Of a stretch of 64,000 nt of DNA, positions 1-64,000 are shown piece after piece. The position numbers and the translations under genes are program-made. Numbering within the stretch: position 1 is the stretch's first letter; each line of letters opens with the position of its first letter. Origin of the DNA: Candidatus Loosdrechtia aerotolerans (GTDB lineage: Bacteria > Planctomycetota > Brocadiia > Brocadiales > Brocadiaceae); assembly GCA_021646405.1 (NCBI GenBank), contig SOER01000001.1, positions 1 through 64,000 on the forward strand, written 5' to 3'. Under the pieces are notes generated by a model. The model had not been told where the DNA came from and searched no databases. It was given only the letters and a program-made list of their open reading frames with translations.

Positions 1-1
1 A

Positions 2-600
2 TTAGGTGTCTGTAGAACAGCCGTATATAAGATGCGGAAGAAGTTCACCGAAAGCAAGTTTGATACTATCGTGGAATTGCTGCAAGAGAAGCCTCGAAGC
101 GGCCAGCCTCTCAAAGTAGATAAGAGAGTGGAATCTGCCGTTTCCATGATAGCCTGTTCAGAGCCTCCCCAGGGGGCTGCACGATGGACACTGGAGTTAC
201 TAGGAGAGAAACTGGTAGAGTTAAAAGTAGTAGAATCCATTTGTTTAGAAAGCGTAAGAAAGGCTTTAAAAAAAACGACCTGAAACCATGTTTGAATACC
301 CATACACCTGGTTCTTTTTACGAAGTATTTCCTCCTGAAGAGGCTTTTGATCTTGCTCAAAAGTTTCAGGTACACTATACGCCTAAAAAGGGCAGTTGGC
401 TTAATATGGCCGAAATAGAATTCCCGGCTCTTTCCCGGCAGTGCCTCGCCCGACGTATCCCCAAGAGGGAAACCCTGGAAAAAGAGGTCCTTGCATGGGC
501 TGAAAATCGTAATAAAAAATGTACAACGGTAAGCTGGAAATTTACGAAAGACACTGCTCGTGAAAAACTTAAAAGCAAATACCATATATTTAAAAATTAA
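2..600 (+). pseudogene. IS630-family transposase remnant, cut by the window edge and internally deleted
   Basis: The reading frame from base 2 gives the helix-turn-helix part of an IS630-type transposase (LGVCRTAVYKMRKKF, then a WTLELL...VRKALKK stretch). At an A8 run (268-275) the frame breaks: the first frame stops at 281-283, while a -1 shift continues as NDLKP. After NDLKP the sequence jumps directly to NTHTPGSFYE and the carboxy end (HYTPKKGSWLNMAEIEF, LARRIPKRETLE), ending at 598-600. In intact relatives about 190 residues with the first two catalytic aspartates lie between these points. Only the final glutamate region (AEIE) survives, so the protein cannot be an active DDE enzyme. The 5' end lies outside the window. 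The A8 run could be a slippage site of the parent element, but the deletion makes this irrelevant now. Confidence 0.85.
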
Positions 601-687
601 ATAGAAACAGGACTAGTAATTTTAACTTACAATAATACTTCTCCAATAATATCTATTTTCCATTTGAGCAAAAATTGTATTATTTAG

Positions 688-923
688 ACATTTTTGTATT
701 GTTCCAGGAATAGATTTTTTACACGTTTTATAGCAAAATTTTATACTGAAATTTTAGAGGAAAATGCTGTCGTTCATGAAAATCGGGTAAGATTGTTTCT
801 GCCGGAAGATGGGAAGTAAAGCTACTAAAAATAACAGATAAGCAATTTGAACGAATGAAGGTTTTTAATGGAGAAACACGAAAAGCAACAGAAAAAGCAC
901 CCGAACAACCCAGTTTCTTTTGA
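688..923 (+). pseudogene. Frameshifted small gene of unknown function
   Basis: In the 427 bases between the transposase remnant and hemB, one frame reads through FYTEILEENAVVHENRVRLF then LPED and stops at 817-819. From base 810 another frame continues as WEVKLLKITDKQFERMKVFN and ends at 921-923. Restoring one T near 809-811 would join them as LPEDWEVKLL, so a one-base deletion in a gene of roughly 65-75 codons is the simplest reading. No ATG lies upstream in frame (a stop is at 685-687; a TTG is at 694), so the 5' end may also be lost. I do not recognise the family. The size, and its position beside an IS remnant, would fit a decayed toxin-antitoxin or similar small accessory gene, but this is a guess. 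Its last codons overlap a hairpin (arms 898-906 and 927-935). Confidence 0.4.
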
Positions 924-1027
924 ATCGTTCGGGTGTATCGGCAAATATAACAGGTTAAAAGAATGGAATTGTATCACACAAATACCTACCAGCAAGCCAC
1001 AACGGTGCTGGCTTCTTAACCATCCTT

Positions 1028-2023
1028 TTATTTGTTCTTCAACCACTGTGCAGCATCCTTTGCCCAATAGGTCAGGATCATATCAGCACCGGCACGCTTG
1101 ATGCCTGTTAAGATCTCCAGGGCTACCCGCTTTTCATCGATCCAGCCCTTTTCTGCCGCAGCCTTCACGATGGAAAATTCACCACTCACATTGTAAGCTG
1201 CAACGGGATACCCGAAATTGTCCTTTATCATCCGGATAATATCAAGATAGGCTAATGCGGGTTTTACCATTACCATATCAGCACCTTCTTCAATATCAAG
1301 CGATACCTCCCGCAACGCCTCCAGGGCGTTATGAGGGTCCATCTGATACGATGCGCGGTCTCCGAACCCCGGCGTGGACTCAGCAGCTTCCCGAAACGGG
1401 CCGTAAAAGCCAGAGGCGTATTTTGCAGAATATGCCATGATGGGAATGTGTTCAAAACCATTCTCGTCAAGCCCCTGCCGGATTGCACCTACACGACCAT
1501 CCATCATATCACTCGGGGCTATTATATCTGCACCTGCCTTTGCATGAGAAACAGACTCTTTCACCAGGAGTTCCAGAGTCATATCATTATCCACATCAAA
1601 ATGGCCCGTCCTCTCATCTCTTCTCACAAACCCGCAGTGCCCGTGGTCCGTGTATTCACACATGCAGACGTCCGTAATCACAAGGATATCCTTTACTTCT
1701 TTTTTAATTGCCCGAATTGCTTTTTGAATGATACCTTCATCCGCATAGGCATCGGAACCCATTTCATTCTTTTCCTCAGGAATCCCGAAAAGAATAATAC
1801 CGGGAATCCCAAGTCCCTCCAGGATTTTTACCTCTTCAACCAGCTTATCGGTAGACATTTGATAGTTTCCGGGCATAGAGGGTATTTGCTGTTTTACACC
1901 GTTCCCGGGACGAACAAAAAGGGGCATAATGAGATCATCTGCCGTCAGGTGCGTTTCTCTTACCAACCTTCTTATATTCTCATTTTTCCGTAATCTGCGT
2001 AAGCGCTGTAATGGAAATCCCAT
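1028..2023 (-). CDS. hemB: Delta-aminolevulinic acid dehydratase (porphobilinogen synthase)
   Basis: Condenses two 5-aminolevulinate molecules to porphobilinogen in the cytosol, an early step of heme synthesis; heme demand fits the cytochromes nearby. The 331-residue product has the family landmarks: MPLFV near residue 33, the zinc site [14 protein letters not shown] (Cys120, Cys122, Cys130), the Schiff-base lysines in [15 protein letters not shown] (Lys201) and [12 protein letters not shown] (Lys254), and YNVSGEFSI near the end. I place the start at the ATG at 2021-2023 because AAGGAA (2031-2036) lies seven bases upstream; an in-frame ATG at 2059 would add 12 residues without family similarity. 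Transcribed divergently from mazG; the shared spacer holds a small palindrome (2156-2173). A weak stem-loop (989-1011) follows the stop but lacks a clear T run. Confidence 0.97.
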
Positions 2024-2263
2024 ATTCTTTTTCCTTAAATAAGATGTTAAAAAAATCATGTCCCTAACCTTGCTGAAAGGATAGGTTTAAAATATGTATA
2101 TATTATCATCTGCATATTTGACTTCAATAAAAATAATTGCTAGAATCCCGGGATACGGTATACCGGTAACCGGAAGCGTATGTACAACACGTTATGCACG
2201 ATACAGCGGTAAAGATTTCCACAGTATAGTATTGTGAACAATTTTCTAGGCAGGTAATTATCA

Positions 2264-3067
2264 ATGAATACATCTGAAGACAGATCTACTTCGTTATTAT
2301 ACGATTTAACTGAACTGATGCAGAAATTACGCGGGAAAGACGGATGCCCCTGGGATAAAGAACAGAGCCATGCGTCTTTGAAACCGCATCTGATAGAAGA
2401 AACATACGAGGTAATAGATGCAATCGATTCCGAAGATCCTTCTCAACTCAAAGAGGAATTGGCAGATCTCTTTTTCCATATTATCTTCCATTGTCAAATA
2501 GCAAAAGAAAAAGGGACGTTTGATATTGAGGGTGTAATGGCGTTATGCCTTGATAAAATGACACGTCGTCATCCCCATGTTTTCGGGGATGCCACAGCAA
2601 CGACACCGGAAGAAGTACTCCGGCAATGGGATGAGATCAAAAAGAAGGAAAAAGGATACGAAGAAAGGAAGTCCGTCGTCGACGGCCTCCCCAAATATCT
2701 CCCGGCCCTTCAAAAGGCCCAGAAGGTGCAGAAGAAAGCAGCCAAGGTAGGTTTTGACTGGACAAACATCAATGATGTCATTGCCAAGGTAGATGAAGAA
2801 CTGGCAGAGGTCAAAGAGGCGATTCAGAGAAACAGGCCGGAAGATGTGGAGGAAGAGGTTGGAGACCTCCTCTTCTCTATTGTAAATCTTTCCCGTTTTT
2901 TAAAGCTTGAGACAGAGAATGTCCTCCATAAAACGATCTGTAAATTTGTTGACCGGTTTAAAAAAGTCGAAGCAGAGCTTGCATCTATGGGTAAGGATAT
3001 CGAAAAGTGTACGCTGGAGGAAATGGATGCCATATGGAATAAGATAAAGCAAAAGGATAGATCGTGA
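2264..3067 (+). CDS. mazG: MazG nucleoside triphosphate pyrophosphohydrolase
   Basis: Hydrolyses (d)NTPs to NMP and pyrophosphate, a house-cleaning and stress-related activity in the cytosol. The 267-residue protein has the duplicated all-alpha MazG fold: the first copy carries LRGKDGCPWDKEQ (about residues 23-35), HLIEETYE and ELADLFFHI; the second carries KVDEELAEVKEAI and EEVGDLLFSIVNL (about 175-215), with the usual EExxE and ExxD metal-binding acids. The length matches full-length two-domain MazG of the E. coli type. The ATG at 2264 follows an AGGCAGG box, an acceptable ribosome-binding site. It stands alone on the plus strand, about 200 bases before mqnE. Confidence 0.95.
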   Translation: MNTSEDRSTSLLYDLTELMQKLRGKDGCPWDKEQSHASLKPHLIEETYEVIDAIDSEDPSQLKEELADLFFHIIFHCQIAKEKGTFDIEGVMALCLDKMTRRHPHVFGDATATTPEEVLRQWDEIKKKEKGYEERKSVVDGLPKYLPALQKAQKVQKKAAKVGFDWTNINDVIAKVDEELAEVKEAIQRNRPEDVEEEVGDLLFSIVNLSRFLKLETENVLHKTICKFVDRFKKVEAELASMGKDIEKCTLEEMDAIWNKIKQKDRS

Positions 3068-3148
3068 GAAAAGATTATCTCTGTTTCAGAATACATAGAT
3101 AGCAAAAAATAAAGATCCAGATAACCACACAGGACATATTCCTTGATT

Positions 3149-3177
3149 TTGACCTCAAATTCTGATATTTTCATAAA
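3149..3177 (+). promoter_or_regulatory. Possible sigma-70-type promoter for mqnE
   Basis: TTGACC at 3149-3154 and CATAAA at 3172-3177 are separated by 17 bases in the mazG-mqnE spacer, leaving a leader of roughly 90 bases before the mqnE ATG. The -35 box is good and the -10 box is only fair. No other clear candidate lies in the spacer. Confidence 0.35.
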
Positions 3178-3271
3178 ATTACTATATTTTTATTATTTGA
3201 ATATTCTGCGTTAATCCGTATCTGGAATAAAATTATGAAAAATTCCATTCAGAATAGTATAAGTATTACGT

Positions 3272-4342
3272 ATGTCATCAGTATATGATATCCTTAAGAA
3301 GGCAGAACAGGGAGAACGTTTGAACTTTGAGGATGGCGTAAGGCTTTTTCAGTCCGATGACATCCTTCATATTGGTCATGTCGCAAACACCATTCGTGAG
3401 CGAAAAAACGGTAATAATGCATACTACATTATCAACCGGCACATTAATTACTCTAACGTTTGTAAAAACCGCTGCAAATTTTGCGCGTTTGGCAGAGACC
3501 AGGAGGAAGCAGGCGCTTATGTTATGGATAGAAAAGAAATTCTGGAGAAGGCTATAGCTGCCGTGGAAGAAGGCGCTACTGAGTTACATATCGTTGGCGG
3601 ATTGCACCCTGAGCTTCCGTTCAACTTTTATGTAAATATAATTCGTGAAATCCATGAAACCTGTCCTGAAGTACATATTAAGGCATTTACCGCAGTAGAA
3701 ATCGAACATCTGTCACACAGGGCACAACTTTCAGTACGTGAAACATTGAAAATACTGAAAGAAGCCGGGCTTGGTTCCCTGCCCGGAGGTGGTGCCGAAA
3801 TATTTTCCCTTAAGGTCCGTGAGCAGTTATGTCCGGAAAAACTCAGTGGAGAAGGATGGCTGCGGGTTATGCGTGAGGCTCACAATCAGGGATTGCGAAG
3901 CAATGCAACCATGCTCTACGGCCACATAGAAACACCCGGGGACAGGGTGAATCACCTTATTGCCCTGAGAGAACTTCAGGATGAAACGGGCGGCTTCATG
4001 GCCTTTATTCCACTGGCATTTCATCCAAAGAATACCGGATTATCAAACCGTTTCAGTACTACAGCAATGCTTGACCTGAAGGTTATATCTATAAGCCGGC
4101 TGCTTCTTGATAACTTTGACCATATTAAGGCATATTGGATCATGCTGGGAACGAAATTATCCCAGGTATCTCTCAGCTTCGGTGTTGATGATATTGACGG
4201 AACAATTCAGGAGGAGAAAATTACCCATGCCGCTGGTGCTGAAACACCTGAAGCCTTATCTGTTCATGAAATAAGAAGACTCATTCAAGAAGCTGGTCGC
4301 GACCCAAGAGAGCGGGATACATTGTACAGCCCGATTAAATAG
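3272..4342 (+). CDS. mqnE: Aminofutalosine synthase (radical SAM), futalosine menaquinone pathway
   Basis: Joins 3-[(1-carboxyvinyl)oxy]benzoate to the adenosyl group of SAM to give 6-amino-6-deoxyfutalosine, a committed early step of menaquinone synthesis by the futalosine route. The 356-residue protein has the cluster motif NVCKNRCKFCAF (Cys64, Cys68, Cys71), the VGGLHPELPF stretch and KAFTAVEI that distinguish MqnE from its paralogue MqnC (which usually has QGGLHP), and the GAEIF and MLYGHIET blocks. Length is normal. No strong Shine-Dalgarno precedes the ATG. The other futalosine genes are not in the window. The menaquinone made would serve complex I, encoded about 40 kb away. Confidence 0.93.
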   Translation: MSSVYDILKKAEQGERLNFEDGVRLFQSDDILHIGHVANTIRERKNGNNAYYIINRHINYSNVCKNRCKFCAFGRDQEEAGAYVMDRKEILEKAIAAVEEGATELHIVGGLHPELPFNFYVNIIREIHETCPEVHIKAFTAVEIEHLSHRAQLSVRETLKILKEAGLGSLPGGGAEIFSLKVREQLCPEKLSGEGWLRVMREAHNQGLRSNATMLYGHIETPGDRVNHLIALRELQDETGGFMAFIPLAFHPKNTGLSNRFSTTAMLDLKVISISRLLLDNFDHIKAYWIMLGTKLSQVSLSFGVDDIDGTIQEEKITHAAGAETPEALSVHEIRRLIQEAGRDPRERDTLYSPIK

Positions 4343-4429
4343 AAGAAAATTATCCCACAAGATGAAGTATATGTTACTTTAAACAGTGAATACTCTGTTC
4401 GCTATTTCAAAGAAATTCGTAATTACCCA

Positions 4430-4532
4430 GGTTCAAAGTTCAGGGTTCCCGGTTTAAAATTTAGCAGGTGAGGAGTGAGGCTGATCACCTTGACGCTTTT
4501 AACCCTGAACTTTGAACCTTGAACCCTGAACC
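4430..4532. repeat. Inverted repeat with 18-bp perfect arms plus a third partial arm copy
   Basis: GGTTCAAAGTTCAGGGTT (4430-4447) is exactly complementary to 4501-4518, with a 53-base loop. A further degenerate copy of the right arm (TTGAACCCTGAACC, 4519-4532) follows directly. The symmetry continues imperfectly outward (GTAATTAC-like on the left, GTAACTAC on the right) for about 16 bases. It fills most of the gap between mqnE and the next operon. It resembles the dispersed low-complexity GTTCAAAGTTC-type repeats found in many bacterial genomes; it could act as a terminator-like hairpin, but no T run follows. Confidence 0.8.
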
Positions 4533-4610
4533 TTAGTAACTACAGAAATTCCGATTTGCTGTATATCAAAAAGTTTTGTTTATCCATGTTAGGAGGTTTT
4601 TAAGGAATTA

Positions 4611-6536
4611 ATGACTACATTCCCAAATCTTTTTCGTCCTTTTAAAATCGGTTCCTTAACGATAAAGAACCGCATGGTAATGTCACCTATGGAAACCCAT
4701 CTCTGCGATAAAGAGGGTTTTGTTACGGAGGAGATTATTGCCTATTATAAAGAACGTGCCCTTGGCGGAGTTGGTTATATCACCATAGAGAACACCACTG
4801 TAGAACCCGCCGGCAGGGTGAACGACGGTATGTTGTGTATACATGATGATAAATTTATCCCGGGGTTAAAAAAACTCACAGATAGTATACATTCGGCAGG
4901 CGGAAAACTTGTATTGCAATTAAGTCATGCGGGGAGAGAGGCACTTCCCTATTTTACAGGCCTGGAACCGGTAGCCCCCTCCCCTATTCCAAGCCCTTTA
5001 ACCAAACACGTACCAAAAGAACTAACCATCGACCAGATCGAATCCATTGTCCGGAAATTTGCTGAGGGAGCAGAGCGTGCTGTGAAGGCCGGATTTGATG
5101 GTGTTGAGATCCACATGGCACACGGTTACCTCGTAAATCAGTTCTTTTCTCCTGAATCCAACACACGAATAGATATGTATGGCGGGGATACCGTTCGCCG
5201 TTCCCGTTTTGCCAGGGAAATTGTTGAGAGTATCAGAAGGCAAGTACCCGGGGATTACCCGATAATCTGCCGCATTAGCGCAGATGAATACACTGAAACA
5301 GGGTTAAAACTGGAAGAGAGTAAAGAGATTGCCAGAATATTAGAACAGGCAGGCGCCAGCGCCATCCATGTTTCTGCATGCAATTATGCATCTGCCTTTT
5401 ACAACATACCGTGTTATTACCTGGAGGAAGGATGCTTCGTACATTTAGCTGAAGGCATTAAACCCGTTGTTCAAATACCGGTATTAACGGTAGGCAGGAT
5501 CGTAAATCCTGCTATGGCTGAAAATATACTGAAAGAAAACAAAGCTGATCTTATTGTATTAGGCCGTGTACTCATTGCAGACCCTCACTTTCCCAACAAG
5601 GTAAAAGAGGGCCGGATTGAAGATATAAGAACCTGTTTAAGCTGCAACCGATGTATAGAGAGCATTTCCGATAAAAAGCTTGTGTGTACCGTTAACCCAT
5701 CAATTGGAAAAGAGGGTGCTTCTTATGGAGAAAAAACAACCCAACCAAAAAGAATATTAATTGTTGGCGGCGGGCCTGCAGGATTATCGGCAGCTCATCT
5801 TTTATCCGCCCGCGGACATACTGTTACCCTGTGGGAAAAGGAATCGCAACTCGGAGGAAGTCTTCGCTACGCCTCCATGGCACCCGGAAAAGAACCGGTA
5901 AGGAAGTTTATCGATTATTTAATCCATCAGGTTAAGAAAGCAAACATCTCAATTTTGCTGGAAAAAGAAGCAACTGAGGCATCCGTCAAACAGTTTGCAG
6001 CCGATGTCGTTATTCTTGCCCATGGTGCCCATAATGTTCCGGTAGAAATTGACGGAATAAAGGGTAATGGTGTGCTCCATGTGAAAAAGGCATTCGCAAC
6101 TGTTCATTCGCTGGGAAAAAACATAGCAATCGTTGGAGGAGGACCCGAGGGGTGTGAACTTGCAGACTTCCTTGCATCTCAGGGTAAGAAGGTTACCCTT
6201 ATTGAAATGAGGCGTGTTCTCGGGTTGGAACTCGTTGCACATCCCCGTTACCACGTTTGTGAACGTCTAAAAAAACTCGGCGCCCATTTACATGTTAATA
6301 CAAAAGTAACCGAGGTTGGCCACGACTATATAATCATTCGTCGCCGAAGAGAGGCAGATCAAAAACTTGATGGGTTTGACAATATCGTTACCCCTATACT
6401 CCACCAACCAAACCCTGCACTTGCAACGCCTCTTCAAGCCCTTGCCCCGGAGGTCTACACTATAGGTGATGCATTAGGAGGCCGTACAGCACTTGAGGCT
6501 ATTACAGAAGGTACAGAAATTGGAATGAAGATCTAA
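4611..6536 (+). CDS. NADH:flavin oxidoreductase / 2,4-dienoyl-CoA reductase-like Fe-S flavoenzyme
   Basis: Three-part flavoenzyme of the FadH/old-yellow-enzyme group (641 residues). Residues about 1-330 form an FMN-binding TIM barrel (KNRMVMSPMETHL, HAGREAL, GVEIHMAHGYLVNQFFSP, LGRVLIADPHF). Then comes a cluster motif CLSCNRC followed by VCTVNP, which in this family binds a 4Fe-4S cluster. The last third holds two dinucleotide-binding loops, ILIVGGGPAGLSAAHLL (FAD) and IAIVGGGPEGCELADFL (NAD(P)H). Family members reduce enoyl-CoA double bonds, aldehydes or related substrates using NAD(P)H; the substrate cannot be read from the sequence. AGGAGG lies 14 bases upstream of the ATG and AAGGAA three bases upstream, so start spacing is unusual either way. 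First gene of a four-gene operon; the next ATG follows its stop without a gap. Confidence 0.88.
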   Translation: MTTFPNLFRPFKIGSLTIKNRMVMSPMETHLCDKEGFVTEEIIAYYKERALGGVGYITIENTTVEPAGRVNDGMLCIHDDKFIPGLKKLTDSIHSAGGKLVLQLSHAGREALPYFTGLEPVAPSPIPSPLTKHVPKELTIDQIESIVRKFAEGAERAVKAGFDGVEIHMAHGYLVNQFFSPESNTRIDMYGGDTVRRSRFAREIVESIRRQVPGDYPIICRISADEYTETGLKLEESKEIARILEQAGASAIHVSACNYASAFYNIPCYYLEEGCFVHLAEGIKPVVQIPVLTVGRIVNPAMAENILKENKADLIVLGRVLIADPHFPNKVKEGRIEDIRTCLSCNRCIESISDKKLVCTVNPSIGKEGASYGEKTTQPKRILIVGGGPAGLSAAHLLSARGHTVTLWEKESQLGGSLRYASMAPGKEPVRKFIDYLIHQVKKANISILLEKEATEASVKQFAADVVILAHGAHNVPVEIDGIKGNGVLHVKKAFATVHSLGKNIAIVGGGPEGCELADFLASQGKKVTLIEMRRVLGLELVAHPRYHVCERLKKLGAHLHVNTKVTEVGHDYIIIRRRREADQKLDGFDNIVTPILHQPNPALATPLQALAPEVYTIGDALGGRTALEAITEGTEIGMKI

Positions 6537-7877
6537 ATGAGGAACCAATCGAAGAGGAGAACAATTGTAATAGGTTTAGATGGCACGCCTTACAGCCTTC
6601 TTTGTAAACTCACAGAGCAGGGTGCCTGTCCAAATCTATCCAGATTGTTATCCACAGGCTCATTGCATGAAATGAAATCTTCACACCCTGCTGTTTCTTC
6701 TGTCGCATGGACATCCTTTATGACGGGAACAAACCCGGCAAAACATGGTATTTTTGGCTTTGTTGACAGGTATCCCAATACGTACGATATATATTACCCC
6801 AATTCCAAACACATCATGAGCAGGACCATCTGGGACATCCTCCGTGACTATAATAAACGGTCCATCGTAATTAATGTACCTTCAACATATCCGGCATCAG
6901 AAATGAATGGCATATTAATTGCGGGATTTGTGGCTATAGATCTTGTTCGTGCAACATTTCCGGCTTCGGTTGCTCCTCTGCTCAAAGAAATGGATTACAA
7001 AATCGATGTCAGTACAGAACTTATCCATGAATCGAAGGATCGGTTACTTGAGGATTTGTTTTTAACACTGGAAAAGAGGGTGCATACAATCCTTCATTTT
7101 CTGAAACATGAGACATTCAATCTTTTTATTGGAGTACTTACAGAGACTGACAGGTTGCATCATTTTTTCTGGGAATCTCACGAAGAAAGTGATGAAAAAT
7201 ATCACCGCTTCTTCCTGGATTATTATAGAATAATCGATGTTTTCCTTGGTAAAGTCATGGAATATGTGGATGATCACACCACACTCATCATTTTATCCGA
7301 TCATGGATTTTGCACATTAAAACATGAGGTATATATTAATCACTGGTTACGGGAAGAGGGATACTTGCATTTCAGAACAATACCACCGAAATCTTTACAC
7401 GCCTTAGGAGAAGGATCAAGGGCTTACTGTCTGGACCCGGGGAGAATTTATCTTAATCTGAGAGGCCGTGAACGTGCCGGGTATGTAGCACCTGGCGACG
7501 AATATGAACACCTGAGAAATATGCTTATATCAAAACTCACAAAAATAAAAGACCCTGTTACAGACACAACGATTATTGATAAGGTATATAAGCGGGAGGA
7601 AATTTACCACGGAAGGTATTTTGACAGGGCACCTGATATCATTATTGAACCGAAACACGGTTATGATTTAAAAGGTGCTCTATATCACAGTACCCTGTTA
7701 GATAAAGGCATCTTTACTGGTATGCATACCTATGATAATGCCTTTGTCTATATTAACCATACAGCTGTTACCAAACACCCTCTGGAAATTGTTGACGTAG
7801 CTGCAACTATTCTGGCATCATTAGACATCCCGGTACCAAACGAATTTGACGGTACCAATTTTATACAATGGAATTAA
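6537..7877 (+). CDS. Alkaline-phosphatase-superfamily phosphodiesterase/nucleotide pyrophosphatase-like hydrolase
   Basis: The 446-residue protein belongs to the type I phosphodiesterase/nucleotide-pyrophosphatase branch of the alkaline phosphatase superfamily. Seen in order: VIGLDGTPYSLL near the amino end (first metal aspartate), HPAVSSVAWTSFMTGTNPAK with the expected Ser/Thr nucleophile, and LIILSDHGFC carrying the metal-binding Asp-His pair, followed by RAPDIIIEP. There is no signal peptide, so it is probably cytosolic. Such proteins cleave phosphodiesters or phosphonates; the substrate is unknown here. The ATG abuts the upstream stop, and the gene overlaps the next by 10 bases, indicating translational coupling. 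Confidence 0.82.
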   Translation: MRNQSKRRTIVIGLDGTPYSLLCKLTEQGACPNLSRLLSTGSLHEMKSSHPAVSSVAWTSFMTGTNPAKHGIFGFVDRYPNTYDIYYPNSKHIMSRTIWDILRDYNKRSIVINVPSTYPASEMNGILIAGFVAIDLVRATFPASVAPLLKEMDYKIDVSTELIHESKDRLLEDLFLTLEKRVHTILHFLKHETFNLFIGVLTETDRLHHFFWESHEESDEKYHRFFLDYYRIIDVFLGKVMEYVDDHTTLIILSDHGFCTLKHEVYINHWLREEGYLHFRTIPPKSLHALGEGSRAYCLDPGRIYLNLRGRERAGYVAPGDEYEHLRNMLISKLTKIKDPVTDTTIIDKVYKREEIYHGRYFDRAPDIIIEPKHGYDLKGALYHSTLLDKGIFTGMHTYDNAFVYINHTAVTKHPLEIVDVAATILASLDIPVPNEFDGTNFIQWN

Positions 7878-8635
7878 CCATTATCGGTTCCGGTACAGGA
7901 ATACCATCAAAAACAAGGGCATACCCATGCGTCCTCGTGAAAATACGGGACAAACACCTTATCTTTGATACCGGGCCGGGTTCCCTGCGCCAGTTACTTT
8001 TTGCCGGTGTTACCTACCTGGATATCGACCATATATATTACAGTCATTTCCATCTTGATCACTCATTTGATTTAGCCTCTATCCTTTTTACCATGAGATA
8101 TAATGAACCTCCCAGAACAGAACCCCTTTCTGTTACAGGACCAATTGGTCTGAAGGCATTTTATGAAGGTCTGGTATCAGTGTTTGGAGACGTCATAAAA
8201 CCAAAAGATTTTAACCTGCACCTTGAAGAAATTGGCAAGGGGGAACTACGTTATGATGATTGGAAGGTTGTTATAGAACCATTACAACATACAACACAGA
8301 GCATAGGGTTCCGAATAGAATCCTATGACAAGAGAACATTGGCGTATTCCGGGGATACAGACTATTGTAACGGCATTCTTCGTCTAGCCAAAAGGGTTCA
8401 TACACTCATCCTGGAATGTTCTTTCCCTGATGACAGAAAGATTGAAGGGCATCTTACACCTCAACTCTGTGCTAAAATTGCGGATGAATCTCAGTGCAAC
8501 AGACTAATACTTACACACCTTTATCCAATTTGTGACAGAACGATAAAAAACAACGGAGATTTACTCAAGAAGCTTAGAAACATTTACAGAGGAGAAATTG
8601 TATTTGCAGAAGATCTTGCTGGATTCATCATTTAA
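7868..8635 (+). CDS. MBL-fold metal-dependent hydrolase (RNase Z / PhnP-like group)
   Basis: A 255-residue metallo-beta-lactamase-fold protein. The zinc signature SHFHLDHS gives His60, His62, Asp64 and His65; further expected ligands lie in LQHTTQS, YSGDTDYC and LTHLYP near the carboxy end. The amino end (MELTIIGSGTGIPSKTRAYP) is typical of the RNase Z-like branch, whose members cleave phosphodiester or cyclic phosphate bonds. It lacks the exosite arm of true tRNase Z, so I do not name it rnz. It overlaps the preceding phosphodiesterase-like gene by 10 bases. Two phosphoester-type hydrolases in one operon suggest sequential steps on one phosphorylated metabolite (inference). Confidence 0.85.
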   Translation: MELTIIGSGTGIPSKTRAYPCVLVKIRDKHLIFDTGPGSLRQLLFAGVTYLDIDHIYYSHFHLDHSFDLASILFTMRYNEPPRTEPLSVTGPIGLKAFYEGLVSVFGDVIKPKDFNLHLEEIGKGELRYDDWKVVIEPLQHTTQSIGFRIESYDKRTLAYSGDTDYCNGILRLAKRVHTLILECSFPDDRKIEGHLTPQLCAKIADESQCNRLILTHLYPICDRTIKNNGDLLKKLRNIYRGEIVFAEDLAGFII

Positions 8636-8650
8636 GAAACGGAGGTAAAT

Positions 8651-9190
8651 ATGAAAAAAACAGCTACATCAGAGGAAGCATATGCCCTTATCATTACCGA
8701 TATGCTGAATGATTTTGTCAGAAAAGGGGCCCCGCTTGAAGTACCTAAGGCAAGAGATATAATTCCTTCCATCAGGAAAGAGATCAAAAAGGCCCGTGAG
8801 AAACAGATTCCAGTTATTTATTGTTGTGATACCCACAAAGAAAACGACCGGGAATTTCAATTGTGGCCCAGGCATGCCGTAAAAGGAACCGAAGGTGCAA
8901 ATGTTATTAAGCAAATTGAGCCGCAACAAGAGGATTATGTCGTATCAAAAACCAGCTATTCCTGCTTTTATAAAACATCGCTTGATAAATTATTAAAGGA
9001 ATTGAGAAGGAATCATGTAATACTAACAGGTGTTGTAACGAATATTTGTATTCTCTATACTACTGCAGAAGCCTATTTGAGAGGGTACAAGATAACAATT
9101 CCTGAAAATTGTGTCGCAGCACTTACCCAAAAGGAGCACCAGTTTGCCTTACAACAAATGAAACGTATTTTCCACGCACAGATACGATAA
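8651..9190 (+). CDS. Isochorismatase-family cysteine hydrolase, nicotinamidase-like
   Basis: The 179-residue protein has the catalytic triad expected for this family: Asp17 (ALIITDMLNDF), Lys100 (VVSKTSYSCFY) and Cys133 (LTGVVTNICILYT). Asp60, His62 and His75 in the CCDTHKENDREF...WPRHAVKGTEGA stretch correspond to the metal site of nicotinamidases, so amide hydrolysis of nicotinamide or a similar pyridine/small amide is likely. It is preceded by a strong CGGAGG ribosome-binding site 15 bases after the upstream stop. Last gene of the four-gene operon, followed by a terminator. Confidence 0.85.
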   Translation: MKKTATSEEAYALIITDMLNDFVRKGAPLEVPKARDIIPSIRKEIKKAREKQIPVIYCCDTHKENDREFQLWPRHAVKGTEGANVIKQIEPQQEDYVVSKTSYSCFYKTSLDKLLKELRRNHVILTGVVTNICILYTTAEAYLRGYKITIPENCVAALTQKEHQFALQQMKRIFHAQIR

Positions 9191-9243
9191 ATCAACTTCG
9201 TAATTACAAACCGGCAGGATGAAAATAGTGTACGAAACAACAA

Positions 9244-9286
9244 AAAGGGCGTGTGAAATTCTCATCCCACACACCCTTTATTTTTT
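9244..9286 (+). terminator. Rho-independent terminator between convergent units (probably bidirectional)
   Basis: Stem 9244-9255 (AAAGGGCGTGTG) pairs with 9268-9279 (CACACACCCTTT) with one C/A mismatch and a 12-base loop, followed by ATTTTTT (9280-9286). An A run at 9242-9246 would give a T run on the other strand, so it can also stop the minus-strand cytochrome genes that converge on it. Confidence 0.85.
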
Positions 9287-9311
9287 GTTATCAGTATGAA
9301 CTACGCGCGCC

Positions 9312-9701
9312 CTATTCTCCGGGACTCTTTGCAAAATTTCTTACAACGCTTGCCATTTTCTCGATCATCTCGGGTGACATTTTTCCCTGATAACCCGGAC
9401 ACTTTCCCTTACCTGCGTTAATATGCTTTACTAATGCCTCATCAGTCCAGGCTGCCTGGAAATTAGGATCGGTAAAATCAGGTACGCCAAATTCTGCTCC
9501 TTTTGAGGTGCCTTTGCCACCATTTCCGTGGCAGTAATAACAGCTTTCCTGAACAGCAAAACCAAGACCACCAAAAATGGTATACGGACTCTTTGTTGTA
9601 TCACCGGCTGTATGCTCTGTCAAAGCCCAGGCAGAGCTTGCCAGAGTTAATCCCAAACCTGCAACAATAGGTATTATGTATGGTAAACGAAATAATCTCA
9701 T
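9312..9701 (-). CDS. Secreted mono-heme class I-type cytochrome c
   Basis: Small electron carrier of 129 residues. A signal peptide (MRLFRLPYIIPIVAGLGL, cleavage probably after SSAWA near residue 26) exports it. The single heme site is CYYCH (Cys54, Cys57, His58), followed by GNGGKG; a methionine in PGYQGKMSPEMIEKM is the likely distal ligand, and the final ASVVRNFAK helix is typical of class I cytochromes. The start is the ATG at 9701, ten bases after GGGAGG; an earlier TTG in frame lies inside that ribosome-binding site. It lies 45 bases downstream of another cytochrome gene on the same strand, so the two are probably co-transcribed. Confidence 0.88.
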   Translation of the reverse strand: MRLFRLPYIIPIVAGLGLTLASSAWALTEHTAGDTTKSPYTIFGGLGFAVQESCYYCHGNGGKGTSKGAEFGVPDFTDPNFQAAWTDEALVKHINAGKGKCPGYQGKMSPEMIEKMASVVRNFAKSPGE

Positions 9702-9746
9702 GCTTAGGTTCCCTCCCAAATTTTCATGAATAGAATTTTTACATTA

Positions 9747-10157
9747 TTACGGAACGAGTTTCATCTCTGATTTATAAATTTTATGGCAGTTCCTGCAAGC
9801 AATTGTGAGCCTCCTGAACTGCACCTGAATTTCCTCTAAATCTTTATTTGTAGCAGCCTTATCAATCTGGTCTACGTGATAAAGAACCTCTTCGTTTAAA
9901 ACCTTATAGTTCTTGTCTTTAGCAACACCTTCTGTAGATTTCTTTGTATCATCAGCAATTTTTTTTGAATAATCAGAAAACATACTAAATTGCTCATCAG
10001 TGGCCTCCATAAGCCCTGTCATTTTCCTCATTCCCTGAAAGCTATCCCACATATTTTTGCACAACTCTTTCTGCGTTACCTCGGCATGACTAACTGAAAC
10101 CATAGCAGTTAAAACCAATGCAACTGCCCCGGCAAAAATACCTGTTTTTAGCATCAT
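9747..10157 (-). CDS. Secreted mono-heme cytochrome c with carboxy-terminal heme (cytochrome c'/c556-like)
   Basis: The 136-residue protein starts with a signal peptide (cleavage probably after SHA, residues 23-25) and is otherwise helical. The only heme motif, CRNCH (Cys121, Cys124, His125), lies close to the carboxy end, as in class II cytochromes (four-helix bundle, c' or c556). The sequence is rich in lysine and glutamate. The start is the first ATG of an ATGATG pair behind GTGAGG. Family members carry electrons or bind small gases such as NO; I cannot tell which applies. Shares an operon with the downstream class I cytochrome. Confidence 0.82.
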   Translation of the reverse strand: MMLKTGIFAGAVALVLTAMVSVSHAEVTQKELCKNMWDSFQGMRKMTGLMEATDEQFSMFSDYSKKIADDTKKSTEGVAKDKNYKVLNEEVLYHVDQIDKAATNKDLEEIQVQFRRLTIACRNCHKIYKSEMKLVP

Positions 10158-10883
10158 TTTCCCATCCTCACTTTCCTTTTAAAATTAAACTTATATGCTA
10201 ACACTATATTTTACAACCATCAAACTTCTTATACGCTTTCCTGAAACAAACTACTTTAATGGTAGATAGGGCAACCATTTAACGAAAACGCAGATATACG
10301 CCCCTCCAGTCTTAAACTTATTACTTCACCTCCCTTCGTACCAAAAATATATCAAACAACAAAGAGCAAAGAGCAAAGTAAAACAATTTTCGTATATTAA
10401 AAAGACTTTAAATGGAACATTTTACTATTTTGAAGAATTCGAAGCCAATCAAGCTCAGAGAAACTTGACAGCGATAATTTTTCATCTCTCTCTGCTTGCC
10501 ATAGATTAGACACTGTATTATTGAAAATAAGCTTCAATGTGCAAGGTTGTTGAATTATTTTAGCAGGTTCTCATGAGCCTAAATTAAAGAAGAAATAATG
10601 AAAAGAACGTAATGTATGTAAGAGCGACGCTATCCGTAACTGCAATGGCAGTTGCTGAATCAGTTTCTATCTACAACACCAACGGCTTGCTTTGCAGGAA
10701 TTTTGAAATAAGATACTGGATTAATTTTACAAACAAAACTTCCGCAAATATAGCACTGAATACAAAATGAGTCAAGTAAAAATTTCGATGGTAACTGTTT
10801 ATGAGATTTCAAAAATCTCTTTACCCTTAATTCAGTTATTTTATTATAAAAGATATTCTCTTGGTATAAGTATAAGAAGGCTG
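10158..10883. other. 726-base stretch without a recognisable gene
   Basis: AT-rich spacer between two minus-strand cytochrome genes. I see no conserved protein, RNA or strong terminator. A 53-codon plus-strand frame starts at 10612 (MYVRATLSVTAMAVAES...) without a ribosome-binding site and without similarity I recognise. A short tandem AAAGAGC repeat lies near 10362-10377. The unusually long gap suggests a lost gene or a regulatory leader for the downstream cytochrome pair. Confidence 0.5.
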
Positions 10884-11429
10884 TTACCAGTTTTTCGGAA
10901 TTTCATCCTCTTTTGGAGGCGGAGGAATTTCCACATGGCCAGGCGGTAATTCTTCTTTCTTGTTTTTCCCCGGGTACAGATTTGGATAAATATGAATACC
11001 TAAATGTTTGTGGCATAGAGCACATGTCTGTCGTAACCGCCGAACCTGCCACTGAGCATCTTCCAGCGATCCTTCTTCATTTTTGTGTCCTACAACCTCC
11101 AACATCTTTTCAGCCTCTGTTAACATCATCTTGTTCAGATCCTGGTATTTTCTATCGTCGGGCCGGGAAAATTTCTTAATAACAGTCTTCGTCAATTGAA
11201 TAATATTAGTACTTGCCTTTTCTATATTATTCCAGTCTTCATCGGTGTATTTATAATACCCTGATATCACTTCTACAGCCTTGTAATTCTTATCTATGTC
11301 ACCCATAAGTTTTGCTAATTCACTTTTCTCCTTCTCTTCCTTAGGAGGTTCTTCAGCAAAACTATAAACTGCAACATTCCACATACTCGCAACGATCATT
11401 ATACCTACGAGAAAAAATCTCTTTCCCAA
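10884..11429 (-). CDS. Secreted mono-heme cytochrome c, c'-like, with proline-rich tail
   Basis: Predicted 181-residue exported cytochrome. I choose the TTG at 11427-11429 as start: GGAGG lies eight bases upstream, and the product then begins with a clean signal peptide (GKRFFLVGIMIVASMWNVAV, cleavage near SFA). An ATG 15 bases upstream lacks a ribosome-binding site. The mature part is helical and ends in the heme motif CALCH (Cys136, Cys139, His140), so it resembles the cytochrome two genes downstream. Unlike that protein it continues for about 40 residues after the heme with a charged, proline-rich tail (HVEIPPPPKEDEIPKNW). Function is probably electron transfer or gas binding outside the cytoplasm. 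Confidence 0.78.
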   Translation of the reverse strand: MGKRFFLVGIMIVASMWNVAVYSFAEEPPKEEKEKSELAKLMGDIDKNYKAVEVISGYYKYTDEDWNNIEKASTNIIQLTKTVIKKFSRPDDRKYQDLNKMMLTEAEKMLEVVGHKNEEGSLEDAQWQVRRLRQTCALCHKHLGIHIYPNLYPGKNKKEELPPGHVEIPPPPKEDEIPKNW

Positions 11430-11720
11430 CTCTCTTACCTCCATCAATGAAAGAATTCAACCCTCTTATGATTTTAATCCTTATCCCTAGCACATACCAT
11501 ACCAAGCAATACAACAATGCAAGTTCTTTAACAACGGAAACTTACTATTAACTATCTAATGAATGATATGCACAATTTCCTTTAAACTGGCTTAAATTAA
11601 CCATATCTTTCAATAAAATACCATGATATATTCCCTGTGATATAAAATTGAAAGAAAGACGCCATTATAAAAAAAAATCAAGGTAAGTCAAATATTTAAT
11701 TTAATGCACTCCCGTTTTGT

Positions 11721-13043
11721 TTATTCTTCTGTCACAAATTCACCAGCCTTATGAAGATATTTTGGGTGGTCAATCTCTGCTATCCTGAGTATATATTCAG
11801 CATCTGAAACATTTGTATACCAATGCCCGGTAACGCGGGCAACATTAGTTAAGACAACGTAAAATCCAATGAGCATGATGGCATAAAGCCCATAACGGAT
11901 TCTTTTGCGGTCTCTCATTAATTTCATATCCAATGCTCCGTTGACAGGACAAGCATCAACACAATCGTAGCAGGCGATACATTCATGTGTTAGTACCTGC
12001 TTCTTCTTTTCTACAATGATATTTGAAGGACACGCCTTTGTGCATTTCCCGCAATCAATACACTTTTCTGTATCTCGCACAATCTTTACAGGACTGGCAT
12101 AGGCAATAATACCCAGCAGGGCACCGTACGGACAAAAGAAGCGACACCAAAAATTTTTACTCACAAGCGAAAAGGCCATGATCGTTAAGATAACAGACAA
12201 TGCCATGCCGGATATATTTATAAAAAACCTCAGCATCTTAACATCTGCTACACGGATAAAAGGCACACGGGTATACAAGACCTCTAATTGTTCAACAGGC
12301 ATTTTGATAATAATAACATGGATAAAAAACGCCAGGATTGCGTACTTCCAGGCCCGTGCAATTGTATCATTGACCTTATCTGGCCAGAGCCTGCCGGGAG
12401 CAACGAATGGTAACACCATCGCTACAACATAGGCGGGTGTCAAATACATAAAGATAGGCGACTTAAAAGACTCCATAGTCAGAACACCTGTGATGAGAAG
12501 GGCAATAATAGGAACAAAAATAAGGCTGAGGCCTGCCGTTAGACGCGTAGGAATATTTCGCACTATATGTGCTGCCCGTTGCGGAATTTTCTTTAAAAAC
12601 CAATCTCCAAAACGCCATTTCCATTCAGAAATAGTACCAACGGGACATATCCAACTGCAAAAGCCTCTTCTAAAAAACAGAGCCGTAAGAAGAATTGTTC
12701 CGAAGATAACAAATCCTGCCGGATGAACAGCATTTACCTTGCCTGTTCCAAAAAAATATTTCGTCCCCATAAGCGCACTAATGGGAAGAAATGATTCCAC
12801 CCCCGGTGGTCTTGGCATATAAAACCCCTTCCCACCAGCCTCACAATATTTAACGAACGTATAAAACTGCCAGCCAATAACAAGTACAACAATAAAAAAT
12901 GCTATTTGTATTGCCCACCGTAATTTTTGAGAATTAAATCCTTTTTTCTTATTTTTAATAACCCTCTTTGCATTTGGTTTTTTCATCTCAAGGCAAAGAT
13001 CCTGAGTTGGTGTAGACGTTGAGTGTTGTTTCAACTCTTCCAA
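11721..13043 (-). CDS. NapH/MauN-type polytopic membrane protein with 4Fe-4S ferredoxin domain
   Basis: The 440-residue protein has a cytoplasmic amino part, several membrane helices (for example AIQIAFFIVVLVIGWQFY, FVIFGTILLTALFF, AILAFFIHVIIIKM), two Cys-Pro motifs of the NapH/NosR/RdxA superfamily (FCSWICPVG and FWCRFFCPYG) and a double cluster domain (CIDCGKCTKACP and CIACYDCVDACP). Relatives pass electrons from quinol to periplasmic reductases or cytochromes. The start is a TTG (13041-13043) seven bases after GGAGG. Beside the small cytochromes it may form an electron exit from the menaquinone pool. The specific partner enzyme (Nap, Nos, other) is absent from the window, so no gene name is given. 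Confidence 0.85.
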   Translation of the reverse strand: MEELKQHSTSTPTQDLCLEMKKPNAKRVIKNKKKGFNSQKLRWAIQIAFFIVVLVIGWQFYTFVKYCEAGGKGFYMPRPPGVESFLPISALMGTKYFFGTGKVNAVHPAGFVIFGTILLTALFFRRGFCSWICPVGTISEWKWRFGDWFLKKIPQRAAHIVRNIPTRLTAGLSLIFVPIIALLITGVLTMESFKSPIFMYLTPAYVVAMVLPFVAPGRLWPDKVNDTIARAWKYAILAFFIHVIIIKMPVEQLEVLYTRVPFIRVADVKMLRFFINISGMALSVILTIMAFSLVSKNFWCRFFCPYGALLGIIAYASPVKIVRDTEKCIDCGKCTKACPSNIIVEKKKQVLTHECIACYDCVDACPVNGALDMKLMRDRKRIRYGLYAIMLIGFYVVLTNVARVTGHWYTNVSDAEYILRIAEIDHPKYLHKAGEFVTEE

Positions 13044-13405
13044 GCAATATCCTCCATTAATGAATATCTATGCAATACCTTTTATTCTAAATCTTTCTGA
13101 ACAACTAAGGTAACACTTCTATAACGATTGGAACAAAAGACACAGAAAAGCCAATATAGACAAGAATATCAATACATTCTTTAAGCTCCTATCCAAAACA
13201 ACCCATCTCTCAGATAATAAATTACCACTTTTATTTTCACTTTTTTCAGATAGTATTAGGAATATGGCAGCAGAAGTTTATGGTGCTTGATTTACAACAA
13301 TGAAAAGTTTAAAATGCTATACTTATTCCATAGGGTCCTATCTACAATCTATTATATTAATCGAAATTAATCTTTTTATGCAAGTACTTTTGATACAGAT
13401 ATTCC
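13044..13405. other. 362-base divergent spacer without a gene
   Basis: Lies between the NapH-like gene (minus) and era (plus), so both promoters should be here. I see only AT-rich sequence with no clear -35/-10 pair and no conserved coding frame. Confidence 0.5.
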
Positions 13406-14305
13406 ATGCAATCAGATAAAAAAAATTTCAAGGCTGGTTATGTTGCTATTATAGGTAGACCTAATGTAGGCAAGTCAACATTAGTAAATAATTTGCTGGA
13501 ATGCAAGCTCTCTATCGTTACCCCGAAGCCACAAACGACGAGAAAAAAAATCATGGGTGTATTAACCAAAGAGAACTATCAGATCGTTTTTTATGATACC
13601 CCCGGCATTATTGAGCCAAGATATGAATTACAAAAGTATATGGTAAAAGAGGCCTACAATGCCATGGAAGATGCAGATGCGGTCCTTATGATGGTAGAAC
13701 CGTTTAAACCACCGGCTGATGAGGACAAAAAAGTCTTTAAAAAGCTTTCCGGGATAAATACACCTGTTATTCTGGCTATAAATAAAATAGATATGGTAGA
13801 GAAGGATGCCCTTATCCCTATTATCTCAGCTTATGATGCAGAAATGAAATTCGCTGAAATTGTGCCTATCTCCGCCTTAAAAGGAACGAACAGAGATCTG
13901 CTCCTTACCATTCTTGTAAAATATCTTCCGGAGGGAGAACCCTTCTACCCTGAAGATTATCTAACCGATTATAATGAAAGATTCCTGGCTTCTGAAATTA
14001 TCAGAGAAAAGGTCTTTGAATTCTATGGTGAGGAAATCCCCTATTCTACTACCGTCGAAATTGAAGAGTTTAAGGAACGGGAAACAGGTAAGGATTTTAT
14101 CAAGGCCATTATTTATGTAGAGCGTAAATCCCAGAAAGGTATCATTATTGGAGAGGACGGTAAAGCGATCAAACAACTTGGTACTCTTGCGAGAAAAGAG
14201 ATAGAAAAACAGATTGGCAGGAACGTATATCTCGAACTCTGGGTAAAGGTTATGGAAAAATGGAGAAAAGACAAGAGCAGATTACAAAAATTAGGATACA
14301 AATAA
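13406..14305 (+). CDS. era: GTPase Era, 16S rRNA maturation and 30S assembly
   Basis: Essential ribosome-assembly GTPase of 299 residues. The G motifs are complete: GRPNVGKST (G1), DTPG (G3), NKID (G4) and SALKG (G5). The carboxy half is a KH-type RNA-binding domain containing GIIIGEDGKAIKQLG (GxxG loop) and ending in the usual NVYLELWVKVMEKWR segment. Length and domain order match Era. No good ribosome-binding site precedes the ATG. Followed at 21 bases by the DUF2851 gene. Confidence 0.97.
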   Translation: MQSDKKNFKAGYVAIIGRPNVGKSTLVNNLLECKLSIVTPKPQTTRKKIMGVLTKENYQIVFYDTPGIIEPRYELQKYMVKEAYNAMEDADAVLMMVEPFKPPADEDKKVFKKLSGINTPVILAINKIDMVEKDALIPIISAYDAEMKFAEIVPISALKGTNRDLLLTILVKYLPEGEPFYPEDYLTDYNERFLASEIIREKVFEFYGEEIPYSTTVEIEEFKERETGKDFIKAIIYVERKSQKGIIIGEDGKAIKQLGTLARKEIEKQIGRNVYLELWVKVMEKWRKDKSRLQKLGYK

Positions 14306-14326
14306 TCCAATCCATATTAAAAGCAC

Positions 14327-15913
14327 ATGCCCAACATTCATACATATTCCACCAACTATTTCTCACATGCCTATCGGCAGATTATACATTCCCTGTACGC
14401 TAACACAAAAAACAAGGGGGTAAACGGTTATTCGCCGCTCCATATCCTGGAGGGTACAGAAAAGCTTATCAAGGAGGAACTTGTCCGGTGTATCTGGTTT
14501 GGACAGCATATCAGAAAAGACAAATTGTATACCGAAGATGGCTCACGTTTAGAGATTCTATCACCAGGATGGTGGAACTCAGAAGGAGGACCTGATTTCA
14601 AACATGCAGAAATCCTTCTGGAAGGTAAGGGACTTATAAAGGGAAATGTTGAAATCCATGTATTTGCATCTGATTGGATACGGCATCAGCATAATAAACA
14701 AAAAGCATACAATACCGTATGTTTACATGTCGTTATGTGGAACGACCGTGAGGAGAAATATAGTAAGAACCTTGCCGGACAACGCATCCCACAACTAACC
14801 CTGTCAAAATATTTAGATGCAGAATTAGATGATGTGATCGATATGATTGATATCGAGTTCTATGTAAAAGGCAAAAAGGTAAACCCTGGATACTGCAGGA
14901 CAGAAATGGAGAATCACACGGCAGGAGAACAATGGTTAGGGCATTTTCTCGATTATGCTGGCGATGAGCGTATCCTTCAAAAATCAAAAAGATATGAAAC
15001 ATGGTTAGAAAACCTTCCTTTTGAACAAACGCTTTATAAGGCCGTTATGGAATCACTCGGATATAAAGAAAACAAAAAGCCATTTTTAATGTTGGCATCC
15101 GTTATGCCACACAAAGATATCCACTGCCTTGTTCCCGAGGATATCCCTGCTCAAGATAAAGCGGTTTACCTACAAGCATTATTGCTAGGTCTGGCAGGAC
15201 TAATGCCACGGCAAGGACACCTTAAAGAATATGAACCACAGGATAGTGAAACAACTTATTATATAAATACCCTTGAACATACCTGGAATGCCATTAGACC
15301 AAAGCTAAATCAGATACCTATGACCAAAAATGAATGGACCTATTCAGGAATAAGACCCGCAAATTTTCCGGAACGGAGGATTGCTGCTATCTCTCATATC
15401 CTTTCTGCACATGCACCGAAAGGTATCTTCCATCATATACTCAACATATTTCAGGCAACAGAGGATGATAAAGACGAGTATAGAATCATCAATACCTTAA
15501 CACATGGTATCCAGTCCATTTTCCTCAGTATTCATGACCCGTACTGGTCATATCATTATACCCTGGGCGGCAAAAGGTTTGAGAGGCCGCAAAAACTCCT
15601 GGGAAAAGAGAGAACTTCTCATATTTTCATCAATGTTATTATCCCTGTCTTGCTTGTGTACGCAAGAAGGCATAATGATCTCAGATTAGAAAAAATTTTA
15701 CATCTTCTCTACAGAAACTACATGCCACTTCCTGCAACAAGCGTAATACGATTTATGGAAGACCGTGTCTTAGGACAATCAAAGGAATCAAAGAAGATTA
15801 TCAATTCGGTGAGGCGGCAACAGGGATTGTATCAAATCTTTAAGGATTTTTGTGAAAACGATACTATGAGCTGTAACAGATGCGCCCTCTATTTATCAAT
15901 AATTACCCGCTAA
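14327..15913 (+). CDS. DUF2851 family protein of unknown function
   Basis: The 528-residue protein matches the DUF2851 pattern: PGWWNSEGGPDFKHAEI (about residues 84-100), GNVEIHVFASDWIRHQHNKQ and TVCLHVVMWND, then a long helical region. The invariant Asp/Glu/His in the first part look like a nuclease-like or metal site, but no activity is known to me for this family. The carboxy end is cysteine-bearing (MSCNRCALYL). It has no signal peptide or membrane helix. No ribosome-binding site is visible at the chosen ATG, so the exact start is uncertain. It lies between era and the DUF374 gene on the same strand with gaps of 21 and 17 bases. Confidence 0.8.
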   Translation: MPNIHTYSTNYFSHAYRQIIHSLYANTKNKGVNGYSPLHILEGTEKLIKEELVRCIWFGQHIRKDKLYTEDGSRLEILSPGWWNSEGGPDFKHAEILLEGKGLIKGNVEIHVFASDWIRHQHNKQKAYNTVCLHVVMWNDREEKYSKNLAGQRIPQLTLSKYLDAELDDVIDMIDIEFYVKGKKVNPGYCRTEMENHTAGEQWLGHFLDYAGDERILQKSKRYETWLENLPFEQTLYKAVMESLGYKENKKPFLMLASVMPHKDIHCLVPEDIPAQDKAVYLQALLLGLAGLMPRQGHLKEYEPQDSETTYYINTLEHTWNAIRPKLNQIPMTKNEWTYSGIRPANFPERRIAAISHILSAHAPKGIFHHILNIFQATEDDKDEYRIINTLTHGIQSIFLSIHDPYWSYHYTLGGKRFERPQKLLGKERTSHIFINVIIPVLLVYARRHNDLRLEKILHLLYRNYMPLPATSVIRFMEDRVLGQSKESKKIINSVRRQQGLYQIFKDFCENDTMSCNRCALYLSIITR

Positions 15914-15930
15914 TATAGGCATAGAGTATT

Positions 15931-16596
15931 ATGAAAAAATTAAAATTCTTCATTGCAGGAATTCTCGGTTCCTGGCTTATACGATTATTAGCCGTTACTA
16001 TTCGTGTTGAAGATCTCCCAAAAGGATTTAATAAAGAGACCAAAAATTACCAGGCTGTTTATGCCATCTGGCATTGTATGATATTTCTTCCTGCCTATGT
16101 TGGCCGGGAGAGCAAGGTACAGGTACTTATCAGCCAGCACTCTGATGGAGAATATATCGCGCAGGTAGTTAAAAAACTCGGTTTAGGTGTTATACGGGGG
16201 TCAACAACGAGGGGCGGCATACGGGCCTTAAAGGCACTCATTGATAAGGCAAGGGGAGGATTTCCTTTAGCAATTACGCCCGATGGTCCCCGTGGTCCCC
16301 GGTTTGTTGTTCAACCCGGCAGTATTTATCTCAGTAAAAAGACACAACTTCCTATTATCCCAACCGTTGTTGGTCTATCCAGCTATTGGGAACTTCCCAG
16401 CTGGGACAGGTTTCGTATACCCAAACCCTTTTCCCGCGCCCTGATGATGTACGGAGACCCTATCCATATCCCTCCCGACGCCAGTGAAGAAGAAATAGAG
16501 CGTTATCAGCTTCTCTTAGAAACAACCATGAGAGAAATGGCGGAAAAGGCAGATAACCTGGTACAAAAAGTAGATATGGTTAGCAACCCTGTTTGA
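15931..16596 (+). CDS. DUF374 lysophospholipid acyltransferase-like protein
   Basis: A 221-residue protein of the DUF374 family, related to glycerolipid and lipid A acyltransferases. Seen: a hydrophobic amino end (FIAGILGSWLIRLLAVT), the AIWHCMIF segment around the catalytic His position, VIRGSTTRGGIRALKALI, and ITPDGPRGPRFVVQPGSIYL, the block that forms the acyl-acceptor site in this family. Probably acts at the cytoplasmic face of the inner membrane on envelope lipids. Same strand as era and the DUF2851 gene, with short gaps, so co-transcription is likely. Exact substrate unknown. Confidence 0.8.
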   Translation: MKKLKFFIAGILGSWLIRLLAVTIRVEDLPKGFNKETKNYQAVYAIWHCMIFLPAYVGRESKVQVLISQHSDGEYIAQVVKKLGLGVIRGSTTRGGIRALKALIDKARGGFPLAITPDGPRGPRFVVQPGSIYLSKKTQLPIIPTVVGLSSYWELPSWDRFRIPKPFSRALMMYGDPIHIPPDASEEEIERYQLLLETTMREMAEKADNLVQKVDMVSNPV

Positions 16597-16663
16597 TTCT
16601 TCAAATAGAATATATAAATGACATCATTCCAAACCTAAACTTGAGGGATTACAAAAGAAGGCG

Positions 16664-17134
16664 TTAAACTATATCTCCGTGAGATGTATCATAAACCCAT
16701 GGAATATCAATCGGATTGTACTCAAAGACCTCTTCTTCCTTAAAAAAGATACCGATCTCTTTTTCGGCAGAGGCAGGAGAATCTGAGCCGTGGATTAAAT
16801 TAAAACGGTTACTGACAGCATAATCGCCACGGATGGTACCGGGTTCAGCTTTAGAACCAAAGGTAGCCCCCATCATCTTCCGGATAATTTCTATACTATT
16901 CTTACCCTTAAGTACCATAACGATTACCGGCGCAGAGGTTGTATATCTGATTAAGGGCTCAAAGAAGTCCTTACCTTCGTGAGAGGCATAATGTTTTCTC
17001 GCTAACGATTCTGAGATCTGCATCATTTTTAGCCCCACTATTTGAAACCCCTTTTCCTCGAATCGAGAGATAATTTTTCCTAATAAACGGCGTTGAACTG
17101 CATCAGGCTTTAATATAACAAGGGTTTTTTCCAT
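16664..17134 (-). CDS. ndk: Nucleoside diphosphate kinase
   Basis: Transfers the gamma phosphate from ATP to NDPs through a phosphohistidine. The 156-residue protein shows TLVILKPDAVQRRLLGKII at the amino end, GATFGSKAEPGTIRGDYA in the middle and the active-site histidine in NLIHGSDSPASAEKEI. It carries about 15 residues beyond the usual bacterial end (YNPIDIPWVYDTSHGDIV), a modest carboxy-terminal extension also seen in some other phyla. GAGG lies upstream of the ATG. It converges with the DUF374 gene. Confidence 0.97.
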   Translation of the reverse strand: MEKTLVILKPDAVQRRLLGKIISRFEEKGFQIVGLKMMQISESLARKHYASHEGKDFFEPLIRYTTSAPVIVMVLKGKNSIEIIRKMMGATFGSKAEPGTIRGDYAVSNRFNLIHGSDSPASAEKEIGIFFKEEEVFEYNPIDIPWVYDTSHGDIV

Positions 17135-17223
17135 GAAAGGTATTCCTCTTTATAAAAATTTAACCACAAATGCACCTGGCGCGGCCTTTGGCCGCAACCA
17201 AATTCGAAATACGAATATCGAAA

Positions 17224-17256
17224 CTTGTCCTGAGCGGAGCGAACGGATACGAGACA
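17224..17256 (+). repeat. Dispersed intergenic repeat of the TTGTCCTGAGCG type
   Basis: CTTGTCCTGAGCGGAGCGAA (17224-17243) followed by CGGATACGAGACAA matches a short sequence that I know as a recurrent intergenic repeat in many unrelated bacterial genomes. Here it is the first of several repeat units in the 640-base gap between ndk and the DUF4416 gene. Confidence 0.5.
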
Positions 17257-17291
17257 ATTTCAAACAACAAAAAACTCAATACTCCAAACGT

Positions 17292-17318
17292 TACATCTGA
17301 CATTCAAGAGGTTTTTAT
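17292..17318 (+). repeat. Single copy of the MITE terminal repeat found at 61.1 kb
   Basis: GACATTCAAGAGGTTTTTAT (17299-17318) is identical to the inside-out reading of the right end of the element at 61114-61247 (terminal repeat plus the next internal bases). Over 17292-17318 there are two mismatches in 27 positions. I find no second arm nearby, so this is probably a solo or decayed end. Confidence 0.65.
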
Positions 17319-17382
17319 CAGGTTAGGAAATTTTTTGTAAAAGTTGATAGAGTATAGCATCAAAGTTACCATGAGACCTGAT

Positions 17383-17623
17383 GAGGAAAGATCTCCTTTT
17401 CCCTCCCCCTCCGTTAGTGAAATCCGAAATGCTAAATCCGAAATCCGAAATAAATTCCAAAATACAAAATTCCAATAAAAACCGTGTTTTGAACATTTGA
17501 AATTGAGAATTTGTTTCGTATTTCGTGTTTCGCATTTCGTGCTTCATATCCGGTTATCATGTTGAAAATATGTGGGTAAAGGTATTCTCCGGAGGGGGAG
17601 GGATCTTTTCTCTTTATCTCCTC
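17383..17623. repeat. Long imperfect inverted repeat with CGAAAT/ATTTCG iterations
   Basis: CCCTCCCCCTCCG (17401-17413) is exactly complementary to 17590-17602, and the flanks (AAAGATCTCC on the left, ATCTTTTCTC on the right) are similar. Inside, repeated AAATCCGAAAT units (17419-17452) face repeated TTTCGTATTTCGTG units (17512-17542), so the whole 240 bases can fold back on itself. The internal units belong to a repeat type common between genes in many bacteria. Apparent reading frames in it are low-complexity by-products. Confidence 0.75.
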
Positions 17624-17774
17624 TACCACGTATTAGATTGTCTCAACAACTGCATTCTTTAGCAGAAAAAACAAGAAGCTGATGGATTGTAGTACGGATA
17701 GCTCTTGTAGAGAAAATAATCAAAACATCTTATCTCCCGTCCTATATTTTCATTTGCCCAGAATGTCTGAGCCA

Positions 17775-18314
17775 TTATCGCTTCTTGAGTTTTTTGACGT
17801 AAGTTTCTCTTACCCTGAGAAAAAAATTTTGATAATCGGGGGTTTTATAATCCGGAAACGTCCAGGGAAATGTCTCATATCCTTCACGATGATAATTCAG
17901 GGTTACCTCGGCGTAGATACCATCCCGCAGATAGATACGGTGAGAAAAGTCCTTTGTTGATGCCAAAACAAGCTTGCTCTCATTAATATAGCCTGGATCG
18001 ATATTTATAGAACGTTTCATGGGATATTTTTTTGAAGAGGTGATCATCTCTTCCAGGGCATTGGTCCGGACTTTAATAGGGGCTATCTCATCAGGCATAA
18101 TGAACCTCTCAAAACTATAGAATTGCCTTTTGATGCCTGTTCCCATTTTTTCGGTATAGTAATTTGTAAAGGTAAATGGTATTATATCACTTCGAAGATC
18201 AATGGGACCAAAATATTCTTCCAGCACCTTGTCTATATGCGTTAAAAGTCCGGAACTACCCGTTAGTATGCCGATAATTAAATTTACAGGTTTTGGTAAA
18301 GAGATCTTGCCCAC
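17775..18314 (-). CDS. DUF4416 family protein
   Basis: The 179-residue protein fits DUF4416: PKPVNLIIGILTG at the start, TNYYTEKMGTGIKRQFYSFE, KVRTNALEEM, NIDPGYINESKLVLAST, DFSHRIYLRDGIYAEVTL and WTFPDYKTPDY. No biochemical role is established to my knowledge; the family is frequent in Planctomycetes and Deltaproteobacteria. The start is a GTG at 18312-18314, and no ribosome-binding site is visible. It lies 83 bases downstream of proS on the same strand and may be co-transcribed with it. Confidence 0.85.
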   Translation of the reverse strand: MGKISLPKPVNLIIGILTGSSGLLTHIDKVLEEYFGPIDLRSDIIPFTFTNYYTEKMGTGIKRQFYSFERFIMPDEIAPIKVRTNALEEMITSSKKYPMKRSINIDPGYINESKLVLASTKDFSHRIYLRDGIYAEVTLNYHREGYETFPWTFPDYKTPDYQNFFLRVRETYVKKLKKR

Positions 18315-18397
18315 GATTATATGGGTTTAGCCGCAAACAGGTAAAAGTTCGTGCTGATATACATATCAAAAATGATCCAAATTACACCCGCATCATC

Positions 18398-20113
18398 CTA
18401 AGGTTTTGATAACATTTCAAATAAAGATTCTATTCTCAATCTGACCTCATCGGGCGGCACCAGAAACGTTTCACCGCTTTTTCTCAGTTTTATTTCGAGT
18501 TCTTTTGTTTCAGAAAATCTCTTGCCAATGATAATTTTTATGGGAATACCTATTAAATCCGCATCCTTAAACTTCACACCCGGTCTCTGGTCTCTATCAT
18601 CCAGTAGTACTTCAATACCTGCATTAAGAGTAAGCTCATCATATATATGATTTGCCATATGTATGCTTTTTGCATCATTTACATTAACAGGAATGATAAC
18701 AACGTGGTATGGAGCTAACGACAACGGCCATATAATCCCATCCTGATCACGTGATATCTCGATAAGGGCTGCAATGATACGGTTAACCCCAATACCATAA
18801 CATCCCATAATCATAGGCCTTTCCTTGCCACCGGCATCCAGGAATCTGGCTTTCAGTGCATCACTATATTTCGTACCTAATTTAAACACATGTCCAATTT
18901 CAATACCCTGTGAGATATCAATCCCGGAATTACACCGTGGGCATTTATCTCCCTTGGCTACATACCGGACATCAACAATTTTGTCAATAATGAAATCCCT
19001 TCCATGATTCACATTCAGTAAATGAACGTCCGGTTTATTAGCACCAGTAACAAAGTTATGAAGAGCAGATACAGCTTGATCGGCAATGATTTTCACCGAT
19101 AAACCAACAGGACCTGCAAACCCTACCGGTGCATCAGTAACATGTTCGATAGTATTATGATCTGCAAGCGCAAGCGTCTCTTGCCCGAGAACCTTGGACA
19201 GCTTTGTCTCGTTGACCTCATGATCACCTCGTATGAGAACAGCAACAGGCTGTCCATTTACCATGTAGATCATCGTTTTAACCATCTGGCACGGTTTTAC
19301 CTGTAAAAAATCACTCACCTCCTGAATAGTACGTTTATCAGGAGTTGAAACCTCTTTCAACGGCTGAAAGGTTATGTGATCTTCAGGAGGAATGGGGGCG
19401 GCTTCAGCACGTTCACGATTGGCACTGTAGCCACATGTCAAGCATCGGATTATTACATCTTCACCTACATTGCTTGGAACCATAAATTCGTGAGAAACCT
19501 CGCCTCCCATAGCGCCGGAATCTGCCTCAACAATAATATACTCAAGACCGCACCGGTCAAATATCCGGCAGTACGCCTCATACATGGCCTTATAGCTTTT
19601 GTTGAGCCCCTCATAATCCCCGTCGAAACTATAAGCATCCTTCATAATGAATTCCTTACTGCGAAGCACCCCGAACCTGGGTCTTGTCTCGTCACGAAAC
19701 TTGGTCTGGATTTGATATACTGTGAGGGGAAGTTGTTTATAGGAATTAATCTCATTCTTTACAATCTCTGTAACAACCTCTTCGTGGGTAGGACCCAGTG
19801 CAGTTACTTTCCCATGCCGGTCTTCAAAGGTAATTAAATCGTCACCAAATACCGTTAAACGCCCGCTCTCTTCAAGGAGGTTTAATGGCTGAAGCGCAGG
19901 AAGGAACACCTCAATAGCTCCTGCCCGGTTCATCTCCTCACGGACAATAGTAATAACTTTATTTAAGACCAACGTTCCGAGTGGTAAATAAGCATAAGCA
20001 CCTGCCGTAATCCTTCGAATAAGCCCTGCCCGGATCATGAGCTTATGACTGTCAATCTCTGCCTCTGATGGGCTTTCCTTCAGAGTAGGGATTAATGACC
20101 GTGACCATTTCAT
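18398..20113 (-). CDS. proS: Prolyl-tRNA synthetase (bacterial type with editing insertion)
   Basis: Charges tRNA-Pro. The 571-residue protein is the bacterial ProS form: class II motif 1 around PLGTLVLNKVITIVREEMNR, motif 2 RFGVLRSKEFIMKDAYSFD, motif 3 CYGIGVNRIIAALIE, and the YbaK-like insertion (about residues 225-380, containing CQMVKTMIYMVNG and DVHLLNVNHGRDF) that deacylates mischarged Ala-tRNA-Pro. The anticodon-binding domain follows (YHVVIIPVN, LDDRDQRPGVKFKDADLIG). A Cys-rich pair (CLTC, CPRC) flanks the insertion. AAGGAT nine bases upstream supports the ATG at 20113. Confidence 0.97.
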   Translation of the reverse strand: MKWSRSLIPTLKESPSEAEIDSHKLMIRAGLIRRITAGAYAYLPLGTLVLNKVITIVREEMNRAGAIEVFLPALQPLNLLEESGRLTVFGDDLITFEDRHGKVTALGPTHEEVVTEIVKNEINSYKQLPLTVYQIQTKFRDETRPRFGVLRSKEFIMKDAYSFDGDYEGLNKSYKAMYEAYCRIFDRCGLEYIIVEADSGAMGGEVSHEFMVPSNVGEDVIIRCLTCGYSANRERAEAAPIPPEDHITFQPLKEVSTPDKRTIQEVSDFLQVKPCQMVKTMIYMVNGQPVAVLIRGDHEVNETKLSKVLGQETLALADHNTIEHVTDAPVGFAGPVGLSVKIIADQAVSALHNFVTGANKPDVHLLNVNHGRDFIIDKIVDVRYVAKGDKCPRCNSGIDISQGIEIGHVFKLGTKYSDALKARFLDAGGKERPMIMGCYGIGVNRIIAALIEISRDQDGIIWPLSLAPYHVVIIPVNVNDAKSIHMANHIYDELTLNAGIEVLLDDRDQRPGVKFKDADLIGIPIKIIIGKRFSETKELEIKLRKSGETFLVPPDEVRLRIESLFEMLSKP

Positions 20114-20176
20114 TAGTATGTATCCTTAAAAGATTATCTTATACCTCTCTATGTATCTTACGAACAGAATCAATAA

Positions 20177-20204
20177 ATTATAGTTTTTTATTTCTCCCTT
20201 TCAA
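20177..20204 (-). promoter_or_regulatory. Sigma-70-type promoter of proS
   Basis: On the minus strand TTGAAA (20199-20204) and TATAAT (20177-20182) are separated by 16 bases. Transcription would start near 20170, giving a leader of about 57 bases before the proS ATG. Confidence 0.6.
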
Positions 20205-20482
20205 GGATTAAAATAGGGTCTTTTATAAACCTTTAAGTTCTTAGAAATCTCTTGCTTTCTCAATTGCTTCATGATATGGTTTATATTTATCCTTTATATA
20301 CTATAAAGGGTACAAAAGACATTATAGTAATATGTTAGAATAACTTTAACAAAGAGAGATCGTAGGAAGTAATACTCTAAACTACAGTATCTGCTTATTA
20401 AAGCCCATCCATGGTTCCTAGTCATAAAATACTCATCACAAAACTACAAAAGATGCTTTTGTATTACTAATCTCAGTAGAAT
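20205..20482. other. Spacer with two perfect short palindromes upstream of the kinase gene
   Basis: CCTTTATA (20291-20298) pairs with TATAAAGG (20302-20309), and TACAAAAG (20445-20452) pairs with CTTTTGTA (20456-20463); each has a three-base centre. The second lies 20 bases before the ATG of the tandem kinase. They could be operators. Nothing coding is visible. Confidence 0.45.
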
Positions 20483-22240
20483 ATGCGGTATCTCAAAAAT
20501 GGTATTCATTTTACTTCCCGTAAATGTATCTGTAAGGAAGTACCTATCAACTCGGCAAAAATGGATAGTAATAATTACATAAGAAATGATATTCATTGGT
20601 TGGTAAGAGGCATACCGCTTCATATATTCAAGGAAATGCTGGATGATGTAGATGAAGGGAAAAACTATGAATTATTACGCAATGAACGTTTTAAAAAATT
20701 ATTGAAATATACTAGTAGTCAAGGGTCATTTTTTATAAAACACTATTCAGTTAAAAATATGAGAGATATTTTTAAATCATTATTCTCTCCTTCAAAGGCA
20801 CAAAGGGAATGGGAAAGAGGTCGTCTTCTCCTGAAAAACCAGGTACTCACTGCTGAACCGGTCGCCGTTGGGGAAAAAAGATGCTTCAAAACGCTGAAAG
20901 ATTGTTATATTATCTCTCAAGCTATACCAAATAGCAAATCACTTAAAGAACGATTAATTGATATTCAACAATCAACAACAGAACATAAACATACACAAAA
21001 AAGTATCCTGCTCAAAAATCTCATTTCTTACATCGGAACACTGCATAATAATAATATTTTTCATGGTGAACTTCATGCAGAAAATATCCTCGTAAGCCAA
21101 AATGATTCCCTGTTCTATTTAATCGACCTCGCTCGTTTAAAATGTAAAAGCACTGCATCATTAACACCGGGGATAAAGGATATAGCCCGGTTAGTGTGTT
21201 CAATACGGGACGTCTGTACAGACGGGGAGATTACAGAATTAATAAATCAATATGCACACCATACAGTGATTGACAAAAATAGAGAAGTTTTTTACAAAGC
21301 AGTATTCGCCAAGATTTATAAAACTCAGTGCCGGTTGTGGAATGGAAGGGTTCGCAGATGTTTAAAAAATAATAATAAATTTACGGTAACTGTACATAAT
21401 AGTTTTACGATCTATATGCGAAATGAATGGAATGTAATAGAATTATCCGATGCAATAGATAAACACCTCCTATCCCTAAAAGAACACCCTGATAATGTGA
21501 TAAAAGTATCTTCCCGGGTGTGTATCACCCGCATTCCCGTATCTAACAAAACGGTAAAAAGTGCCTGCATCAAAGAACACCAATATCCGTCGTTGATTAA
21601 GAAGATTTTATACCATTTCTTCCATTCCCCCGCAAAAAAATCCTGGCTTGCTGCTCATGGATTAACAGAATTAAATTTCTCTACACCGAAACCTATCGCA
21701 TTATTTGAGGAAAAAAAGTTCGGCAGGCTGAGAAGGAGTTTTCTTGTAATGGAGGATGTTTCTGCTTACCTGACATGTGATAGATATGTGAACGAAAAGT
21801 TTCGTAATTCCCCTGATGTAGTTACTGTAAGAAAAAAGCGCATGTTTATTTCCTGTTTAGCAAAATCATTTCGACAATTGCATACTTCAGGTATATATCA
21901 TAGCGATTTAAAGGCAAATAATATCATGGTTGTGGAATTACCAGATACATGGAATTTTTCCTATCTGGATCTGGACCGGGTATATTTTTACAAAAAAATA
22001 ACAGACAAGCAAAAGATCAAAAACCTATCTCAAATAAATGCATCACTACCTCATTGTATTACCTATACCGACCGGTTAAGATTCTATCAAATATATGCGG
22101 GTATCAAAAAACTCAACGGAAGAGACAAGCAGATTCTAAAAGAGATCATTTCTATAAGTATTCGGCGGAACCATGTATGGATGCCGGGAGTGCCGATTAT
22201 TCAGGCAAGCTCATCAACTGTGGGGGCCAGAGAAAAATAG
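20483..22240 (+). CDS. Tandem WaaP/Kdo-kinase-like protein with a degenerate first kinase domain
   Basis: The 585-residue protein contains two successive kinase folds of the lipopolysaccharide-kinase (WaaP/InaA/Kdo) type. In the first, a nucleotide-binding lysine fits GSFFIKHYS (about residue 82), SKAQREWERGRLLL is characteristic of the family, and the catalytic loop reads FHGELHAENILV (about 194-205), with Glu where the catalytic Asp is normally found; the metal loop is LIDLARLK. In the second, the catalytic loop is the orthodox YHSDLKANNIMV (about 471-482) with YLDLDRV. So the amino half is probably a weakened or pseudokinase and the carboxy half active. Members phosphorylate sugars of lipid A core or surface glycans. 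It heads a run of glycosyltransferase genes. No ribosome-binding site is evident. Confidence 0.78.
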   Translation: MRYLKNGIHFTSRKCICKEVPINSAKMDSNNYIRNDIHWLVRGIPLHIFKEMLDDVDEGKNYELLRNERFKKLLKYTSSQGSFFIKHYSVKNMRDIFKSLFSPSKAQREWERGRLLLKNQVLTAEPVAVGEKRCFKTLKDCYIISQAIPNSKSLKERLIDIQQSTTEHKHTQKSILLKNLISYIGTLHNNNIFHGELHAENILVSQNDSLFYLIDLARLKCKSTASLTPGIKDIARLVCSIRDVCTDGEITELINQYAHHTVIDKNREVFYKAVFAKIYKTQCRLWNGRVRRCLKNNNKFTVTVHNSFTIYMRNEWNVIELSDAIDKHLLSLKEHPDNVIKVSSRVCITRIPVSNKTVKSACIKEHQYPSLIKKILYHFFHSPAKKSWLAAHGLTELNFSTPKPIALFEEKKFGRLRRSFLVMEDVSAYLTCDRYVNEKFRNSPDVVTVRKKRMFISCLAKSFRQLHTSGIYHSDLKANNIMVVELPDTWNFSYLDLDRVYFYKKITDKQKIKNLSQINASLPHCITYTDRLRFYQIYAGIKKLNGRDKQILKEIISISIRRNHVWMPGVPIIQASSSTVGAREK

Positions 22241-22455
22241 AAACAAAGAAAACGGTTTATTTCCTTATCCAGAGGTGGAATTCTGCCGCAAGCAGGTATA
22301 GGGTGTTACAGTACAGGTTGTTAAAAAGATAAGCACACTCATAAAGGATAAACATCTCCGGGAATGAATAGGGCGTGAAGGGAAAAACGGTGGAATCATT
22401 CTATTCGTTAAAGGTAAATGTACCAAAATTTATTGAAGCGATTAAAAGTCTCTAA
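22241..22455 (+). pseudogene. Glycosyltransferase gene remnant: both ends kept, middle deleted
   Basis: Directly after the kinase stop, one frame reads KTVYFLIQRWNSAASRYRVL followed by QY, which is the standard beginning of a family of group 1 glycosyltransferases. It then passes into VKKISTLIKDKHLRE, a stop, IGREGKN and, after a frame change, TVESFYSLKVNVPKFIEAIK, ending at 22453-22455; these are typical of the carboxy end of the same kind of protein. About 300 residues between the two ends are missing, and a nonsense codon and a frameshift follow. No start codon remains. It lies in the glycosyltransferase cluster, so it is a recently lost member of that pathway. Confidence 0.7.
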
Positions 22456-22494
22456 TGATGGAATTTTCAATCCTTGCTTTACAATCTTAAGATT

Positions 22495-23289
22495 ATGGAA
22501 AAGCTCTCTGTTACTATCATTACATTTAACGAGGAAAAAAATATCCTTGATGCCCTGGAAAGCGTAAAATGGGCGGATGAGATTGTTGTCATAGACTCTG
22601 GAAGTAGTGATAAGACCGTTGATATTTGCAAGGAATATACCGAAAAGATATTTTATAATCCATGGCCCGGCCATATAGCCCAAAAAAACTTTGCTGTAGA
22701 TAAGACAACTTATTCATGGATACTATCAATAGATGCTGATGAACGCGTCACCCCGGAACTTGCCAGAAAAATGAAGGAAACATTAGAATGCCCAAAAGCC
22801 GATGCGTATGCCATACAACGTCATGTCTTTTTTTTAGGTAAATGGATAAACCATTCTGGATGGTATCCTGATTATAAAGTAAGGCTCTTTCGAAAGGATA
22901 AGGCCCGATGGGGAGGAATAAATCCTCATGATACCGTTATCGTAAACGGAAAGGTAGGGTATCTCAAAGGAGACCTCCATCACTATTCGTACAGTGATAT
23001 TTCACATCATGTAAATACCATAAACAATTTCACTACTATTAGTGCTAAAGAATATTTTCAATTACGCAAAAGGGCTAGTTTGCGGAATATCGTATTCAGG
23101 CCGGCCGGTACATTTTTCAAAAAATATCTCTTGAAACAGGGATTCAGAGATGGGGTTCCCGGCTTCATTATAGCTGTATCTTCGGCCTATTATGTATTTT
23201 TAAAATATGCAAAGCTCTGGGAATTAACCAGGGAAAATAACCAAAAGAGTTCTGAAAAAGCACAGAAAAATTGCAAATACTTCACATAG
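22495..23289 (+). CDS. Family 2 glycosyltransferase (WaaE/KdtX-like)
   Basis: A 264-residue GT-A enzyme resembling lipopolysaccharide core glucosyltransferases of the WaaE/KdtX kind. Seen: LSVTIITFNEEKNILDALES at the amino end, VVIDSGSSDKTVDIC, the metal-binding SIDADERV (about residues 80-87), and GGINPHDTVIVNG with a downstream LHHYSY. It has a hydrophobic stretch near the carboxy end (FIIAVSSAYYVFLKY) that could attach it to the membrane. The ATG at 22495 is preferred; an earlier TTG in frame adds seven residues only. The 3' end overlaps the next gene by 19 bases. Confidence 0.85.
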   Translation: MEKLSVTIITFNEEKNILDALESVKWADEIVVIDSGSSDKTVDICKEYTEKIFYNPWPGHIAQKNFAVDKTTYSWILSIDADERVTPELARKMKETLECPKADAYAIQRHVFFLGKWINHSGWYPDYKVRLFRKDKARWGGINPHDTVIVNGKVGYLKGDLHHYSYSDISHHVNTINNFTTISAKEYFQLRKRASLRNIVFRPAGTFFKKYLLKQGFRDGVPGFIIAVSSAYYVFLKYAKLWELTRENNQKSSEKAQKNCKYFT

Positions 23290-24353
23290 ATACTGAAAAA
23301 ACCTGGCGAGGGGGAGAGCAACAACTTGTATACCTTATTAAAGGACTTAAGGAAAGAGGATGTATTTCTTCCGTAATATGTCAACCCGGTAGTCCCTTAC
23401 AAGATGCAATTAAAAAAACCGAAACAGATGCAATTCCTATAAAAATGAGAAGCGAAATTGACTTCCTTGCTGCTTGGAAAATAGGAGCCATTCTTAAGCG
23501 CGGTACATATGATATACTGCATGCCCATACATCTCATGCTCACTCCCTAGGGCTTTTAGCACTTCTCTTCGGAAAGGTAAAAGCCGTAGTGGTGTCCAGA
23601 AGGGTAGACTTTCCTATAAAAAGCAGTCTGAAATACACCTCCTCTGCTGTTCATTATATTGCTGTTTCTGAGGCTATAAAACGAGTGATGATGAGGGGCG
23701 GGATACCTCCACTGAAAATAGATGTGGTGAGAAGTTGCATAGATCTGGGCAGAATAGATAATGCTGCAATAGGTGATGTGAGAACCGAATTCGGTATTGC
23801 AAAAGATGTTATTATCATTGGGAATATTGCTCATATGGCTGATCATAAGGGACAAATATACCTTATAAGAGCAGCCAATATAATAAAGGACAAATATCAA
23901 AATGTTGTATTTATTATTGTCGGTGATGGTGAGCTGAGAAATAGGCTCGAATTGAAAGCGTGCAAACTCGGACTTAAGGATATCCTGATATTCACTGGTT
24001 TCAGAAATGATGTTATGAACATCCTGGCTTCCTTTGATATTTTTGCCTTCCCATCCCATCTCGAGGGACTCGGAACATCACTTTTAGATGCTATGGCCAT
24101 GAGAAAACCGATAGTCTCGACTTTTGCCGGTGGTATTCCGGAAGTTGTAGAAGATGGAGTCAACGGGACCTTGGTACCCCCCAAAGACCCCAAATCTCTG
24201 GCGCTAGCGCTTATGCGCCTTATAGATGATAGAGAATTGAGATTTCAATATGGGAATGCAGGAAGAGTGATTGTTGAGAAACGATTTGCAATTAATACTG
24301 TCATTGAGGAAACAATAAACGTATACAAAAAATTACTAAAAAATAATCCTTAA
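23271..24353 (+). CDS. Family 4 glycosyltransferase (GT-B fold)
   Basis: The 360-residue protein has the two Rossmann halves of GT4 enzymes. Amino half: LHIDTEKTWRGGEQQLVYLI and YDILHAHTSHAHSLGLLALL. Carboxy half: FIIVGDGELRNRLE, DIFAFPSHLEGLGTSLLDAM (nucleotide-sugar and acceptor binding, with the conserved Glu pair) and GGIPEVVEDGVNGTLVPP. It uses a TTG start inside the end of the upstream gene, which implies translational coupling. Probable role: sugar transfer to a surface glycan or lipid; substrate unknown. Confidence 0.85.
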   Translation: MQILHIDTEKTWRGGEQQLVYLIKGLKERGCISSVICQPGSPLQDAIKKTETDAIPIKMRSEIDFLAAWKIGAILKRGTYDILHAHTSHAHSLGLLALLFGKVKAVVVSRRVDFPIKSSLKYTSSAVHYIAVSEAIKRVMMRGGIPPLKIDVVRSCIDLGRIDNAAIGDVRTEFGIAKDVIIIGNIAHMADHKGQIYLIRAANIIKDKYQNVVFIIVGDGELRNRLELKACKLGLKDILIFTGFRNDVMNILASFDIFAFPSHLEGLGTSLLDAMAMRKPIVSTFAGGIPEVVEDGVNGTLVPPKDPKSLALALMRLIDDRELRFQYGNAGRVIVEKRFAINTVIEETINVYKKLLKNNP

Positions 24354-24384
24354 AAAACGAGTATTTTTACATTAAAGGGCATAC

Positions 24385-25353
24385 ATGAAGCTGAAGATCA
24401 ATAAGTATTATTTACCTGATGCTGAAGCACCGATTCTGACCCGGATCATCAACAGACTCACACGCAGAGCCATCCCTGTTTTTCCACGGACTGTTCAACT
24501 TGAAACTCAGGCCGGATGTAATGCCAGCTGTATCTTTTGTGACTATGGTATTTCCTATTCCAAGCAACCAAAGGGAAAAATTGATTGGGAACTGTTCCGG
24601 AAGATAGTAGATGAGTGTTCTCAATACCGTGTGCACCGCTTTAGTCCTTACCTTACAAACGAACCGTTCGCCGACAGTGAAATGATCGATCGGATTCAAT
24701 ATATTCAATCAAAGATGCCGCGAACAAAGATTACGGTCACAACAAACGGGCACTTTCTTGTCAGAGAACTAACCGACCAATTAGTCTCTTTACAGAAACC
24801 TTTGCATGCCCTTTATATCTCTTTTCAGGGAATAGATAAGAATGCCTATGAGGCTACAATGCGTGGGAATATGAAGTTTGAGCGTACGATGGAGAATGTG
24901 AACTATCTGATAGACCGTATGCAAAATGAACATTTGAAAAGACCCGATGTCTGGATTACAATGGTCGATACGAAGATTATTGATACGCATAAGGCGCTTG
25001 CATATTGGAAATCGCGCGGCGTTAAGGCAAAATATACCACCCTGGAAAACCGCGGCGGCAATATCCTGGATATAGAAAAACTGCAGAAAAATAATACCAT
25101 GACCTATTACACTGCCTGTACACGATTATTTAAGCAAATGTATATACATTTCAACGGTGATGTTGTCCTTTGTTGTGTAGATAATTCAAGAAAAGTTGTT
25201 TTAGGCAATGCACGGGAACAGACTCTTTATGAAATCTGGAATGGGGAAAAGGCAGTCTCGCATCGCCAAAGATTTTTAAATCATGAGTTCAATGATTTAG
25301 CCCTTTGCAGTACATGCAAAATAGATAATGTACGTATCATAACTAACGAATAA
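24385..25353 (+). CDS. Radical SAM protein with carboxy-terminal SPASM/twitch-type cluster domain
   Basis: The 322-residue protein carries the radical SAM motif CNASCIFC (Cys about 44, 48, 51) in a QLETQAGCNASCIFCDYG context, and a carboxy-terminal cysteine set (FNGDVVLCCVDN, then CSTCKID) of the kind that binds a second Fe-S cluster in SPASM or twitch proteins. The element GNAREQTLYEIWNGE is typical of such proteins found inside polysaccharide clusters. It is flanked by GT4 genes on the same strand, so a role in modifying a surface glycan or a glycosylated peptide is likely; I cannot name the reaction. ATG at 24385, 31 bases after the preceding stop. Confidence 0.82.
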   Translation: MKLKINKYYLPDAEAPILTRIINRLTRRAIPVFPRTVQLETQAGCNASCIFCDYGISYSKQPKGKIDWELFRKIVDECSQYRVHRFSPYLTNEPFADSEMIDRIQYIQSKMPRTKITVTTNGHFLVRELTDQLVSLQKPLHALYISFQGIDKNAYEATMRGNMKFERTMENVNYLIDRMQNEHLKRPDVWITMVDTKIIDTHKALAYWKSRGVKAKYTTLENRGGNILDIEKLQKNNTMTYYTACTRLFKQMYIHFNGDVVLCCVDNSRKVVLGNAREQTLYEIWNGEKAVSHRQRFLNHEFNDLALCSTCKIDNVRIITNE

Positions 25354-25412
25354 GGGAGCCATTATAAACACAAAAATATCAGCATTATTGAGTAAATAAG
25401 GAACTGCCGGAA

Positions 25413-26558
25413 TTGAAGATAGCATTAGTACATCAGAAATATACTTCACATGGAGGCACAGAACGATTTATTTTTAACTTTGCCAGGGAGCTCCTCGATA
25501 CAGGACATGAAGTACATCTTATTGTCGGAAAGGTTGATGAACCAATTGATGGAAGGATTGTAGTGCATAAGGTTCCTGTTATCAAATTTGGCAGGTTTTT
25601 AAAGGTATTAGGCTTTCTGTTATTTTCCCAGCGAGTTCTTAAGAGGCATCAATTTGATATTGTTCAGGGTTTCGGAAGAACGATAAAACAGGATGTTTTC
25701 CGGACAGGAGGCGGATGCCACAGAGAATACAGGAAAAATGTTTTACGAAAAATCAGGAATCCCTTATCAAGGTATTTTAAATTGTATATGCCTTATCAGT
25801 TGCTCATCCTTTACATAGAAAAAAAGCAGTTTTTAAGGGGTAATTTCAGGAAGATCGTAACGGTTTCAAACCAAGTAAAAAAAGAGCTTATCGCAAATTA
25901 TCACCTATCAGAAAAAGATATTGAGGTTATTTATAACGGCGTTGATACAAAGACGTTCAGTCCACACAACAGGGGAAGATACTTCTCTGAAGTGAGAAAA
26001 CGGTTTTGTATAAAATTGAATGAGAAGATAATCCTTTTCCTTGGGACGGGATTTGAGCGAAAAGGGTTATCCTTTCTTATACAGGCGTTTGCAATACTAA
26101 AGGATGACTGCCCGGATACAAAGCTTCTTATTGTTGGCAAGGATAGTAGTATTCAAAAGTATATACATTTTTCCGAAAAACTCAATCTGTCCGGTCGTGT
26201 TATCTTTACAGGCCCACAATCCGATGTAAGGATATTTTATGCAGCAGCAGACATCTTTGTTTTCCCAACCCTTTACGAGCCGTTCGGGAATGTATGCCTT
26301 GAAGCAATGGCCAGCGGTCTCCCTGTAATAACAAGCAAGGTTAACGGAGTTTCTGAAATAATGAAAGGGATGGATTACCTGTTACTGGATATCCCCACGG
26401 ACACTGAAACAATGGCTAAAAAAATAAGCTTCCTTTTGACAAACGACATGGAAAGAAAAAGAATTGCTTATGCAGCCAGAAGGATAGCCGAACAGTATAC
26501 AGTTTCTCTAAACGCCCAAAAATTTATTGACTTATATCAACAGCTCAGGAAAAATTAA
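25413..26558 (+). CDS. Family 4 glycosyltransferase, WaaG (LPS core glucosyltransferase)-like
   Basis: The 381-residue GT-B protein resembles WaaG/RfaG. Amino end KIALVHQKYTSHGGTERFIF; then FDIVQGFGRTIKQDVFRTGG followed by GCHREY, the segment that binds the acceptor in the WaaG group; VIYNGVDTKTFSP; LFLGTGFERKGLSFLIQAF; and the donor site FVFPTLYEPFGNVCLEAMAS followed by GLPVI. It likely adds a hexose to the lipid A core. The start is a TTG at 25413, ten bases after AAGGA. Last gene of the glycan cluster; the next genes converge on it. Confidence 0.85.
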   Translation: MKIALVHQKYTSHGGTERFIFNFARELLDTGHEVHLIVGKVDEPIDGRIVVHKVPVIKFGRFLKVLGFLLFSQRVLKRHQFDIVQGFGRTIKQDVFRTGGGCHREYRKNVLRKIRNPLSRYFKLYMPYQLLILYIEKKQFLRGNFRKIVTVSNQVKKELIANYHLSEKDIEVIYNGVDTKTFSPHNRGRYFSEVRKRFCIKLNEKIILFLGTGFERKGLSFLIQAFAILKDDCPDTKLLIVGKDSSIQKYIHFSEKLNLSGRVIFTGPQSDVRIFYAAADIFVFPTLYEPFGNVCLEAMASGLPVITSKVNGVSEIMKGMDYLLLDIPTDTETMAKKISFLLTNDMERKRIAYAARRIAEQYTVSLNAQKFIDLYQQLRKN

Positions 26559-26567
26559 CGAGTATTG

Positions 26568-26729
26568 TTAACGGTCCGGAGACAACACACTGATGTTTTT
26601 AATCATTATGACCGGATAATCCCTCCTTTCAATTCCGCGGTGTTTTTCCACGATACCACAGAGTTCAGCTCGCCTATCCTCGAGCCGTTCAATGCTTTTC
26701 TCCCCGGGGTCGACCTCAATGAGGTTTAA
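26568..26729 (-). pseudogene. Coding-looking fragment of unknown function
   Basis: Immediately downstream of the ydbL-like gene, the minus strand reads for 53 codons as VDPGEKSIERLEDRRAELCG then IVEKHRGIERRDYPVIMIKN and ISVLSPDR, ending at 26568-26570. The composition looks protein-like and could be the end of an OB-fold-type protein, but there is no start codon or ribosome-binding site of its own and the frame upstream runs into ydbL. I read it as the tail of a truncated gene; the family is not recognised. Confidence 0.3.
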
Positions 26730-26736
26730 TTGTTTA

Positions 26737-27111
26737 CTATTTTTTATACCACTCACCATTCTCATTCTGAAGCCACTCACCAGGTGCAGCTTTGTCTGCT
26801 ATCTGCATCGCCCTCCGTTTACTGACAATGTCAGCAGGTATTCCTTGCTGTGCGGCAATTGCTTTATACACTTCCTTTCGGTCATTGTTTTCATCATTCA
26901 CAATATCTTCCCCCTCTTTAACATCCCCTATAAATTCCAGGTACCCTTTGTTGTTTTCACCCACAATACCCTTTGCCTTCAGTTCCTTAATTGCAGGAAG
27001 CCGTTCCTTCATTCTCGCCTTAATATCTTCAGCATACCCCTGAGTAATAAAAACAAACGTTGCAATTATAAAAAATGAAACAGCTGCTTTTAAAAATGTA
27101 CCTTTATTCAT
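26737..27111 (-). CDS. ydbL: YdbL-like (DUF1318) periplasmic protein
   Basis: A 124-residue exported protein. Signal peptide MNKGTFLKAAVSFFIIATFV with cleavage near YAE. The mature part contains DIKARMKERLPAIKELKAKG, EGEDIVNDENNDRKEVYKAI, AAQQGIPADIVSKRRAMQIA and GEWLQNENGEWYKK, which is the DUF1318 pattern. In E. coli, YdbL acts with YdbH and YnbE, which join the inner and outer membranes to move phospholipids; YdbL is thought to act as a periplasmic chaperone for YnbE. Here the same three genes occur in the order ydbH-ynbE-ydbL. The start is the ATG at 27111, eight bases after GAGGAGGGGG; an in-frame TTG is six bases upstream. Confidence 0.85.
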   Translation of the reverse strand: MNKGTFLKAAVSFFIIATFVFITQGYAEDIKARMKERLPAIKELKAKGIVGENNKGYLEFIGDVKEGEDIVNDENNDRKEVYKAIAAQQGIPADIVSKRRAMQIADKAAPGEWLQNENGEWYKK

Positions 27112-27173
27112 AAGCAAATCCCCCTCCTCATGAAAAAAACTTTATTTTACGCACATAATCCTTAAAGTATTGC

Positions 27174-27398
27174 CTATTTACCAGGCTTATCGGTATTTGC
27201 CCCCGTTTCGGCCTCTAATTCATCGAGATCACCAAAAAAATCGTCAAGGGCCTTATCAACTTTAACATTTACGTCAATCGTTATATGAATTGGCTTTATT
27301 TCAACAGGAGCCATATCAATTTCATGTTTTGTCTGGACACACCCCTGCAGAATAAACATGAGTGCAATTCCATACAAAAAATTACGGTTTTTTCCCAT
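27174..27398 (-). CDS. ynbE: YnbE-like outer-membrane lipoprotein
   Basis: A 74-residue lipoprotein. The signal peptide ends in the lipobox LQGC (acylated Cys20), followed by VQTKHEIDMAPVEIKPIHIT then IDVNVKVDKAL, which matches the short beta segment of YnbE. In E. coli YnbE sits in the outer membrane and polymerises or pairs by beta-strand stacking with the carboxy end of YdbH. This copy has an acidic tail of about 25 residues (DDFFGDLDELEAETGANTDK) beyond the usual core. GAGGGG lies five bases upstream of the ATG. Between ydbH and ydbL on the same strand. Confidence 0.8.
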   Translation of the reverse strand: MGKNRNFLYGIALMFILQGCVQTKHEIDMAPVEIKPIHITIDVNVKVDKALDDFFGDLDELEAETGANTDKPGK

Positions 27399-27497
27399 TT
27401 TATCCCCTCATTTTAGCTAAGTATTGTGAGATATACTGAATCACCTGTCAGGTACTATTAATAGTTTTCTCTGCTCCTTCTTTCAAAAATCCTCCTG

Positions 27498-30293
27498 TTA
27501 TTTTATCATACTCATGATGTCGTTAATACTCTTGCCATAGTATATAATTTTATTGAGCGGAAGCCGGAAATTGATATCAAGATGAACCGGATTGTAAATT
27601 CCTCCTTTACTGGTTGTTTTTATTTTTGAAAAAGATCCAAGTTTTTTATTGTACGTAAAAGGTAAGGGATTCATGGGCTTTCCATCAAGGCTCATCTGTA
27701 AAAATAAATCCTCTCCCTGGGTCGTCAGTAAAATTTTCACCCAATTGTAATGAAAATCTTTCAGTACAGCATTGATAAAACTTATCTGCGAATACTGAGG
27801 AGTTTCCTGGGGAATACCAACATCCAGGATGTCAAGACCGGCAACATGAATTATTCCTCCATCACCTGGTGCTGAATAGAGGAAACCACTATCAAAACTC
27901 ACATTTCCATCTTCATACTTAACAGGTAACCGGCCACTGACAGTTCCATTACCCTCTGCCTTTGCAATACCAAATTGTTCGAAGACCTCTCCAAGGTTCA
28001 GGCGATCGCAGATAAGTACCGCAGTATAATCTGACCTGTCGAATGAAATAAGCATTGCCTGGGTATAAACACGCCCATTACACCATGTTAACCCGCAGTT
28101 TTCTATAAAAAAGGACACAGGTGATTCTATCTGGAATTCAATTTTCCCATCATAAAAAATTAAATTTCCAATAGACAATTTTTCAAACTGGAACTGCTGA
28201 TGCGGGGCACTGCGCATTTCTGAGAGATTTGGTACTGAAAGGGTATGGTTAATTCCCTCAAGAACGATCCCTTTTTCCCGGTACTCTATCCTTGAATTCT
28301 TCAGGGCAACTTCCACTGAAGATTTCGTATGTATGGCATCAAAGAATATATTGCCGTGGGCCTCGAGTATCCCGTCAAAAGAGATGCCCTCTGCTGAGGT
28401 CAGAAAGTTACCGAAATCAACCGAACCGGACCGGAACCATGGGATCTTATAGTCAAGATTACATTCATAACCGTTTTCTGAAAACAGATCAAACGTACCT
28501 TGAGCACGGAGCGTTAATCCGGCTATAAGGGTGTTGTTGTGTTCACCATCAAAGACTATCCCAAGTCCTTTCTGGTTCACCGTCCCGGAAGCCGTTCCCA
28601 GATTCATGGTATTCCAATAAACGGCTCCGGCAGATACCCTGCCCTCTTTTCCTAACCCCTCACAGGGCCATTGAAGAGGCAATTCACCGCTGATTCCCGT
28701 GGTTTTTGTATTATACCACAGGTCTAAAACCTCAGCATCTTCAAATCTTGTAACAGCATCGGCAAGAAAAGAACCGTCTTTAAGATAATGGCCATTTCCC
28801 TGAAGTAAAAATTCAGGTATCTTTATTGCTGCCGGCTCTGTTTTTACCTCCACATCAGTACCCTTTAATTCAAAGGCAGTAACCCCTGTTATTCCTTCTG
28901 TAAAATCACCATCAATATGAATATTGCCCGTAAGGGAAAGAGAGGGTATGCTTATGGCCGCATACTGTTCATATATACGAATTCCAACATTGAGGAGTTG
29001 TGCTGCATAGTTCACAGTACCTTTCATCTTTTCACCCTGTCCGGAAACGGCGAAGCTCGATATATTCGAGGTAACCTCCAATGGTTCATACCGGATCTTA
29101 CAATAACCCGGAGGAGTATCCGGCTCCTTCGTAGAAAGTGTAAACGCCCATTCACCTGTCCTTGTAAATTTCGCAGAGAAATCTCCTGCCGTCTTCCATG
29201 GTTCGCTTACCTGGAAAGGGATCTGTTGGCTCTTATTGATACGATCTATCATACCGTGAAAGTGTCCGGAACCCTCAATAGTCTCTTGAGAAAATTGTAT
29301 AGCACACACTGCATCAGATACCCGCACAGGCAGGGGATAGACAGAGGAAATATTCGTGGTATTAATCTGCCATTGATCCCCCTCTCCACTCACGACAACA
29401 CGAAGAGGAAGTTGTCCCTTTTCAGGGCTTCCGGAATCTAATAATATCATCTCCTGATAGCCGATCCGGGTATTATAAAATTCGCATGTTACAGTAGTTT
29501 TTGAAATTTGAAAAGGGTCAAATTGAATGTCAGAAACCCCATCAATATTCATGTGACCTGATATAATCAACCCGGACAGAAATGGTGCTATATCATCCGA
29601 AAACCTATCAAGCTGAAAGGCATGGGAATTGAGCTTCACCGATGCCTTACGCAAACGTGTATCTATGTGTGAAGAGATAGTAATCTCCTGCTCATGGGGA
29701 TAGAGTTTCAGGATACAATCGAAAATATCCATATTCCCTCCATCTGAAAAAAGAGAAAGATCAAATGGCATGCGGATATCGTGTCCATTATAGTTACAGA
29801 CCAAAACCGCATTATGAATTTTACAACTGCCGAAACTCACCGGGAACTGCCAGCCTTCAGCAGGATTCTCCTGAATACCCTTGGGGGAAACAACTTTTTC
29901 AGATTTTAACTCAGATATAAAATTTTTCAGGTCAAATCCCGGAATAACAAAACTTCCATCCACAAGCTCACACTGCAATCTGAGTCCGTCAATAACAATC
30001 GTATCGATATGTTGCTTAAATAACCGTAAGGGCGAATAATCCAGCCGAATCGATTTGGCAAATACAGTGGTTGTATCTGAACTACCGAGTTTTAGTTCTC
30101 CCAAATCTATACCAGTAAAATCAATCCGGCGCGCATCACATTCAACGTGTATCCCCATATCTTGTGAAAGTTTGGGCAGGATGCTCCATTCCACATATCG
30201 TGATATGGAAAAATATACGGCAGCCAGGATGATAAAAAAGAAAAGAAGTGAACCTAAAACAACCGGAAGTACTATACTACGTTTTGATGGCAT
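27498..30293 (-). CDS. ydbH: YdbH-family AsmA-like intermembrane lipid-transport protein
   Basis: The 931-residue protein has one amino-terminal membrane helix (VVLGSLLFFFIILAAVYFSI) and then a long, almost entirely beta-stranded periplasmic body, as in the AsmA-like proteins TamB, YhdP and YdbH, which form hydrophobic grooves spanning the periplasm. The amino part has the typical LKLGSSDTTTVFAKSIRLDY strand pattern. The carboxy end (IYNPVHLDINFRLPLNKIIY) is the region that contacts YnbE in E. coli. Length is similar to E. coli YdbH (about 880). The gene order and the two small partners make the assignment firmer than the low sequence conservation alone would. The ribosome-binding site is weak (TTTAGAGAAAGA). 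Confidence 0.82.
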   Translation of the reverse strand: MPSKRSIVLPVVLGSLLFFFIILAAVYFSISRYVEWSILPKLSQDMGIHVECDARRIDFTGIDLGELKLGSSDTTTVFAKSIRLDYSPLRLFKQHIDTIVIDGLRLQCELVDGSFVIPGFDLKNFISELKSEKVVSPKGIQENPAEGWQFPVSFGSCKIHNAVLVCNYNGHDIRMPFDLSLFSDGGNMDIFDCILKLYPHEQEITISSHIDTRLRKASVKLNSHAFQLDRFSDDIAPFLSGLIISGHMNIDGVSDIQFDPFQISKTTVTCEFYNTRIGYQEMILLDSGSPEKGQLPLRVVVSGEGDQWQINTTNISSVYPLPVRVSDAVCAIQFSQETIEGSGHFHGMIDRINKSQQIPFQVSEPWKTAGDFSAKFTRTGEWAFTLSTKEPDTPPGYCKIRYEPLEVTSNISSFAVSGQGEKMKGTVNYAAQLLNVGIRIYEQYAAISIPSLSLTGNIHIDGDFTEGITGVTAFELKGTDVEVKTEPAAIKIPEFLLQGNGHYLKDGSFLADAVTRFEDAEVLDLWYNTKTTGISGELPLQWPCEGLGKEGRVSAGAVYWNTMNLGTASGTVNQKGLGIVFDGEHNNTLIAGLTLRAQGTFDLFSENGYECNLDYKIPWFRSGSVDFGNFLTSAEGISFDGILEAHGNIFFDAIHTKSSVEVALKNSRIEYREKGIVLEGINHTLSVPNLSEMRSAPHQQFQFEKLSIGNLIFYDGKIEFQIESPVSFFIENCGLTWCNGRVYTQAMLISFDRSDYTAVLICDRLNLGEVFEQFGIAKAEGNGTVSGRLPVKYEDGNVSFDSGFLYSAPGDGGIIHVAGLDILDVGIPQETPQYSQISFINAVLKDFHYNWVKILLTTQGEDLFLQMSLDGKPMNPLPFTYNKKLGSFSKIKTTSKGGIYNPVHLDINFRLPLNKIIYYGKSINDIMSMIK

Positions 30294-30341
30294 TCTTTCT
30301 CTAAATTCTCTTGAAAGTAAACAAATTATGTACAGCGATTC

Positions 30342-31100
30342 TTAAATCAAGGTATTGTTGTAACTCAAAATCCAATTGGTAAATATACCAAGGAAGACTG
30401 CTATTACAAAACTTGCCATTGTTCCTATTAAAATATATTCGGCCTCTTTTCTGTGACCCGGATCTTTAATTTCACCAAACCGGAAGACCGATTTTGCAGC
30501 AATCAGGAAACCAATCGCCTCGTAATGCTTTATGAGGACAAACGTCAATATTAAAATACGCTCCAGGCGTCCTATCCATAATCCTGCCCTCTCCAGGCCA
30601 TGAGGAGGTTCATGTATCTCTTCTCTCCATGGTCCTGTAATTTTACCAATCCAGATACCAGCCGGCCAGATTACCACAATATAGGATACAGTTAATACCC
30701 AAAATTCTACCTTTGATATTTTAAAAATCAAGAACGTAATAATGGTAGACACATCACTCTCTATCAAAACCATCCAACATCCAAGAATAACAGTTACATG
30801 AGCGAACTGGTCCAGGAGAAAATCTTGAACGGTATCCTTGCCATGAGATTTTAATCCGTCGAACAGTACATGTGAAATAAAAACAATAAACGGCAACCAG
30901 ATTATATTCCACAAACCCGCAAAAGTATATATAAGGATTCCTGCGAATACTCCGTGTATGTATAGCCATTGGGATGCCCATCTTTTCTTGAACCGCTGTT
31001 CCACCAGGGATTTTGTCTGAAGTAAAAAGTCCGTAATCAAATGAGCTGCAATAAGACGAAGAAGTAGCGTTACGTCACTTTGATTAAAGGGTACAGGCAT
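30342..31100 (-). CDS. DUF3307 family integral membrane protein
   Basis: A 252-residue protein with about six membrane helices. The amino part LRLIAAHLITDFLLQTKSLV and the His-Asp rich FISHVLFDGLKSH and DQFAHVTVILGCWMV segments fit DUF3307, a family of unknown function whose conserved His/Asp residues in membrane helices recall membrane-bound hydrolases such as YdjM/LexA-regulated proteins. A GGAGG box lies seven bases before the ATG. DUF3307 genes often lie next to satD genes, as here (15 bases apart), so the two probably work together. Confidence 0.78.
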   Translation of the reverse strand: MPVPFNQSDVTLLLRLIAAHLITDFLLQTKSLVEQRFKKRWASQWLYIHGVFAGILIYTFAGLWNIIWLPFIVFISHVLFDGLKSHGKDTVQDFLLDQFAHVTVILGCWMVLIESDVSTIITFLIFKISKVEFWVLTVSYIVVIWPAGIWIGKITGPWREEIHEPPHGLERAGLWIGRLERILILTFVLIKHYEAIGFLIAAKSVFRFGEIKDPGHRKEAEYILIGTMASFVIAVFLGIFTNWILSYNNTLI

Positions 31101-31115
31101 TATAAGCCCTCCGGG

Positions 31116-31808
31116 TTATTTTGGTAGGATATGACTCCTTGCATTTTTTGCCTCGAGGATCACCTGTTCATATCGGCGGCATAATTCCTCGACAGCCCAG
31201 CCGCCGGCACTTTTTAAACGCTGACGAACCGCTGGCTGAGAAATGCCAAGTTCCCTGGCAATCTTTTCCTGGGTTGAACCTCTCATCTGACCAATTATTG
31301 CCTGGGCCTGCTCGGCCGACCATCTGCTTATCAGGGCATCGAGCAGAGCACATTCTACATCAAACTCTGCATTTATATCCTGCCATGAAGTCCGGATGAG
31401 TAGCTTTTGATCTCCTTTCATTCTGTCAAGTGTTGGTCCGGAAAAACGAAACGCTTCACCATCTCCCTCTGATCCTCGTCCAGCGGGAAGGAAATCGACT
31501 GATCCAATACCTACGGCAATACGCGCATCCAATGCATACCGGCGTTGTTTCATCTTTAAACCGTATCGTAAACTTGCGCGAATAACAAGAGATGCACGGA
31601 GAGCAGCCTCTGGTTTGGATAATACCCCCTGAAAACTGTCACCCCGATATATTTCAAAGGGTGCATATACTACCCCTGGCAGGATGTCACCAATTGTCTT
31701 AAATGACGATTTAAGTACCGTTAATAAATATCTACGCTGATTAGCCTTTAATCTTGAAGACGCAACTATATCCCCGGTTATAACCGCATAAAGATTAGGG
31801 TTCTTCAT
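31116..31808 (-). CDS. SatD-family protein with carboxy-terminal helix-turn-helix
   Basis: The 230-residue protein starts NLYAVITGDIVASSRL, the SatD signature, followed by a domain that resembles a nucleotide-cyclase fold (FEIYRGDSFQGVLSKPEAAL, DARIAVGIGSVDFL, GEAFRFSGPTLD). The carboxy end is a DNA-binding region: GSTQEKIARELGISQPAVRQ then RLKSAGG, a sigma-like or LuxR-like helix-turn-helix. It is therefore a candidate regulator of the operon it heads (DUF3307, ydbH, ynbE, ydbL). A palindromic AT-rich site lies about 110-165 bases upstream. Ribosome-binding site weak (AAAGATAGAG). Confidence 0.82.
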   Translation of the reverse strand: MKNPNLYAVITGDIVASSRLKANQRRYLLTVLKSSFKTIGDILPGVVYAPFEIYRGDSFQGVLSKPEAALRASLVIRASLRYGLKMKQRRYALDARIAVGIGSVDFLPAGRGSEGDGEAFRFSGPTLDRMKGDQKLLIRTSWQDINAEFDVECALLDALISRWSAEQAQAIIGQMRGSTQEKIARELGISQPAVRQRLKSAGGWAVEELCRRYEQVILEAKNARSHILPK

Positions 31809-31846
31809 ACTCTATCTTTTCTCAGTACACATCAGGTTACCGTTGC

Positions 31847-31867
31847 AACTCAACCCCCGGTTTGAGT
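31847..31867. repeat. Copy of a small hairpin repeat family (AACTCAA...TTTGAGT)
   Basis: AACTCAACCCCCGGTTTGAG plus T folds into a short hairpin with one bulge. Related hairpins lie at 34738-34759 and 44834-44861. It is in the satD leader region. Confidence 0.5.
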
Positions 31868-31920
31868 CCGGCGCCTTTAAAGTAAAAACCCTGCATTACA
31901 TAAAATACCCAAAACCACAA

Positions 31921-31971
31921 ATATAGGCCTATATGCTTATATCTCATCTATATAAGGATATAGGCTTATAT
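31921..31971. promoter_or_regulatory. Cluster of three AT-rich palindromes upstream of satD
   Basis: ATATAGGCCTATAT (31921-31934) is a perfect 14-base palindrome. A copy with one change, ATATAGGCTTATAT, lies at 31958-31971. Between them TTATAT and ATATAA face each other around a seven-base centre. Three evenly placed symmetric sites suggest an operator array, possibly for SatD, which has a helix-turn-helix and is encoded downstream on the minus strand. The rest of the gap (31972-32231) shows nothing I recognise. Confidence 0.5.
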
Positions 31972-32231
31972 TTAGGAACCGAGGCCAATATGTTTTACAC
32001 TCATATTGATTCGTATGCGACTTAATTTTGTTGTTAAACGTATTTCTTATAACTGTAAGAAGTGTACCACAGGAAATAAAAAAAGTCATTGGAAAATTAT
32101 AGAGGATTGGCCAAAAATTCATTTCAGTCATGAATAAATATTATCGTGATAAAATCTTGAAAACCAGGACCTTTATTAGATAATAGAGATTAGACTTCGT
32201 ATTATCCATCCGGCAATAAACAAATTCAGGA

Positions 32232-32612
32232 CTCGATCCAGGTGAAGGGGTAAGGGCTGAAGCCGGAGCCATGATGTTTATGGAAGATGCCATCGATAGC
32301 AGACATCTACCGAAGGAGGTATATTTCGAGGTTTTAAAAGAATGCTCACAGGAGAGAGTTTTTTTATAACCACTTTCCTTAGATTATGACATCCAATTTA
32401 TTGGAGGCTTTAGGAATGCGCTTTTTGGTGGTGAGGGAATATTTCTTGCGAGATTAACCGGGCCAGGAATTGTATACTTACAGAGTTTACCATTTTCACG
32501 ACTCGCAGACCGTATCCTTGCGGCAGCAACATACCAAAGTAAAGGTGAAAACAGAGGAATCATGGGATTAGGAAATAGCCTGTTGGGAGGGTTCTTACAA
32601 GGAGACCGATAA
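32232..32612 (+). pseudogene. AIM24-family (TIGR00266) protein remnant with internal deletions
   Basis: Pieces of one protein of the AIM24/TIGR00266 family are readable in order but in changing frames: LDPGEGVRAEAGAMMFMEDA (from 32232), FKRMLTGESFFITTF (about 32333-32378), then LDYDIQFIGGFRNALFGGEG, IFLARLTGPGIVYLQSLPFS and RLADRI to a stop at 32610-32612. Intact members have about 230-260 residues; about half is missing, with gaps after MEDAI and after ITTF. The carboxy end (GNSLLGGFLQGD) is intact. No start codon or ribosome-binding site can be assigned. Family function is poorly known. Confidence 0.75.
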
Positions 32613-32686
32613 ACGCTTATACGTTCACGGTTGATTTATCTTTTCCGGTTTTTTTCTGGGAATATCAAAATTTTTTTATCACGTGA

Positions 32687-34234
32687 TTAAATACCATTTC
32701 CAGTCCTCGTTTCCTCGATAAACTCCTCGGTAGCATCATCAACGGCACGCCCCTGGCGGCCTCTGGTTTCGTGTATATAGAGGTTTTTATAATATACCTG
32801 TGTGTTTTTTCGTATTGGGGGCGAGGTCATCTCATATTTGACAGGCTGGTAATGGTCGGAAAGGCGAAGGACAGGATTATAAATATCTTTAAACTTCCAG
32901 AGCATTTTAATAAAATTTGTTTGTCCGTGAAGCAAATGGCCCAGTACGCTTTTTCCTGCGGAACAGATTCCCGCCCAGCCCAGATGTTTTTTGTTTAAAA
33001 TCTCCTGAGTTTTTACCAATTCATTATAGAATTCGGGAAGTGGCAATTTCGTGGGTAACACCGCATGTTGAATATCGAAAAGGCGATAATCACGCGTCTG
33101 AAGCCTTCGCAACTCCGTCTGCCATGTTTCAGTTCCCGGGTAGGGGGTATTTACACTGATATTGACAATTTCAGGAATCTCCCGACACCATCGCCGAACA
33201 ACCTGAAAACGGTCCCGGTCCCAATCAGGGTCAACAATTAAGTTGATGGCAACGGTAATTCCAATGGAACGGGCAAATTCCAGGGCCTCGAAATTTCTAT
33301 TCAGGCTAACACGCTTACGATATCTCTTGAGTCCCTCCTCATCAATAGCCTCCAGTCCCAGAAATATGTATTTAAGTCCGAGCTCTTTCCAGAAGGTAAA
33401 TACATCCTTATTCCGAAGCAATACATCACCCCGTGTTTCCAAATAGTAACACTTCCTGATTCCCTTTCGGGCAACGGCCTCTCCGATTCTGTAACCATGC
33501 TGAGCCTGAATAAAGGCTACATCATCTACAATAAAAACACCGGATTCCTGTATTTGCATTAGATCCTCTACAGCCTTCTCCGGACTTACCACACGATAGC
33601 TGCGACCGTAAAACGTCCAGGCACTGCAGAATGCACAATCCCACGGACAACCCCGGCTGAACTCAATTGATGCGCAGGGATCCAGAGTCCCGATAAAATA
33701 TTTCCGACGGTAACGAAGGAGATTACGTGCAGGCTGGAGATCGTCCAGGTTTTTTACGAAAACCGGAGGTAGTCCTTTGTCTTCCTGTGTCACAACACCA
33801 GGAACCTTTGATAGAGCCTTTCGGTCCTCCCGAACAGCCGCTAAAAGCTGAACGACAGATGCTTCTCCTTCTCCTATAAGGACACAATCAAGGGCCCCAT
33901 GAGCGTGCCGGAGAAATTCCTGTGCAGTAAAAGAGGCACTATGCCCTCCAACAAAAATAAAACTATGAGGAAGTTGTTTTCTTGTATAGAAAGCGAGATC
34001 GATAATCTCCGGTACATTTGGTAAATAATTACAGGAAAAAGCTATCACATCGGGTTTCCATTGATGAATAATACTACAATAATCACCATACGTCTCCACT
34101 TGCAGATCAATTAATTGAACGCTGTGTCCGGCATAACGAACCGCTTGAGCTACAAGCTCAAGTCCCAGAGGTTCCAGACGCAGGAAAATTTTCGAATACA
34201 TAAGTGCACTTGGATGAACAGCAAGAAATTTCAT
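32687..34234 (-). CDS. hpnR: Hopanoid C-3 methylase (B12-binding radical SAM)
   Basis: Adds a methyl group at C-3 of hopanoids using SAM, a 4Fe-4S cluster and cobalamin. The 515-residue protein has the amino-terminal cobalamin-type domain (AVHPSALMYSKIFLRLEPLG, VFSCNY-like AFSCNYLPNVPEI, FVGGHSASFTAQEFL), the radical SAM motif FSRGCPWDCAFCSAW (Cys196, Cys200, Cys203) and family-specific stretches YYLETRGDVLLRNKDVFTFW, VNISVNTPYPGTETW and DYRLFDIQHAVLPTKLPLPE, which I recognise from HpnR of methanotrophs. The tail RGRQGRAVDDATEEFIEETR is also conserved there. The rest of the hopanoid pathway (shc, hpn genes) is not in the window. Co-directional with, and 15 bases after, a small cyclophilin-like gene. 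Confidence 0.88.
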   Translation of the reverse strand: MKFLAVHPSALMYSKIFLRLEPLGLELVAQAVRYAGHSVQLIDLQVETYGDYCSIIHQWKPDVIAFSCNYLPNVPEIIDLAFYTRKQLPHSFIFVGGHSASFTAQEFLRHAHGALDCVLIGEGEASVVQLLAAVREDRKALSKVPGVVTQEDKGLPPVFVKNLDDLQPARNLLRYRRKYFIGTLDPCASIEFSRGCPWDCAFCSAWTFYGRSYRVVSPEKAVEDLMQIQESGVFIVDDVAFIQAQHGYRIGEAVARKGIRKCYYLETRGDVLLRNKDVFTFWKELGLKYIFLGLEAIDEEGLKRYRKRVSLNRNFEALEFARSIGITVAINLIVDPDWDRDRFQVVRRWCREIPEIVNISVNTPYPGTETWQTELRRLQTRDYRLFDIQHAVLPTKLPLPEFYNELVKTQEILNKKHLGWAGICSAGKSVLGHLLHGQTNFIKMLWKFKDIYNPVLRLSDHYQPVKYEMTSPPIRKNTQVYYKNLYIHETRGRQGRAVDDATEEFIEETRTGNGI

Positions 34235-34249
34235 AGAACCTTTCCCTTT

Positions 34250-34615
34250 TTAATGTACACGAATCTTTGAACCTTCTTGAATTGTCTTTAAAAGAGATGG
34301 ATTATCAATAATGTGACCAAAAATATTAACCGGGCTATACGCTCGTGGTTTATTTCCCGTACTCACCGGGGTAGGGCCAAAAAAAATGCAGAATGCGGGA
34401 CCTATTGGCCAATACCCTAAAGCACCAACTTCAACATCTGTTTTTGCATTAGTTTCCAAATTCATTTTTAACGGAATTTCAAAATAAATCTCTTCACCCC
34501 ATACATGGACAATTCCTTCAAGGGGTAAAACGGTAAGTATCTGCCGGGCTGTAGGTGTATCATAAAGCTCGGCAGAAACAGATATCTTATCAAAAGAAAT
34601 AGTAATTGTTTTCAT
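34250..34615 (-). CDS. Cyclophilin-like (TM1367-type) small protein
   Basis: The 121-residue protein has the pattern of the cyclophilin-like DUF369/TM1367 fold: KISVSAELYDTPTARQILTV, VHVWGEEIYFEIPL, VGALGYWPIGPAFCIFFGPT, and AYSPVNIFGHI. Despite the fold, prolyl isomerase activity is not established for this group. The ATG at 34615 follows AAGGAG by about 12 bases; a TTG 36 bases upstream in frame has no family support. It immediately precedes hpnR, and the same operon is likely. Confidence 0.8.
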   Translation of the reverse strand: MKTITISFDKISVSAELYDTPTARQILTVLPLEGIVHVWGEEIYFEIPLKMNLETNAKTDVEVGALGYWPIGPAFCIFFGPTPVSTGNKPRAYSPVNIFGHIIDNPSLLKTIQEGSKIRVH

Positions 34616-34737
34616 AAGAACGAACTTCTCCTTTACCACCTTTTTGGGCAAACGGTATAAATCCTGTTATCACCTGGATAATAAACTCTGAATTGTATTA
34701 TGATATGAAACTAGGATTTGAAGTATCTTACGTATTA

Positions 34738-34759
34738 ATTCAAGGTTTTAACCTTGAGT
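34738..34759. repeat. Copy of the small hairpin repeat family
   Basis: TCAAGGTTTTAACCTTGA (34740-34757) is a perfect palindrome with weaker pairing on both sides, followed by GTTAC as in the copy at 44834-44861. It lies between the Lon-family gene end and the start region of the cyclophilin-like gene. Confidence 0.5.
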
Positions 34760-34836
34760 TACAACGGCAACAAGATGCAGATAGGGAGGTTTCTTACTTT
34801 CTCTATGAACAAACGGAAAAAACTTTCCAAAATACT

Positions 34837-37275
34837 TTATTCAGAAGTATGTTTATGCGTTAACATATCACTAGAAAACACTTTTGACCTTCTGAGGGTT
34901 TCTTCAAAAGAATCCAATTTTTTACTCACCTTTTCATTAAAGGTGTTGGGAGGAAAAGTACCATCCTCCTGCCTTTCGCCTGCCACCATCCCGGTTAACA
35001 GTTCAATCCCTTCGTCTATCGTATCGATCGTCCAAATAGTAAATTTCTTCGATATAACAGCTTCTGCGACATCCTTACGTAATATCAAATTCCGTACATT
35101 GCTTCTGGGTATGATAACGCCCTGGTTTCCCGTCAGTCCTTTCACCCTGCATACATCGTAATATCCTTCAATCTTATAATTGATTCCACCAACAGCCTGA
35201 ACTTGCCCTACTTGATTTACGGAACCAGTGACAGCAATTCCCTGCTTAATTGGTACCTCTGCCAGCACAGACAGCAGGGAGTACAGCTCAGCAGCAGAAG
35301 CGCTATCTCCTTCAACGCCTTCATAACTCTGTTCAAAGACGAGTCTCGCGGTTAGCGTTGTGGGTTTTCCTTGCATATATTTATTTACCAGGTAACCGCT
35401 TACGATCAACACGCCTTTACTGTAAATAGGCCCTGCCAGTTTAACTTCCCGCTCAATATCAATAATACCACTATGTCCGGGTTCCACAGTGGCTGTTATC
35501 CGGTTTGGTTTGCCAAACTGATAATCGCCCAGGTTAATTACCGAAAGACCGTTCACCTGCCCAACCTTTTCCCCAGCAGTATCAATCAAAATAAGTCCAC
35601 GGTCTATCATCTCCCGAATTCGCTCCTCAATAAGATTCGACCGATATATCTTCTCATCTAAGGTCTTCCGGATATGTCTTGATCTGATCAGTGGTTCTCC
35701 ATCCTCCATTGACCAGAAGTTCGCCTCTCGCAGAATATCTGCCAGGTGGCCAAACTTGGTCGAAAGCTTTTCTTTATCTTCTGCCAGCCGGCTGGCATAT
35801 TCCATAACATCTGCAGTAGCTGCATTATCAAGGTGTCGTATTTTTTCTTTACTGCAAAATGTTGAGATAAATGACATGAAATTATTCATATTCTCTCTTG
35901 TTGTATCCATACGGGTATCAAAGTCTGCCTTCACTTTGAAAAGCTCTGCAAACTCATGATCAAGAAAATACAGCAGCCGATAAAATATGGGCTGGCCTAC
36001 CAACACAACTTTTACATCGATTGGAATAGGCTGTGGACGAAGCGTTTTTGTCGTCATAAAGCCTAACCGTTCCCCGAGTTCCTCTATCTGCACATCACAA
36101 CTGTAAAGTGCACGTTTGAGTGCCTCCCAGCTCTGGAAGTTTCGCAAGACATCTTCTATGGAAATAATGAGGAAACCACCATTTGCACGAAGGAGAGAAC
36201 CCGCTTTAATCTGAGTAAAATCCGTAGTTAAGGCACCCATAATTACTTCCTTTTCTATTCGGCCAACAAGATTATGATATGTTGGATTCAGTTCCAGAAT
36301 AACCGGTCCACCTTTCTGTTTACTGTTATCAATAAGTACATTGACCTGATATTTTCTTAGTGTCGTTTCCTGCATTACTTGTAATTGGACATTAGCAAAA
36401 GGGGAAGGGGCAGCACCCTTTTGCTGAAGGACTTTAAACATATCGATATTTCTCAGTATATCATCCTGGACATCATGGAGAAACTTTTTAATTTCAGGAG
36501 ATTGATCATATTTTTCTATCAGGTCGTCCATTAATTCCCCGACTACATGAAGCGCAACTTTCTGGTCTAACTCCTTAACACTTTCCCTTGCCCGGTGTTC
36601 CAGTTTGCGCATATTTTTCATAACACCTTTCAATTCATTTTGTAACCTGCTCTGCTTTTCCTGTATCTCTTTCCGAACAGATTCAGGCAACGACTGAAAC
36701 TCCTCATCACTAAGCGGTCTTCCGTTCTTAAGGGGAATAATCATGATTCCTATCGGTGTCGGCTGAATAACAAAACCTTCTTCGGATGCCTTTTGATTAA
36801 TCTCCTCGGAAATAGCATCTCTCCGTTTTGTTAATTCATTTACAATTTCCTCACGACGGGCAGTGTATTCATCACTCTCAAATACCTTTGGCAGGTCTTT
36901 TTGAACATGGTCGAAAAGAGCGTTCATATCCTCCCGAAATTCACAACCTTTTCCAGCAGGCAGTTTAATAGCCCTGGGATTATATGAATCTTCAAAATTA
37001 TTCACATAACACCAATCTGGCGGCACCGTTTTTTCCTTCGCCATATCTTCCACAAAGGATTTTACCGAAGCTATCTTGCCAACACCCGGCGGACCTGCAA
37101 CAAAGATATTGAAACCTATACCTTTGACTTTCAGACCAAATTGTAATGCATTTACAGCTCGCTTTTGTCCGATGATTCCCTTTAAATGTTCAAGCTCAGA
37201 GGTATCTTCAATCCCAAGGTCCTCCGGATCAAATTTTCTTCTTAACTCATCGGTATGCACCTCATAATTCATCAT
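34837..37275 (-). CDS. Lon-family ATP-dependent protease (LonB-like / COG1067 group)
   Basis: The 812-residue protein has an amino AAA part with IIGQKRAVNALQFGLKVKG and the P-loop VAGPPGVGKIAS (about residues 59-70), a long helical insertion (about 140-270), a second AAA segment (GALTTDFTQIKAGSLLRANG, GFLIISIEDVLRNFQSWEALKR in two pieces), and a carboxy-terminal Lon protease domain with the serine in EGDSASAAELYSLLS and the lysine in GGINYKIEGYYDVCR. The P-loop ends in GKI, where most ATPases have GKT or GKS. Proteases of this group degrade misfolded proteins in the cytosol. The ATG (first of ATGATG, 37275) follows CGGAGG by five bases. Separate promoter upstream. Confidence 0.88.
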   Translation of the reverse strand: MMNYEVHTDELRRKFDPEDLGIEDTSELEHLKGIIGQKRAVNALQFGLKVKGIGFNIFVAGPPGVGKIASVKSFVEDMAKEKTVPPDWCYVNNFEDSYNPRAIKLPAGKGCEFREDMNALFDHVQKDLPKVFESDEYTARREEIVNELTKRRDAISEEINQKASEEGFVIQPTPIGIMIIPLKNGRPLSDEEFQSLPESVRKEIQEKQSRLQNELKGVMKNMRKLEHRARESVKELDQKVALHVVGELMDDLIEKYDQSPEIKKFLHDVQDDILRNIDMFKVLQQKGAAPSPFANVQLQVMQETTLRKYQVNVLIDNSKQKGGPVILELNPTYHNLVGRIEKEVIMGALTTDFTQIKAGSLLRANGGFLIISIEDVLRNFQSWEALKRALYSCDVQIEELGERLGFMTTKTLRPQPIPIDVKVVLVGQPIFYRLLYFLDHEFAELFKVKADFDTRMDTTRENMNNFMSFISTFCSKEKIRHLDNAATADVMEYASRLAEDKEKLSTKFGHLADILREANFWSMEDGEPLIRSRHIRKTLDEKIYRSNLIEERIREMIDRGLILIDTAGEKVGQVNGLSVINLGDYQFGKPNRITATVEPGHSGIIDIEREVKLAGPIYSKGVLIVSGYLVNKYMQGKPTTLTARLVFEQSYEGVEGDSASAAELYSLLSVLAEVPIKQGIAVTGSVNQVGQVQAVGGINYKIEGYYDVCRVKGLTGNQGVIIPRSNVRNLILRKDVAEAVISKKFTIWTIDTIDEGIELLTGMVAGERQEDGTFPPNTFNEKVSKKLDSFEETLRRSKVFSSDMLTHKHTSE

Positions 37276-37355
37276 TGTTTCCTCCGCGTCCTCCTACAGA
37301 AATAATGTATCCATTCTCCTCCGTGGCTGATATCTTTTCATAATTCTGTACTCTT

Positions 37356-37378
37356 AAAAAATACTCAAAAATGAGTAT
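37356..37378 (-). terminator. Hairpin plus T run at the 5' end of the Lon-family transcript
   Basis: On the minus strand ATACTCA (37372-37378) pairs with TGAGTAT (37361-37367) around TTTT and is followed by a T run (37356-37360). It can serve as terminator for the upstream glycosyltransferase operon ending at 37427. It also begins about where the Lon-gene transcript would start (promoter 37385-37412), so it may instead be an attenuator. The stem is short and AT-rich. Confidence 0.45.
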
Positions 37379-37384
37379 GTTTCG

Positions 37385-37412
37385 ATTATAAAAAATAAAT
37401 CTTCCAATTCAA
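37385..37412 (-). promoter_or_regulatory. Sigma-70-type promoter of the Lon-family gene
   Basis: TTGAAT (37407-37412) and TATAAT (37385-37390) with a 16-base spacer on the minus strand. The expected start of transcription, near 37378, gives a leader of about 100 bases that contains the hairpin at 37361-37378 and a six-codon mini-ORF (37294-37314) with its own GGAGG. Confidence 0.55.
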
Positions 37413-37426
37413 CCATCATATATCAT

Positions 37427-38692
37427 TTATTTACACTTTAACATTGCACCAACTGATCTGGCCTTAATCATGATCAAATCCATCTCTGCCCTGAACATGC
37501 AGATAATACCTGTCCGTATAATATTTTCGGTACCGCAATGAGCAGGGCCCTTTTTCATAAGAATCTCGTAGAGAGACAATGCATGTTCTGTACACTGGTC
37601 TACTGAAAAATTATGTGCAGTATTTCTGGCCGCCTTTCTCAGGCCTTCTCTCTCTTCAGAAGATAACCGGACAATCCATTGCAGAGCGGCTGCAAATTCT
37701 TTTTTATTTTCAGCATATAATAAACGACCGTTCACATAATCTCTCACAACCTCACGAACTCCGGATGCATCTAAAGCTACAACGGGTACACCTGATGCCA
37801 TGGCTTCGGTTACTACGAGTCCCTGGGTTTCTGTATGAGATGCAAAGGCAAAAACGTCCATTGAATGGTATGCATTAATAAGATCCTTGCGCTGTAAAAT
37901 CCCCAAACAGTGTAAGCGATGTGCCAGTCCTTCCCGTTTAAAAAAGTCTTTGATCTCACCTTCCAGAGAACCTTTACCAACAACAAGAAAATGAGCGTTT
38001 TCCTCTTTTTTTAAGAAGTAGGCTACTGCCTCTGACAAGAATTTAATGTTCTTTTCAGGTGCAATTCTACTCACAAACCCTACAACAAATACATCCTGAG
38101 GTATATGAACTGATGCACGAAGTCCGGCTCTTTCTCCACAGGCAAATTCTTTAACATGAACGCCTGTTGGAACGACCTCAATAGGGGTTTTTACGCCATG
38201 TTGCCGCAATAAACTGGCGACACTTTGGCTTGGCGCAAAAACAGAATCACAGAGATTAGCATACTCTATGGATAACGTGCTTACGAATCGTTTCAAATCC
38301 AACGACTGATCGAGTACGTAATGCGTGTACTGTCCGTAGAATGTATGAAAGGTGAAAATCAGAGGCACCCCATACCAGGCAGCTACTCGAACGGCAGAAT
38401 CACCGATCAGATATGGATGATGTGAATGTACTATATCAGGTTGAAAATCCCTGAGACGTTTGAAAATTATTCCCGGAACTGGTAGTGGTACAGAAAAACC
38501 CGTTTGCCGAAAGTTTTTAACAGCCGGAACACGGACAACATCTGTCTCCCCTTTCGGCATATTCTTAAATTCGGGAGCAACGACCACTACCCTGTGGCCT
38601 CGCTTGCGATACTCTTCCGTAAAGGTCTCTACTGATCGCCCCACGCCGCCGACAAAGGGTTTATAGGTGTTCGTCATCATCAAAATATTCAT
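37427..38692 (-). CDS. Family 4 glycosyltransferase, glycolipid-synthase-like
   Basis: The 421-residue GT-B enzyme shows MTNTYKPFVGGVGRSVETFT, DIVHSHHPYLIGDSAVRVA, TFHTFYGQYTHYV, VVPTGVHVKEF, VGFVSRIAPEKNIKFLSEAV and the donor-site block FAFASHTETQGLVVTEAMAS followed by GVPVVALD. The HSHHPYLIG and FHTFY.QY blocks are typical of diacylglycerol glucosyltransferases and other GT4 enzymes that glycosylate lipids at the membrane. Last gene of an operon after a glycosidase-like gene (gap seven bases). The last 45 residues have no family counterpart that I can identify. Confidence 0.83.
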   Translation of the reverse strand: MNILMMTNTYKPFVGGVGRSVETFTEEYRKRGHRVVVVAPEFKNMPKGETDVVRVPAVKNFRQTGFSVPLPVPGIIFKRLRDFQPDIVHSHHPYLIGDSAVRVAAWYGVPLIFTFHTFYGQYTHYVLDQSLDLKRFVSTLSIEYANLCDSVFAPSQSVASLLRQHGVKTPIEVVPTGVHVKEFACGERAGLRASVHIPQDVFVVGFVSRIAPEKNIKFLSEAVAYFLKKEENAHFLVVGKGSLEGEIKDFFKREGLAHRLHCLGILQRKDLINAYHSMDVFAFASHTETQGLVVTEAMASGVPVVALDASGVREVVRDYVNGRLLYAENKKEFAAALQWIVRLSSEEREGLRKAARNTAHNFSVDQCTEHALSLYEILMKKGPAHCGTENIIRTGIICMFRAEMDLIMIKARSVGAMLKCK

Positions 38693-38699
38693 ACTTCTT

Positions 38700-40952
38700 T
38701 CAGACCTCTAATTCAACAAATTTCTGATCCGGCCCGGCTATAAGCGGCGTATGTCCGGCAATCCAGATTTCAACCTGAGGCTCTTCCTTATGCCAGACGC
38801 CATCCCAGTTAACAACAACTTTTCTCTGGTAAGAACTGATTGTGATGGTAATCTTACCAAAAGAAGTTAACACAGGACCAAAGGAGAATAATCCTTTCTG
38901 TTTATACCAGTGTGCCGGAATGCCTGAGCATAAAATCAATCTTCTTCCCTCTTCCCGGACAAAACAATTTCTGATCATAAGCACCCATTCAGCTGCAGCC
39001 CACACGTGTTGACCATCACCCATGCAGCCCCCACCTGTATTGGGGTGAATTGCTTCAGGCCATTGACCGGTAGAGGTTGCCAAATTTGCTACCGCCTTCA
39101 TGAAATTGAAAAAACGGCAGTCACCAGCCCGTAACAATACCTGAGCAATATGTAGTGTAAGATAAGGATTGATACCGGAATGGATCATGTCATGAAAGAA
39201 ACCATTATCTACAAGACATTCATTCATAAGATAGGTAACGGTACTCAGTAAACGGGGATCTTGAGGGTCCCAGAGTTGTAGAGGGTATCCTGCCGCTAAT
39301 GAACCAATTGCTCCGCTATCCAGTCTCCGGTAAGGAGAAGCCGGCATAGCAGGGCTACCTATCCGTTTCGCTACAATTCTTAAACTACAATCAATCGAAT
39401 CCAGGAGAGAACTTGCCTCTTTGCGAAAATCTTCGGCAACAGTATACTCTCCAAACGAATCCATTAAACTTGCTGCCGCTCTCAAACCCATAACATTCCA
39501 GAAATTGTCCCAATAATAGTAATCGCTGGGACCAAGGTGTTCGGCACTAAAACCCGGTGGAAACAGACCTGCATGAGGAACATCTAAATACTTTGAGAGC
39601 CGTTTTTTCTGGATCCACCTGCCTGCATGCCGGATTGAACTTCTCCAGCCCGCTTTAGGTTCTTTACCCGTTAACTCACAAAACCGATGTATGATCCATA
39701 AAACCTGACCATTTGAGTCCCACTCCCCTTCCTGAGAGCGAAAATACCCCATGGTCGTCTGATATGAGGGAAACAGATCAAGAACCCTCTCTACGCGCTC
39801 ACTCAACCCAGTGCAAAGTAAAGCATGCAAAATAAATGCCGCATCCCGAAACCAAAATCGTTTATAAGTATACGGCCCTGCATAGACAGTATCTGATGAG
39901 TGAAGAATAAGTGTTCTCAGTACCGACTCATAAAGAAACTGAAATCGCTCATCAGGAACTGATAGCTGGGAAACACCCTGAATACTCTGTTCCCAACTGG
40001 TAAAAGCAGGTAATTTCTTTAATGAAAAGAGGTACTTTTTGTACGTTTTAAGAGGTACATCTACCGTTATCTCCCGTGTACTGCCTGGTTGTATTTTAAA
40101 CAATGCCGCTGCTGTAGCCATACCAACATCACACTGTACTTCATTCCTCTCGTCTTTACTAAAAAGATTATGATAAACATCCCCGGTTTGGTAGTCGGAA
40201 AACACAATTCGCCCGGGAGCATGACTAAAAAGAACGTTGTACTCCTTATTAACCCTCCATCCCTTTTTATCAGAAAGCAGGGCAATATCATGGATAAAAC
40301 TTATTCCTTCCGGGTTAAATGGACGTAAAGAGGCTACAATCCAGCCTTGTGACTCTGCATGTCCAGCCAGAGAAATCCGGCAGATCGGTATTCCTGCCTC
40401 CACGACAAGCATAACCCGTGATTCAAGAGTAATCACACCGAGAGAGGCCTTCGTCACTACAACAAGATTTTCTCCGTACAGAAGGTTTTGGGATATTGAA
40501 TTCAGACGCGACGGCAAAAGGGATTCTTTCCCTTCAGTAACAATCCAGCTATCGAAAGACCATCCATCAAATACCGGAGTAACTAATCCACGAGGATCAA
40601 CAATCGGCATCTCTGAAAAATCAGGGATACCTACTGCAGTCCAGTTCCTATGGGTAAGATTAATATGGGTAAGAGAAAACGCCCTGGGAATGAAGGATTC
40701 ACTTCGGGGATTAAACTGCTGCTCTACCCAATACGGCCAAATCCAATCGAGGTTATGTTGTATTGCCTGGCTGTTTATCAAACCTCGTGCGTGCAGTAAA
40801 GCACCGGCACGTAAAAGCTCAACAGGTACCATAACCTCAGAGGGTTGAGCAAAACGGCTAAGCCGTGAAAGTATCTGGAATGGATCAAGAAAGCCATGTG
40901 AATGAGCTAAATGTTTTATAAGAAACCGCCACGGTAACCATTTTAACCACAT
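38700..40952 (-). CDS. Six-hairpin-glycosidase-like protein (possible glucan hydrolase)
   Basis: The 750-residue protein has no signal peptide. The amino half is beta-rich. The carboxy half looks like an (alpha/alpha)6 barrel of the glycogen-debranching/GH15/GH63 kind: YTYKRFWFRDAAFILHALLC (about residue 365), GEWDSNGQVLWIIHRFCELT (candidate catalytic acid), DYYYWDNFWNVMGLRAAASL and WPEAIHPNTGGGCMGDGQHV (second acidic/glycine-rich block), followed by a closing beta domain. Function is likely hydrolysis or rearrangement of an alpha-glucan or trehalose-like sugar inside the cell. It lies between a DUF309 gene and a GT4 gene with gaps of 15 and 7 bases. Confidence 0.72.
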   Translation of the reverse strand: MWLKWLPWRFLIKHLAHSHGFLDPFQILSRLSRFAQPSEVMVPVELLRAGALLHARGLINSQAIQHNLDWIWPYWVEQQFNPRSESFIPRAFSLTHINLTHRNWTAVGIPDFSEMPIVDPRGLVTPVFDGWSFDSWIVTEGKESLLPSRLNSISQNLLYGENLVVVTKASLGVITLESRVMLVVEAGIPICRISLAGHAESQGWIVASLRPFNPEGISFIHDIALLSDKKGWRVNKEYNVLFSHAPGRIVFSDYQTGDVYHNLFSKDERNEVQCDVGMATAAALFKIQPGSTREITVDVPLKTYKKYLFSLKKLPAFTSWEQSIQGVSQLSVPDERFQFLYESVLRTLILHSSDTVYAGPYTYKRFWFRDAAFILHALLCTGLSERVERVLDLFPSYQTTMGYFRSQEGEWDSNGQVLWIIHRFCELTGKEPKAGWRSSIRHAGRWIQKKRLSKYLDVPHAGLFPPGFSAEHLGPSDYYYWDNFWNVMGLRAAASLMDSFGEYTVAEDFRKEASSLLDSIDCSLRIVAKRIGSPAMPASPYRRLDSGAIGSLAAGYPLQLWDPQDPRLLSTVTYLMNECLVDNGFFHDMIHSGINPYLTLHIAQVLLRAGDCRFFNFMKAVANLATSTGQWPEAIHPNTGGGCMGDGQHVWAAAEWVLMIRNCFVREEGRRLILCSGIPAHWYKQKGLFSFGPVLTSFGKITITISSYQRKVVVNWDGVWHKEEPQVEIWIAGHTPLIAGPDQKFVELEV

Positions 40953-40967
40953 ATTCTATCTCTTCAA

Positions 40968-41546
40968 TTAAAAGTGCAAATATATCAGAGGCTTGACTGT
41001 TATTTGATGATACGTCTGCTCTGTAACTGTGTGAGAAAAAAAGCAAGAGAAAAATTCATCGAGACAGGCAAAAAACTCATCCAGACGAATCCCCATATAA
41101 ATACCCTCAGGATTATATACGCCCCTTGCTGCCTGCCGTAATTTATTACGTCCTGTTGTAGAGAGATGCCTGAGTCCCTCAAGTTTTCGAAGATGATGTT
41201 TAAGAAGTGAAATTGAAATCTGGATTAACCCTTGCAAAAATATCCTGCAATTTCCCTCTGCTTTTTTCCATAAACCTTCCCATGCTTCACCAGCCTCCCA
41301 CCAATAAGCAAAATTATAAAGATCGATACCATAGAGGTAATTTTCACTCTCACGCCATCCTTCCGGTAATACAACCTGTGTATCACTGTTAGCTTCCTGT
41401 AAACCATAACTATGTCCCCGGGGATTACAAAATGGGTGAGGAGTAATTCCTGGTATATGCCGGTATGGGGGAAAAGGACGCTGCGGACAGTAACGCGGAA
41501 AGGAAGGATCAAATGGCTGAGGTTGTTCGGGAATATATTTCTTCAT
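40968..41546 (-). CDS. DUF309-like helical protein
   Basis: The 192-residue protein has a proline-rich beginning (PEQPQPFDPSFPRYCPQRPF) and a helical core with YNFAYWWEAGEAWEGLWKKA and IFLQGLIQISISLLKHHLRK. These match the DUF309 pattern, whose usual core is EAHE; here the histidine is replaced by glycine (WEAGEAWE), so any metal-binding role may be lost. GGAGGG ten bases upstream supports the ATG at 41546. First gene of the operon with the glycosidase-like and GT4 genes. Function unknown. Confidence 0.65.
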   Translation of the reverse strand: MKKYIPEQPQPFDPSFPRYCPQRPFPPYRHIPGITPHPFCNPRGHSYGLQEANSDTQVVLPEGWRESENYLYGIDLYNFAYWWEAGEAWEGLWKKAEGNCRIFLQGLIQISISLLKHHLRKLEGLRHLSTTGRNKLRQAARGVYNPEGIYMGIRLDEFFACLDEFFSCFFSHTVTEQTYHQITVKPLIYLHF

Positions 41547-41682
41547 ACATGGTATCCCTCCATTGTATAATCAGAAGAAAAAAACACCATACGAAAGAAA
41601 GTCTTCTCTTTTATATATAAATTGTAATATTAATTTCTTAAAAAAGAAGATATCTTTGAAGAAGCTTGTAATAAGAGAGTGG

Positions 41683-43146
41683 TTATCTCATTGTGAGAAT
41701 AGACTGTTGTACCAATTCCATAATTTTGGAAGGAAAGATACCTAAATGGAGTGTACCAATTACTGAAATAACAACGGCAGCAACGATGAAAGGGGATATC
41801 GTAAGAGGGTAAAATTCCCTCACCGGCTCCTGCATATACATAACTACAGTAACACGCAGATAATAATAGACGGAAATAACACTATTTATCATACCAATAA
41901 CAGCAAGCCCAATATAACCAGATTTTATCGCAGCGCTAAAAATATAAAACTTTCCTATAAAACCTGCCGTAGGAGGAATACCTGCCATAGAGAGCAAAAA
42001 GAGCGTCATTGCTATAGCAAGAAGCGGATGTTTGTATCCCAAACCTGCATAGTCATTGATCTGCATAAATCCGTCATTTCTTTGACTGAGTATGATAACA
42101 ATAGCAAATACCCCGATATTCATAAAGACATACGTCAATAAATAAAACAACATACCCGATACTCCCAGGGTATTTGCAGCTACCAGGGCAACAAGCAGGT
42201 ATCCTGCATGAGCGATACTCGAGTATGCCAGCATCCGTTTAATATTTGTTTGGGCAACGGCTACAACATTTCCAACTGTCATAGTGAGTATAGCAAGGAC
42301 ATAGACAATTTTTTGCCATTCATAATGAGTAGATCCAAATGCCGTCATAAGGATACGTATAAAGGCTGCAAAGGCAGCAGCCTTAGGTCCTACAGACATA
42401 AAGGCAGTTACTGCTGTAGGCGCCCCCTCATAAACATCCGGTACCCATGCATGGAACGGTACAGAGGCAACCTTAAACCCGAGCCCGATAATTATTAACC
42501 CTACTCCCAGATATACAAACGGGCCGGTGACATCTCCTTTATTTATAAGAAAATCGGCAATTTCCTTAAGGTTGAATGAACCGGTAGCTCCATAGATGAT
42601 GGAAACTCCGTACAATAAAAACCCTGTGGCAAATGCACCAAGCAAGAAGTATTTCAAGGACGCCTCATTTGAGGTAAGTTTTGAGCGTTTAAGCCCTGTC
42701 AGAACATAAATACTGATAGACATAACCTCAAGCCCGATATAGATATTTAACAGATCTGCACCGGACGCCATGAGCATCATACCTATAGTTGAGAACAAGA
42801 TGAGAGCATAGTATTCTCCATAATTGATGTTCTCACGTTTCATGTACTGATGCGATATCAGGATAACAAGTCCCGTACTGAGTAAAAAAATAAAGTTAAA
42901 GAAGAGGGAATAGTTATCAATTACAAAAGTCTCATTAAATGAATACAGCGCTATTGGTGTAGTACCCCTCGATACGATAGCCGCAATAATGATTCCTGCA
43001 AGCGATAGATATGCCAGGATGTTCTTGTCACCTAGTCTTTTTGAGAACAGGATATCAACAAAAAGTACAATCATACCGAAACCTGCCAGTACCAGAATCG
43101 GTAAAACACTCAGGATGTTAAACGTCATTACTGAAACATTTGTCAT
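41683..43146 (-). CDS. nuoN: NADH-quinone oxidoreductase subunit N
   Basis: Antiporter-like membrane subunit of complex I (487 residues, about 14 helices). Typical blocks are MMLMASGADLLNIYIGLEVM, LKYFLLGAFATGFLLYG, SVPFHAWVPDVYEGAPTAVT (Lys and Trp of the proton channel nearby), NIKRMLAYSSIAHAGYLLVA and LLSMAGIPPTAGFIGKFYIF. Last gene of the 14-subunit operon. No ribosome-binding site is obvious; the gap to nuoM is 66 bases. No clear terminator follows the stop. Confidence 0.96.
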   Translation of the reverse strand: MTNVSVMTFNILSVLPILVLAGFGMIVLFVDILFSKRLGDKNILAYLSLAGIIIAAIVSRGTTPIALYSFNETFVIDNYSLFFNFIFLLSTGLVILISHQYMKRENINYGEYYALILFSTIGMMLMASGADLLNIYIGLEVMSISIYVLTGLKRSKLTSNEASLKYFLLGAFATGFLLYGVSIIYGATGSFNLKEIADFLINKGDVTGPFVYLGVGLIIIGLGFKVASVPFHAWVPDVYEGAPTAVTAFMSVGPKAAAFAAFIRILMTAFGSTHYEWQKIVYVLAILTMTVGNVVAVAQTNIKRMLAYSSIAHAGYLLVALVAANTLGVSGMLFYLLTYVFMNIGVFAIVIILSQRNDGFMQINDYAGLGYKHPLLAIAMTLFLLSMAGIPPTAGFIGKFYIFSAAIKSGYIGLAVIGMINSVISVYYYLRVTVVMYMQEPVREFYPLTISPFIVAAVVISVIGTLHLGIFPSKIMELVQQSILTMR

Positions 43147-43212
43147 GGAATATTAACTCGTAAAATTAGTTTCTAACATATGCTGTCTTACCATTGAAAG
43201 ATGTGATTATCA

Positions 43213-44796
43213 TTACCATTCCTGCTTACTCTCAGAGACTATATCAATCTTCGGTATTGAATTGTGCTTTAATTGATTAGGGTTCTTTTGCCCCTGAGCA
43301 ACAGATACAATGTTTGCCTTTTCCCCGATCTGCATTAAAAGATGGTTTACAGAAGTATCCATTTTTCTGAGAAGTGAATTGGGATAGATACCAATCCAGA
43401 ATATCAGAAAAACAATAGGAATTAAAATTACCAGCTCCCGTTTACTGATATCCTTTAACATTTTATTTTCTTCATGAGTAATCTCGTTAAACATGACTCT
43501 TTGAAACATCCAAAGCATGTATACAGCGGCAAGAACAATTCCAGAGGTTGCAATAGATGCATACAAAATACGAGACTTAAATGTACCGACAAGAATGAGA
43601 AACTCTCCTACAAAGCCGTTTAATCCCGGAAGCCCGATAGAAGACAGGGTGACGATCATAAAGAAAATAGCAAAAACAGGGATTCGCTTCGTTAAACCTC
43701 CAAAGTCGGCAATCATGCGTGTATGCCTTCTCTCATACAACATACCAACAATGAGGAAGAGCGCCCCTGTGCTCAGGCCGTGATTAACCATCTGGGTAAT
43801 ACTCCCCTCGATACCTTGAATGTTAAACGCAAAGATACCAAGCATAACAAAGCCAAGGTGGCTTACACTAGAGTATGCAACGAGCTTCTTCAGGTCATCC
43901 TGCACCAGGGCAACGAGTGCGCCGTAAATAATACCAACAATTGCCATCCATGATATTACCGGTATGAAGGCGTAGCTTACTTCCGGAAATAAGGGTAAAC
44001 AGAATCGGATAAAACCGTACGTTCCCATTTTTAAGAGCACACCTGCCAAGATAACACTTCCGGCAGTGGGTGCTTCTACATGTGCGTCCGGTAACCAGGT
44101 GTGAAACGGAAACATGGGAACTTTTATAGCAAATGCAAGAAAGAAGGCAATGAACAACCAGAACTGAACAGCAAAGGACAGGTCAAGCCGGTAAAATTCT
44201 AATAAACTAAAGGTATATTCATCTGTTGCCCTGTAGTTTAAAAAATAGAGGCCAATAATGGCCAAGAACATAAATACACTTCCTGCTGTGGTATAGAGAA
44301 AGAATTTTATCGTTGCGTAAACCCTTCTCGGCCCACCCCAAATACCGATCAGCAGGTACATCGGAATTAACATGAGTTCCCAGAATACGAAGAATAAAAA
44401 TGCATCCAATGAAACAAATACTCCAACCATCGCTGTTTCCAGCGTTAACATAGCAATCATATACTCCTTCACATTCTTCGTAACATGCCATGAAGCCAGG
44501 ACGGAAATAGGAGTAAGAAAGGTTGCTAAGAGTATTAAAAAGAGGCTAATGCCATCTATTCCGATATAGTAGTTGATCCCGAAAGAGGGTATCCAACGCA
44601 GTTTTTCAACAAACTGCATATCGTAGGTATGTGAATCGAAGTTGAAGTAAAGGGGGAGAGAAATAAAAAATACAATTGTCGATACGAGCAGGGATGTTAA
44701 TCGTATAAGTTCCCGATCCTTTGAATCCATCAAAAGGATAAGAAATACACCTATAATCGGAAGAAAGGTAATAAGTGAAAGAAGAGGCAAAGACAT
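43213..44796 (-). CDS. nuoM: NADH-quinone oxidoreductase subunit M
   Basis: Antiporter-like membrane subunit of complex I (527 residues). Seen: FFVFWELMLIPMYLLIGIWG (conserved Glu), FPFHTWLPDAHVEAPTAGSV, VQDDLKKLVAYSSVSHLGFV and LSSIGLPGLNGFVGEFLILV. The ATG at 44796 with GGAG seven bases upstream is preferred over an in-frame TTG at 44826. The carboxy tail is about 45 residues longer than the last helix and polar (VSVAQGQKNPNQLKHNSIPK). Confidence 0.96.
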   Translation of the reverse strand: MSLPLLSLITFLPIIGVFLILLMDSKDRELIRLTSLLVSTIVFFISLPLYFNFDSHTYDMQFVEKLRWIPSFGINYYIGIDGISLFLILLATFLTPISVLASWHVTKNVKEYMIAMLTLETAMVGVFVSLDAFLFFVFWELMLIPMYLLIGIWGGPRRVYATIKFFLYTTAGSVFMFLAIIGLYFLNYRATDEYTFSLLEFYRLDLSFAVQFWLFIAFFLAFAIKVPMFPFHTWLPDAHVEAPTAGSVILAGVLLKMGTYGFIRFCLPLFPEVSYAFIPVISWMAIVGIIYGALVALVQDDLKKLVAYSSVSHLGFVMLGIFAFNIQGIEGSITQMVNHGLSTGALFLIVGMLYERRHTRMIADFGGLTKRIPVFAIFFMIVTLSSIGLPGLNGFVGEFLILVGTFKSRILYASIATSGIVLAAVYMLWMFQRVMFNEITHEENKMLKDISKRELVILIPIVFLIFWIGIYPNSLLRKMDTSVNHLLMQIGEKANIVSVAQGQKNPNQLKHNSIPKIDIVSESKQEW

Positions 44797-44833
44797 CCCA
44801 TTACTCCAGCATGAATTATTGAGCAAAGAAATC

Positions 44834-44861
44834 GTAACTCAAACCTTTAGGTTTGAGTTAC
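44834..44861. repeat. Perfect 28-base palindrome, best copy of the small hairpin repeat family
   Basis: GTAACTCAAACCT (44834-44846) is exactly complementary to 44849-44861 around TT. It sits in the 106-base gap between nuoL and nuoM inside the nuo operon. Relatives lie at 31847 and 34738. As an RNA hairpin it could stabilise or separate the nuoL and nuoM parts of the message. Confidence 0.75.
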
Positions 44862-44902
44862 CGAGTTCAAAAGTTCTCAAGGCCAAGGGCCCTGGGCTAC
44901 GC

Positions 44903-46843
44903 TTACTTCCCTAATGCAGCAAGCACGATAATAAAAATACATCCAACGACAATATAAAAGGCATAATTACGTACATATCCTGTTTGTAAGTAACGGAGAT
45001 TACTGCTGAACCATCCTATAGAACGGGCAATACCGTTTACAGAACCATCGATTATCTGAATATCCACGCATTTCCAGAAGAAAACCGCTATCTTCCTGGT
45101 CGGATTTACAAAAAGGGCAGTATAGATCTCGTCAACATAATATTTATTCAGTAAAACTCTATAGATGAAACGAAAGCGTTCTGCAAGCTTTTTCGGCAAC
45201 TCCGGTTTTTTTATATACATTTGATAGGCGATAAAAATACCTGTCAAAGCAATAGCTGTTGACACAACCATCATGAGATAGGGATTCCCTTCACCATGGT
45301 GCACTGATATTTCTGCTCCTGATACTTTTGTATGACCGGAAGCACTAAAAACCGGAGACAGAAAGGTGCTCATAACATGAGCGCCCGGAATACCCAAGAA
45401 TCCACCGATAGATGATAGCCCGGCAAGTACTATCAGCGGGATTGTCATATTTTTGGGAGATTCATGGAGGTGCTCCATCACGTGATGCTCTACCCTTGAT
45501 TTACCATGAAATGTGAGAAAGAGTAAACGGAACATATAAAAGGCCGTAAAGAGAGATGCTACGGCAGCAACTGACCAATAGATAAGATTTCCATAGGTAA
45601 GCGACTCCAATAAAATTTCATCTTTACTAAAAAATCCTGCAAATGGCGGGATTCCTGCAATAGCAACGGTACCGATCAGGAACGTTTTATACGTCACCGG
45701 TATATGGTGCCGTAGTCCACCCATTTTCCGGACATCCATTTCTCCTGATAGGGCATGAATTACACTACCAGATCCCAGAAATAACAGGGCCTTAAAGAAT
45801 GCATGTGTTACCAGATGAAAAACACCTGCAGTAAATGCACCGACACCACAGGCCAGAAACATATAACCGAGCTGACTCACCGTAGAATAGGCCAGTACGC
45901 GTTTAATATCGTTCTGTACCAATCCGATAGATGCGGCAAAAAGCGCCGTAGCCGCACCGATGCTTGCCACAACGGTCATGGTAAGAGGAGACAGCATGTA
46001 GAGGACATTGCACCGGGCAATCATATAAACACCCGCTGTCACCATCGTTGCCGCATGGATTAGTGCACTAACGGGAGTGGGACCTTCCATAGCATCCGGT
46101 AACCATGTATAGAGAGGTATCTGTGCTGATTTACCTGTTGCCCCCACAAACAGGAGAAGGGTAATCATGGTTATGGTAAAACTGCCCACGGGAAAATTTC
46201 CCTGTGATGCTGCATGGAATACCTCAGTATAATCAATAGTATGGAACGTTAGGAAGATAAGCATAATACCTAAGGCAAAACCGAAATCACCAACCCGGTT
46301 AACGATAAATGCCTTCTTCGCAGCATCTGAAGCGGATTTCTTCTCAAACCAAAAACCAATAAGCAGGTAAGAGCATAATCCAACGGCCTCCCATCCGATA
46401 AACATGAGGAGAAAGTTGTTACCGAGGACAAGCAGTAGCATAGAAAAGGTAAATAGATTCAGATAGCAAAAATAACGGTGGTACCCCTTGTCTTCGTGCA
46501 TATAGCCGATAGAGTAGATATGAATAAGGAGCCCAATCCCCGTAATAATAAGGGTTAAAAGAATGGACAGAGGATCAACCTGCAAGCCTGCAGCAGCTTT
46601 GAATGAACCAGATTCGATCCAACTAAAGAGTTGTTTTTCAAATAAACGTTCATGAGGTGGAAGGAGAAGAAGGCCGGAAAACACAAGGGTCGCGGTAAAA
46701 AAGGACAGGCCAACCGAACCGCAAGCAATATAGCTCACAGTTTCCTTTTTTAGCCTTTTACCGACAAGCCCGTTCACGGCTGTGCCGAGAATGGGAAATA
46801 ACAAGATGAGTGCGACAAGGTTAAGCATAGAGTGTTCTACCAT
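44903..46843 (-). CDS. nuoL: NADH-quinone oxidoreductase subunit L
   Basis: Largest antiporter-like subunit (646 residues). Landmarks: [40 protein letters not shown] followed by [60 protein letters not shown], and [17 protein letters not shown]. The long lateral helix characteristic of NuoL corresponds to the carboxy region after residue about 520 ([20 protein letters not shown]). The start ATG overlaps the nuoK stop by seven bases, indicating coupling. Confidence 0.97.
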
Positions 46844-47139
46844 TTCATGATGTTGATATCATCAATATTTACTGTTTCTTTATTTCTGAATACAGCCACA
46901 ATAATTGCCAAACCAACGGCGGCCTCAGCTGCAGCTACCGTCATAGTAAAAAATACAAACAGTTGACCATTCATAGAATGGAGATAGTGGGCAAATGCTA
47001 CAAATGATAAATTAACAGCATTCAGCATAAGTTCAATACACATAAAGACTACAATAGCATTTCTCCGTATTAACACACCAACAACACCCAGGGTAAACAG
47101 AATTGCACTTAATACGATATAATGGGTTACCGTAATCAT
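46837..47139 (-). CDS. nuoK: NADH-quinone oxidoreductase subunit K
   Basis: Small three-helix membrane subunit of complex I (100 residues). [40 protein letters not shown] (the conserved Glu in the membrane is in CIELMLNA) and [20 protein letters not shown] (second conserved Glu) are all present. Between nuoJ (three-base gap) and nuoL (overlap). Confidence 0.97.
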
Positions 47140-47142
47140 TTA

Positions 47143-47649
47143 TCATTTCCTTTTAGCCAGTATAATAGCACCAATAGCTGCTATAAAGAGGAGAATGGAA
47201 GTTATCTCAAATGGCAGGAGATATTTTGTAAATAATAACTTCCCGATTAATTGCGTGTTTCCGACGTCATGAACATAAGCACTGGTATATTCACCCTGTT
47301 TCCCTAATGGTATTTTTGATCTCAAAATTATACCTATCGCCGAAAGCAATACAATACCCATGACAATGGCTGGTATTTTTTGAAACGATAGAGCGTCCTT
47401 CAGCTCTTCTTTTGCACTCAGGTTTAATAACATTACGACAAAGAGGAAGAGAACCATAATAGCACCTGCGTATACAATGATCTGAACAGCAGCAATAAAT
47501 TGTGCCCCAAGCAAGAGGTATAACACTGCAATGCTTATCAGTATCATTACGAGATATAAAATACTGTATACCGGGTTCTTTTCAAAAATAAGATACACAG
47601 CGGAAACGACAGCAACTGCTGCCATTATGTAGAACAAGTATGCTTCCAT
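47143..47649 (-). CDS. nuoJ: NADH-quinone oxidoreductase subunit J
   Basis: Membrane subunit of complex I (168 residues, five helices). Typical: NPVYSILYLVMILISIAVLY, LLGAQFIAAVQIIVYAGAIM then VLFLFVVMLLNL, and the last helix SILLFIAAIGAIILAKRK. A 179-base gap separates it from nuoI, the second longest in the operon, and contains a possible 18-codon ORF. Confidence 0.96.
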   Translation of the reverse strand: MEAYLFYIMAAVAVVSAVYLIFEKNPVYSILYLVMILISIAVLYLLLGAQFIAAVQIIVYAGAIMVLFLFVVMLLNLSAKEELKDALSFQKIPAIVMGIVLLSAIGIILRSKIPLGKQGEYTSAYVHDVGNTQLIGKLLFTKYLLPFEITSILLFIAAIGAIILAKRK

Positions 47650-47698
47650 AGATTTTTAAATAGAAAATTTTCTCATCAAGAAAATCTGCAAAGGTATA

Positions 47699-47755
47699 TT
47701 ATTCGCTCCCGCAACTCATTGTCTTTAATTTCTCCTTTAAAAACTGATCACTCAT
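47699..47755 (-). CDS. Possible 18-codon ORF between nuoI and nuoJ
   Basis: MSDQFLKEKLKTMSCGSE is preceded by AAGGAGG, although about 14 bases from the ATG, an over-long spacing. It lies alone in the nuoI-nuoJ gap. It could be a leader-type peptide that keeps ribosomes on the long polycistronic message, or simply a chance frame. Confidence 0.2.
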   Translation of the reverse strand: MSDQFLKEKLKTMSCGSE

Positions 47756-47828
47756 ACCAACACCACCTTCCTCCTTATTACAAGAAAACATTTGTAAAAG
47801 TTCTTGTTTTACGAACAGGTATATCGTG

Positions 47829-48257
47829 CTAGATAGTTATATTTCTTTTTCTTGAGTAATCCATCAACTGTGCCTTATCAAAAATAGCTTTACTGTGATC
47901 TGTCGAGAGTTCAAAGGTGTCTCGAAGCATGACCGCTCGCACCGGGCATGCCTCTTCACAAAATCCACAAAAAATACAGCGAAAGGCATCCAACTCGTAT
48001 ATTTTCGGATATCTCCGCTGTGTAGCTTCGTCCGTTGCCCCTTCAACGTAAATACACTGGGACGGGCACACCCGGGCACAAAGTCCACACGCAATACACC
48101 TCTCCCTGCCGTCTTTCCCTATTTGTAATTCTGGTAATCCACGGAATCTTGAAGCAAGCTTTGGCCGTTCTTCAGGATAACGCATGGTAACGACAGCATA
48201 AGGATTAAAAAATCGCTTCAAGGTAAGTATGAGACCTTTCAATAAAGGTAAAATCAT
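47829..48257 (-). CDS. nuoI: NADH-quinone oxidoreductase subunit I
   Basis: Carries clusters N6a and N6b that pass electrons to NuoB (142 residues). Two complete ferredoxin motifs: CIACGLCARVCPSQCI (about residues 54-69) and CIFCGFCEEACPVRAVM (about 93-109), each CxxCxxCxxxCP. An amphipathic start (LLKGLILTLKRFF) is typical of NuoI. AAGGAT five bases upstream of the ATG; two bases after nuoH. Confidence 0.97.
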   Translation of the reverse strand: MILPLLKGLILTLKRFFNPYAVVTMRYPEERPKLASRFRGLPELQIGKDGRERCIACGLCARVCPSQCIYVEGATDEATQRRYPKIYELDAFRCIFCGFCEEACPVRAVMLRDTFELSTDHSKAIFDKAQLMDYSRKRNITI

Positions 48258-48259
48258 AT

Positions 48260-49255
48260 TTATCCTTTAAGAACCATAACAAGACCTGTGATTAATATAT
48301 TCAATAAGGAAAGCGGCAACAAAAACTTCCAGCCCAAATGCATCAATTGATCATACCGTAGTCGCGGGTAGGTTGACCTTAACCAAATAAAACAGAATAA
48401 ACAGCATGATAATTTTATCATAAACCATGCTACGGGAGGTAAAAACGGCCCTTGCCATCCGCCAAGGAAAAAGGTTACAGCAATAGCAGACACGGTAATC
48501 ATATTTGCATATTCAGCCATGAAAAACATAGCAAACTTCATACTGCTATATTCTGTATGATATCCTGCAACAAGCTCCGATTCTGCCTCCGGAAGATCAA
48601 ACGGTGTACGGTTTACTTCAGCAAGAGCACTGATAGCATAAATAAAAAATCCTACAGGCTGTAATACAATATTCCATAATTTTGCCTGGGCGTTTACAAT
48701 ATCAACAAGGCTTAATGACCCGGTAAGCATAATAACTCCAATAAGCGATATCCCAAGGGTCAATTCATAACTAATCATCTGGGCTGATGCCCTTATTCCT
48801 CCCAATAGCGAGTATTTATTGTTTGATGCCCAGCCTGCCATAACAATGCCATAAATACCTAAAGAGCCTACGGCAAATATATAGAGAAATCCGATATTGA
48901 TATCGGTAATAACGAGGTCTACACTATAGCCGAATATCTGTACCTTATCCCCAAAAGGTATAACAGCAAAGGTAATAAGGGCCGGAACCAGGCTCATTGC
49001 CGGTGCCAGAACAAAAAGTAACTTATCGGCCCTCTCTGGAATAATATCTTCTTTAAAAAGGAGTTTTATCCCGTCAGCTATCGGCTGTAATAAACCGTGT
49101 GGTCCAACGCGCATTGGTCCAAGACGAACCTGCATATGTGCCATGACCTTTCTCTCAATCCAGATCATGGAAATAATCATGAATTGAATCACACCAAACA
49201 CAATAAGGATTTTAATACAGCTAATAAGAACATAAATAAAAAACTCTTTATCCAT
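48260..49255 (-). CDS. nuoH: NADH-quinone oxidoreductase subunit H
   Basis: Membrane subunit forming the quinone chamber (331 residues, eight helices). Seen: [20 protein letters not shown] followed by [57 protein letters not shown] then [20 protein letters not shown], and [20 protein letters not shown]. All conserved charged residues of the quinone tunnel are in place. It follows the desulforedoxin-like gene by three bases. Confidence 0.97.
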
Positions 49256-49258
49256 TGT

Positions 49259-49540
49259 TTAGCGAACAGCGACCTCTTCCCGATGCATTCTTTGCCCACA
49301 ACACTCTAATATACCAGTGGTTTCAACAACAACCATTATTTTTTGTTTACATATGTTGCATACAAAGGTTACCCCTTCTACTGGCCTATGATGAGCCGTT
49401 GTCCAGGTTGCCATCATTCCCTGAGTCCCAACAGCGCTCATCTCCTTACCACAGCATACCAGCACTCCAAAACCTCCTTCGACAACAACAACCTTTTGTC
49501 TGCAAATTTCACAAAAATATGTTTGACCTCTTTTTGCCAT
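49259..49540 (-). CDS. Tandem desulforedoxin-type metal-binding protein inside the nuo operon
   Basis: The 93-residue protein contains two copies of a rubredoxin-like metal site as found at the amino end of desulfoferrodoxins: YFCEICRQKVVVVEGGFGVL with VCC (Cys10, Cys13, Cys29, Cys30), and FVCNICKQKIMVVVETTGIL with ECC (Cys61, Cys64, Cys80, Cys81). Both have identical spacing Cx2C-x15-CC. The superoxide-reductase domain of desulfoferrodoxin is absent. Such sites bind iron (redox-active) or zinc (structural). It is co-directional with nuoG (137 bases upstream) and three bases from nuoH, so it is translated with complex I. It may be an electron carrier, a protective or assembly factor, or an accessory subunit; no such subunit exists in the model complex I. 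Confidence 0.75.
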   Translation of the reverse strand: MAKRGQTYFCEICRQKVVVVEGGFGVLVCCGKEMSAVGTQGMMATWTTAHHRPVEGVTFVCNICKQKIMVVVETTGILECCGQRMHREEVAVR

Positions 49541-49677
49541 ATATCCTGTCCCGTATCTTTTTTACCGCGGATAAATACACAGAAAAACTCATTGTACAGA
49601 GGTATCCGGCGGAACACTTCCATACTGCAATAAAATAATCCGTACTTCGCGTGGTTTCAGTTCTTATGAAATTACAT

Positions 49678-52347
49678 TTATCCTGTTTCCCTGGAGATTT
49701 TAACAAAGGTATATTCTCCATTACGCAGGAGATTAACAGGTATCCATTCATAATCTTCAGAAACAAAAACAACACCATCAGGCACTTTATCAGTAACCTT
49801 TGCCTGGAGTGTTATCTTTTTTTGTGGAGACTCAACAACAACCGTATCCCCACTCTGGATATTCATTTCTTTAGCATCTTTTTTATTTATCTCTACATGA
49901 CATGCAGGAGCAACAGACCTAAGAACTTTGGAATGTTGCGAAAATGCACCCTGATGGTTCAAACTTACACCGGTAAGTAATGCCAGTGGGAAACCTGTAT
50001 TCCTTTTTACATCAAGTGATTTCGATCGTATTCTGGTAAAGGTGTACTTTATTGGCTTATTTCTGCCCAATACAGAGGATACCCAATAAAATTCTTTTCT
50101 TTTTAAACGGTCATAATTAATTCCTGAGTATATTGGAACAATACTTTCTATCTCATTCAGAATATCTTTTGGAGATGTATATGAATAAGCCGATCCCATT
50201 CTCCGGGCCAGCTCACAGATGATTTGCCAGTCAGGTTTCGCATCTCCTACAGGTTGAATAGCCCTGTTCAACCGCTGTACCGTCATCCCCATATTAGTAA
50301 ACGTCCCTTCCTTCTCCGCAAAAGTTACTACGGGAAGGACAATATTTGCCAATCGTGCGGTCTCGGTTAAGAACGTATCCTGAACAACGAGAAAATCTAT
50401 CTTTCTCAAGGCATCCAGCACCTCTTTACCGTTTGGATAATGGATAACAGGGTTTGCGCCCATAATATAGATACCTCTTAACTTACCCTGTAATGCACAA
50501 TCAAAAATAGATGCGGATTCTTTTTGAAAAATATCGGAAGAGAGAGAAGTCCCCCATACACGCTCAATCTTCTCTTTATGGGATACATCATTGATATCGA
50601 TATATCCGGGTAAGAATCCTGGTACTACTCCCATATCATTTACACCCTGGGTATTATTATGGGACCTTGAAAACAGAAGCGAGACCTTACCATAACCCGT
50701 ATCTGTGTTATAAGCAGCATTGATTAATGCACAAAGGTTCATTAAGGCCTTTATTATATCCTCAGCTAATGGATCCTCTTCTATATCCTTACCGCATATG
50801 ATACAACAATGTCCCGGTTTTGTTAATACAGCAGCGGCCTTCCTCATCGCTTCCGGAGGAATTCCCGTTAATTGGGAGGCATTTTCTCCGGAAAAATTAT
50901 CCAATCCGGAAAGTAATTCGTTGAGATTATCCGCTGACTGTTCAACCCTTTTCAGATCAACCAGTTTTTCGTCAAGAATAGTTTTGATCAAGGCATGAAT
51001 GAATTCGACCTGGCTGCCGAATGAATACTGTAACCGGATATCATTTTTTGCAGCGCTGCGGAATGTAACACGCCGTACATTAGCAACAATAAGATTAGCC
51101 CCGTTCATCCTTACTGCTTTTCTGGCCATGTTTCCTATTACCGGATGAGCCTCTGTTACATCAGCTCCAAAAAAGAAAAGCGTGTTCGCAACTTCTATCT
51201 CCCTCAGTGATGTTGCGGTGAACCCATAGGTAACAGACTGATAGATCAGGCTGTTTAAAGAAGGTGATCTCATATTAGCCAGGTTATCAATGGTATTGGT
51301 TCCCAACACAGACCTACAGAATTTTTGGAAGAGATAATTATCTTCGTTGGTACCTTTTTCAGAACCAATACCGGCTATTGCCCTTCCCCCGTGTTCACTG
51401 ATAATCTGTTGAAATCGTTCTGATACATGTCCAAGGGCTTCATCCCATGTTACCGGGCATAATTCACCATTTTTTCTTAACAGAGGAGTTTTTATCCGTT
51501 CTTCTGCGTGGATAAACCCATACCCAAACCTCCCTTTTATACAAAGATTCCCTTCATTTATTCCTAAACGATCATCAGATGTTACACGCCTTACCGTTTC
51601 CATCCCCTCTTCAAGGCGTGCAGGAGCAGATTTCGTATTTAAGATAATTGTGCATCCAACGGCACAGTAAGGACATATTGTCTGGGTCTTCTTTAGTTCC
51701 CATGCTCTGCCTCTGAATGCAAATGTCCTGTCCTGCCATGAACCAGTCGGACATACAGACAAGCAGCTCCCGCAAAAACTGCATTCAAGGGGTTTATCAA
51801 AAGCAGTACCAATATATGTCTGAATACCACGCTTTTGAAAATCAATAGCACCAACACCCTCTATCTCTTTACATGCACTAACACACCGGCCGCATAAAAC
51901 ACATCGATTTCGATTCAATTCCAGGACGGGATTATCACGAACTATGGGGGCATTCATTCTCACCGCATGAAAACGGCTTGGCGCAAGACTGAGTTCATGG
52001 GTAATATCCTGCAGACCACATTCACCCGATTTATCACAGGTAGGACAGGAGAGTTCATGGTGGGCCAGTAAATATTCCATCACAGATCTTCGGTAACGAA
52101 CTACTTTTGGTGTATTTACTTTTACCATCATTCCTTCAGATACAGGATGGGCACATGCAAATCGATGCCCCGTCCTTCTCTCTGTAACCTCTACCATACA
52201 AAGCCGGCAACCACCAAATTGTGAAAGTCTCGGATGATAGCATAATCCCGGAATATAAATACCGTTATCCAATGCTGCCTGAAAAATATTTGTACCCTCA
52301 GGAACAGTAATTGGTTTATCATCAATAATAATGTTTATCGTCTTCAT
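49678..52347 (-). CDS. nuoG: NADH-quinone oxidoreductase subunit G (molybdopterin-fold)
   Basis: Peripheral-arm subunit of 889 residues. Amino part: 2Fe-2S ferredoxin (GLCYHPRLSQFGGCRLCMVE), the His-Cys cluster region (HHELSCPTCDKSGECGLQDI), then two 4Fe-4S motifs (CVLCGRCVSACKEI, CSFCGSCLSVCPTG). A fourth CxxC..C site follows (TICPYCAVGCTIILNT), as in forms carrying the N7-type cluster or resembling formate dehydrogenase. The large carboxy part is a molybdopterin-oxidoreductase fold (IGSEKGTNEDNYLFQKFCRS, YIMGANPVIHYPNG, VLPVVTFAEKEGTFTNMGMT) with a final beta domain. The start overlaps the nuoF stop by four bases. Confidence 0.95.
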   Translation of the reverse strand: MKTINIIIDDKPITVPEGTNIFQAALDNGIYIPGLCYHPRLSQFGGCRLCMVEVTERRTGHRFACAHPVSEGMMVKVNTPKVVRYRRSVMEYLLAHHELSCPTCDKSGECGLQDITHELSLAPSRFHAVRMNAPIVRDNPVLELNRNRCVLCGRCVSACKEIEGVGAIDFQKRGIQTYIGTAFDKPLECSFCGSCLSVCPTGSWQDRTFAFRGRAWELKKTQTICPYCAVGCTIILNTKSAPARLEEGMETVRRVTSDDRLGINEGNLCIKGRFGYGFIHAEERIKTPLLRKNGELCPVTWDEALGHVSERFQQIISEHGGRAIAGIGSEKGTNEDNYLFQKFCRSVLGTNTIDNLANMRSPSLNSLIYQSVTYGFTATSLREIEVANTLFFFGADVTEAHPVIGNMARKAVRMNGANLIVANVRRVTFRSAAKNDIRLQYSFGSQVEFIHALIKTILDEKLVDLKRVEQSADNLNELLSGLDNFSGENASQLTGIPPEAMRKAAAVLTKPGHCCIICGKDIEEDPLAEDIIKALMNLCALINAAYNTDTGYGKVSLLFSRSHNNTQGVNDMGVVPGFLPGYIDINDVSHKEKIERVWGTSLSSDIFQKESASIFDCALQGKLRGIYIMGANPVIHYPNGKEVLDALRKIDFLVVQDTFLTETARLANIVLPVVTFAEKEGTFTNMGMTVQRLNRAIQPVGDAKPDWQIICELARRMGSAYSYTSPKDILNEIESIVPIYSGINYDRLKRKEFYWVSSVLGRNKPIKYTFTRIRSKSLDVKRNTGFPLALLTGVSLNHQGAFSQHSKVLRSVAPACHVEINKKDAKEMNIQSGDTVVVESPQKKITLQAKVTDKVPDGVVFVSEDYEWIPVNLLRNGEYTFVKISRETG

Positions 52348-54194
52348 TTGATTGCCATGAAATTACATTTTTCGTAACATAAATTACACTTAATACACTT
52401 CTCTTTGTGAATAAAAGCGACTTCTTTTGTATTACCACTAATTGCCTTAACAGGACAATTCCGGATACACGCCTGACATTTCGTACATTTCTCCGGAATA
52501 ACTTCATATTTATGAAGGGCAACACACGTAGCGGTAGGACATGCTTTATCACGAATATGCATAATATACTCATCCTTGAAATACCGTAAGGTTGATCTTA
52601 CAGGATTAGGAGCTGATTGCCCGAGACCGCAGAGAGACATTACCTTAATTTCATCACACATCTGCTCCAGGGTATCCAGATCTTTCTCATCTCCTTCTCC
52701 CTGGGTTATACGAGTGAGGATATCAAGCATGAGTGTAGTACCAATACGGCAAGGTGGACATTTTCCACACGACTCACTAGCACAGAAGTTCATGAAGAAC
52801 CGGGCCATTTCTACCATACAGGTCGTCTCGTCAACGACTACAAAACTACCCGAGCCCATCATAGCCCCGGCTCCCATAAGTGACTCGTAATCTATTGGGG
52901 AATCCAGCAGGGACTCAGGCAAACATCCACCGGATGGACCTCCGATTTGCACGGCCTTGAATCTTTTCCTTTTTGGGATTCCACCACCCATATCAAATAC
53001 AATCTGTCTGATCGTTGCTCCCATAGGAACCTCGACAAGACCCGCATTCTTTATTTTTCCTGTTAAAGAGAAAATTTTTGTTCCTTTACTTTTCTCAGTA
53101 CCAATCCTGGAATACCGCTCTGCACCTTTGTTAATAATAAACGGCACATTAGCAAAGGTCTCCACATTGTTTAATACGGTAGGTTTATCCCATAGCCCGG
53201 CCTCTACAGACTGCGGGGGTCTTGTACGGGGCATACCCCGCTTACCCTCAATAGAATTCTGAAGTGAAGTTGATTCACCACAAACGAATGCACCCGCACC
53301 TTCTTTTATATTAATATCAAGCGAATACCCGCTCTGTAAAATATTCTCTCCTAAGAAACCATATTGTTTAGCCTGTTCGATGGTATGCTTTAATCTCCTT
53401 ACTGCTAATGGATATTCGGCACGTACATAGATATAACCACCCGTGGCATGGATAGCGTATCCCGCGATAATCATCCCCTCGAGAACTGCATGCGGGTCTC
53501 CCTCAAGAAGACTCCTGTCCATAAAGGCACCGGGGTCTCCCTCATCAGCATTGCAGAGAACAAACTTTTCATCGGCAGGATACTTGGCACAGGATGCCCA
53601 TTTTTCTCCGGTAGGGAAACCACCTCCTCCACGCCCCCTAAGACCTGATTTACTTATTTCATTAATTACCTCCTTTGGAGTCATGGTCTTAAGCACCTTT
53701 TTAAGTGCTCTGTACCCACCAGCTGCAATGTAGTCTTCAATACTATCCGGATTAATGTACCCGCAATTTCTCAGGATGAATTTCTGTTGCCCCTTATTCA
53801 TCTCCAGGTCTTCAAAAAAGGGGATATTACTATACGGGGTATCCGCCTCATTTTTTGCATGCATTTGTGACAGGGCGAATTTTTTTACTACGTCTCCCTT
53901 TCCTACATGCTCCTCAATTATCTGCGGAATCATCGCACGATTTACATTCCCATACGTTACCCGCGTCCGCCCTGGAGAAACAACATCCACAAGCACTTCA
54001 TGAGTACACATACCAATACAGCCTGTGCGGATAATGTCCGCTTCCAGCTTCTGTTTTTCTAATTCCTGTTCAATGCACCCATGGATACCTTTAGCACCAG
54101 CACCCAAACCACAGGTAGCCATACCAATAAATATCTTCGGTCTTTGGGTATTGATTTTTTTCTGTGTTTCTACGATTTCTTCTTTACAAATCAT
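52344..54194 (-). CDS. nuoF: NADH-quinone oxidoreductase subunit F with extra Fe-S domains
   Basis: NADH- and FMN-binding entry subunit (616 residues, against about 440 in E. coli). The core has GRGGGGFPTGEKW and CNADEGDPGAFMDRSLLEGD (NADH/FMN sites), GAGAFVCGESTSLQNSIEGK, and the N3 cluster motif ESCGKCPPCRIGTTLML. At the amino end there is an added thioredoxin-like 2Fe-2S domain (MATCGLGAGAKGIHGCIEQE, CIGMCTHEVLVDV), and at the carboxy end an added double ferredoxin (CTKCQACIRNCPVKAI, CIKCNLCYEKCNFMAI). The same layout occurs in the HydB/HndC subunits of NAD-linked hydrogenases and formate dehydrogenases. It overlaps nuoG by four bases and lies two bases after nuoE. Confidence 0.95.
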   Translation of the reverse strand: MICKEEIVETQKKINTQRPKIFIGMATCGLGAGAKGIHGCIEQELEKQKLEADIIRTGCIGMCTHEVLVDVVSPGRTRVTYGNVNRAMIPQIIEEHVGKGDVVKKFALSQMHAKNEADTPYSNIPFFEDLEMNKGQQKFILRNCGYINPDSIEDYIAAGGYRALKKVLKTMTPKEVINEISKSGLRGRGGGGFPTGEKWASCAKYPADEKFVLCNADEGDPGAFMDRSLLEGDPHAVLEGMIIAGYAIHATGGYIYVRAEYPLAVRRLKHTIEQAKQYGFLGENILQSGYSLDINIKEGAGAFVCGESTSLQNSIEGKRGMPRTRPPQSVEAGLWDKPTVLNNVETFANVPFIINKGAERYSRIGTEKSKGTKIFSLTGKIKNAGLVEVPMGATIRQIVFDMGGGIPKRKRFKAVQIGGPSGGCLPESLLDSPIDYESLMGAGAMMGSGSFVVVDETTCMVEMARFFMNFCASESCGKCPPCRIGTTLMLDILTRITQGEGDEKDLDTLEQMCDEIKVMSLCGLGQSAPNPVRSTLRYFKDEYIMHIRDKACPTATCVALHKYEVIPEKCTKCQACIRNCPVKAISGNTKEVAFIHKEKCIKCNLCYEKCNFMAIK

Positions 54195-54196
54195 TG

Positions 54197-54706
54197 TTAT
54201 TGAGAAATATTAGACTCTTTTACTGTTTTTATAACTTCACTAACTGTATCAGACGCAAGCTTACCGTGCACATCCTCATCTACCATCATAACGGGTGCCA
54301 GCGAACAGGCACCCAGACATGCTACCTCTTCAAGGGTAAATAACTTATCCTCTGTTGTCATGCCAACACGGACATCCAGCGTTTTACTCAATTTTTCAGT
54401 AATCTTTTTTGCACCTTTCACATGGCAGGCAGTTCCGCAACATACCTTAATGATGTGTTGTCCACGCTGTGTCAGGTGAAATTGAGCATAAAACGTAGCA
54501 ACGCCTATGATTTCACTTGCACCCATGTTTAATTGTTCAGCAATAAGATTTACAGCTGGCTCAGGTAAATAACCATATACCGCCTGTACTTGCTGCAGAA
54601 TTGGTATTAATGCACCTCTCACGCCTTTATATTTTTCCAGGATCTCCTCGACACCAGAGAGGTCTATCGATTCACCCTGTATACGTTTTTCGTTTACTGT
54701 TTCCAT
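54197..54706 (-). CDS. nuoE: NADH-quinone oxidoreductase subunit E
   Basis: Thioredoxin-like 2Fe-2S subunit (169 residues) binding cluster N1a. The helical amino part reads GALIPILQQVQAVYGYLPEP, and the cluster ligands are in KVCCGTACHVKGA and ACLGACSLAPVMMVDEDVHG. Two bases before nuoF; 95 bases after nuoD. Length is normal. Confidence 0.96.
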   Translation of the reverse strand: METVNEKRIQGESIDLSGVEEILEKYKGVRGALIPILQQVQAVYGYLPEPAVNLIAEQLNMGASEIIGVATFYAQFHLTQRGQHIIKVCCGTACHVKGAKKITEKLSKTLDVRVGMTTEDKLFTLEEVACLGACSLAPVMMVDEDVHGKLASDTVSEVIKTVKESNISQ

Positions 54707-54801
54707 TAAAAATTATTGTATCGTAATTTAAATACTTTGTAAAATACTTATAACAAATTTACCTCTTTAAATCCTTAAATCAACCCTGTACCTTCGGATT
54801 T

Positions 54802-55992
54802 CTAACGATCAATCTCCCCTAAAACAATATCTAAACTCCCAATGGTAGCAACTACGTCCGGGAGCAACCTGCCCTCCACCATTTTCGGCAATGCTTCAAG
54901 GTTTACGAAAGAAGGTGGCCGTATCTTTAAGCGGTATGGCTTGCTGGAACCATCACTCACAATATAGAACCCTAATTCACCTTTCGGGGCCTCGATACTC
55001 GCATACACTTCACCTTTTGGCGGGCGGATACCTTGAATGATCAGTTTAAAATGGTGGATCATAGCCTCCATTTTTGTTTCCACATCTTCTTTTGGAGGCA
55101 AGGTAACCTTAGGTACGTGAGCGGTAATATCTCCTTTTGGAAGAATATCAATCGCCTGGTGAACAATATTGTTACTTTGACGCATCTCTTCAATACGTAC
55201 GGCATAACGATCGTACACATCCCCGTTCTTTCCTACGGGAACGGTAAAATGATACTTATTATAACTCGAGTAAGCCTCAGATTTTCTCATATCCCAGTTA
55301 ACCCCTGATCCCCGTAGACTTGGCCCACTGAGCCCGTAATCAATGGCATCTTCGGCAGAAATAACACCAACACCAACGGTACGTTTTTTCCATATCGGAT
55401 TATCTGTTAAGAGGGTCTCATATTCCCTGAGCCGTGAGGGAAATTCTGTAACAAACTTTCGGGTTTTTTCTAAAAAACCACCGGGTAAATCCTTTGCTAC
55501 ACCACCTACCCGTATAAATGATGTGTGCAGCCGGGCTCCGGAAACCAGCTCAAAAAGATCATAGATCGTTTCACGCTCTCTGAAACAATAAAAGAATACC
55601 GTCATGGCACCGATGTCCAATGCATGGGTTGCCAGCCACAATAAATGAGATGATATCCGTGTAAGCTCGCAGAGAAGTACACGAATGTGTTGGGCCCTTT
55701 CAGGAACATCAATACCAATTAATTTCTCAACAGCAAGGGCATACGCAAGGTTATTTGAAAAAGGGGCCACGTAGTCCAGCCGGTCTGTAAGGGGAATGCA
55801 TTGGTGATAGGTTCTGAATTCAGCGAGTTTTTCTACACCTCTGTGAAGAAATCCAATATGAGGAGTAGCTTTTACAATCTTTTCACCGTCAAGTTCCAAC
55901 AATAACCGAAGTACACCATGGGTACTTGGATGTTGAGGTCCCATATTGATGGTCATGAGATGTGTTGTATTTGTCGTCGAAGACTCCGTCAC
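54802..55992 (-). CDS. nuoD: NADH-quinone oxidoreductase subunit D
   Basis: 49-kDa-type subunit at the quinone site (396 residues). NMGPQHPSTHGVLRLLLELD carries the His near quinone; TPHIGFLHRGVEKLAE, RSGVNWDMRK-like LRGSGVNWDMRKSEAYSSYN and APKGELGFYIVSDGSSKPYR followed by LKIRPPSF are all standard. It starts with GTG at 55992, and the GTGA overlap with the nuoC stop shows translational coupling. C and D are separate genes here. Confidence 0.96.
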   Translation of the reverse strand: MTESSTTNTTHLMTINMGPQHPSTHGVLRLLLELDGEKIVKATPHIGFLHRGVEKLAEFRTYHQCIPLTDRLDYVAPFSNNLAYALAVEKLIGIDVPERAQHIRVLLCELTRISSHLLWLATHALDIGAMTVFFYCFRERETIYDLFELVSGARLHTSFIRVGGVAKDLPGGFLEKTRKFVTEFPSRLREYETLLTDNPIWKKRTVGVGVISAEDAIDYGLSGPSLRGSGVNWDMRKSEAYSSYNKYHFTVPVGKNGDVYDRYAVRIEEMRQSNNIVHQAIDILPKGDITAHVPKVTLPPKEDVETKMEAMIHHFKLIIQGIRPPKGEVYASIEAPKGELGFYIVSDGSSKPYRLKIRPPSFVNLEALPKMVEGRLLPDVVATIGSLDIVLGEIDR

Positions 55993-56489
55993 TCTTTGCT
56001 CCTTCGGTACGTATCGTAGAGTGTGGGAGGCTGCCTTTTATCAACAGGGTAGTCCTTTCTTAATGGATACCCTTCAAAATCCTCAGATGTAAGTATTTTT
56101 CTTAGATCGGGATGACCCTCAAATATAATGCCGAACATATCGTACGTCTCTCTCTCGTGCCAGTTGGCTGTCTTCCAGATATTTACTACCGTTGGTATAT
56201 AAGGCTCATGTGATGGGACTGGTACCTTGAGACGTACACGATGATTTTTATCTATCGAATAGAGATGATAAACTACCTCAAAAACACCATCCGTTTCAAT
56301 CCGATCAACACCACATAAATCCGATAAAAAGTTAAAATTGAGCTCTTTATCTTCTTTAAGAAATTTAGCAACTTCAGTAATATACCCTTTTTCTACAACA
56401 AGTGTTAATTCACTACGAAATATGCTGGAATCCACAATTGCTTTGGGAAATTTCGCTTTTATTACTGCCGCTATAGCCTCACTATCCAT
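55989..56489 (-). CDS. nuoC: NADH-quinone oxidoreductase subunit C
   Basis: 30-kDa-type scaffold subunit without cofactors (166 residues). The signature NWHERETYDMFGIIFEGHPD followed by LRKILTSEDFEGYPLRKDYP is complete. ATG at 56489; a 109-base gap separates it from nuoB. Confidence 0.96.
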   Translation of the reverse strand: MDSEAIAAVIKAKFPKAIVDSSIFRSELTLVVEKGYITEVAKFLKEDKELNFNFLSDLCGVDRIETDGVFEVVYHLYSIDKNHRVRLKVPVPSHEPYIPTVVNIWKTANWHERETYDMFGIIFEGHPDLRKILTSEDFEGYPLRKDYPVDKRQPPTLYDTYRRSKE

Positions 56490-56598
56490 AGTATTTCACC
56501 GTAAATCTTTTGCTTTAGAACACTATCCCGGATTGACGAAAACTTACGTCCCGTAAATTTTTACCAAATCTATATAGCAACTACTATAGATTGGTCAC

Positions 56599-57078
56599 TT
56601 ATGCCTTTTTTTCAAATGATCCCTTTTCAATCTTCTTTTGTATTTCCATAATAGCCTGTATTAGTGCCTCTGGCCTCGGCGGACATCCCGGCAGATACAC
56701 ATCTACCGGCATAATCTGATCTATACCCTGCACAACACTATATGTATTATATATACCTCCAGAGATCGCACATGCACCCATAGCAATAACCCATTTGGGT
56801 TCTGGCATTTGGTCATAAATTTTCCTTGCCACAGATGCCATCTTATATGTGAGCGTTCCTGCAACAATCATTAAGTCCGATTGTCTTGGCGAAAACCGAA
56901 AAACCTCTGCCCCAAACCGTGCCAAATCATAACGGGGAGCAACCACTGCCATCATTTCCAGGGCGCAACAGGCTAGCCCAAACGGCATAGGCCAGAGAGA
57001 AGATTTCCGGGCCCAATTTATCATCGTTTCTAATGTGGTAGTTAGAACATTATCACCCAGCCGGCTCTCTATTCCCAC
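56599..57078 (-). CDS. nuoB: NADH-quinone oxidoreductase subunit B
   Basis: Carries the terminal cluster N2 (159 residues with this start). The ligands are in [11 protein letters not shown], the [10 protein letters not shown] segment and [18 protein letters not shown] choose the GTG at 57076-57078, which gives (M)[16 protein letters not shown] like other NuoB proteins and overlaps the end of nuoA by ten bases; GAGAGGTGG precedes it. The in-frame ATG at 57099 would add seven residues without family support and has no ribosome-binding site. Confidence 0.95.
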
Positions 57079-57422
57079 TCTAACCCACCTCTCTTCCATA
57101 TATAAAAATAGCAAATAAGAAAGATGCCTACAAAAATAAGAATTTCAATAAATCCAAATAGTTTTAATGACTGGAACGCCACGGCCCATGGGTAAAGAAA
57201 AACAACCTCAATATCAAAAATAACAAAAAGCATAGCAATAAGATAAAACTTTACCGAGAAACGCTCATGCGCTGAACCAACAGGATCAATACCACATTCA
57301 TACGGCGTAAGTTTCTCCGGTGTTGGTTTTTGCGTTCCTAAAAGCACGGAAAGCACTATATTTGTAATAGCAAACCCAAATGCCAGTATCAACAATATAA
57401 GTATAGGTAAATATTGCACCAT
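57069..57422 (-). CDS. nuoA: NADH-quinone oxidoreductase subunit A
   Basis: Three-helix membrane subunit (117 residues). [20 protein letters not shown] (quinone-site loop with the conserved Cys) and [20 protein letters not shown] are diagnostic. First gene of the operon. No ribosome-binding site precedes the ATG at 57422, and a consensus promoter ends only eight bases upstream, so the message is expected to be leaderless or nearly so. Confidence 0.96.
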
Positions 57423-57430
57423 GAGGCGTA

Positions 57431-57458
57431 ATTATAGAATTTTTTATAAAAAAGTCAA
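57431..57458 (-). promoter_or_regulatory. Consensus sigma-70-type promoter of the nuo operon
   Basis: TTGACT (57453-57458), a 16-base spacer and TATAAT (57431-57436) on the minus strand. Only eight bases (TACGCCTC) separate the -10 box from the nuoA ATG, so transcription would begin within one to two bases of the start codon. Confidence 0.7.
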
Positions 57459-57733
57459 AGATATTTACTCTACTCTATTACTAAAAATTAAAAAACTCCT
57501 ATCTTACTACACGTTATTTCAATGGAGAAAAGAAAAAGTTATTTGATTGTAGCTTTTATACTGTTCTTATTTTATGAAATAACGATAAGCGAAGCAAGTA
57601 TAATGTCATATTAAATTTAAGATAAACAAGATATTCACGAATATGCACTTACATAAGATACACTCTTAAAAGTACTTCTTTAGATAGCGTTAAAAATGGT
57701 TGTATATAGCGGATTTCAATCTGAAGATATTGT
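57459..57733. other. Spacer between the Xer-type gene and the nuo promoter
   Basis: AT-rich sequence of about 275 bases with no coding frame, hairpin with T run or other element that I recognise. Any regulators of the nuo operon would have to bind here. Confidence 0.5.
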
Positions 57734-58642
57734 TTATCCGCGCGGATGAAATTGCTGATGTATGCTTTTGAGATGATGTTTGCTAACGTGGGTATAAATT
57801 TGTGTGGTCGAGATGTTAACATGCCCTAACATCTCTTGAACAGAACGCATATCAGCGCCATTTTCCAGCATATGTGTAGCAAAGGAATGTCTAAGTTTAT
57901 GAGGAGAAACATGATCATGAATCCCGGCCCGGGAAGCATACGTTTTTACTATACCCCAGATATTTTCCCTCCGAAGCTGTTTTCCTGATTTAGAAAGAAA
58001 TAAATAGATACTATCCTGACTATTTTTTATCTTCGGCCTTGCCGCTGTTACATAATTTTCAACCGCCTCGATTGCCTTTGCTCCAAGGGGAATGATACGT
58101 TCTTTCGACCCTTTCCCCCTGCACTTAACATATCCATATTCAGTATTAATCCAACTCATCTGAATACCGGATACCTCTGAAACCCTGGCGCCTGTTGCAT
58201 ATAACAACTCAAGGATAGCCTTATTTCTTATCCCTAATTTCGTCTTTTTACCAGGAATTGAAAGTAACATATCAATTTTATGAGGAGGGATAACTTCAGG
58301 CAGCTTTTTCCATAGTTTTGGCGAGTCTATTAAATTGAGTGGATTCTTCTGTAATTTCCCCTCTGAAAGCAAAAACTTGTATAACATACGAATTGAAACA
58401 ATCGCACGGGTAATAGAATTAATAGAAAGCCCCCGTTGCTTCTCAGAAATAATAAAACTGGTAATTATATCAGGACGAACGCACTGGAAATCCGGTATTC
58501 CTTTAGAACACAGAAATGCTGTAAAGACATGCAGATCACGCTGGTAACTCAGAACGGTATTTTTGGATAGACCACATTCAACTATAATATAGTTGATAAA
58601 TGATTCAATAAGTTCCTTCAAGGAATCCACCAGAAATACCAT
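57734..58642 (-). CDS. Tyrosine recombinase of the XerC/XerD type
   Basis: The 302-residue protein has the SAM-like amino domain (SFINYIIVECGLSKNTVLSY then QRDLHVFTAFL) and a catalytic domain with all residues of the family: Arg in ELLYATGARVSEVSGIQ, Lys in KCRGKGSKERIIPLG, His-x-x-Arg in VSPHKLRHSFATHML, His in MLGHVNISTTQ and the nucleophilic Tyr in QIYTHVSKHH. Size and motifs fit the chromosome-dimer-resolution XerD/XerC pair; no dif-like site or neighbouring integron features are evident. Which of the two it is cannot be decided here. It has a clear promoter and a leader of about 67 bases. Confidence 0.88.
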   Translation of the reverse strand: MVFLVDSLKELIESFINYIIVECGLSKNTVLSYQRDLHVFTAFLCSKGIPDFQCVRPDIITSFIISEKQRGLSINSITRAIVSIRMLYKFLLSEGKLQKNPLNLIDSPKLWKKLPEVIPPHKIDMLLSIPGKKTKLGIRNKAILELLYATGARVSEVSGIQMSWINTEYGYVKCRGKGSKERIIPLGAKAIEAVENYVTAARPKIKNSQDSIYLFLSKSGKQLRRENIWGIVKTYASRAGIHDHVSPHKLRHSFATHMLENGADMRSVQEMLGHVNISTTQIYTHVSKHHLKSIHQQFHPRG

Positions 58643-58715
58643 TCTCCAACAAAGTGATTTTTCTCTCTCTTATGATACTACCCACGATACCATACTTTCA
58701 AATAAACTCTGTGGC

Positions 58716-58744
58716 ATTTTAGTATGACAAAAAAAATTTGTCAA
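58716..58744 (-). promoter_or_regulatory. Consensus sigma-70-type promoter of the Xer-type gene
   Basis: TTGACA (58739-58744), a 17-base spacer and TAAAAT (58716-58721) on the minus strand. Transcription start expected near 58709. Confidence 0.7.
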
Positions 58745-58895
58745 GGGGAAATACAGTATCTTATACCCTTACCAACTTTCCTGAAAAGAGCCCGCGAACC
58801 GTATCCCGATTCTGGGGTTTATAGATTCATAATTTCAGGTTTCATCTCTCCTCTATCAGTCGGAAGTGATACGAATTCTCAAATTCGATATGCTT

Positions 58896-59330
58896 TTAAC
58901 GAATACCGGTATCAATGTAAACCTCCAGGTGTGTTTTCTTACCTTCAGTAACCGTTACAAGCGCTGGTAAGTTTTTGGTAAATTCGATACCGGAAAGGGA
59001 AGTCGTCTCAATACAGTAGGTGCCAGGAGGAAGTGCGATGCTGTATATCCCCTGATCATCTGTTATAACAGAGCCGACTTGCTGTCCATCTGGTGTTGAT
59101 ATTACCAGTCTTATTCCAGGGGCAGGTTTCGAATCGGGAGGCATATCCTTACTCTTCACAGGAAATATTGGACCTCTCATTACCTTCCCGGTAAGTATTC
59201 CTTTTTCCGATGATTTCATTGCTTCTGATGTTTCAACAGCAACGTTGTGATGAAGAGTACAATTAGCTAAAGTACTCGTAACTAAAACCACAAACAGTAT
59301 AGGTAAGCGACAGACCATGCCGGTTCTCAT
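58896..59330 (-). CDS. Secreted protein with carboxypeptidase-regulatory-like (Ig-type) domain
   Basis: The 144-residue protein has a hydrophobic export signal (CRLPILFVVLVTSTLANC); the Cys after LAN might be lipidated, although Asn at the -1 position is not typical. The mature part holds one beta-sandwich domain of the CarboxypepD_reg type: GILTGKVMRGP, PAPGIRLVISTPDGQQVGSV, TDDQGIYSIALPPGTYCIET and LVTVTEGKKTHLEVYID. Such domains are structural or binding modules on the cell surface. It is co-directional with, and about 100 bases downstream of, a larger secreted protein, but a terminator lies between them. Confidence 0.75.
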   Translation of the reverse strand: MRTGMVCRLPILFVVLVTSTLANCTLHHNVAVETSEAMKSSEKGILTGKVMRGPIFPVKSKDMPPDSKPAPGIRLVISTPDGQQVGSVITDDQGIYSIALPPGTYCIETTSLSGIEFTKNLPALVTVTEGKKTHLEVYIDTGIR

Positions 59331-59368
59331 ATAATATTCCGTTTTTCTCTTCGAAAGGAACCCTCTCT

Positions 59369-59400
59369 AAAAAAGAGAGGTTTCATTGCAGCAACCTCTC
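59369..59400 (-). terminator. Rho-independent terminator with a competing second hairpin
   Basis: On the minus strand GAGAGGTT (59393-59400) pairs with AACCTCTC (59375-59382) around ten bases and is followed by a T6 run (59369-59374). It follows the 548-residue secreted protein gene. The same CCTCTCT can instead pair with AGAGAGG at 59362-59368, which would break the terminator stem. Confidence 0.8.
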
Positions 59401-59431
59401 GGGTCAATAGTATAAACAGATTTATCGTAAT

Positions 59432-61078
59432 TCATTCATTCCGAAATCCGATACGGCCAATTCGTGATCCCCATGTATCAGGGGTATCGATTTTCTCATT
59501 CACAATCCAGGCATGCCTGTTCTTGCCATTATCTGAAGAGATTGCCAACGGGTCGAGTGATACGGCTGAGTAATCTCCCCACCGCTGAACGCCAAGGATT
59601 GCACCTGTATTTCCCGTTAGAGCCATTGTACTGGTAAATAATACTGACCCGCGCGGAATTACTCCCAGAGGATCGGACGCCTGCCGGCCCGAGAAGCGTA
59701 TTCGTGCATTATGCCTCAGATTGACATTAGAATTGCGAACATCGGTTGTTGACCACGTAACAAAAACTTCACCTAATTCGTTTGCCGCAATTGAAGCGTT
59801 AAAATCGTATGAGGTTCTGCTCTCGGAAAAAAATCCCTGTTGCTTAATTGTGTTGGCCCCGGGATCTTCTGTATCAATTTCATAAAACTTTGGTCTTGCG
59901 AAACGGTTAAAGTTTATTGTATGGACATTCCAAAGCGAATCGCCAATCTGTGTACTTGCGTTAACAAATCTTCTATCAGACGTATCAAGTTTTTGAAACG
60001 TATCGAGCTGAAGTGCATCCGGTGGTATAGCATAATCCGGCACGTTAATCTGAGACTGGAGCACTAAGGTCGCTTCAAATGCACTACTAAGGTTCTCACC
60101 TCTGTAGAGCGTTAGATGAGTGAAGTTCGAGGCAGCGACCAGGTAGGCGTCTTTATTTTGATCCAATACAATTGGCGGTGCCAGCGTACCATCCAGATTG
60201 GCAAAGATAGGTGCTGAAAAGTCCAGGCCATTGTACACACGTGCCTTAGCTACAGGCATCATTGCAGCACCCTTAAAATCCCCCGACGGCGCATCAAAAA
60301 TATTCCCTGTAATAATTAATGCATCCTGGTTCATTCCGAGCTGAGGAAAATCCCACCAATCGCCCTCATCAAAAGGACCATTAAAAAAACTTATAAAATA
60401 AACGAAGTAATCACCTGTTGGGTCTGGGGTCTGGGTTATAGCGAGGAAGAAACGCTGAACAACATCTGTTGGTGATTCGCTCATCCTTGTCGCCACAATG
60501 ACCCACCGATTCCATGTTTGATCGAACACTACGCGCGGGTCGAAAACAGGGTCTGTAGTTCCAAAAAGTGCCCCCAGCGAAAAACGAGAGAGCTGTACAC
60601 CCCTTCTGTCGAAAACAACGGCTTGTGCATTTACAACTTCAACAAAATGCAAAGGTCCAACGGCTCCATGCGTATCGGGAGGAAAAACCCCCGATGCTTT
60701 CTGATTAATACCATCAAAATTTATCCCCTTCAACTTCGGGGGTGCCTGGGGCTCAGGAGGAACCTGCGGTTCCAATTCAGGGGAGGGAGCTTCATCTGCT
60801 CTCTGCCCGGCAGCAGCCTTCTCCGCTGCATATTCTGAAGGATCCATAGTAGGCATAAACGGAATCATAACACCTTCAGCAGGTAATGGGGCAAGGGCAA
60901 TTTCTCCCTGGATTATCTCCTCCTGTGTTCGCTTTTTTGCCGGTCCTACCTCTATTATCGTTGCCGGCTTAATAAATTTTTCCCGTGCTTCTTCCGGAGA
61001 AACTCCGTCCCCATAAGCGGAAAAACACGCAAAGACAAAAACTCCAGAAAACAATAAACTCGCTGCATATTGTTTCAT
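59432..61078 (-). CDS. Large secreted protein of unknown function (propeller-like)
   Basis: The 548-residue protein has a signal peptide (MKQYAASLLFSGVFVFACFS, cleavage near AYG), a variable linker rich in proline and glutamate (ELEPQVPPEPQAPPKLKG, about residues 99-116) and a repetitive beta-rich body. The beginning of the body, SGVFPPDTHGAVGPLHFVEV then VNAQAVVFDRRG, is a pattern I know from secreted proteins of Planctomycetes and Myxobacteria. WDFPQLGMNQDALIITGN and EVFVTWSTTDVRNSNVNLRH recall beta-propeller proteins. No catalytic residues can be named. AGGGAGG lies just before the ATG. A MITE-like element begins 36 bases upstream of the start. Confidence 0.75.
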   Translation of the reverse strand: MKQYAASLLFSGVFVFACFSAYGDGVSPEEAREKFIKPATIIEVGPAKKRTQEEIIQGEIALAPLPAEGVMIPFMPTMDPSEYAAEKAAAGQRADEAPSPELEPQVPPEPQAPPKLKGINFDGINQKASGVFPPDTHGAVGPLHFVEVVNAQAVVFDRRGVQLSRFSLGALFGTTDPVFDPRVVFDQTWNRWVIVATRMSESPTDVVQRFFLAITQTPDPTGDYFVYFISFFNGPFDEGDWWDFPQLGMNQDALIITGNIFDAPSGDFKGAAMMPVAKARVYNGLDFSAPIFANLDGTLAPPIVLDQNKDAYLVAASNFTHLTLYRGENLSSAFEATLVLQSQINVPDYAIPPDALQLDTFQKLDTSDRRFVNASTQIGDSLWNVHTINFNRFARPKFYEIDTEDPGANTIKQQGFFSESRTSYDFNASIAANELGEVFVTWSTTDVRNSNVNLRHNARIRFSGRQASDPLGVIPRGSVLFTSTMALTGNTGAILGVQRWGDYSAVSLDPLAISSDNGKNRHAWIVNEKIDTPDTWGSRIGRIGFRNE

Positions 61079-61113
61079 AAATTTATCCTCCCTCTGCTAA
61101 GTTGTGGGTGTGG

Positions 61114-61247
61114 TATATCCGACATTCAAGAGGTCCAATTTTTAAGTTATTGTTATTTAATGGCTTAATTAATTGAGCAATAAAACATCAGTTTCATAAA
61201 CCTTTGAAATTACAAGAGATATAAAAACCTCTTGAATGTCGGATATA
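61114..61247. mobile_element. 134-bp MITE-like element with 21-bp terminal inverted repeats and TA ends
   Basis: The left end reads T plus ATATCCGACATTCAAGAGGT (61114-61134) and its exact complement is at 61227-61247. Both ends carry TA outside TATCC/GGATA, consistent with insertion into and duplication of a TA dinucleotide, as in IS630/Tc1-mariner elements. The inside (61135-61226) is AT-rich and non-coding. A related single end lies at 17292-17318. An IS630-type remnant starts the window, but I cannot show that it is the parent. The element lies in the upstream region of the secreted-protein gene at 59432-61078. Confidence 0.8.
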
Positions 61248-61816
61248 TTGTTATTTCAATCCTGAGAAAATCTTATCTGTTAAGCCCTAAAAACAGGCAA
61301 ACTATATCAGCGCGCAAAGAAAATGGTACTGCTCTAGAAGGGTCATCTATGCATATTTCAAAGGAGGCAGTGGAACAAGCGTTATTTTTGAAGAGATGTT
61401 CAAGAATCGTATGCTCTTAACTACACAGATGCACAACTGATTGATATTGCTTATTCATACGGTTATCATATCTACCGAATAAAGAAAAAAATGTACCATT
61501 ATTTACCTCTTTCATAATTTTAGATTTTACATATATTTATGCCCTTATTCAGGACGAAACGATTGAATATATGCATAAAAACCTACAAATTGTATTTGAT
61601 AATACGTATTTCCATATATGTTGTATGGAAAGACTCTAAATCGATACCTGTACAAATAATGGAAGTATGTATTGTTTTTCCCTGAAAATGAAAGAATTAT
61701 TCCAGAAAAGCAGTGAAAAGTGCCGGGAATAAGCGTGTTATGAGACAGGAGTGTGCCGATACATACCTGTGCCATTGTCACACTATAAAAAAGAGGGTTT
61801 ATAAGAATTTAGGCAA
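61248..61816. other. 569-base stretch without a recognisable gene
   Basis: Between the MITE-like element and the end of the ABC transporter gene. AT-rich, with many stops in all frames. A short frame near 61350-61420 (MHISKEAVEQALFLKRCSRI) looks protein-like for about 20 codons but breaks off; I cannot assign it. No terminator, RNA or repeat stands out. Confidence 0.5.
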
Positions 61817-63619
61817 TTACGTACGGCCTATCAATTCCTCTCTCTTATATATCTTATACAACTGGCTATAAAGACCTCTTAACTGCAAGAGTTCTTCGTG
61901 AGTTCCCTCCTCTATCTTTTCACCCTTGTTTATCACAATAATCTTATCACAATGGAGGATGGTGGATAATCGATGGGCAATAATAATGGATGTTCGGTTT
62001 TGGGTTATTTTTTGGATGGCGTTTTGAATCAAAATCTCGGAGATTGGGTCCATACTGGAGGTTGCTTCATCAAGAATTAACACCTGTGGATCGTAAATGA
62101 TAATTCGGGAAAGAGAAATAAACTGGCGCTCACCAGCAGAAAGGTTTGCTCCCCGCTCAGTAATTTCCGTATCCAACCCCTTCGGCATACGTTGTATAAA
62201 AGGCATAAGCCCCAATGAATCAATCGTCTCCAATACCTCTGAATCAGATATGGGTCTAAATAACGTAATATTATCTCTCAATGTACCTGCAAAGAGAAAT
62301 ACGTCCTGACTCACCAGTCCAATGATGTACCGTAATCCAATCTTTTCTATCTTTTGTATGTCGATTCCGTCTAACCAAATAGTACCCTTTTGGATTTCAT
62401 AAAGTCGTGTCAGTACATTTACGATCGAACTCTTTCCGCTACCAGTTACACCTACAAGAGCAACAGATTGACCAGATTCTATCTCAAAGGTAATATCCTT
62501 CAGTATATAATTACAACCATTGTAGCTAAACCAGACATGTTCGAATTTTATTGCCCCTTTGAAATCTCTCCTCGGAACTTCTCTTGCGAAAGTAGAAATA
62601 ATATAATCAACTTCTGCAGGTTCTCCCATAAGGGTAAAAATACGCTCTAGTGATGCCATAGCACCCTGAAATATGTTGTACTTTTCCACAATATCCCTGA
62701 TAGGTTCAAATAAATAATGAATGTATGCCAGAAAGGTAACCAATATTCCCAGGGTAAGAAAACCCTGCATGTACCGCAATGCGCCATACCACAGAATGAG
62801 GCCTACCGTGAATGCATTCACGATAGTTATTGCCGGCTGGAACACAGCAAAATAACAGATATACTTTACCTGTTCTTTTAAATAATAATCGTTAATTTCG
62901 TCAAATTTATCATAGTTCTTTTTTTCCCGGTTGAAAAGCTGAATAACCTTCATCCCGGTAATATTCTCATTGAGATAGGCATTAATACGCGCCAGTTTAC
63001 GCCGTATCTCTCGAAATGACTTCTTCATCCGGTTTCCAAATAAAATGGCAATCACGACAATAACAGGAAAAAAGGAGAGTGTAATAATTCCAAGAGTTGG
63101 GTTTAACATGAACATGGCAATGAAAATACCAATAATAATGCAGATATCTGCGATTACTACAATGACACCTGCAGAGAAGAGTTCACCGACAGCTGAAATA
63201 TCATTTGTTAAACGGGTAACGATTCGCCCAACGGGGGTTTTATCGAAGAAGGAATTGGGAAGCGACTGAACATGATGAAAAAGATCCATACGCATGTGGA
63301 GCATAACCTTCTGTCCTATGGCCTGGATATTATAGCTTTGCACTAATATAAGGAATAACCGGAGTGTTTCTATCCCAAACAAGGCAAATGCGACCTTATA
63401 GAGTATAACCCTGTTCCCCTTGCTTATACCCTGATCAATAGCATACCCGAAAAGATAGGGCCCCAGCAGAAACAGAACAGTAGTGATCATTACCATAAGG
63501 ACAGACAGGATAGCGGATATTTTATAGCGCAGGATATAAGACATAAATTGTCCCATAACCGTCCTGCCCGATAATTTACCTGCTAAAACATCTTCAGCAA
63601 AAAATTCTTCTCTTTCCAT
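61817..63619 (-). CDS. ABC exporter half-transporter with canonical ATPase site (MdlB/MsbA-like)
   Basis: The 600-residue protein fuses a six-helix type 1 exporter membrane domain (about residues 30-330, including DQGISKGNRVILYKVAFALF) to an ATPase. ATPase motifs: Walker A VGVTGSGKSSIVNVLTRLYE, Q-loop GLVSQDVFLFAGTLRDNI, signature LSAGERQFISLSR (in place of LSGGQ), Walker B with catalytic Glu VLILDEATSSMD, and the switch His IAHRLSTIL. LSAGERQ-type signatures are usual for one half of heterodimeric exporters of the MdlAB/TM287-288 kind. Substrate likely a lipid or a toxic amphiphile. The partner is encoded 78 bases upstream on the same strand. Confidence 0.9.
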   Translation of the reverse strand: MEREEFFAEDVLAGKLSGRTVMGQFMSYILRYKISAILSVLMVMITTVLFLLGPYLFGYAIDQGISKGNRVILYKVAFALFGIETLRLFLILVQSYNIQAIGQKVMLHMRMDLFHHVQSLPNSFFDKTPVGRIVTRLTNDISAVGELFSAGVIVVIADICIIIGIFIAMFMLNPTLGIITLSFFPVIVVIAILFGNRMKKSFREIRRKLARINAYLNENITGMKVIQLFNREKKNYDKFDEINDYYLKEQVKYICYFAVFQPAITIVNAFTVGLILWYGALRYMQGFLTLGILVTFLAYIHYLFEPIRDIVEKYNIFQGAMASLERIFTLMGEPAEVDYIISTFAREVPRRDFKGAIKFEHVWFSYNGCNYILKDITFEIESGQSVALVGVTGSGKSSIVNVLTRLYEIQKGTIWLDGIDIQKIEKIGLRYIIGLVSQDVFLFAGTLRDNITLFRPISDSEVLETIDSLGLMPFIQRMPKGLDTEITERGANLSAGERQFISLSRIIIYDPQVLILDEATSSMDPISEILIQNAIQKITQNRTSIIIAHRLSTILHCDKIIVINKGEKIEEGTHEELLQLRGLYSQLYKIYKREELIGRT

Positions 63620-63697
63620 AAATTTTTATATTTTTTCACCACATAATGGATTGATTCTTTTCCATCTATCCTTTTTCGTTTTCACGGTAAATTTCAA

Positions 63698-64000
63698 TTA
63701 CTGTACCAGTTTTTCTTCCAGTACCTCTTTCGAATATAAAGAGGTATATACCCCATTCAGTTTTATAAGCTGTCCATGTGTACCTTTTTCAACTATCATA
63801 CCGTTTTTCATGACGATAATCATATCAAAGCTCTTTATAGCAGGTAACCTATGGGTTACAACGATAATCGTTCTCCCTAAGAAACACCCTGAAATATTTT
63901 TAATAATCATTTCTTCTACCCGGGCATCCACAGCAGAAAGACAGTCGTCAAGGATGATGATATGGGGGTTTATAGCAAGTGCACGTGCAATGGTAAGGCG
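63698..64000 (-). CDS. Partner ABC exporter half-transporter (carboxy end only; runs past the window)
   Basis: From the window edge the minus strand reads RLTIARALAINPHIIILDDC then LSAVDARVEEMIIKNIS, the end of an ATPase signature helix and a Walker B segment, followed by the switch histidine in IVVTHRLPAIKSFDMIIVMK and a normal end (VEKGTHGQLIKLNGVYTSLY). The residue after the Walker B aspartate is Asp (LDDCLSAVD) where an active ATPase has Glu; this is the degenerate site typical of one subunit of heterodimeric exporters (MdlA/TM287/BmrC group). The amino-terminal part and start are outside the window. Confidence 0.88.
   Translation of the reverse strand, partial: RLTIARALAINPHIIILDDCLSAVDARVEEMIIKNISGCFLGRTIIVVTHRLPAIKSFDMIIVMKNGMIVEKGTHGQLIKLNGVYTSLYSKEVLEEKLVQ

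Follow-up and report, generated by a model that had tools for sequence, protein, structure and literature searches.

A putative hopanoid C-3 methylase in an anammox genus and its probable horizontal origin

3-Methylhopanes found in rocks are usually interpreted as signs of methanotrophy, i.e., of methane-eating bacteria, and of oxygen. The reaction catalyzed by the HpnR family needs SAM and cobalamin, and it does not need O2. HpnR has been reported to methylate hopanoids at C-3 in Methylococcus (Welander and Summons 2012, as cited in PMC5462960), and a wide distribution of the gene has already been described (PMC5462960). In Rhodopila, 3-methylhopanoids have been detected in anoxic culture (PMC8590665), and Methylomirabilis oxyfera makes 3-Me-BHP-hexol according to Kool et al. 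2014, as cited in PMC5516240. Precedents therefore exist both for an anaerobic source, in Rhodopila, and for a source in nitrite-reducing settings, in Methylomirabilis (PMC5516240). The preliminary description of the locus studied here had suggested that an apparently anaerobic organism could be another source of these lipids. Such a source is indeed possible, but the idea of an anaerobic producer is not new, as Rhodopila preceded it (PMC8590665). What is new is the occurrence of hpnR in an obligately anaerobic host of the nitrogen cycle, an anammox bacterium, that is neither methanotrophic nor phototrophic. No paper linking hpnR or 3-methylhopanoids to anammox bacteria as carriers or producers was found in the literature searched, which excluded most subscription journals.

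In this study, we analyzed a stretch of 64,000 nucleotides (the window) from Candidatus Loosdrechtia aerotolerans. The contig on which it lies is 294 kb long and belongs to a genome of 3.26 Mb (G000) with an estimated completeness of 99.4%. The same genome encodes hydrazine synthase alpha (PF18582 on contig C14, E 3.5e-28), which is absent in 14 control genomes. Therefore, the host, a member of the order Brocadiales, family Brocadiaceae, is an anammox bacterium, in agreement with the apparently anaerobic character originally attributed to it. Its genus comprises two species, with genomes of 3.26 and 3.46 Mb, and the genome of the second (G033) is a single contig.

The hpnR gene lies at 32687..34234 on the (-) strand of the window and encodes a protein of 515 aa with a B12-binding domain (PF02310) and a radical SAM domain (PF04055). 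In a profile search, the HpnR model TIGR04367 matched this open reading frame with 865.8 bits against a cut-off of 650, over model positions 1-489 of 490, while the second-ranking model, BchE, reached 168 bits. With its CxxxCxxC motif in the form CPWDCAFC, the protein is the full-length HpnR that had been recognized from the letters. It retains 107 of 109 invariant residues, defined from 33 other HpnRs, and the protein of the congener retains 105 of them. Among solved structures, only remote B12/radical SAM relatives were retrieved (best E 1.6e-9). BchE, or another B12 radical SAM identity, was considered and is ruled out by the gap between the model scores and by the HpnR tree discussed below. 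The predicted activity of the enzyme is most likely hopanoid C-3 methylation, as in Methylococcus.

Other genes of the hopanoid pathway can also be recognized in the window genome. Squalene-hopene cyclase (SHC) is present (TIGR01507, 781.7 bits against a cut-off of 431.1), as is HpnH (432.5 bits, cut-off 225.05), together with an HpnG-like phosphorylase whose score of 108.7 bits is under the cut-off of 187.1. The three genes are close together on the 294-kb contig, so that the cyclase gene whose presence elsewhere in the genome the preliminary description had proposed to check does exist, and in company. They are also found together in G033, where much of the surrounding gene order is kept, and the proteins of this region are about 69-87% identical between the two genomes. 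Across the order, 58 of the 62 genomes encode SHC. The source of squalene is less apparent. PF00494 covers SQS, HpnC, and HpnD, but no PF00494 squalene/presqualene synthase was detected in the window genome or its family, and only one of the 62 Brocadiales genomes has a match over the cut-off; squalene supply by SQS or HpnCDE, the pathway context for HpnR, was accordingly not found in the window genome. HpnE passed its cut-off in none of the 33 family genomes, a weak negative given that the model passed in no control either. Most family genomes have one or two polyprenyl synthases (PF00348), and next to SHC in 12 relatives no squalene synthase was seen, the only recurring genes being hpnH, hpnG, and apparent housekeeping genes. 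Thus, the Brocadiales have the cyclase and almost lack a recognizable squalene synthase. As anammox bacteria are known hopanoid producers, including of a BHT isomer (PMC5516240), their squalene synthase must escape the models used.

This gap bears on an alternative reading, namely that an intact HpnR has a different polycyclic lipid as its substrate or stays silent, and that 3-methylhopanoids are not made. Some cultured bacteria with hpnR lack the product (PMC12583986), which, along with the missing squalene synthase in this genome and family, gives the alternative some weight. However, SHC and HpnH are present, the match to HpnR is at the equivalog level with the invariant residues retained, and the gene is under strong purifying selection (see below), and we therefore regard this outcome as unlikely, if well worth keeping in mind.

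The distribution of hpnR is narrow. Only two of the 62 Brocadiales genomes, both from the genus of the window, encode an HpnR over the cut-off, and these two are among 11 such genomes in 392 sampled across the phylum. In the HpnR tree, the two anammox proteins are sisters at 100/100, and the pair falls inside a set, also at 100/100, of proteobacterial, Nitrospirota, Rokubacteria, and Chloroflexota sequences plus one other planctomycete. A single clade of all planctomycete HpnRs was rejected by the AU test (p-AU 2.65e-54). By tree path, the sequences nearest to the anammox HpnRs, after each other, are those of Rokubacteria and then of Methylococcaceae. The tree does not resolve the fork beside the anammox pair and thus points to no single donor. 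The window protein has its place among the HpnRs rather than in a different B12 radical SAM family; with this position and with SHC in the genome, neither of the two outcomes that the preliminary description had set against its own reading, a genome without the cyclase and a place beside a different radical SAM methylase, was found. A B12 radical SAM protein from the same family of bacteria (G025:C126:276-1595, L038), 33% identical to HpnR and with 261.9 bits under the cut-off of the HpnR model, lies far outside the HpnR set in the tree. The alphaproteobacterial genome Centralia_MAG_3 carries two tandem hpnR-like copies (L024 6001-9210), the second of which is possibly frameshifted near residue 400.

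Because hpnR is confined to two of 62 genomes, the two proteins form a 100/100 clade, and a common planctomycete origin is rejected, the data support a horizontal gain of the gene by the ancestor of the genus. The composition of hpnR is host-like (GC3 z = 0.66), and its substitution pattern (pN 0.155 versus pS 0.747, with dS saturated) fits a gene kept under strong purifying selection; taken together, these properties fit an old gain. The lack of synteny between the two hpnR loci, which share no flanking genes over the compared stretches, would also allow that the genus received the gene twice from one donor lineage. Nevertheless, the two HpnRs form one fully supported clade and are 73.8% identical, a divergence close to that of the vertically inherited neighbors in the SHC region, and rearrangement after one old insertion is the simpler explanation. 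A double gain is thus rather improbable, and we favor a single acquisition by the genus ancestor.

The surroundings of hpnR look like a patch of variable genes. Upstream of hpnR and its neighbor, a LonB-like AAA protease gene (34837..37275, (-) strand; PF13654, PF20436, and Lon_C) has relatives in only four of the 33 family genomes at E <= 1e-50, i.e., the window genome and three of genus g6, with 72-73% identity. No synteny beyond lonB was seen in the three relatives compared, and a comparison with an empty site gave no date for the insertion of hpnR. On the downstream flank, a SatD-like protein is encoded at 31116..31808 on the (-) strand (PF16264, 31.1 bits against a gathering score of 29). 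Convergent with hpnR, at approximately 32150..32640 on the (+) strand, is a broken remnant of an AIM24-family gene, in which a stop separates two PF01987 fragments in the frame shown (E 3.6e-8, and E 2.7e-4, the latter under the gathering score); it sits in a stretch of 880 bases that contains no intact gene. At the congener's locus (L068 in G033), an IS1380-family transposase, at 5950-7467, is located about 3 kb from hpnR, with one gene (DUF748/AsmA) between them.

Directly upstream of hpnR, at 34250..34615 on the (-) strand, is a cyclophilin-like gene of the TM1367 type, which shares the PF04126 domain with this family of proteins (E 1e-39). Its likely start is the ATG at 34615, which agrees with the coordinates in the preliminary description and is preceded by GGAG, and a longer open reading frame opens at TTG 34651. 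Between the end of its stop codon at 34250 and the ATG of hpnR at 34234 lie 15 bases; the gap and the TM1367-type assignment noted at the outset are both confirmed. Neither the hpnR match nor this neighbor is due to chance. The suggestion that the small gene is a partner of hpnR fared less well. As a functional pair, e.g., with the cyclophilin-like protein presenting the lipid to HpnR or helping it to fold, the two genes would have in their favor the same strand, the short gap, and a probable single transcript. However, none of the other 32 family genomes, G033 among them, contains the cyclophilin-like gene, and a phmmer search for relatives of its product beside 36 other HpnR loci found none in the available flanks. 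These flanks ranged in length between about 1.5 and 6 kb and were in some cases shortened on one side by a contig end. Its GC3 of 0.254 (z -4.0 relative to the neighboring genes) is foreign, on a measure that is noisier for a short gene, and neither the family genomes nor the HpnR flanks revealed a connection of PF04126 TM1367-type proteins to hopanoid metabolism. The idea of a functional pair is therefore largely refuted and very improbable. Most likely, the cyclophilin-like gene is a recent and unrelated arrival that perhaps shares a transcript with hpnR.

Contamination of the metagenome assembly, which the rarity of hpnR in the order might suggest, can be rejected with near certainty, since hpnR and an anammox-type SHC gene are on one contig of 294 kb, hpnR matches its host in GC3, and a related copy exists in G033, whose single contig makes a binning error unlikely there.

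On the basis of these results, we consider it probable that hpnR was gained horizontally from outside Planctomycetota, was retained by selection, and encodes an enzyme for C-3 methylation without O2, in which the cyclophilin-like gene has no part. The ancestor of the genus would have acquired the gene, to which the nearest sequences are those of Rokubacteria and gammaproteobacterial methanotrophs, and selection would have retained it since then, while the loci of the two species would have diverged by rearrangement or, less likely, through a second gain. In the cell, SHC would make hopanoids, HpnH and the HpnG-like phosphorylase would extend them, and HpnR, as a cobalamin-binding radical SAM methylase, would methylate the hopanoid A ring at C-3, giving 3-methyl-bacteriohopanepolyols in the absence of O2. 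We infer the expression, activity, product, and membrane role of this HpnR from sequence, and hpnR-bearing strains are sometimes without 3-methylhopanoids (PMC12583986). A more tentative proposal, which we find somewhat doubtful as a whole, is that the genus makes 3-methyl-bacteriohopanepolyols from squalene supplied by a synthase other than SQS, HpnC, or HpnD, and that 3-methylhopanes preserved as fossils can be a record of nitrogen loss under anoxic conditions. Anammox bacteria may thus be an overlooked source of 3-methylhopanoids. If so, this source would tie 3-methylhopanes also to anoxic nitrogen cycling, in organisms whose physiology is far from that of methanotrophs and purple phototrophs.

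The window HpnR belongs to the same family as the HpnRs of the Methylococcaceae (Methylolobus and Methylotetracoccus), with which it is colinear over its full length and 68-69% identical. In contrast to those methanotrophs, the window host, an anammox planctomycete, does not oxidize methane, and the Methylococcaceae hpnR loci lack the cyclophilin-like neighbor. Rhodopila globiformis and strain LVNP likewise combine 3-methylhopanoid genetics with the ability to grow without O2 (PMC8590665). However, Rhodopila, a phototrophic alphaproteobacterium, is also capable of aerobic growth and has an Acetobacteraceae-type HpnR, whereas the anammox HpnR forms a separate clade in a tree from which the Rhodopila protein was left out. 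Methylomirabilis, a reported source of 3-methyl-BHPs such as are predicted for the window host, reduces nitrite and inhabits anoxic settings, but it is an intra-aerobic methanotroph, whereas anammox bacteria do not oxidize methane.
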